Positions 1 through 25,640 of a DNA stretch of 25,640 bases are shown here, one piece after another. The position numbers were made by a program, and so were the translations under genes. A model generated the notes under the pieces. The model was not told the DNA's origin, made no database searches, and saw nothing but the letters and a program-made list of their open reading frames with translations. Location: positions 1 through 25,640 of the forward strand of contig JAJFHW010000091.1 of assembly GCA_021775385.1 (NCBI GenBank), written 5' to 3'. Each line of letters begins with the position of its first letter. The stretch's first letter is position 1. This DNA comes from Hyphomicrobiales bacterium (GTDB lineage Bacteria > Pseudomonadota > Alphaproteobacteria > Rhizobiales > HXMU1428-3).

Positions 1-1
1 C

Positions 2-913
2 TACCGTGAAGCATTGATGCCAGACATCATGCCTAAAAAACTTTGCGTCATTGGCTCTGGTGCAATCGGCGTTGAGTTCGCAAACTTTTATAATGCTCTT
101 GGTGCAGACGTCACCATCGTCGAATTAGCAGACCGTATCGTTCCTGCTGAAGATGCTGAAATTTCTGACTTTGCCTTAAAAGCATTTAAAAAATCTGGAA
201 TTAAAATCCTTACGCAATCAAGTGTGAAGGAAACAAAACCAGGTAAAAAAGATATTAGCCTGACAATTGAAGATAAAAACGGCAAAACCAAAACTGAAAG
301 TTTTGATCGTGTAATTACTGCGATCGGCATCACACCAAATGTTGAAAATATCGGCCTTGAAGGTTTGGGTATTGAACTTGATCGTGGCTTTATCAAAACT
401 GATGGTTGGGGCAAAACCAATGTAGCAAATATCTATGCCATTGGTGACGTAACCAACCCACCTTGGTTGGCTCATAAAGCCAGTCACGAAGCCATCATTG
501 CAGTTGAAACACTTGCCGGTCATTCAGTCAAACCGTTGAACGGCAACCTCATCCCTGGCTGCACCTATACAACGCCGCAAATTGCCTCTGTTGGTCTAAC
601 TGAAGATCAAGCCAAGGAAAAAGGCCTCAAATTAAAAGTGGGCAAATTCCCATTTCAGGCAAATGGCAAAGCGTTGGCGCTGGGTGAGCCAGACGGTATG
701 GTCAAAACCATTTTTGATGCCAAAACGGGTGAACTTTTAGGAGCCCATATGATTGGCACTGAAGTAACAGAGCTGATACAAGGCTATGCCGTTGCTATGG
801 GCTTGGAGACAACAGAGCACGAACTTATGGAAACAGTCTTCCCTCATCCAACACTTTCAGAAATGATGCATGAAAGTGTGCTTGACGCATATGGCAGAGC
901 TCTTCATTACTAG
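2..913 (+). CDS. lpdA: Dihydrolipoyl dehydrogenase (E3), 3' part
   Basis: E3 subunit of a 2-oxoacid dehydrogenase complex. It reoxidises dihydrolipoamide with NAD+ via FAD. The frame is open from base 2, so the N-terminal FAD domain with the redox disulfide lies outside the window. Visible are the NAD-binding Rossmann motif GSGAIGVEF, the second FAD-binding segment (YAIGDV, then PPWLAHKASHE) and the C-terminal dimerisation domain with the active-site His-Glu motif (FPHPTLSE), where Phe-Pro replaces the more usual sequence just before the catalytic His. The close of the protein (a short tail after DAYGRALHY) is typical. Placement near lipA suggests the pyruvate dehydrogenase copy, because in related alphaproteobacteria the pdh genes, lpdA and lipA are contiguous. 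Family assignment is certain; the choice of complex is inference. Confidence 0.96.
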   Translation, partial: YREALMPDIMPKKLCVIGSGAIGVEFANFYNALGADVTIVELADRIVPAEDAEISDFALKAFKKSGIKILTQSSVKETKPGKKDISLTIEDKNGKTKTESFDRVITAIGITPNVENIGLEGLGIELDRGFIKTDGWGKTNVANIYAIGDVTNPPWLAHKASHEAIIAVETLAGHSVKPLNGNLIPGCTYTTPQIASVGLTEDQAKEKGLKLKVGKFPFQANGKALALGEPDGMVKTIFDAKTGELLGAHMIGTEVTELIQGYAVAMGLETTEHELMETVFPHPTLSEMMHESVLDAYGRALHY

Positions 914-938
914 AATTGCTAGCGCAATATTAAAACTA

Positions 939-979
939 AAAAAAGTTGCGAGCCATAAACTCCTCGCAGCTTTTTTTTT
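939..979. terminator. Bidirectional intrinsic terminator
   Basis: AAGTTGCGAG (943-952) pairs with CTCGCAGCTT (963-972), ten pairs with one G-U and a 10-nt loop. A run of nine T follows on the plus strand. A run of A precedes the stem and gives a U-tract on the minus strand. It therefore serves both lpdA and the convergent acyltransferase gene. Confidence 0.88.
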
Positions 980-1002
980 GGGCTAGGACATAAACTTAAA
1001 AT

Positions 1003-2070
1003 TCAACTTGCTTGAACGGCAGCCGCTCGCTTCATTCGTGGAAGCAGCGCAAGGCTTGGCTTTTCAATCAACATCCAGGATAAGACCGCACAAATGAAAC
1101 TAAGAGGTAACGTAACTAAGAACAAAGTGAATGGCGTAAACCCGCCGACATATTGCATAAGTAATTGTTCAATAGGGTAGTGATAAATATAAACACCATA
1201 AGAATAGTCGCCAAACTTATTAAATTTGAGCAAAAGTCCACGCGGTACATAAGCCAGCCAAAAGACCAAATAGGCCGTTGCTAAAATGATAAAAGGTTCA
1301 GCAATAGAGCGCGGCAAATACACATACATCATCAAAGCACAAACAGCTGAAATAACAACGCCAAGCCAATGCAACGGGATCTTATCTTTATAAACAAAAG
1401 CAACTGTACCTATAAAGAAACTCAAACCAAAATGAACTAGATGATTGATCCCGGCTATGTCTCTTAATTGAGTAAAAAATGTAATAAAGAGAAACGCGAA
1501 TAAAACAACAAAACAAATAATGCCAAATTTAAACCGATCGGTTAGAAGCCCAAGCACACCTAGTGCAGCTAAGCCCACATAACAAATCATTTCATATCTA
1601 AGCGTCCAAAGAGCCGCGTCAATCTCATTTGGGTTTAGGTTATTAGAAAAAACGCCCGGCAAAGTTCTATCTGGTTGTAGAAGTGTGGTAAGCGGCACAT
1701 ATACCAATGTATCAAAAGACGAGAAATAAGAACTAAGAGAAACACTCGTCACCAGAGGGCCCATAACAAAACAAATCAGTAGTGAGAGAACAAAAACACC
1801 AGGAATAAGCCGCAAAAAACGAGCAACAAAATAAGACAGAAGCGAAGAGCGCCGTGTAAAGCTCAGCGCAATTAAAAAACCACTGGTAATAAAGAAGAAA
1901 TTAAGAGCAATTTGACTGAGTTCATAAAGACCAACATAGACCTTCTCATCCATCTGAGGGCCCAGCGCCATGAAGTAACAATGATAGTAGGCAATAAAAA
2001 AAGCAGCTAATAAACGAAGGAGGTTGAAATTATTATTTCGGCCATCCATTAAACTAGAAATTGAGCTCAT
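1003..2070 (-). CDS. Acyltransferase 3 (OafA/YrhL-like) membrane protein
   Basis: Integral membrane O-acyltransferase of the acyltransferase-3 family, whose members transfer acetyl or other acyl groups to surface sugars such as O-antigen or exopolysaccharide. The 355-residue protein starts with the family signature: the FNLLRLLAAFF segment with Arg19 and His30 (spacing R-x10-H), then repeated hydrophobic helices. A WTLRYE motif at about 155-160 corresponds to the W-S/T-L-x-x-E motif of the family, and a YSYGVYIYHYP segment near the C-terminus is also typical. No C-terminal SGNH domain is present. The ATG at 2070 has only a weak GAG upstream; an alternative ATG is at 2049. The gene sits alone, antiparallel, between lpdA and lipA, which suggests insertion into a conserved neighbourhood. 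The substrate cannot be told from sequence. Confidence 0.9.
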   Translation of the reverse strand: MSSISSLMDGRNNNFNLLRLLAAFFIAYYHCYFMALGPQMDEKVYVGLYELSQIALNFFFITSGFLIALSFTRRSSLLSYFVARFLRLIPGVFVLSLLICFVMGPLVTSVSLSSYFSSFDTLVYVPLTTLLQPDRTLPGVFSNNLNPNEIDAALWTLRYEMICYVGLAALGVLGLLTDRFKFGIICFVVLFAFLFITFFTQLRDIAGINHLVHFGLSFFIGTVAFVYKDKIPLHWLGVVISAVCALMMYVYLPRSIAEPFIILATAYLVFWLAYVPRGLLLKFNKFGDYSYGVYIYHYPIEQLLMQYVGGFTPFTLFLVTLPLSFICAVLSWMLIEKPSLALLPRMKRAAAVQAS

Positions 2071-2147
2071 AAAAATCTCGCATTATTCGACTTTAGATAC
2101 ATGTTTTATAGCCATCTGACCTAAAAGCTGATATTAAATAACGACCT

Positions 2148-2187
2148 TTAAGACTATAAGTCTTAAGAAGATAGACTATAAGTCTTA
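2148..2187. promoter_or_regulatory. Tandem palindromic sites, operator-like
   Basis: The 15-mer AGACTATAAGTCTTA occurs twice (2151-2165 and 2173-2187), 22 bp apart, about two helical turns. The first copy extends to a perfect palindrome with 8-bp arms (TTAAGACT-ATA-AGTCTTAA, 2148-2166); the second has 5-bp arms. The pair lies between the divergently transcribed acyltransferase gene (start 2070) and lipA (start 2349), so it could control either. The regulator is unknown. Confidence 0.55.
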
Positions 2188-2348
2188 GCAAACGTTCAAT
2201 CTTTTAAAATTTTTGAATAAATGCCTGACTTGCAGAAAATAACTTTAATCGATTGAAGCCTGCAAAACCTAAAATCTAAACTAAGTAAGATTAGTCAAAC
2301 TAAGTTTTATATACATATATTCTATACACAAAAGGATGATTGCCCCGA

Positions 2349-3335
2349 ATGGTAACTCTTATTGATAATAAAAAGCAGCAAAACAAAACTACTGCCAAAA
2401 CACAGCCAATTCGCCATCCAGAGAAACGAAACAATCCAGTTTCAACACCCATGCGCAAACCTGACTGGATCCGTGTAAAAGCACCGGGCTCTAAAGATTA
2501 TCAAATCACACGTGACATTGTTAAAGAGCATAAGCTCACAACCGTATGCGAAGAAGCTGCTTGCCCAAACATTGGGGAATGTTGGGAAAAACGCCATGCA
2601 ACCATGATGATCATGGGTGAAATTTGCACAAGAGCATGCGCCTTTTGTAATGTACGAACAGGACTGCCATTAGCATTAGATCAAGATGAGCCAAATAGAG
2701 TAGCTGATGCGGTCGCTAAATTAGGTCTTAATCATGTAGTTATCACATCTGTTGACCGAGACGACTTGGCAGACGGCGGCGCTCAGCATTTCGCAGAAGT
2801 AATCAGCTCTATAAGAAAAGCCGCTCCAACTACTAGCATCGAAATTTTAACACCAGATTTTTTACGCAAAGAAGGCGCATTGGAAATTGTTGTTGAAGCT
2901 AAACCGGATGTGTTCAATCACAATCTAGAAACTGTACCACGCCAGTATTTAGATATCCGCCCAGGCGCTCGTTACTTCCATTCAATTCGTCTCTTACAAA
3001 AAGTAAAAGAACTCGACCCAATGATTTTCACCAAATCTGGCATCATGGTAGGCCTTGGTGAAGAGAGAAAAGAAATTCTCCAGCTTATGGATGACCTTCG
3101 AAGTGCAGATGTAGATTTCATCACCGTCGGACAATATTTACAGCCAACACTAAAGCACGCCCCGATTGCTAAATTCCTCACACCAGAAGAATTTAAATCG
3201 CTTGAGCAAATTGCGTATTCAAAAGGCTTCTTAAAAGCGTCTTGCACACCTCTCACACGCTCATCTCACCACGCAGGTGAAGACTTTGAAGAATTAAAAC
3301 AAGCAAGAGCTAAAAAAGTTGGTTCAATCAAATAA
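2349..3335 (+). CDS. lipA: Lipoyl synthase
   Basis: Radical SAM enzyme that inserts two sulfur atoms into octanoyl groups on E2 and GcvH proteins to make lipoate. Both iron-sulfur sites are visible. The auxiliary cluster has Cys67, Cys72 and Cys78 ([12 protein letters not shown]). The radical SAM cluster is CTRACAFC with Cys93, Cys97 and Cys100. The C-terminal RSSHHAGE carries the conserved Arg-Ser-Ser whose serine ligates the auxiliary cluster. I start at ATG 2349 (328 residues) because rhizobial LipA proteins begin MVT and because AAGGA at 2332-2336 is better spaced for it than for the in-frame TTG at 2340. An out-of-frame ATG at 2336 opens only a short ORF. The Coq10-like gene follows after 72 bp and probably shares the transcript. 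Confidence 0.97.
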
Positions 3336-3407
3336 TAATGATAGAAAACAGTGCTGGTTAAAAAAACAGAACGACTATCGTTATTAAGAGCAAATAAAGA
3401 TCCTTAA

Positions 3408-3872
3408 ATGCCGAAGTTTGAAACAGTTCACCGCGTCCAACATGAATGCGATGTGATGTACGACATTGTTGCAGATGTTGAAAAATACCCTGAATTCCTT
3501 GAACTCTGCGAAGACCTTAAAATTCTCTCCAATACAGGTGGTTCTGAAGAAGACCTGCAGCATTTAGAAGCAGATATGACTGTCGGGTTTAAAGCCATTC
3601 GAGAAGTGTTTCGATCAAAAGTAACGCTTGATAAAACAAACAACATCATCACTTCCGAAAATATAAACGGCCCTTTTAAATATATGAAAAACAAATGGCG
3701 GTTCGTACCAGTTAATGAAACAAGTACAGATATTCATTTTTCTATAGACTATGAATTTAAAAATTGGATGATGGAAAAACTCTTAGGTGGCATGTTTGAT
3801 AAAGCGTTTAGAACATATTCTAAAAGCTTTGAAAGCAGAGCTGACACATTAAAAAAACAACACAAGATTTAA
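3408..3872 (+). CDS. Coq10/RatA-type START-domain protein
   Basis: Single START-like (SRPBCC) domain of 154 residues. Proteins of this family in alphaproteobacteria, including those beside lipA, resemble mitochondrial Coq10, which binds ubiquinone and helps respiratory electron transport. The same fold is annotated as RatA, a ribosome association protein, in gammaproteobacteria. Visible signatures are the N-terminal strand with HRVQHECDVMYDIVADVEKYPEFL, the VGFKAIREVFRSKVTLD strand pair, and the C-terminal helix with MFDKAFRTYSKSFESRA. It lies 72 bp after lipA and its stop codon overlaps that of the convergent pncC. Family is clear; a quinone role is inferred from family and context, and no toxin role is supported here. 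Confidence 0.88.
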   Translation: MPKFETVHRVQHECDVMYDIVADVEKYPEFLELCEDLKILSNTGGSEEDLQHLEADMTVGFKAIREVFRSKVTLDKTNNIITSENINGPFKYMKNKWRFVPVNETSTDIHFSIDYEFKNWMMEKLLGGMFDKAFRTYSKSFESRADTLKKQHKI

Positions 3873-4375
3873 CTTTGAGGCTTCAGTGCCAATAACCCAA
3901 GTTCTAGCGCGCAAAGAACAGTCTCCCTGCGTACCTCACTTCGTCCAATATCACCAAATTTAAATTCTTTAACAGTTAGCGAATGAACATCAGTTCCACC
4001 AGCTGACGCAATGTAAACCAACCCGACAGGCTTTTCAGCACTTCCTCCGCCCGGACCAGCAATCCCAGTTACAGCAATCGCCAATTGAGCCTTAGCTTTT
4101 GTTTGAGCCCCGCGCGCCATTTCCCCAGCAACCTCTGCACTAACAGCACCATAAAGATCTAAACTTTGAGGCGAAACATTGAGCGCATCGATCTTAGCCT
4201 CATTTGAATAGGTAACAAATCCAGCCCCGACACAAGCCGAAGCTCCTGAAACTGAGGTTAGCGCTCCAGCAATCAGCCCGCCGGTACAACTTTCAGCCGT
4301 CGAAATCCAAACCCCAAAACCGATTGCTCGTTTTACTAATTCATCAGAAACAGAGAGGATCTTTTGATCAAACAT
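3869..4375 (-). CDS. pncC: Nicotinamide-nucleotide amidase (CinA C-terminal domain)
   Basis: Stand-alone CinA C-terminal domain (168 residues). The characterised activity of this domain is deamidation of NMN to nicotinate mononucleotide in NAD recycling. Conserved motifs are TAESCTGG near residues 26-33 with the catalytic-type serine, SNEAKIDAL, the AVTGIAGPGGGS loop, and KPVGLVYIA. The N-terminal MoCF-like domain of full CinA is absent, as is normal in this group. It follows ispDF after 12 bp on the same strand, so the two are probably co-transcribed. Its 3' end overlaps the stop codon of the Coq10-like gene on the opposite strand. Confidence 0.93.
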   Translation of the reverse strand: MFDQKILSVSDELVKRAIGFGVWISTAESCTGGLIAGALTSVSGASACVGAGFVTYSNEAKIDALNVSPQSLDLYGAVSAEVAGEMARGAQTKAKAQLAIAVTGIAGPGGGSAEKPVGLVYIASAGGTDVHSLTVKEFKFGDIGRSEVRRETVLCALELGLLALKPQS

Positions 4376-4387
4376 GAGAAAAAGCCT

Positions 4388-5584
4388 TTAAAATAATAAA
4401 GTCGCTGTAGCTAATGCGCTGATACCTTCACCGCGCCCAGTAAACCCAAGCCGTTCAGTCGTCGTTGCTTTAACGCTAACCCGCTCAACATCAACTCCGG
4501 TGATTTTAGAAACACTCTCGCGCATTTTGAGGCTATGAGGACCAATCTTAGGTTCTTCACAAATCAAAGTAACATCAACATTAGAAATACGAGCCCCCTT
4601 ATCATGCGCTAACTGAACCGCAGCCTTTAAAAACACGTCCGATGAAGCCCCACGCCATTGCTCATCGGAGGGAGGAAAATGCGTACCAATATCTCCGGCA
4701 CCTAAAGCACCATAAATCGCATCAGTCAAAGCATGAAGGCCAACATCGGCATCAGAATGCCCCTTTAACTTTTTGTCAAAAGGAACTGTGACACCGCACA
4801 AAATAATTTTATCACCATCTTCAAAGGCATGAACATCAAAACCATGTCCAACACGTACATCCATCATGTTACCCAAATACTGTTCTCCCCTTTTAAAATC
4901 TTCACTAGTCGTAATTTTAATATTTTGTTCTTCGCCAGATATTATATCAATATCTACACCATGCCATTCAGCTATAGAGCAATCATCCGTAAACACCATT
5001 TGAGGATCTTTAAGGGCATCTTTATGCGCCTCATATATTTTATCGAACTGAAAACATTGTGGTGTTTGCGCCCGAAACAACGCAGATCGATCAACTGTTT
5101 TTATCACTTTCATCTCATTTGAGAGTTTGAGTGTATCGGTCACGGGAAGGGCAGGTAACACAGCATCAGATGAGGTTAGTTTATTTAAAAGGCGAGTTAT
5201 AAGATCAACTGAAAAACAAGGACGTGCGCCATCATGGATCAAAACTGACAGGACATCTTGTGTTTTAGCTAACTCTTTAAGAGCTTCCAGGCCATTTAAT
5301 ACAGAGGCTTGTCGCGTATCACCCCCAAATACTGGTGGAAGGAGTTTTTCACTAAACCCTTTAGCAATATCCTGATAAATATCCAGATCATCAGGGTGAA
5401 TAACCGCTAAAATGCCATCAATAGAGTCAATCGAGTGAAATTTAGTCAACACATGTTGTAAAACGGGTCGCCCATTTAGTGAAACATACTGCTTTGGCTG
5501 ATCACAATTTACTTTTTTTGCTCTGGCTCCACGTCCCGCAGCGACAATCAAAACAAATGTACCCTTAGTCATCATAAGTGTCAT
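4388..5584 (-). CDS. ispDF: Bifunctional IspD/IspF (MEP pathway)
   Basis: Two steps of the methylerythritol phosphate route to isoprenoids in one chain. Residues about 9-235 are the IspD cytidylyltransferase, with the nucleotide loop AAGRGARAKK, PKQY, HDGARP and the FTDDCSIAE segment. Residues about 241-398 are IspF, the cyclodiphosphate synthase, with zinc ligands in GHGFDVHAF and a later His in the GHSDADVGLHAL segment, and the C-terminal TTTERLGFTGRGEGI motif. Fusion is common in alphaproteobacteria. Four clustered start codons exist (TTG 5587, ATG 5584, 5575 and 5572). I chose ATG 5584 because GGGAA lies about 7 nt upstream. pncC follows after 12 bp. Confidence 0.96.
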   Translation of the reverse strand: MTLMMTKGTFVLIVAAGRGARAKKVNCDQPKQYVSLNGRPVLQHVLTKFHSIDSIDGILAVIHPDDLDIYQDIAKGFSEKLLPPVFGGDTRQASVLNGLEALKELAKTQDVLSVLIHDGARPCFSVDLITRLLNKLTSSDAVLPALPVTDTLKLSNEMKVIKTVDRSALFRAQTPQCFQFDKIYEAHKDALKDPQMVFTDDCSIAEWHGVDIDIISGEEQNIKITTSEDFKRGEQYLGNMMDVRVGHGFDVHAFEDGDKIILCGVTVPFDKKLKGHSDADVGLHALTDAIYGALGAGDIGTHFPPSDEQWRGASSDVFLKAAVQLAHDKGARISNVDVTLICEEPKIGPHSLKMRESVSKITGVDVERVSVKATTTERLGFTGRGEGISALATATLLF

Positions 5585-5650
5585 CAAAAGTTCCCAAATT
5601 TATCAGTAAAGCCAGATACTGAAAGTTTATTAAATGGTCCAAGCCGCAAA

Positions 5651-5679
5651 ACTAAACGTAAATTCTAGTAAATTGACAA
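5651..5679 (-). promoter_or_regulatory. Candidate sigma-70-type promoter for ispDF
   Basis: On the minus strand TTGTCA (5674-5679) is followed by a 17-bp spacer and TTTAGT (5651-5656). Initiation would leave a leader of roughly 60 nt before the ispDF ATG. Four of six -10 bases match consensus, so this is plausible rather than secure. Confidence 0.35.
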
Positions 5680-5768
5680 GCTAAATTTCACAATAATAGA
5701 AATGCCCGCAATATATATTTTTAGCTGAACTCTCGAAATACAACAGGGTTGTTAAATTTAAACAAAAT

Positions 5769-5784
5769 TGGCTTCATATTTGCA
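5769..5784 (+). promoter_or_regulatory. Sigma-54-like -24/-12 site upstream of dusB-ntrBC
   Basis: TGGC, seven bases, then TTGCA reproduces the invariant GG-N10-GC spacing and all of the TGGC and TTGCA cores. The ACG usually following TGGC is missing. It would start RNA near 5795, about 335 nt before dusB. No clear NtrC dyad was found beside it. Confidence 0.3.
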
Positions 5785-5940
5785 AAGAAATAGCTATAAT
5801 TGATTAAATTATACGCAATAACTGAAAATGCCTACAATTTAAACAAATGACAGCGTTTCTGCTTAAGAATTAATCATTCAGGGCCTATATAAAGGGCATT
5901 AACCAAAGTTTTTACTGAGTATTATTTAACCAATTTAGCC

Positions 5941-5965
5941 TTCCGATGAATATCTAGGCATCGAC
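5941..5965 (-). repeat. Possible divergent hairpin-GAAGG element
   Basis: Read on the minus strand, CGATG, a 10-nt loop containing CCTAG, then CATCG, followed by GAAGG, total 25 nt. The layout matches the hairpin family described at 15466 and elsewhere, but the stem sequence differs. A second hairpin, GATGC-TTTAGAG-GCATC on the plus strand at 6001-6017, resembles the copy at 23056. Membership is tentative. Confidence 0.3.
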
Positions 5966-6130
5966 TAGTATTAAACGGGCTACAATGAGTGGATAAATAG
6001 GATGCTTTAGAGGCATCAAAAGGCAAATGGTGCAAATCATACAAAGAGCATCAAGCGACTAAAAGCATAGGCTGTAAGAACAATTCAAGGCGTCAGTTTA
6101 TTAAATACTGGATGCAAGAAAACGGTGGGT

Positions 6131-7120
6131 ATGAACGACAAACCTATAAAAATTGGTAATTTTAACCTTAATGGCAAGGCGATCTTAGCGCCAATGTCAG
6201 GGGTTACTGATTTTCCTTTTCGCAAATTAGCCCATCAATGGGGCGCACCTCTAGTTGTATCTGAAATGGTTGCCAGTGAAAGCCTTCTAACTGACAATAA
6301 AGACATGAACCGCCGGGCTATTGGTGAACACTTGGCCCCCTTTGTCATTCAACTTGCCGGTAGAAAAGCATATTGGATGGCTGAAGCTACGAAAAGAGTT
6401 CAAGATCTTGGTGCTAATATTATAGATATCAATATGGGGTGCCCGGCAAAGCAAGTCACAAAAGGTCTTTCCGGTTCGGCCCTCATGCGTGACCTTGATC
6501 ATGCCCTTTCTCTAATAGAAGCCGTAGTGGGTGCCTCCTCAGTACCAGTCACTTTAAAAATGCGACTTGGGTGGGATGATAACTCCGTCAATGCGCCAGA
6601 ACTCGCCAAAAGAGCTGAAGACGCCGGCGTACAAGCCTTCACAGTCCACGGCCGAACCAGACAGCAATTTTATAAAGGTCAAGCTGATTGGTCTAAGGTG
6701 AAAGCTGTAAAAGAAGCCGTCTCAAAACCACTCTTTGTAAATGGAGACATTTGCACTTTAGAAGATGCAAAAGTAGCAATGGCAGCCTCTAAAGCAGATG
6801 GGGTTATGATCGGCAGAGGAGCTTACGGCGCCCCTTGGCTCCCAGCGCAAATCTCCAGACAACTCAATGGCCAACAACCTCTAAAGCCATCATTAACAGA
6901 TTATAAAAACTGCGTGCTCGAACATTATGAACACATGCTTAGTCACTATGGCAAAAAATATGGCGTTAAAAGCGCGCGTAAACATCTGGTTTGGTATGTC
7001 GATCACTTTGAAAAAAATGAATTGGAAGCAAAACTCTGGAGGCAGAGGTTATGCTCCACAGAAAACATCACAGATGTCACGAAACACCTCAATTCATTTT
7101 TCAATGAAAGAGGGTCCTAA
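6131..7120 (+). CDS. dusB: tRNA-dihydrouridine synthase (NifR3/DusB type)
   Basis: FMN-dependent enzyme reducing specific uridines in the tRNA D-loop with NADPH. The TIM-barrel signatures are present: APMSGVTDFPFR at about 20-31, the catalytic cysteine Cys104 in NMGCPAKQV, TLKMRLGWDD, HGRTRQQFYKG, and the phosphate-binding IGRGAYGAPWL. Length (329 residues) is normal. An in-frame GTG at 6125 precedes the chosen ATG 6131. The gene was named nifR3 in Rhodobacter and Rhizobium because it is the first gene of the ntrBC operon, and here too it is 80 bp upstream of ntrB. Its presence there is not known to be needed for nitrogen control. Confidence 0.96.
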   Translation: MNDKPIKIGNFNLNGKAILAPMSGVTDFPFRKLAHQWGAPLVVSEMVASESLLTDNKDMNRRAIGEHLAPFVIQLAGRKAYWMAEATKRVQDLGANIIDINMGCPAKQVTKGLSGSALMRDLDHALSLIEAVVGASSVPVTLKMRLGWDDNSVNAPELAKRAEDAGVQAFTVHGRTRQQFYKGQADWSKVKAVKEAVSKPLFVNGDICTLEDAKVAMAASKADGVMIGRGAYGAPWLPAQISRQLNGQQPLKPSLTDYKNCVLEHYEHMLSHYGKKYGVKSARKHLVWYVDHFEKNELEAKLWRQRLCSTENITDVTKHLNSFFNERGS

Positions 7121-7200
7121 GTAAAATTGAAAGAAATTGTAATTAAAGAAATTTAATAACAGTACATCACAAAAAGGACTTTTAAAAAATAGGGCTATGG

Positions 7201-8373
7201 ATGGATAACAATCAAATTTTAAATGCAGTTCCTCACCCCATCATTGTTGTTAATGATGAGAACGACATTACTTATGCAAATGCGGCGGCAGAGTTATTTT
7301 ACCACTCAGGTTTGGAGCTACTAAAGAAAAACAAAATTGATGACCTCTTACCTTTTGGCTGTCCTATCCTGACAGCCATAGATCAAGTCCGTCACAAATC
7401 CTGTAGTTTCAATGAATATGGAATCAATATCGCGACACCTAAATTAAAAGAAAACTACATTGTCGATGTGTTTTGCGGGCCAATCGGAGAGAGCGCAACC
7501 AACCAATCAAACAACAACAGCACAGCAAGCTCAAGTCACATTCTCATTCAATTTCAACTACGTTCAATGGCACAAATGATTGAAAGGCAAATCAGCTACA
7601 GAGGCGCTGCTAAAACAGTGAACGGTGTCGCAGCTGTCCTTGCTCACGAAATTAAAAATCCACTTTCAGGTATTAAAGGTGCCGCCCAGCTTCTTGAAAT
7701 GGCCGTCACAGAAGATGATCAAATGCTAGCTCGTCTCATTTGCGAAGAGACAGACCGTATAAAAAAACTTGTTGATCGGATGGAAATATTCGGAGATGAA
7801 CGCCCAATCCAGGCGGTACCGATTAATATTCACTCCGTTCTCCATCACGTAACAGAAATCGCAAAAAACGGATTTGCTAGCAAAGTACAAATCGAACAAA
7901 AATACGATCCAAGCCTCCCTAAAGTTGCCGGTGAGCGAGATTTCCTAATCCAGCTATATCTTAACCTAATTAAAAATGCGGCCGAAGCATTAGAAGGTAG
8001 AGAAGACGGGGTTATCACATTAGAAACATCCTTCCGTCCTGGTTTTAGGTTAACATTACCAGGTACAAAAGAACGTGTAATTCTCCCGCTTGAAATAGTA
8101 GTGAAAGATAATGGTCCAGGTGTGAGAGAAGATATTCTCCCACATTTGTTCGACCCATTTGTTTCAAGCAAAGCCAAAGGTTCAGGCCTTGGCCTCGCCT
8201 TAGTAGCAAAAATGATTTCAGATCATGGCGGCACAATCGAGTGTGACAGCAGTGAAAGTGGAACAATATTCCGGACAAGATTACCCATTGCAGAAACAAA
8301 CTTTGCAAATACACCGGAAGCACCAAATGCAATGGAAAAAGAAAAAAAAGAGGAAATAGGCAATGCCCAATAA
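7201..8373 (+). CDS. ntrB: Nitrogen regulation sensor kinase NtrB (GlnL)
   Basis: Soluble histidine kinase that phosphorylates or dephosphorylates NtrC according to nitrogen status signalled by PII proteins. Residues about 5-90 form a PAS domain. The dimerisation/phosphoacceptor helix carries His149 in [14 protein letters not shown]. The ATPase domain has the N-box with Asn258 ([11 protein letters not shown]), VKDNGPGV and GSGLGLALV. No transmembrane segment is visible. An Asn/Ser-rich linker (about 99-112) follows the PAS domain. The start follows AGGG by six bases; an overlapping out-of-frame ATG at 7197 encodes only three codons. The 3' end overlaps ntrC by 11 bp, indicating translational coupling. 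Confidence 0.96.
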
Positions 8374-9802
8374 TGAGATATTAATTGCAGATGACGACGC
8401 CGCCATTCGCACGGTACTCACTCAGGCTTTAAGTCGGGCCGGTTATTCACCTCGAGCGACAAGCAATGCAGCAACACTCTGGCGCTGGGCCGAAGCTGGA
8501 GATGGAGACCTCATTATAACGGATGTTGTCATGCCAGATGAAAATGCCTTCAACCTCATCCCGCAAATAAAAAAACAACGGCCAGACCTCCCTATCATTG
8601 TCATGAGTGCCGAAAACACCATCATGACGGCAATCAAAGCGTCAGAAAAAGGGGCCTTTGATTATCTGCCAAAACCGTTTGACTTAAAGGAATTAATGAA
8701 CGTCATTGCGCGCGCACTAGAAGAGCCTGCCAAACCAAATATCAATACTAAAGTTGAAGAAGACAACGAGCAGTTACCACTTATTGGCCGCTCAATTGCG
8801 ATGCAGGACATTTATCGCGTTATAGCCAGGGTCATGAAAACTGATCTATCTGTAATGATACGAGGCGAAAGTGGCACTGGTAAAGAATTGGTCGCCAGAG
8901 CACTACATGATTTTTCAAATCGTGTAGCAGGTCCTTTCGTTGCAATCAATATGGCTGCCATTCCAAGGGAGTTAATCGAAAGCGAATTGTTTGGCCATGA
9001 AAAAGGAGCTTTTACTGGGGCTCAGGGGCGTCACATTGGTCGTTTTGAACAAGCCGAAGGCGGCACTCTATTCCTGGATGAAATAGGTGACATGCCTCTA
9101 GAAGCGCAAACAAGGTTACTAAGGGTTCTTCAAGAAGGTGAGTACACTAGGGTTGGTGGGCGCGTACCTATCAAAACCAATGTAAGAATTGTCGCCGCTA
9201 CGCACAGAGATTTACAAAAACTCATCCATGCGGGCACCTTCAGAGAAGATCTTTACTACAGATTAAATGTGGTTCCAATTAAAGTACCACCATTAAGATC
9301 CAGATTAGACGACATTTCAGACTTAGCTCATCATTTTTTACGTAAAGCCGAAGAACAAGGCCTTCCAGTAAAGCGTTTTGAAACTGAAGCTATTAAACGT
9401 ATGCAAACGTACCAATGGCCTGGTAATGTCCGAGAATTAGAAAATTTTGTACAACGTATCACGGCCCTTCACCCAGAAGAGATCATTACAAAAACAGTTG
9501 TGGAAGAAGAACTTTCAAGTTCAATTTCCCCATCTGAACCCGTAATGAAAGAAGAAAAATCTTTGCCCGGTTTTGTAGCAAACCACTTGCAAAATTATTT
9601 TACCACATTTGGCGCTGATCTACCCCCACCAGGCCTCTATGACAGGGTCATAAAAGAAGTGGAAAAGCCCCTTATTCTGGCCGCGTTAGCAGCCACAAAT
9701 GGCAATCAGATTAAAGCGTCAGACCTTCTTGGTATTAACCGAAATACATTGAGAAAAAAAATAAGAGACCTGGATATTCAATTCCATCCAATTCGTCACT
9801 AA
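8363..9802 (+). CDS. ntrC: Nitrogen regulator NtrC, sigma-54 activator
   Basis: Response regulator that activates sigma-54 promoters for nitrogen assimilation. The receiver domain (1-120) has the acidic pocket at Asp10-Asp12, phosphoacceptor Asp54 and Lys104. The AAA+ domain (about 138-375) has Walker A GESGTGKE (168-175), an intact sigma-54 contact loop GAFTGA (215-220) and Walker B LFLDE ending at Asp239-Glu240. The C-terminal Fis-type helix-turn-helix ends the 479-residue protein ([17 protein letters not shown]). The start overlaps the ntrB stop and has a good AGGAAATAGG upstream. A probable intrinsic terminator follows at 9844, so NtrBC and NtrYX can be expressed separately. Confidence 0.97.
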
Positions 9803-10054
9803 ACAGTCACTTAGCAACGACAAATTGTATTTTAGAGAAAAATGGGTTAGTTGGTAAAAAAAATGCCGACTGCCCTTTTTGTTGCCATAATATCTCAGTT
9901 AGTGTCATGTAATCATCATGGAATTTCTGTTAATCATCTTACACAAATAAAACTTGTGTTTCATGGGAAAAACTGTCACTCATTAGCAACAGCAAATTGT
10001 GATGCTTTCTGATCACAGTTAGATGGAATTTCATCAGAAATTATCTAACACAAA
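9802..10054. repeat. Diverged duplication in the ntrC-ntrY gap
   Basis: Two blocks recur in the same order. Block 1 (AACNGTCACT, TAGCAAC, CAAATTGT) is at 9802-9828 and 9971-10000. Block 2 (CAGTTAG, then ATGGAATTTC, then ATCTNACACAAA) is at 9896-9947 and 10016-10054. Spacings differ, as after deletions in an old tandem copy. In the second copy block 2 folds into a 13-bp hairpin (GTTAGAT and AATTTC pairing with GAAATT and ATCTAAC, two bulged G) 34 nt before ntrY. Confidence 0.6.
9844..9880 (+). terminator. Probable intrinsic terminator after ntrC
   Basis: GGGTTAGTTGGT (9844-9855) can pair with GCCGACTGCCC (9865-9875) with three G-U pairs and one bulged T. The loop is A-rich and five T follow. 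The stem is moderate in strength. Confidence 0.55.
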
Positions 10055-10083
10055 ACTGTACACTAGTCTGTGTATCTGAGTTT

Positions 10084-12510
10084 ATGAACGGTAAAGAGTT
10101 TCGGTCTTATAAAATGTCAGAACAAAAAATTAACATAGAAGCCGAGCAAACAGGCTCCCCCAAAAAGGGTCCCGAAGAACAGCCAACCCTTCAAAAAAAT
10201 CAAACCAATAAAAACTCCTTAAAAAACACCGCCCGACTCACCAAAGAAACAGTACAAAAATCAGCAAAAAAGCTCATTGAAGCGGGCAACATAGTCTCTC
10301 ATATAGACAGACCACTCCTATTTAAAGCCGGACTAATCACCGTTGTAATGGCTCTTCTGTCAGCAGTCGTCACATTTTTGATCCTGACAGGCCTCACACC
10401 GATAGCGCCGTCGAATAATGTGGTCATCACTGTGCTATTGATAAACTGCGCATTAATTCTCGCTCTAGTCACCATTGTACTCTGGCAAATCTATCTTTTG
10501 TGGCAAGATAGAAAAGGTCAAACAGCCGGAGCAGAGCTTCACATACGTATCGTTAGTCTCTTCTGCATGATTGCCATGCTGCCTGCTATCATTCTTGCTA
10601 TATTCGCCAGTTTTTCCCTGGATCAACGCCTTGATTATTGGTTCTCAAAACGAATTGCCGCCATCATTGACACATCTGGTGATGTAGCCCGTTCTTTCCT
10701 AGATGAGCACGGCCAAGTCATTCGATCTGATATTGTGGCCATGGCAACAGATCTGGATGAGAGCTGGAAGTCCATACAAGGTAATAGAGAAAAGTTTGAT
10801 CAAATTCTAACGTCTCAAACAGCTTTGCGATCTTTGCAAATGTCTTATGTTTTTGATGCTGACGGAGTTGTCCTAGCTAAAGCCGCAACAGAACCAAACC
10901 GATATTTCACACAACCTGACAATGTCGTCATGGCAACGGTAGATAATAATAAAGTCTCGATAATACCACCTGGTTCGACAAATGAATTAGCCGCCATCAA
11001 AAAGTTAGAAAAAATACCAGGTGCCTATCTCTATGTGTACCGACAAGTAAATCAAAACGTCATAAAACACCTTAATCGTACCAAAGAACATATCGCCGCT
11101 TACAAATCCTTACAGAAAAACAGAGCCGGCATTCAGGTTGCCTTTGGCTTAATGTATGTTCTCATTGCATTAATCCTTCTCCTTGCAGCTGTCTGGTTAG
11201 GAATTTGGCTTGCTAACCGCATTATCTCACCTATCAGAGACCTGATCAGCGCAGCTCAAAAAGTATCAGCTGGTGATTTGGATGCAGAAGTACCAGTGCA
11301 TAAAAGAGATGGCGACGTAGGTCATTTGACCAAAACATTCAATAATATGACTGGTCAATTACGCCAGCAGCGCGATAATTTAATGGAAGCTAATTTCACC
11401 ATAGATGAAAGACGACGCTTTATTGAAGCGGTTCTTTCAAGCGTTAGCGCTGGGATCATGGGCGCAGATTTGAATGGAAAGATCAATCTTGTCAATAAAA
11501 GCGCTGGGGCGCTCCTTGTAAAAAATGAAGAAGACCTAGTTGGGCTACCATTGAGCACGGCCGTGCCTGAAATTTATGAAATCTGGCGTGATTTAAAACA
11601 GGAACAAAAAACTGACTGCGAAAAACAAATCACACTAATGGCAGGAGATGTCGAACGCAGTTTTGCCGTCCGGGTAACTGAAGAGAGTTCAGAAGACCAG
11701 GAATATGGCTACGTGATTACCTTTGATGATATAACGGAACTCGTTAGTGCAGAACGAAACAGCGCATGGTCAGACATTGCTCGCCGCATTGCTCATGAGA
11801 TAAAAAATCCACTCACACCAATTCAACTTTCAGCAGAACGTATTCGCCGTAAATATGGTGATAAAATTAAAGAAGATCGCGATGTTTTCGACAAATGTAC
11901 AGATACTATCATCAGACAAGTGGCCGACATAGGCCGTATGGTCGATGAATTCTCATCATTTGCAAGATTGCCAACACCAACTATGGAATTTCAAGACATC
12001 CGTGAAGTGGTGAAAGAAGCTGTCTTTTTATTCCAGGTCAGTGAATCCAACATAAAAATAAATGTCGATGTGCCTAACGAAACCGTCATTGCCTATTTCG
12101 ACCGCCGATTAATTAATCAGGCCGTGACGAACTTGGTGAAAAACGCCAGTGAAGCAATTGAAACAGCCAAAGAAAACGGCATAGATGTAAACGGCGAAAT
12201 AGAAACATGTGTTCGGATTAAAAACCAAACTGTCTATATCGACGTGCTTGATAATGGTTGCGGCCTTCCAAAAAACAATCGCAACAGATTAACCGAACCA
12301 TATATGACCACAAGAACCAAAGGGACGGGGCTTGGGCTGGCAATTGTACAAAGAATTACAGAGCAGCATGGGGGTTCGCTGCGTTTAGCAGATGCACCAG
12401 TTACTGCAAAAAGAAAACATGGAGCGAAAATCAGTTTGGTTATTCCATTAAAGACACCTGCTGATCAAAAACCATCTGATCAAAAAAAAGAAAAATCAAA
12501 CGCTGCTTAA
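10084..12510 (+). CDS. ntrY: Membrane sensor kinase NtrY
   Basis: Transmembrane histidine kinase, partner of NtrX; in alphaproteobacteria the pair is tied to nitrogen metabolism, redox or envelope control. The 808 residues are arranged as a charged Lys/Gln/Asn-rich cytoplasmic segment (1-70), three hydrophobic helices (about 78-104, 112-140 and 154-178), an extracytoplasmic region (about 180-348), a fourth helix (about 351-376), HAMP (377-430), PAS (about 440-545), and the kinase core with His571 in [13 protein letters not shown]. The ATPase part shows NLVKNASEAI, DNGCGLP and GTGLGLAIV. The tail is Lys-rich. An alternative ATG at 10114 (MSEQ) is possible; neither start has a strong ribosome-binding site. 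ntrX follows after 74 bp. Confidence 0.95.
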   Translation: MNGKEFRSYKMSEQKINIEAEQTGSPKKGPEEQPTLQKNQTNKNSLKNTARLTKETVQKSAKKLIEAGNIVSHIDRPLLFKAGLITVVMALLSAVVTFLILTGLTPIAPSNNVVITVLLINCALILALVTIVLWQIYLLWQDRKGQTAGAELHIRIVSLFCMIAMLPAIILAIFASFSLDQRLDYWFSKRIAAIIDTSGDVARSFLDEHGQVIRSDIVAMATDLDESWKSIQGNREKFDQILTSQTALRSLQMSYVFDADGVVLAKAATEPNRYFTQPDNVVMATVDNNKVSIIPPGSTNELAAIKKLEKIPGAYLYVYRQVNQNVIKHLNRTKEHIAAYKSLQKNRAGIQVAFGLMYVLIALILLLAAVWLGIWLANRIISPIRDLISAAQKVSAGDLDAEVPVHKRDGDVGHLTKTFNNMTGQLRQQRDNLMEANFTIDERRRFIEAVLSSVSAGIMGADLNGKINLVNKSAGALLVKNEEDLVGLPLSTAVPEIYEIWRDLKQEQKTDCEKQITLMAGDVERSFAVRVTEESSEDQEYGYVITFDDITELVSAERNSAWSDIARRIAHEIKNPLTPIQLSAERIRRKYGDKIKEDRDVFDKCTDTIIRQVADIGRMVDEFSSFARLPTPTMEFQDIREVVKEAVFLFQVSESNIKINVDVPNETVIAYFDRRLINQAVTNLVKNASEAIETAKENGIDVNGEIETCVRIKNQTVYIDVLDNGCGLPKNNRNRLTEPYMTTRTKGTGLGLAIVQRITEQHGGSLRLADAPVTAKRKHGAKISLVIPLKTPADQKPSDQKKEKSNAA

Positions 12511-12584
12511 ATAAAAACGAATTTTGAATTTTGAATTGTAAATAACGAAAACTTTAAGACCACTTTTGTTAATAGGGCTATGAC

Positions 12585-13988
12585 ATGATTTCAGACATTC
12601 TGATTGTCGACGATGAAGCAGATATCCGAGACCTCATTTCGGGAATACTAGAAGATGAGGGGCACAGCACACGTCTGGCCAAAAACAGCGATGAAGCACT
12701 CGCAGCTGTTGAAGAGAGAAAACCACATTTGGTCATCTTGGACATCTGGCTGCAAGGCAGCCGCATGGATGGCCTTGAGGTGTTAAACCAAGTAAAGAAA
12801 CGCCATCCTGATCTACCTGTAGTTATCATTTCAGGTCATGGTAACGTTGAAACAGCGGTCACAGCGATTAAACTTGGGGCCTATGATTATGTAGAAAAGC
12901 CTTTCAAAGCAGATCGCTTGCTACTCATTACGGCAAGAGCTTTAGAAGCCTCTAAACTGCGCCGTGAGAATAAAGAACTAAAAGAAAAAAATCCACAAAG
13001 CACGGAGCTAATTGGCCTCTCTGCTTCCATGACTTCGCTCAACCAAAAAATAGAAAAAGTAGCCCCTACCAACAGTCGTGTCATGTTTACAGGACCCTCT
13101 GGCTGTGGCAAGGAACTCGCAGCTCGTGTTATGCATGAAAAGTCTCTAAGGCCAACGGGTCCATTCGTTGTGATTAACGCAGCAGTCATGGCACCAGAAC
13201 GTATGGAAGAAGAACTGTTCGGCATTGAAGGTGAGGGAGGCTTTGCACGCAAAGTCGGCGCACTAGAAGAAGCTCATGGTGGCACTTTATTCGTTGATGA
13301 AGTCGCGGATATGCCAATGGAAACACAAGGTAAAATCTTGCGTGTTTTAGTTGAACAAAAATTCCAAAGGTTACGCGGAGACAGAAAAGTTGAAGTTGAT
13401 GTTCGCATCATGTCCTCAACCAGTAAAGACTTAAACAAAGAAATGCTGGACGGGAATTTCAGAGAAGATCTTTATCATCGTCTATCTGTAGTTCCTATTA
13501 AAGTTCCAGGTCTAGCAGAGAGAAGAGAAGATATCCCAGGCCTTGTTGATTTCTTCATGAACCAAATTTCTATTTCATCAGGCCTCCCTGTAAGACGTAT
13601 AGGTGATGATGCTATGGCAATCCTGCAAACAAATGAGTGGCCTGGAAATGTCCGCCAATTAAGAAACATGGTCGAACGAGTAATGATCCTGACAGACGGA
13701 GAAGCAAGCGCTGTCGTAAGTGCTGACATGCTCCCAGATGACGCCGGAAATTCCGCTGGCTTCGCCTCAAGTGGAAATAACGGCGAGCATTTCATGTCTC
13801 TGCCGTTAAGAGAAGCAAGAGAAATTTTCGAACGTGAATATTTAATGGCCCAAATCAATAGATTTGGTGGTAACATTTCTAGAACTGCTGAGTTTGTCGG
13901 AATGGAACGCTCAGCATTACACAGAAAATTACGAGCGTTAGGTGTGAATTCATCTGAAAGACAAACAGCAAAAGCAGAAACCAACTAA
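12585..13988 (+). CDS. ntrX: Response regulator NtrX, without the GAFTGA loop
   Basis: Partner of NtrY. The receiver (1-120) has Asp9-Asp10, phosphoacceptor Asp53 and Lys105. A central AAA+ domain carries Walker A GPSGCGKE (170-177) and Walker B LFVDE (235-239). A C-terminal Fis-type helix-turn-helix is at about 430-455. Where NtrC has GAFTGA, the segment after LFGIEGE reads GGFARKVGALEEA, so the sigma-54 contact motif is absent. Loss of this loop is known for several alphaproteobacterial NtrX proteins, which points to regulation without sigma-54. The start codon ATG 12585 overlaps a two-codon ORF (ATG ACA TGA). trkA starts 19 bp downstream, making ntrYX-trkA a likely transcript. Confidence 0.96.
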   Translation: MISDILIVDDEADIRDLISGILEDEGHSTRLAKNSDEALAAVEERKPHLVILDIWLQGSRMDGLEVLNQVKKRHPDLPVVIISGHGNVETAVTAIKLGAYDYVEKPFKADRLLLITARALEASKLRRENKELKEKNPQSTELIGLSASMTSLNQKIEKVAPTNSRVMFTGPSGCGKELAARVMHEKSLRPTGPFVVINAAVMAPERMEEELFGIEGEGGFARKVGALEEAHGGTLFVDEVADMPMETQGKILRVLVEQKFQRLRGDRKVEVDVRIMSSTSKDLNKEMLDGNFREDLYHRLSVVPIKVPGLAERREDIPGLVDFFMNQISISSGLPVRRIGDDAMAILQTNEWPGNVRQLRNMVERVMILTDGEASAVVSADMLPDDAGNSAGFASSGNNGEHFMSLPLREAREIFEREYLMAQINRFGGNISRTAEFVGMERSALHRKLRALGVNSSERQTAKAETN

Positions 13989-14007
13989 AAAAAATAACAA
14001 GGCCCAA

Positions 14008-15384
14008 ATGAAAGTAATAATATGTGGCGCAGGTCAAGTCGGTTACGGCATCGCTGAGCGGTTAGCAGCTGAAAACAACGATGTCGCTGTAATCGACAAC
14101 TCTCCAGAACTGGTTCAAAGAGTAAATGACACCCTTGATGTGCGCGGATATTTAGGCCACGGCGCCCATCCAGTCACCCTTGATGAAGTTGGTGCTAAAG
14201 ACGCTGACATGATTATTGCTGTTACCCTTTATGATGAAGTGAATATGGTCGCCTGTCAGGTGGCCCATTCGCTATTTGGCATTCCTACAAAAATCGCACG
14301 TATCCGTGCTCAAACTTATCTAGAACCTCATTGGCAAGATTTGTTCACCAGAAATCATATGCCAATTGACGTTATCATTTCTCCCGAAATTGAAGTAGGT
14401 GACATGGTCATGCGCCGCTTGGGGTTACCTGGCGCATTTGAAACTGTGAATTTTGCTGAAGGGGACATTACCTTCATAGGGGTAAGTTGCACAGAAGAAT
14501 GCCCTATAATTAACACCCCCCTACGGCAGCTAACCGAGCTATTTCCAGATCTAAAAGCTTTAGTGGTAGCAGCCACCAGAAATGGCAAGTTATTCGTCCC
14601 ATCAAGTGATGACGCGCTTCTACCAGGGGATGATGTTTATCTCGTTGCCAAAACAACAGAAGTTCAGAGAACTTTAAAAATATTTGGTCACACTGAGAAA
14701 ACAGCCCAACGTGTAATTATTGCAGGTGGTGGTAACATTGGTCTTTATGTTGGTAAAAAACTTGAAGAAAGCGCAAGCAACAGACGCGCAAAAATAGTCG
14801 AGTTAGATAGAAGCCGGGCCATCGAAATCGCTGAAAAGCTCGACAGAACTGTTGTGCTAAATGGCAGTGCTCTCAACGAAGAAATTTTAAAAGAAGCAGA
14901 TGTAACATCTGCAGATACGCTAATCGCTGTCACCAATGATGATCAGGTCAATATACTCTCTTCGGTTCTTGCAAGAAGGTTAGGCTGTGAGAGAAACTTA
15001 TGCCTTGTTAACAACATGTCATACATGCCTCTTGTTCGCTCATTAAATATTGGAGATAGCATTAACCCAAGAGCAATCACAGTTTCTAAAATCTTGCAGC
15101 ATGTAAGGCGAGGGCGCATCAGAGGCGTTCACTCTGTTCACAATGGCACAGGCGAAGTCATCGAGGCTGAAGCCCTAGAAACATCTCCATTAATTGGCGT
15201 ACCATTAAAGAAACTACAATTGCCTCACGGTATTCGCCTCGGAGCCATACACAGAAAAGGTGAAGTGATCATTCCAAATGGTGAAACAGAAATCATCGCC
15301 AATGACAGAATTATTATTTTTGCACTTACAGAAAGTGTTCGCCAGGTCGAGCACCTATTCAGAGTTAGTCTTGAGTATTTTTAA
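14008..15384 (+). CDS. trkA: Trk potassium uptake protein TrkA
   Basis: Cytoplasmic regulatory subunit of the Trk K+ uptake system, binding NAD(H) and nucleotides and gating TrkH. The 458 residues hold two tandem RCK units. The first Rossmann motif is GAGQVG (7-12) and the second is GGGNIG (240-245), each followed by an acidic strand end (VIDNS, VELDRS). Each unit ends in a TrkA-C domain; the last closes with IIANDRIIIFALTE. AAGG lies about eight bases before the ATG. It follows ntrX by 19 bp, an arrangement frequent in rhizobia, and trkH is 146 bp downstream beyond a hairpin repeat. Confidence 0.97.
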   Translation: MKVIICGAGQVGYGIAERLAAENNDVAVIDNSPELVQRVNDTLDVRGYLGHGAHPVTLDEVGAKDADMIIAVTLYDEVNMVACQVAHSLFGIPTKIARIRAQTYLEPHWQDLFTRNHMPIDVIISPEIEVGDMVMRRLGLPGAFETVNFAEGDITFIGVSCTEECPIINTPLRQLTELFPDLKALVVAATRNGKLFVPSSDDALLPGDDVYLVAKTTEVQRTLKIFGHTEKTAQRVIIAGGGNIGLYVGKKLEESASNRRAKIVELDRSRAIEIAEKLDRTVVLNGSALNEEILKEADVTSADTLIAVTNDDQVNILSSVLARRLGCERNLCLVNNMSYMPLVRSLNIGDSINPRAITVSKILQHVRRGRIRGVHSVHNGTGEVIEAEALETSPLIGVPLKKLQLPHGIRLGAIHRKGEVIIPNGETEIIANDRIIIFALTESVRQVEHLFRVSLEYF

Positions 15385-15465
15385 ACAAGACAAATTAACT
15401 AGAGTGACGACTAACGAGTATCGCCTAAATTGGAATCAGCTTTAGGAAAAGCCCGGTTACCGCGA

Positions 15466-15490
15466 CGGTTGCTAGTGAGCAACCCGAAGG
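15466..15490 (+). repeat. Hairpin-GAAGG repeat, copy A (trkA-trkH gap)
   Basis: CGGTTGCT, loop AGTG, AGCAACC, then CGAAGG, 25 nt. The stem GGTTGCT/AGCAACC is a perfect seven pairs. It matches copy C at 22113 at 21 of 25 positions, and all four differences are transitions. It lies 40 nt before trkH and is not its ribosome-binding site. No T-tract follows, so it is not an intrinsic terminator. Confidence 0.75.
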
Positions 15491-15530
15491 AGCTCTAAAA
15501 AGATTCACATAAAGATTTCATGGATAACAA

Positions 15531-17003
15531 ATGAACGGCCATGCACTAGGATATATATATGGATGGGGGTTAGCGCTCTTCTCATTAACAGTAATCCCCC
15601 CTCTCATCATTGCTCTTGCTAATAATGAAGCTTTGCCATTGGCTGCCTTTCTAGTCACAGGGCTGGCGTCCGGTTTCTTTGGGGGCTCGCTCATAATTGC
15701 TCTAAAAGGGCGCGAGATTGAAGTCTCCCGGCGCGAAAAAATTGTTTTGGTGATTGGGCTTTGGGCAACCTTTTGCCTCATAAGCGCCATCCCTTTTGAA
15801 GCATCAAACGCAATTCCAAGCCGATTAAACGCGATATTCGAAGCAACTTCAGGACTCACCACAACAGGGGCAACACTCATTGAGCAAATATCAAATTTGC
15901 CTCAATCCATTATCTATTGGCGTGCTCAACTACAGTGGGTCGGTGGCTTCATGACCCTATTCACAATCACCTACGCTTTGGTCCGCTTCATGGGCGCAGA
16001 ACGCGTCACAAAAGAAATATATAAAACCACAAGTTCAGTAAATGATGAAAAGTTACATCTTTTCACAACTCTAAGATTGATCATACCTGTCTATTTAGGG
16101 TTGAGCGTTGCATTGCTTTTCGCTCTTCTCATTAGTGGCATTCCCATTTTCGATGCCATTTGTCTAACTCTCTCTACAGTTTCAACTGGTGGCTTTATGC
16201 CAAGAGACGGGGCTCTATCCACCTATGGTAATATAAATATCTTATGGATATTGAGTATCTTTATGTTCCTTGGGAGTGTTAGCATTCTATGGGTGAGTTA
16301 CTTCATCAAACAGGAATGGCTAAACTTAAAAAAATTCACGGAACCTCTTTGGATTGGAGGCGCTATATTAACTCTTACCCTTGTAATGTTGTCTTTAAAA
16401 TTAACATTCGATGGCGGGCGAGAGTTTTTAGCTGTAAACAAAGAAGCCGCAACAGCACTTATGAATGCTGTATCTTTAATTTCAACGACGGGTTTTGCAG
16501 CCAGCACATATAGTTTTGAACACATCTCACCAGCAATAGCCATCATCTTAATGTTGATCGGTGGTGGCGTACTCTCAACAGCAGGTGGTGTTAAATTCAC
16601 ACGCATTTTAATGATGTTCCGCCAGTCAAATAGAGAGTTACGCTCCCTAATATACCCTCATGAAGTACGCCCACTTTATTTAAGCAATGAAAATAAAGAT
16701 CACCTGTTTATCTCAACAGTTTGGGTCACCTTTGGATTAACTGTATTGGTCATATCACTTTTAGCTGCGATCCTGTCATTCCATGGTATGGGTCTAGAAG
16801 AAGCCTTCTTTGCTGCGACCGGTATAATATCAAATTGCGGTGCATGCTATCAACAAATGTCATTTGTTCATCTGAATGAGACCATACCAATTATAGAGTT
16901 AGCAAAAACAGCTAAAATAGCCATGATTATTGGAATGATAATAGGGCGGCTAGAAATACTAATCATCATAAGTCTCTTTAACATATCATTCTGGAGACAT
17001 TGA
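15531..17003 (+). CDS. trkH: Trk potassium uptake membrane subunit TrkH
   Basis: Inner-membrane K+ translocating subunit, 490 residues, built of four membrane-pore-membrane repeats. The four pore loops are visible: TSGLTTTGAT (107-116), TVSTGGFMPRDG (about 216-227), LISTTGFAAS (about 317-326) and ATGIISNCGACY (about 429-440). The first three have the canonical filter glycine. In the fourth, the usual N-x-G-P reads N-C-G-A, giving two cysteines near the pore, a variation worth noting. The ribosome-binding site is weak. The gene is separated from trkA by 146 bp carrying the hairpin repeat, and from dat by 286 bp carrying further copies. Confidence 0.95.
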   Translation: MNGHALGYIYGWGLALFSLTVIPPLIIALANNEALPLAAFLVTGLASGFFGGSLIIALKGREIEVSRREKIVLVIGLWATFCLISAIPFEASNAIPSRLNAIFEATSGLTTTGATLIEQISNLPQSIIYWRAQLQWVGGFMTLFTITYALVRFMGAERVTKEIYKTTSSVNDEKLHLFTTLRLIIPVYLGLSVALLFALLISGIPIFDAICLTLSTVSTGGFMPRDGALSTYGNINILWILSIFMFLGSVSILWVSYFIKQEWLNLKKFTEPLWIGGAILTLTLVMLSLKLTFDGGREFLAVNKEAATALMNAVSLISTTGFAASTYSFEHISPAIAIILMLIGGGVLSTAGGVKFTRILMMFRQSNRELRSLIYPHEVRPLYLSNENKDHLFISTVWVTFGLTVLVISLLAAILSFHGMGLEEAFFAATGIISNCGACYQQMSFVHLNETIPIIELAKTAKIAMIIGMIIGRLEILIIISLFNISFWRH

Positions 17004-17158
17004 TCTATACGGATGCTTGTGAGTTAATAAAAATACACTTAAAAATGACAGTTAATATAAGAGAACAATACGAAGAAGGTGTTCAGGCCTTTTTGAGATG
17101 CAGGAAATGCAGCCAGGAGCATCCAGCGCCTAGCGTTACCCTCTGGAGACCTCTAGGG

Positions 17159-17183
17159 CGGTTGCGTAGCACACCAACTGAAG
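17159..17183 (+). repeat. Hairpin-GAAGG repeat, copy B0 (trkH-dat gap)
   Basis: CGGTTGC, loop region, CCAAC, then TGAAG. The inner stem is GGTTG/CAACT with a G-U pair. GGGC (17156-17159) can pair with GTCC (17183-17186) as an outer stem. The CGGTTGC start and the CAACTGAAG end are shared with the copy 36 bp downstream. Confidence 0.55.
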
Positions 17184-17218
17184 TCCAACAAAACGAATAG
17201 CCGTGAGAGTGTCAGAGA

Positions 17219-17279
17219 CGGTTGCTGGACCGGTTTCTAGTGGGAAAAAAGAAGGTCCATTAAAAAGTGCAACTGAAGG
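17219..17279 (+). repeat. Nested hairpin-GAAGG repeats, copies B-outer and B-inner
   Basis: The outer copy is split: left half CGGTTGCT (17219-17226) and right half GTGCAACTGAAGG (17267-17279), with GGTTGC pairing to GCAACT. Its loop contains a second copy at 17231-17255, beginning CGGTTTCTAGTGGG and ending in GAAGG, enclosed by a perfect GGACC/GGTCC stem (17227-17231, 17254-17258). The final GAAGG is the Shine-Dalgarno of dat, nine bases before its ATG. Confidence 0.65.
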
Positions 17280-17289
17280 AACAATAAGA

Positions 17290-18153
17290 ATGAGTAGAAC
17301 AATTTACGTAAATGGGTGCTATCAGCCTTATAACAATGCACTGCTCCACGTAGAAGACAGAGCAACCCTTTTCGCAGACGCCGTTTATGAAGTCGTTGAG
17401 ATAAAAGCCGGTAATCTCGTTGACCAAGATGCCCATTTAGAAAGGCTAGAACGTTCCTTAAACGAAATAAAATTGGTAACAGATTTTGCACTCCATACAA
17501 TTCCTTTCATAATTAGAGAAACCATTCGCCGAAACAGAGTGAAAAACGGCTATGTATATATCCAAGTATCTAGAGGTTGCGCTCAAAGAGATTTCGTTTT
17601 CCCAAAGACAAATGAAACACCGGCAACTCTTATCATCTTTGCTCGGTCCAAAAACCCACTAAAATTGGATAAAAAATCTAAGAAAGGTATTAAGGTCATT
17701 ACTCACCCCGACCTGAGGTGGAAACGACCTGACATCAAAACAACAGGCCTACTTGCAAGTGTACTAGCAAGGCAAACAGCCATTGAACAAGGGGCTGAAG
17801 AAGCATGGCTTTATAATAAAGATAAAATCATCACTGAAGGGGCTGCTAGCAACGCATGGATTGTAAACAATCAAAATGAGCTAATCACTCATCCTGCCAA
17901 TCAATCCATTTTAAAAGGAATAACACGTGAAGGGGTAATGCAGCTCGCAAAAGAGTTAAACCTTAAATTTAGTGAAAGACCATTCTCAATAGAAGAGGCC
18001 AAAGAGGCAAAAGAAGCTTTTATCACTGCAGCAACTAATTTAGTAATGCCTGTTACCCAAATTGACGAAAAAACTGTGAATGATGGCAAATCAGGGCCAA
18101 TTTCTTTAAAATTAAGAGAAATATTTCATGAATTTGCCCAAATATCCCATTAA
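17290..18153 (+). CDS. dat: D-amino acid aminotransferase (class IV PLP)
   Basis: Fold-type IV PLP enzyme exchanging amino groups between D-amino acids such as D-alanine and 2-oxo acids. The 287 residues match the family length (about 283). Landmarks are VEDRATLFADAVYEVVE near the N-terminus, the PLP lysine Lys150 in RWKRPDIKTTGLLA, and ITEGAASNAWIV with the glutamate that contacts the PLP ring. The open frame continues upstream to 17203, but ATG 17290 (MSRTIYVNG) is the homologous start and has GAAGGA nine bases upstream; the extension is repeat DNA. In this neighbourhood dat commonly lies between trkA/trkH and hfq. A branched-chain aminotransferase is the main alternative, less likely from the PDIK and EGAASN motifs. 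Confidence 0.92.
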   Translation: MSRTIYVNGCYQPYNNALLHVEDRATLFADAVYEVVEIKAGNLVDQDAHLERLERSLNEIKLVTDFALHTIPFIIRETIRRNRVKNGYVYIQVSRGCAQRDFVFPKTNETPATLIIFARSKNPLKLDKKSKKGIKVITHPDLRWKRPDIKTTGLLASVLARQTAIEQGAEEAWLYNKDKIITEGAASNAWIVNNQNELITHPANQSILKGITREGVMQLAKELNLKFSERPFSIEEAKEAKEAFITAATNLVMPVTQIDEKTVNDGKSGPISLKLREIFHEFAQISH

Positions 18154-18171
18154 GCAATGTTAAATCCACAG

Positions 18172-18220
18172 AAAAAATACTGAAAAAGACTGAAAAAACA
18201 CTGGAAAATACGGAAAAAAA
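18172..18220. promoter_or_regulatory. Phased A-tracts, predicted bent DNA
   Basis: Five runs of four to seven A have centres near 18174.5, 18185, 18195.5, 18206.5 and 18217, that is 10.5-11 bp apart, one helical turn each. The units read roughly ACTGAAAAA. In-phase A-tracts bend DNA. The site is 19 bp after dat and about 120-165 bp upstream of the hfq promoter candidate. Confidence 0.7.
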
Positions 18221-18338
18221 CTGTGAGGGCTTTTAAAATCTCTAACATCAGAGATACTAAGTAAATGATTTGAATATAAGTTTAAAATATAGAATCTAAA
18301 GAAATGAGTTTAAATAAAAGTAGTTTGAATAATAAAAA

Positions 18339-18368
18339 TGGACAAAGAAATTTAAATCAAATTAATAT
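18339..18368 (+). promoter_or_regulatory. Candidate sigma-70-type promoter for hfq
   Basis: TGGACA (18339-18344) is followed by 17-18 bp and TTAATA/TAATAT (18362-18368). Initiation near 18375 would give a leader of about 40 nt. The -35 matches five of six consensus bases. Confidence 0.45.
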
Positions 18369-18415
18369 TCTGTGTTCCTAAAGTAATTGCCACAACAAAA
18401 TAACGGAAAAAAAAC

Positions 18416-18673
18416 ATGGCTAACGATAAAAATCAAAATCTACAGGACGCATTCTTAAATAATGTGAGAAAAAGCAAAACTCCACTAACAATTTTCTTGG
18501 TGAATGGAATAAAACTACAAGGTGTGGTCACATGGTTTGATAATTTTTGTGTACTCTTACGCAGAGATGGTCATTCTCAATTGGTATATAAACATGCCAT
18601 TTCAACCATAATGCCAGGCCAGCCTGTTCAGATGTTTGAAGGCGAACCAGCAGCCGACGAAACAAACGAATAA
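18416..18673 (+). CDS. hfq: RNA chaperone Hfq
   Basis: Sm-like hexameric RNA chaperone that pairs small RNAs with mRNAs. The 85 residues include the Sm1 motif ([21 protein letters not shown]) and Sm2 motif ending in YKHAISTI, preceded by the conserved [10 protein letters not shown] proximal-face helix. The distal tail is short and acidic ([10 protein letters not shown]). GGA lies eight bases before ATG. A promoter candidate and phased A-tracts lie upstream and a weak terminator lies downstream, so it may be transcribed on its own as well as with dat. Confidence 0.97.
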
Positions 18674-18994
18674 CAGCTTCGTCGCATCTAAATGGCCATA
18701 AAGAAAATTATTCAGGCCCATTTCTCAAGTCTAAGACTTAAGGTAAAAAACTTAAGTTTTTTGGACAAAGGAATTCATTTGGTCATAGGTCAAACATATG
18801 CTTAGATTTGATCAGTACAAATGCTACTTAAAATTTTCTTCGAACAAAACAAAAAACGGTAGTTAACTACCTTAAAAGCGAGCAATAAAATAACCAGCAC
18901 AAGAGAGAACAATAGTCCCAAATCTAAAAAGAAGGGATCAAAAAACCAAACGGTTCAATTTCAAATAGAAGACGAACCAGCTGTACAAACAACG
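18674..18994. other. hfq-hflX gap, includes probable hflX N-terminal codons
   Basis: 321 bp. It holds the hfq terminator and then an AT-rich stretch. The hflX frame is open upstream from 18863, just after a TAG at 18860, but contains no ATG, GTG or TTG before 18995. In the same frame an ATG at 18821 runs 13 codons to that TAG. AGAAGGGA at 18930-18937 resembles a ribosome-binding site without an in-frame standard start after it. Confidence 0.6.
18736..18762 (+). terminator. Weak intrinsic terminator after hfq
   Basis: ACTTAAG (18736-18742) pairs with CTTAAGT (18751-18757), with an A-rich 8-nt loop and five T after the stem. The stem is AT-rich, so termination may be partial. Confidence 0.45.
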
Positions 18995-20314
18995 TTGCTC
19001 GCCCCTTACGATAACAAAAAATCCAAATCTAAATCGGCTGAACTTGACCCAAGGCCCATTGATGATCGGATGGAAGAAGCGCTGGGTCTGGCGCAAGCTA
19101 TTGACCTTGAAGTCAATGCATCTATTGCAGTCCCTTTGGACACGATCCGCTCAGCAACTTTGTTTGGCCAAGGAAAGGTCGAAGAATTAAAAGAAATCAT
19201 CCACGACAATCACTCTGAACTTGTTGTTGTTGATCATAGCCTCAGCCCTGGACAACAACGAAACTTGGAAAACGAGTGGGATGTAAAAATCCTAGATCGT
19301 ACAGGATTAATCCTCGAAATCTTCGGCCGCCGTGCAGCCACAAGGGAAGGGCGGCTTCAAGTAGATCTTGCCCACCTCAACTACCAAAAATCTCGACTTG
19401 TTCGCTCCTGGACTCACCTTGAACGGCAAAGAGGCGGCCAAGGCTTTATGGGCGGGCCAGGCGAAACTCAGTTAGAAGCAGATAAACGCCAGCTTCAAAC
19501 CAGAATTATGAGCCTGACAAAAGACCTAGAAAAGGTCAAAAAAACCAGGGACTTACACCGTAAAAAACGCAAACAAATCCCATACCCCATCATTGCACTC
19601 GTGGGATACACAAACGCCGGAAAATCAACACTCTTTAACCATTTAACCGGCGCAGATGTCATGGCTAAAGATCAACTCTTTGCCACACTAGACCCAACCA
19701 TGCGCTCAATCCTTTTGCCATCCGGCGCTAAAGTCATTATGTCGGACACTGTGGGTTTTGTTTCAAACCTACCAACACAGCTTGTCGCCGCCTTTAGAGC
19801 AACCTTGGAAGAAGTGCTAGAAGCCAACATCATTCTTCACGTGCAAGATGCGTCCAACCCAAGCAGAGACCAACAACGCAGTGACGTCATCAAAATTCTA
19901 AAAGAATTGGGAATTAAAGAAGAAGAAGAAAGCGCACCTATTTTTGAAGTGTGGAATAAAATCGATCAAATTCCTCAAATAGATGAGAAACCTGATGATA
20001 GTTTCATAGAAGAAACGCCAATTCTAACAGACACGAACAACGATGAAACAACGCCGTTTCTGATCTCAGCCAAAACAGGCGAGGGGATTGACCAACTTCT
20101 AAACGCTTTGGATAAACAACTAGAAGAACATGAAATCAACTTAGATCTAAAACTAAAAGTCAACGAAGGGATGATCGTCAGTTGGCTCTATGAAAATGGG
20201 CAAGTCACTCAAGGTGATACAGACAATTCGGGAGAAACAGAATATTCAGTTACACTCCCTAAACGCCTGGCCGGTCGGTTAGAGAAGATGCTTACGCCGG
20301 CAAGAGAACAATAG
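18995..20314 (+). CDS. hflX: GTPase HflX
   Basis: Ribosome-associated GTPase that splits stalled or stressed ribosomes. Counting from TTG 18995, the N-terminal HflX domain runs to about residue 190, with TLFGQGKVEEL and the glycine-rich GGPGETQLE (153-161). The G domain has the P-loop GYTNAGKS (204-211), DTVGF and NKID. An acidic insertion (about 307-350) falls between the NKID box and the SAKTG motif. Homologues continue upstream through the first strand, matching TTLLAPY here, so translation probably begins before the TTG, yet no ordinary start codon exists there. Ends six bp from the convergent mazG stop, with no terminator between them. Confidence 0.93.
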   Translation: MLAPYDNKKSKSKSAELDPRPIDDRMEEALGLAQAIDLEVNASIAVPLDTIRSATLFGQGKVEELKEIIHDNHSELVVVDHSLSPGQQRNLENEWDVKILDRTGLILEIFGRRAATREGRLQVDLAHLNYQKSRLVRSWTHLERQRGGQGFMGGPGETQLEADKRQLQTRIMSLTKDLEKVKKTRDLHRKKRKQIPYPIIALVGYTNAGKSTLFNHLTGADVMAKDQLFATLDPTMRSILLPSGAKVIMSDTVGFVSNLPTQLVAAFRATLEEVLEANIILHVQDASNPSRDQQRSDVIKILKELGIKEEEESAPIFEVWNKIDQIPQIDEKPDDSFIEETPILTDTNNDETTPFLISAKTGEGIDQLLNALDKQLEEHEINLDLKLKVNEGMIVSWLYENGQVTQGDTDNSGETEYSVTLPKRLAGRLEKMLTPAREQ

Positions 20315-20320
20315 ACTTTG

Positions 20321-21214
20321 CTAATTCTTTGGCTCTAAAGTTTTTGCTTCATCCCAAAGTGCGTCCATCTCCTCAAGGCTCGCCTCATCAAATGAAACAC
20401 CGCGCGCATGAAGTTCTTTTTCAATATATGAAAATCGAGAACAAAACTTATTATTCGCATGACGACCTGCATGCTCTGGATCGATATTTAAATGCCGAGC
20501 TAAATTTGTGATGACAAATAATAAGTCACCAATTTCTTCAGTTAGTTTTTCTTGAGAATTTACAGAATAGCCTGCATCCGTCTTGTCCTTCTGTGCATCG
20601 TCAAAAGCCTCTCTGACCTCATTTAATTCTTCCTCAATTTTATCAAAAACAAACGATGCATCCGGCCAATCAAACCCAACTTTTGCAGCTTTGTTTTGTA
20701 ACTTCACCGCTCGGCTAAGTCCTGGCAATCCAACTGGCACATCATCTAGAATAGAGGAGGTGGCACCACTAATCTTATCTCCTTTCAAAGACTTTTCTTC
20801 AGCCTTAATCTGCTCCCACATACCCTTTATTTCCAAATCACTCTTAAGGTCATCATCACCAAAAACATGCGGGTGTCTACGAACTAACTTCTCGCAAATA
20901 GCTTGAATAACATCTTGAAACTTAAAGCTTTCCTCTTCTGAAGCCATCTGTGCGTAATAAACAACTTGAAAAAGCAAATCACCAAGCTCTTCGCACAAGT
21001 CCTGTCTTTCACCACGGTCAATCGCATCGATAACTTCATAAGCTTCTTCAATTGTATAAGGAGAGATCGACTTAAAATCTTGTTTCAAATCCCACGGGCA
21101 GCCACCATCAGGGTTACGTAATTGCGCCATAATCGCAAGCAGGTCATCAATAGAATAATCTTCTTTGATGAAAGATTGCTTTATCTCGTTTTTGTTCAGA
21201 TCCGTTTTAGTCAT
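20321..21214 (-). CDS. mazG: Nucleoside triphosphate pyrophosphohydrolase MazG
   Basis: Hydrolyses NTPs and dNTPs to the monophosphate and pyrophosphate, limiting aberrant nucleotides and affecting stringent control. The 297 residues contain two tandem MazG domains. The first has CPWDLKQ, the EEAYE helix (56-60) and EELGDLLFQ (about 75-83), the E-x-x-D metal site. The second has EEELNEVREA and EEIGDLLF. An N-terminal extension of about 20 residues precedes the usual start (YSIDDLLAIMAQLR), so a shorter start is possible. Conserved position next to hflX, but in opposite orientation. Confidence 0.95.
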   Translation of the reverse strand: MTKTDLNKNEIKQSFIKEDYSIDDLLAIMAQLRNPDGGCPWDLKQDFKSISPYTIEEAYEVIDAIDRGERQDLCEELGDLLFQVVYYAQMASEEESFKFQDVIQAICEKLVRRHPHVFGDDDLKSDLEIKGMWEQIKAEEKSLKGDKISGATSSILDDVPVGLPGLSRAVKLQNKAAKVGFDWPDASFVFDKIEEELNEVREAFDDAQKDKTDAGYSVNSQEKLTEEIGDLLFVITNLARHLNIDPEHAGRHANNKFCSRFSYIEKELHARGVSFDEASLEEMDALWDEAKTLEPKN

Positions 21215-21255
21215 ATCAATGAAAATCCTATAACAACTGAGTCAAAGAGTACTTA

Positions 21256-21298
21256 TAAAAACAAAAAAAGAGGACATTCCAAAAAGAATGTCCTCTTT
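21256..21298 (-). terminator. Strong intrinsic terminator after rplI
   Basis: AAAGAGGACATTC (21267-21279) pairs perfectly with GAATGTCCTCTTT (21286-21298), 13 pairs with a 6-nt loop. On the minus strand the stem is followed by TTTTTTTGTTTTT. It ends the rpsF-rpsR-rplI operon before mazG. Confidence 0.9.
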
Positions 21299-21372
21299 AT
21301 AAACAATTAGATCAAAAGCACCAAAATCCCATTAGTTAAAAAAGAATAAGTTAGTACATAATCTAGAACGCC

Positions 21373-22017
21373 TTACGCATCAGCGTCTTTGTCATCATCA
21401 TTAGAAGCCGCTTCGTTAGTTGCTTCTTCAGTAGCGTCTTCGTCAGATGCATCATCATCTTCAGTTGGCTCAGCACCTTCTTCAAACACATCTTCAGTTG
21501 AAAGAACTTCTTCTTCAGCTTCTTCAACTTCGATCGTTACATCTTCACCGCGTGCTTGACGTTCAGCTTCTTCTTCTGTACGCGCCACGTTGATGTTCAC
21601 ATTAACTTCAACTTCTGGGTGAAGACTTACAAGCACTTCATGTACGCCAAGAACCTTAATAGGACGGTTCAACAAGATCTGGTTACGATCAATTTGTATG
21701 CCATTTTCGCAAATCGTTTCAGCAATATCTCTTGAGCTAACTGAGCCATAAAGCTGACCTGTATCACCAGCTTGGCGAATAGCCGTGAAAGTTTCACCCG
21801 CAACTTTTTCGCCAACTTTGGTAGCTTCACCTTTAAGTTCAAGGTTACGCGCTTCAAGTTCTGCTCGTTGTGCATCAAAATGTGATTGGTTTTTTTCATT
21901 CGCACGAAGGGCTTTACCCTGTGGAAGTAGGAAGTTACGTGCAAAACCATCTTTAACAGTAACGGTCTCACCCATTTGGCCTAAGCGGCGAATACGTTCA
22001 AGAAGAATAACTTTCAT
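21373..22017 (-). CDS. rplI: Ribosomal protein bL9 with long acidic tail
   Basis: Large-subunit protein that binds 23S rRNA near the L1 stalk. Residues 1-147 match a complete L9: the N-terminal RNA-binding domain ([29 protein letters not shown]), the long connecting helix, and the C-terminal domain ([14 protein letters not shown] through [12 protein letters not shown]). About 65 further residues form an almost wholly acidic tail (Glu, Asp, Ala, Thr) that E. coli L9 (149 residues) lacks. Acidic tails on L9 are common in alphaproteobacteria. It is separated from rpsR by 293 bp of hairpin-rich DNA where relatives usually have a DUF2232 membrane protein gene. Confidence 0.97.
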
Positions 22018-22112
22018 AACAGTCTCTCAATTTAGCTCACTAATGAGCTTTTGTAAGTTTTTAATTTATAAAAGAGGGAGAACCGAATGAGAAAAAGAGG
22101 AGATATTCGCGC

Positions 22113-22137
22113 CGGTTGCTGGTGGGCAATCTGAAGG
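22113..22137 (+). repeat. Hairpin-GAAGG repeat, copy C (rplI-rpsR gap)
   Basis: CGGTTGCTGGTGGG, then CAATC, then TGAAGG; stem GGTTGC/GCAATC with one G-U pair, and GCC/GGC as a short outer stem. It lies antisense to the surrounding operon. It matches copy A at 21 of 25 positions. Confidence 0.75.
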
Positions 22138-22230
22138 CACAAAAGAGTCATCACTCTTTCATTCGCTGTCCCGCTTTCGCGGTTAGAGCTAACAATTCTG
22201 GATGCAAAATCCAGGAAAGTGGGCTCAACT

Positions 22231-22256
22231 AAACTTTTCTTTGAAAAGTTTTTTTT
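22231..22256 (+). terminator. Terminator-like hairpin facing against the operon
   Basis: AAACTTTTC (22231-22239), loop TTT, GAAAAGTTT (22243-22251), then five more T on the plus strand. On the minus strand, the direction of the ribosomal operon, no T-tract follows, so it would stop antisense transcription rather than the operon. Confidence 0.5.
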
Positions 22257-22257
22257 A

Positions 22258-22286
22258 ACTGACCCAACATAAAAAGTTGGGTCAGT
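22258..22286. other. Perfect 11-bp hairpin just after rpsR
   Basis: ACTGACCCAAC (22258-22268) pairs with GTTGGGTCAGT (22276-22286) around a 7-nt loop, 24 nt past the rpsR stop. No T-tract follows on either strand, so a role in mRNA stability or processing is more likely than termination. Confidence 0.6.
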
Positions 22287-22310
22287 AGATAATCTATCTA
22301 ATCAACTCGA

Positions 22311-22559
22311 TTAGCTAATTACATATGGGATCAAACCAAGAAAACGTGCGCGCTTAATCGCTTTAGCTAGTTCACGTTGTCTCTTAGCTGAAACAGCTGT
22401 AATTCGAGATGGAACAATTTTGCCGCGCTCTGAAATAAAGCGTTGTAGCAATTTCACATCTTTATAATCAATTTTCGGAGCGTTATCTCCTGAAAATGGG
22501 CAAGTTTTACGGCGACGATGAAAAGGACGACGCACTGGTAATTGAGCTATATTTTGCAT
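22311..22559 (-). CDS. rpsR: Ribosomal protein bS18
   Basis: Small-subunit protein of the central domain, binding with S6. 82 residues, normal length. Visible are the Arg-rich N-terminus ([15 protein letters not shown]), the [19 protein letters not shown] core and the C-terminal [20 protein letters not shown]. It starts three bases after the rpsF stop codon (TAA GAG ATG), so the pair is translationally coupled. Confidence 0.98.
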
Positions 22560-22562
22560 CTC

Positions 22563-22976
22563 TTATGACCTTCCTCTGAAATCTTGACGGTCACCACGAT
22601 CACCGCGGTCGCCACGATCATCACCACGTCCACGAGGACGGCGATCATCACGATCGTTCTTGCGCATCATTGCTGATGGATTTTCATCATGTTCATCAAC
22701 ACGAATAGTCATAAAACGCAGCACATCTGTAGAAATGCTCATTTGACGCTCCATTTCAGCTATAGCAGCTGGTTCAGCATCAATGTTCAGCAATGTGTAG
22801 TGTGCTTTACGATTTTTCTTAATTTTGTAAGAAATCGGTTTAATACCCCAATATTCATTCTTGAGGATTTTACCGTTACCTTTTTCAAGGATCGTCTTTA
22901 ATTCTTCAATCAACGTATCAACTTGCGCTGTTGAAAGCTCCTGACGACCGAGGAGAACATGCTCATAAAGTGGCAT
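22563..22976 (-). CDS. rpsF: Ribosomal protein bS6 with Asp-Arg-Gly repeat tail
   Basis: Small-subunit protein that binds 16S rRNA together with S18. Residues 1-95 form the ferredoxin-like S6 fold ([47 protein letters not shown]). A tail of about 40 residues follows, rich in Asp, Arg and Gly and ending in tandem Asp-Arg-Gly triplets encoded by 9-nt units of the GATCGTGGT type (about 22585-22620). AAAGG is seven bases before the ATG. First gene of rpsF-rpsR-rplI. Confidence 0.97.
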
Positions 22977-23052
22977 GAAAGAGCCTTTCTATTTTAAATG
23001 ACATAAACTGATCCAATGCATAGCCTTCGACGAGCCTAGTGAAAGGCCCTCA

Positions 23053-23082
23053 GTGCGGATGCTTTGTGGGCATCTGAAGCAC
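23053..23082 (+). repeat. Hairpin-GAAGG repeat, copy D (rpsF leader)
   Basis: GTGC, then CGGATGC, loop TTTGTGG, GCATCTGAAG, closed by GCAC. It shares CGG-TGCT, GTGGGC and ATCTGAAG with copy C, allowing one gap each way. The outer stem GTGC/GCAC is perfect. It lies antisense to rpsF, about 77 nt upstream of its start. A ribosomal protein leader structure is an alternative reading of the same bases. Confidence 0.5.
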
Positions 23083-23257
23083 AATTAAAAAAGTCAAACT
23101 CGTATGGAGTGAAGACACCTAATAAGAAAACCTTAAAAGTTCAGCCTTCAACTGAATCAATCTAAAAAAAGCTATATATGAGAAAAAAAGCAAAAAAGCA
23201 AAGGAAATATTGTGCAAAATAGTTTGTACCAAGCAATGTTTTGGCGGGATTTCACCG

Positions 23258-23305
23258 AAGTGACGGTAACTATCACTTGCTTTTTAGGTGTAGAGACGAT
23301 TAATA
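23258..23305 (+). promoter_or_regulatory. Candidate fabD promoter with overlapping dyad
   Basis: TTGCTT (23277-23282), 17 bp, TTAATA (23300-23305), about 43 nt before fabD. The dyad AAGTGA (23258-23263), nine bases, TCACTT (23273-23278) overlaps the -35 element and could be a repressor site. Confidence 0.4.
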
Positions 23306-23348
23306 GAGCAAAATTAAATGAAGTCGAACTTAAAATGGTAGGAATAAT

Positions 23349-24311
23349 ATGTCCATAGCATTTACATTTCCAGGACAAGGTAGCCAACAAGTTGGGATGG
23401 GTAAAGATCTAGCCGATAGCTATCAAGTAGCACGCGATGTCTTTAATGAAGTAGACGATGCATTAGGAAAAAGCCTCACAAAAACCATGTGGGACGGCCC
23501 AGCTGAAGATCTAACATTAACCGAAAATGCCCAACCAGCCTTAATGGCTGTCTCAATTGCAGTTATGCGTTGCTTAGAAAGCGAATTCGGTTTTGATCTG
23601 GCTTCAAAGGTAAAATATGTTGCAGGCCACTCGCTAGGCGAATATTCAGCCCTAGCAGCAGCAGGAACATTCACACTAACCGATACAGCCCAACTATTGC
23701 GAATTCGCGGCAAATCAATGCAAGCAGCCGTTCCAGTCAATGAAGGCGCAATGGCAGCTTTATTGGGTCTAGACTTACCGGATGCAATTAAATTAGCTGA
23801 AAAAGCAAGTCTAGCAGAAGATGGCTCAAGTGAAGTCTGTAATGCAGCAAATGACAATGCACCTGGACAAGTTGTTTTAAGTGGCCATAGAGCTGCTATA
23901 GAGCGAGCTGTAGAGCTTGCAAAAGAGTTTGGTGCCAGAAGAGCAGTCCTCTTGGATGTAAGCGCACCGTTCCATTGCTCTTTAATGCAACCAGCAGCAG
24001 ACGCGATGAAGGATGCGCTCTCAAACACAGAAATGAACAATCCTGTGGTACCGCTAGTGGCCAATACATTAGCAAAGGCTGTTACAGACGCTGATACAAT
24101 CCGCGAAGGGCTGGTTAATCAAGTCACCGGCCAAGTTCGCTGGAGAGAATCCGTCGAATTCATGGCCGCAAATGGTATCACAACATTTTATGAAGTTGGG
24201 TCTGGCCGTGTTTTAACGGGGTTAGCACGCCGTATCGAGCGAAGTTTAGAAGCCAACTCAATTGGCACACCAGACGACATTAAAGGTTCAGCTGAGATCT
24301 TCAGCGCTTAA
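23349..24311 (+). CDS. fabD: Malonyl-CoA:ACP transacylase
   Basis: Moves malonyl from CoA to acyl carrier protein, priming elongation in type II fatty acid synthesis. 320 residues. The N-terminal FPGQGSQQVGMG oxyanion motif, the nucleophile Ser95 in GHSLGEYSA, Arg120 in RIRGKSMQ, and catalytic His209 in SAPFHCSLM are all visible. TAGGA lies nine bases before the ATG. First gene of fabD-fabG-acpP, which is a standard order; fabG follows after 105 bp. Confidence 0.98.
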   Translation: MSIAFTFPGQGSQQVGMGKDLADSYQVARDVFNEVDDALGKSLTKTMWDGPAEDLTLTENAQPALMAVSIAVMRCLESEFGFDLASKVKYVAGHSLGEYSALAAAGTFTLTDTAQLLRIRGKSMQAAVPVNEGAMAALLGLDLPDAIKLAEKASLAEDGSSEVCNAANDNAPGQVVLSGHRAAIERAVELAKEFGARRAVLLDVSAPFHCSLMQPAADAMKDALSNTEMNNPVVPLVANTLAKAVTDADTIREGLVNQVTGQVRWRESVEFMAANGITTFYEVGSGRVLTGLARRIERSLEANSIGTPDDIKGSAEIFSA

Positions 24312-24416
24312 TAAATGATACATAAAAAAGTGAGGTCACATAGCAGTCAGGTTAGACAGTCAAGTGGCACAGCAAGAACAAATATAAAAGTAATAAAATA
24401 GTAAAGTGAGAATTCA

Positions 24417-25160
24417 ATGTTCGATTTAACAGGTAAAACAGCGCTTATCACTGGTGCTTCAGGTGGCATTGGTGCAGCAATTGCAAAAACGTTGCACGAA
24501 CAAGGCGCCACCATCGCCATCTCAGGCACACGCCGTGAAAAATTGGAAGAAGTGGCAAGCTCACTAGGCTCAGATCGTGTCCATATCACTCCCTGCAACC
24601 TTAGTGACAGAGACGCTGTGAATGCTCTCATAGGCCAAGCAGAAGAAGCTGTAGGTGGAAAATTAGACATTCTTGTCAATAATGCTGGCATCACCAAAGA
24701 TAATCTCTTCATGCGTATGAAAGATGAAGAGTGGGATGATGTAATTGCTGTTAACTTGACAGCCGCCTTCACATTAATGCGCGGTGCACTACGGGGCATG
24801 ATGAGAAACCGCTCAGGACGTATTGTCAATATTGCGTCTATTAGCGGCGTCATTGGCAACCCAGGCCAACCAAACTATTCAGCAAGTAAAGCTGGCCTTG
24901 TTGGTATGTCAAAATCGCTAGCAAGAGAAATTGCCCCCCGCGGCATAACAGTTAACTGTATTGCTCCAGGTTTCATCTCAACTCCTATGACAGATGAGTT
25001 GAACGAAAAACAAGTTGAACAAATAGCACAGGCAATCCCAACAGGCACTTTTGGTGACCCAGATGACATTGCAGCAGCCGTTCTTTACCTAAGTTCAGAC
25101 GAAGCAAAGTATATGACAGGCCAAACATTGCATATAAATGGGGGATTGGTGATGGTTTAA
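24417..25160 (+). CDS. fabG: 3-oxoacyl-ACP reductase
   Basis: NADPH-dependent short-chain dehydrogenase reducing 3-oxoacyl-ACP in each elongation cycle. 247 residues. It shows the cofactor loop TGASGGIG (12-19), NNAG (88-91), Asn113, Ser141, Tyr154 and Lys158 of the catalytic tetrad, and the C-terminal MTGQTLHINGGLVMV typical of FabG. A hairpin overlaps the stop codon. acpP starts 379 bp downstream, a long gap for this gene pair. Confidence 0.97.
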   Translation: MFDLTGKTALITGASGGIGAAIAKTLHEQGATIAISGTRREKLEEVASSLGSDRVHITPCNLSDRDAVNALIGQAEEAVGGKLDILVNNAGITKDNLFMRMKDEEWDDVIAVNLTAAFTLMRGALRGMMRNRSGRIVNIASISGVIGNPGQPNYSASKAGLVGMSKSLAREIAPRGITVNCIAPGFISTPMTDELNEKQVEQIAQAIPTGTFGDPDDIAAAVLYLSSDEAKYMTGQTLHINGGLVMV

Positions 25161-25172
25161 AACCAATCACCC
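25141..25172 (+). other. Hairpin over the fabG stop codon
   Basis: GGG and GATTGGT (25141-25150) pair with ACCAATC and CCC (25162-25172) with one bulged A, ten pairs. The TAA of fabG lies in the loop (25158-25160). No T-tract follows. It could protect the mRNA end or attenuate read-through to acpP. Confidence 0.45.
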
Positions 25173-25539
25173 TCTTGCAGAAAGATTTAAATGGTGCTAG
25201 CGAAAGTACCTGAAACAATAATAAATACTCAAGATATTGCCTAGATAATAAAAAATGACACATCCTAAAGGATGAAATTTTTACCAAACGGCTAGAAATG
25301 TCATTAAATAAATTATTTAAATTGATTTTGGGGGGCCTATAAAGTAGTCAATCTTAATAGACCTATTAACTGGAATACCTCAAAGACTTTGAACCAGCTT
25401 AATGTTTCATAAGTTGGACTTTACAAGTGTTTGAAAATGAGCGAAATCAAAAGAGACATCTGAACTTGATTTATTAAATTCAGTACTCATTTGGTTTTTA
25501 AATACAAAGACCTTAAATAAATAATCATGAGGCAGAAAT
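25161..25539. other. fabG-acpP gap
   Basis: 379 bp with no gene. It holds a short hairpin CATCC-TAAA-GGATG (about 25260-25273) followed by T5 after three A, a perfect 17-bp AT-only palindrome TTAAATAA-A-TTATTTAA (25304-25320) and a G6 run near 25330. Several -10-like TATAAA or TTAAAT strings occur, but none has a well-spaced -35. Confidence 0.5.
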
Positions 25540-25640
25540 ATGAGTGACATTGCAGGACGCGTCAAAAAAATCGTCATCGAGCACCTAGGTGTAGAAGACG
25601 AAAAAGTTGTCGAAAATGCGAGCTTTATCGATGATCTTGG
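25540..25640 (+). CDS. acpP: Acyl carrier protein, 5' part
   Basis: Carrier of growing acyl chains in fatty acid synthesis. Only 33 complete codons are in the window, [18 protein letters not shown] then [16 protein letters not shown], which is the first helix and start of the loop of ACP. The phosphopantetheine serine (DSL motif) lies just past the window end. AGG is six bases before ATG. Context fabD-fabG-acpP makes the call safe. Confidence 0.96.

Follow-up and report, generated by a model that had tools for sequence, protein, structure and literature searches.

Palindromic repeats of the kinds well studied in bacteria, REPs for instance, are linked to RAYT transposases. IS1397 and similar insertion sequences target REP palindromes and insert in the loop, and the Rhizobiales have Bru-RS and RIME, intergenic palindromic repeats of about 100 nt. 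As far as the available part of PMC3733652 describes them, CGTC REPs carry a CGTC tag, a stem of 8-9 bp, a loop of 4-5 nt and a CCA tail and occur mostly as inverted dimers; the CGTC families are mostly alphaproteobacterial and have no dedicated transposase. The accessible portions of PMC4478555 and PMC2800124 present mitochondrial GC clusters, or repetitive hairpin elements, as mobile-looking, with no known enzyme, and merging into multi-hairpin composites.

The window, the whole stretch of 25,640 nt that was analysed, contains a hairpin family with a unit of ~39 nt, here called SMALL. It consists of a 6-bp inner stem, an outer stem of about 4 bp, a 6-nt loop, a TGAA bulge and a CACTAAAA tail. 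SMALL is like REPs (GTAG, CGTC) and REPINs, as outlined in the same part of PMC3733652, in being a short extragenic palindrome present in high copy. It differs from CGTC REPs by the lack of the CGTC tag, by its inner and outer stems and by its 6-nt loop, and the GTAG tag is absent from both ends of its consensus on either strand (alignment A2 and the copies). The TGAA bulge, the free outer arm and the restriction to one strand per contig set it apart from REPs, and the direct arrays and nesting, in place of inverted dimers, from REPINs and BIMEs.

The sequence-only reading had placed copies of this hairpin along the window, and they were found there. With a covariance model of 40 SMALL copies from the other contigs of the same genome (A2/R2, no window copy included), four were recovered at E 8e-14 to 3.1e-7 and a fifth weakly at 0.0063; the next match had 0.056. 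All features described here are on the plus strand. The copy between trkA and trkH (15459..15506, E 1.4e-12) has the outer arms GCGAC/GGAGC, a class without Watson-Crick pairs mid-arm, and its orthologous site is empty in G002, G003 and G007. The region between trkH and dat is more complex. It holds a degenerate copy of a second family, BIG (17069..17217; model R1, E 1.5e-6 for 17069-17215), with the weak SMALL remnant (17152..17200, E 0.0063) inside its P5 hairpin, as positioned by the BIG alignment; the orthologues of this BIG in G002 and G003 hold other inserts. Next to it lies an outer SMALL (17219..17279), whose outer half was recognised by reading the sequence and not by R2, with CGGTTGCT ... 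GTGCAACTGAAGG flanking a second SMALL in its loop. The inner copy (17224..17271, E 3.1e-7) belongs to the GGTTTC subtype and its inner stem is degenerate in part. A similar nested pair precedes dat in G002.

The remaining two copies lie further downstream. The one between rpsR and rplI (22106..22153, E 8e-14) is antisense to the minus-strand rpsR/rplI operon, and its ~37 nt are missing in G002, G006, L080 and L081. The copies at 15466 and 22113 had been described as very similar, and the sequence agrees, with 21 of 25 positions identical and all four differences being transitions. The copy between rpsF and fabD (23049..23096, E 8.6e-10) is of the GGATGC subtype and is common to the window, L080 and L081; its outer arm is GTGC/GCAC in the window and GCGC/GCGC in L081.

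The core of SMALL is conserved and the outer stem changes with compensation. Outer stems that differ yet stay complementary, noticed earlier in the window, are confirmed by 91 copies, in which the three variable positions pair in 67, 67 and 76 cases, where column composition would predict 34.8, 33.0 and 36.3. The covariation score was 0.342 for SMALL (0.103 shuffled) and 0.432 for BIG (0.166 shuffled), values reached by 0/500 shuffles each. Two covariation measures were not above the shuffles (further pair types, 143/500 and 156/500). The earlier reading recognised no named family, and this stands: no Rfam match reached the gathering score in the window or in six further loci with SMALL or BIG. 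Weak Rfam matches in those six loci were terminator-like hairpins, none of them credible.

Searching the 2.88 Mb draft genome that contains the window with the SMALL pattern (at most 3 mismatches) gave 100 matches, 55 forward and 45 reverse, vs 0 for the reversed-pattern control. A 400 kb sample of the same-genus relative G002, picked without regard to hits, contained 70 SMALL, which extrapolates to about 600 genome-wide. SMALL occurs in 8/8 same-genus genomes, and its number varies strongly, from 4 in G001 to at least 147-153 in each of three others (lower bounds, as the best 150 candidates per genome were scored). In the order outside the genus we found at least one match, a weak one (145 genomes, best 40 candidates per genome scored). 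The copies in the own genome and across the genus are numerous, scattered and for the most part intergenic, and their outer stems change in a compensatory way, which bears out the suggestion of a small palindromic element family. That copies lie outside genes is true of most of them, but 5/66 placeable SMALL in the G002 sample fall within an ORF of at least 100 aa (the other 4, at the edges of stretches, could not be placed).

BIG is about 122 nt long, interspersed and shows strong covariation. It was found in at least 18/89 sampled genera of the order, the own genus included (a lower bound, with the best 23 candidates per genome scored), and is thus a structured repeat of that breadth without an Rfam entry. 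The set of 104 BIG matches comes mostly from loci selected for carrying SMALL or BIG, and at least one copy is counted twice (L011/L051 overlap). Neither family was detected at 78 other named hflX loci (E 0.1). BIG is comparable in size to Bru-RS and RIME.

SMALL occurs in the hairpin loops of BIG copies and of other SMALL copies, and also forms arrays of direct repeats with a period of about 36-41 nt. One orthologous BIG has different loops occupied in G002 and G003. Placing the inserts in BIG by the model is biased towards loops by the method; sequence-only placement, possible for 25/37 long BIG copies and 218/300 control insertions, put 8/25 inserts in the P5 loop vs 10/218 random-insertion controls. 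For all BIG loops together the preference was weaker (14/25 vs 70/218), so that P5 is the only loop with a clear excess, and one group of SMALL inserts sits in the P1 strand, outside the loops. Closing stems were found in 12/76 cases vs a shuffled mean of 2.9 and maximum of 7 (50 shuffles), and a looser flank-pairing test by duplex energy was near null (34/148 vs 24.9), with neighbouring copies as a confounder. Since repeated composites may share descent, these counts exceed the number of independent insertions.

Orthologous places differ between species in the presence of SMALL and in array length; between ntrB and ntrC there are four units in G002, two in G003 and none in the window. MITEs have terminal inverted repeats with target-site duplication. 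For SMALL, k-mer matching over 148 copies, whose ends are not sharply defined, gave no consistent signal of target-site duplication. The strongest k-mer signal (46 vs 17.6) turned out to be the palindromic arm itself. We also considered CRISPR and set it aside by eye, as the units nest and the DNA between them is short and repeated.

Regarding orientation, 67/70 SMALL and 26/28 BIG in the G002 sample lie on the majority strand of their contig. Among the matches listed, one strand accounts for 39/39 SMALL in G003, 35/35 in G002 and 14/14 in G007, and for 54/55 BIG in G002 and 41/42 in G003. The sense strand of SMALL and BIG has a negative third-position GC skew at 18/18 scorable loci; total GC skew is concordant with their orientation at 12/18 only. 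On contig C1 of G002 the rRNA operon is on the strand opposite to the repeats. The strand per contig is independent of gene direction, and the gene arrangements in the G002 sample are mixed (++ 24, -+ 14, +- 12, -- 11 around SMALL; ++ 8, -+ 4, +- 9, -- 7 around BIG).

The RAYT that had been brought up as a possible partner was largely missing. Y1 transposase (PF01797) was found in 1/8 same-genus genomes, with two matches in G003, and not in G000 (79 % complete), G001, G002 or G004-G007; G018 has one match. No SMALL lies close to the Y1 genes of G003. TnpB (PF07282) was recovered from 0/8 same-genus genomes, and no transposase was recognised among ORFs judged by eye at nine loci of G027, G018, G008 and G009. 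Reverse transcriptase (PF00078) was confined to G004 and G006; G000, G002 and G003 have none. One SMALL lies about 380 nt from the reverse transcriptase of G006. G002 offers no recognisable Y1 transposase, RVT_1 reverse transcriptase or TnpB as the joining enzyme, and the system is therefore not RAYT-REP as defined. IS200/IS605 and TnpA-REP, by comparison, encode or need a Y1 transposase according to the available part of PMC6006769.

SMALL and BIG are probably non-autonomous, non-coding palindromic mobile elements that spread via single-stranded DNA at replication forks. We infer both mobility and mechanism from comparison between genomes that are about 82-86 % alike at best. A new copy would either derive from single-stranded DNA at the fork or be linked to it, which would fix the orientation of the element, and folded hairpin loops on that strand would be the favoured targets, which would lead to nesting. 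Direct arrays may afterwards expand and contract locally, and some composites of BIG and SMALL probably spread as a single unit.

The window had also been read as carrying a recurrent structured RNA. A gene-regulating role for such an RNA is not favoured, as the repeats are oriented with the replicon and independently of the genes beside them. Covariation is indeed RNA-like and some BIG end directly before an ATG (L247, L170), but the mixed neighbouring-gene arrangements of both families, the antisense position of the copy at 22106 within an operon and the lack of a credible Rfam match leave hardly any probability for a cis-acting RNA that serves many genes as a leader, terminator or riboswitch. 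KOPS and Chi are polar chromosome motifs whose orientation is kept by selection, and the repeats might likewise be used by the host, with a replication, repair or segregation protein binding the hairpin and selection, not insertion, maintaining orientation. The near-complete orientation by contig fits such a role, as does a conserved core beside an outer arm that is free to change but stays paired, as in a bound hairpin. We nevertheless regard it as unlikely, given the wide range of copy numbers within the genus, the nesting of SMALL in SMALL and BIG, and places that are filled or empty depending on species.

Two further explanations concern the origin of the copies. REP-like elements once spread by a RAYT-type Y1 transposase, since lost from most of these genomes, are improbable: 7/8 same-genus genomes, including the high-copy G002 and G006, lack Y1, the Y1 genes of G003 have no SMALL nearby, and SMALL has neither end tag, GTAG or CGTC, although Y1 matches do exist in G003 and G018 and the strand preference resembles that of IS200/IS605 as presented in the available part of PMC6006769. 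A process confined to replication slippage and template switching at hairpins, with no dedicated enzyme, would suit the period of the direct arrays, the ntrB-ntrC differences and the target duplication not being found; hundreds of dispersed near-identical cores call for long-range copying and make it quite improbable.

More tentatively, the mobile elements proposed here could belong to a new bacterial class: transposase-less hairpin elements that multiply by copying into hairpin loops at replication forks, build nested mosaics, comprise at least three families (SMALL, MID, BIG) and mark replication direction, with BIG as an order-wide member. They would be a counterpart of mitochondrial GC clusters, which in the accessible portions of PMC4478555 and PMC2800124 are likewise mobile-looking hairpins that form composites and whose enzyme is not known, but which are mitochondrial and have no replication orientation described there. 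We found no account of this hairpin family in the literature searched, which is weak evidence since the literature is not searchable by sequence. IS1397-type elements also enter palindromic repeats, but as complete insertion sequences they encode a transposase, whereas SMALL and BIG are small and non-coding. G002 (99 % complete) carries an abundant family, nearly on one strand per contig and nesting in loops, without Y1, RVT_1 or TnpB, and the spread of transposase-less palindromes becomes directly testable within one genus. In G018, neighbouring BIG copies are often paired in inverted orientation.

The hairpin positions proposed in the sequence-only reading were correct. A covariance model of this ~39-nt repeat (SMALL), built from 40 copies that all came from contigs other than the window, found five copies in the window with E values from 8e-14 to 0.0063, the latter being weak. 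In the window's own draft genome (2.88 Mb, 400 contigs, 79% complete), the SMALL pattern had 100 matches with up to 3 mismatches, and the same pattern read backwards had none at that threshold. SMALL consists of a variable arm of 3-5 nt, GGTTGC, the loop TNGTGG, GCAACC, a TGAA bulge, the complementary arm and the tail CACTAAAA. Three variable arm positions were paired in 67, 67 and 76 of 91 copies, against approximately 35, 33 and 36 expected. The covariation score of the 40-copy alignment was 0.342 against 0.103 shuffled and was equalled by 0/500 shuffles; cruder measures on the same alignment were not outstanding (pairs changed on both sides, 112/500 shuffles; further pair types, 143/500). 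Twelve of the 91 copies belong to an arm class GCGAC/GGAGC, seen in the window at 15459-15506, where A-G and G-A are opposed at two positions; these are not Watson-Crick pairs and probably form tandem G.A pairing.

The sequence AATAGCCGTGAGAG, present near many SMALL copies, is the 3′ part of a larger structured repeat (BIG). Uninterrupted copies of BIG measure ~117-130 nt and comprise CGAAGAAGGAG, hairpin P2, GGACATG, hairpins P3 and P4, CTCG-NA-GGC around hairpin P5, and the closing GCC-G-TGAG. In 22 copies without long inserts, both sides had changed in 17 of 31 pairs and the covariation score was 0.432 against 0.166 shuffled (0/500 shuffles); further pair types did not stand out (156/500). 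The window contains one degenerate copy at 17069-17217 (E 1.5e-6). A third structured family of ~53 nt (MID) has the form GATCAGCCCGAGCGGAGC..GCACGGATAAGCTGATC. Using a regular expression, we identified three MID copies in loci of the window's genome, four in sampled stretches of the same-genus genome G002 and none in the window, some of them outside BIG; copies lie at L036:3437 and L042:3670 in the former and at L211:9791, L219:12657 and L221:14762 in the latter. MID mostly sits in P4 loops of BIG and is also free-standing in arrays.

The SMALL pattern was present in all eight genomes of the genus, including the window's own (1 to 184 matches each), and in none of 33 genomes from other families. 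The SMALL model had from 4 (G001) to at least 153 (G002) matches within the genus and none in six genomes outside it. Among 150 genomes drawn from the order, it matched the five that belong to the genus; beyond these, only G059 had a match, a weak one (E 3.9e-6). The BIG model gave 23 to at least 150 matches per genome in the genus and, at E 1e-5, had matches in 28 of 150 genomes of the order, spread over 18 of 89 genera, own genus counted. Four genomes of the order (G018, G032, G065 and G068) had at least 14 to at least 19 matches (14 to 19 of the best 23 candidates), and the 3′ module was legible in G008, G027 and G032. Neither model matched any of 78 other named hflX loci. The diverged BIG copies of G018 often form inverted neighbour pairs similar to REPINs (among others C12:13764-13991, C54:56228-56457, C10:9392-9620 and C59:7024-7258), an arrangement that is uncommon in the window's genus. 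In G002 we searched twenty 20-kb stretches (400 kb), picked blind to matches, at E 1e-3; they held 70 SMALL and 28 BIG copies, extrapolating to ~610 and ~245 per 3.5 Mb.

Presence differed between species. The SMALL copy at 22106 is absent at G002, L080 (G003) and L081 (G006), and that at 15459 is absent in G002, G003 and G007. Between ntrB and ntrC, G002 carries an array of four SMALL units and G003 an array of two; the window has no unit at this place. The copy at 23049 is common to the window, L080 and L081, and its arm is still paired despite a change.

In the model alignment of 104 BIG matches, all 46 inserts of at least 18 nt fell at four positions, the loops of P2 (4), P3 (5, one not SMALL), P4 (11) and P5 (26). 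The P4 inserts were seven MID (7/104 BIG matches) and four SMALL, which on inspection lay in the adjoining P1 strand. As the model alignment favours loops, we repeated the placement by sequence alone; loops then held 14/25 placed inserts against 70/218 random insertions, and P5 held 8/25 against 10/218. In several P5 composites the 3′ arm is missing, and these may have a common origin. Clearer evidence of loop nesting than these counts comes from inspecting by eye a BIG at one orthologous site, between trkH and dat: in G003 only the P3 loop contains SMALL, in G002 the P2 (SMALL, reversed), P4 (MID) and P5 loops are all filled, and at this site G004 and G007 lack BIG. Closing stems surrounded 12/76 non-array SMALL copies, and shuffles averaged 2.9 with a maximum of 7; in large part this reflects the location of those copies in another SMALL. 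A looser flank-pairing test around SMALL was near null. Ten of the 70 SMALL copies of the G002 sample lay inside BIG, which occupies 3.8 of the 400 kb.

The majority strand of each contig carried 67/70 SMALL (with a tie of two on C5) and 26/28 BIG in the G002 sample, and two of the three off-strand SMALL copies sit within the two inverted BIG copies. Among the best matches listed, the majority strand held 39/39 (G003), 35/35 (G002) and 14/14 (G007) SMALL and 54/55 (G002) and 41/42 (G003) BIG; on contigs with at least two listed matches, the respective values were 35/35, 31/31 and 11/11, and 51/52 and 36/37. SMALL pattern matches in G003 followed it in 51/53 cases, and single exceptions occurred in G003 and G004 among the matches listed from order-wide model searches. 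BIG and SMALL shared the majority strand on 9/9 contigs of G002 and 12/12 of G003.

We left out L209 (no element) and L220 (mixed orientation, skew near zero), and the sense strand showed negative third-position GC skew at 18/18 remaining stretches of the 20 from G002. Total GC skew, which is shaped by gene direction too, agreed with orientation at only 12/18, being contrary or zero, with mostly small values, at L215, L219, L223, L224, L225 and L226. The plus strand of the window has negative third-position skew in genes of either direction. On contig C2 of G002, 73% of coding length is on the minus strand, yet every element is on plus, so gene direction does not explain element orientation. 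Flanking-gene arrangements (++, -+, +-, --) were mixed, at 24, 14, 12 and 11 for SMALL and 8, 4, 9 and 7 for BIG in the G002 sample. An ATG occurs a few bases past the end of some BIG copies (L247, L170), though overall orientation is independent of genes. On G002:C1 the rRNA operon is on minus and the elements are on plus. GC skew and rRNA direction usually indicate leading and lagging strands, and if these rules hold, the skew signs and the operon direction make the sense strand the lagging strand.

Abundance, covariation, orientation, nesting and presence differences are observed directly, and we interpret SMALL and BIG as probable non-autonomous mobile elements. They would act via single-stranded DNA at replication forks, through single-stranded intermediates, with hairpin loops as favoured targets and an enzyme presumably moving them. 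The main alternative is that orientation is kept by selection for a host function. Regarding a possible enzyme for mobility, Y1 transposase was found only in G003 and RVT_1 only in G004 and G006 of the eight same-genus genomes, and TnpB in none. G002, 99% complete and with several hundred copies, yielded no Y1, RVT_1 or TnpB. In L230, the single RVT_1 gene of G006 (from about 1501) has a SMALL copy (1074-1121) ~380 nt ahead of it, which may be chance at such copy density. Judged by its end tag, its dimer form and the transposase, SMALL falls outside both the GTAG and the CGTC REPs as PMC3733652 defines them. Similar elements are the mitochondrial GC clusters and the repetitive hairpin elements (PMC4478555, PMC2800124), and IS200/IS605 has a strand preference like that of SMALL (PMC6006769). 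Our literature searches found no prior description of these repeats, which is weak evidence.

Apart from the repeats, the window contains CATTCGCTGTCCCGCTTTCGCGGTTAG at 22160-22190, between rpsR and rplI of a minus-strand operon. It is nearly constant in G002, G003 and G006, its flanks differ, and it may be an RNA element of the operon. Two inverted repeats that are perfect or almost so, ACTGACCCAAC..GTTGGGTCAGT at 22258-22288 and AGAGGACATTC..GAATGTCCTCT at 21269-21300, look like intrinsic terminators around rplI.
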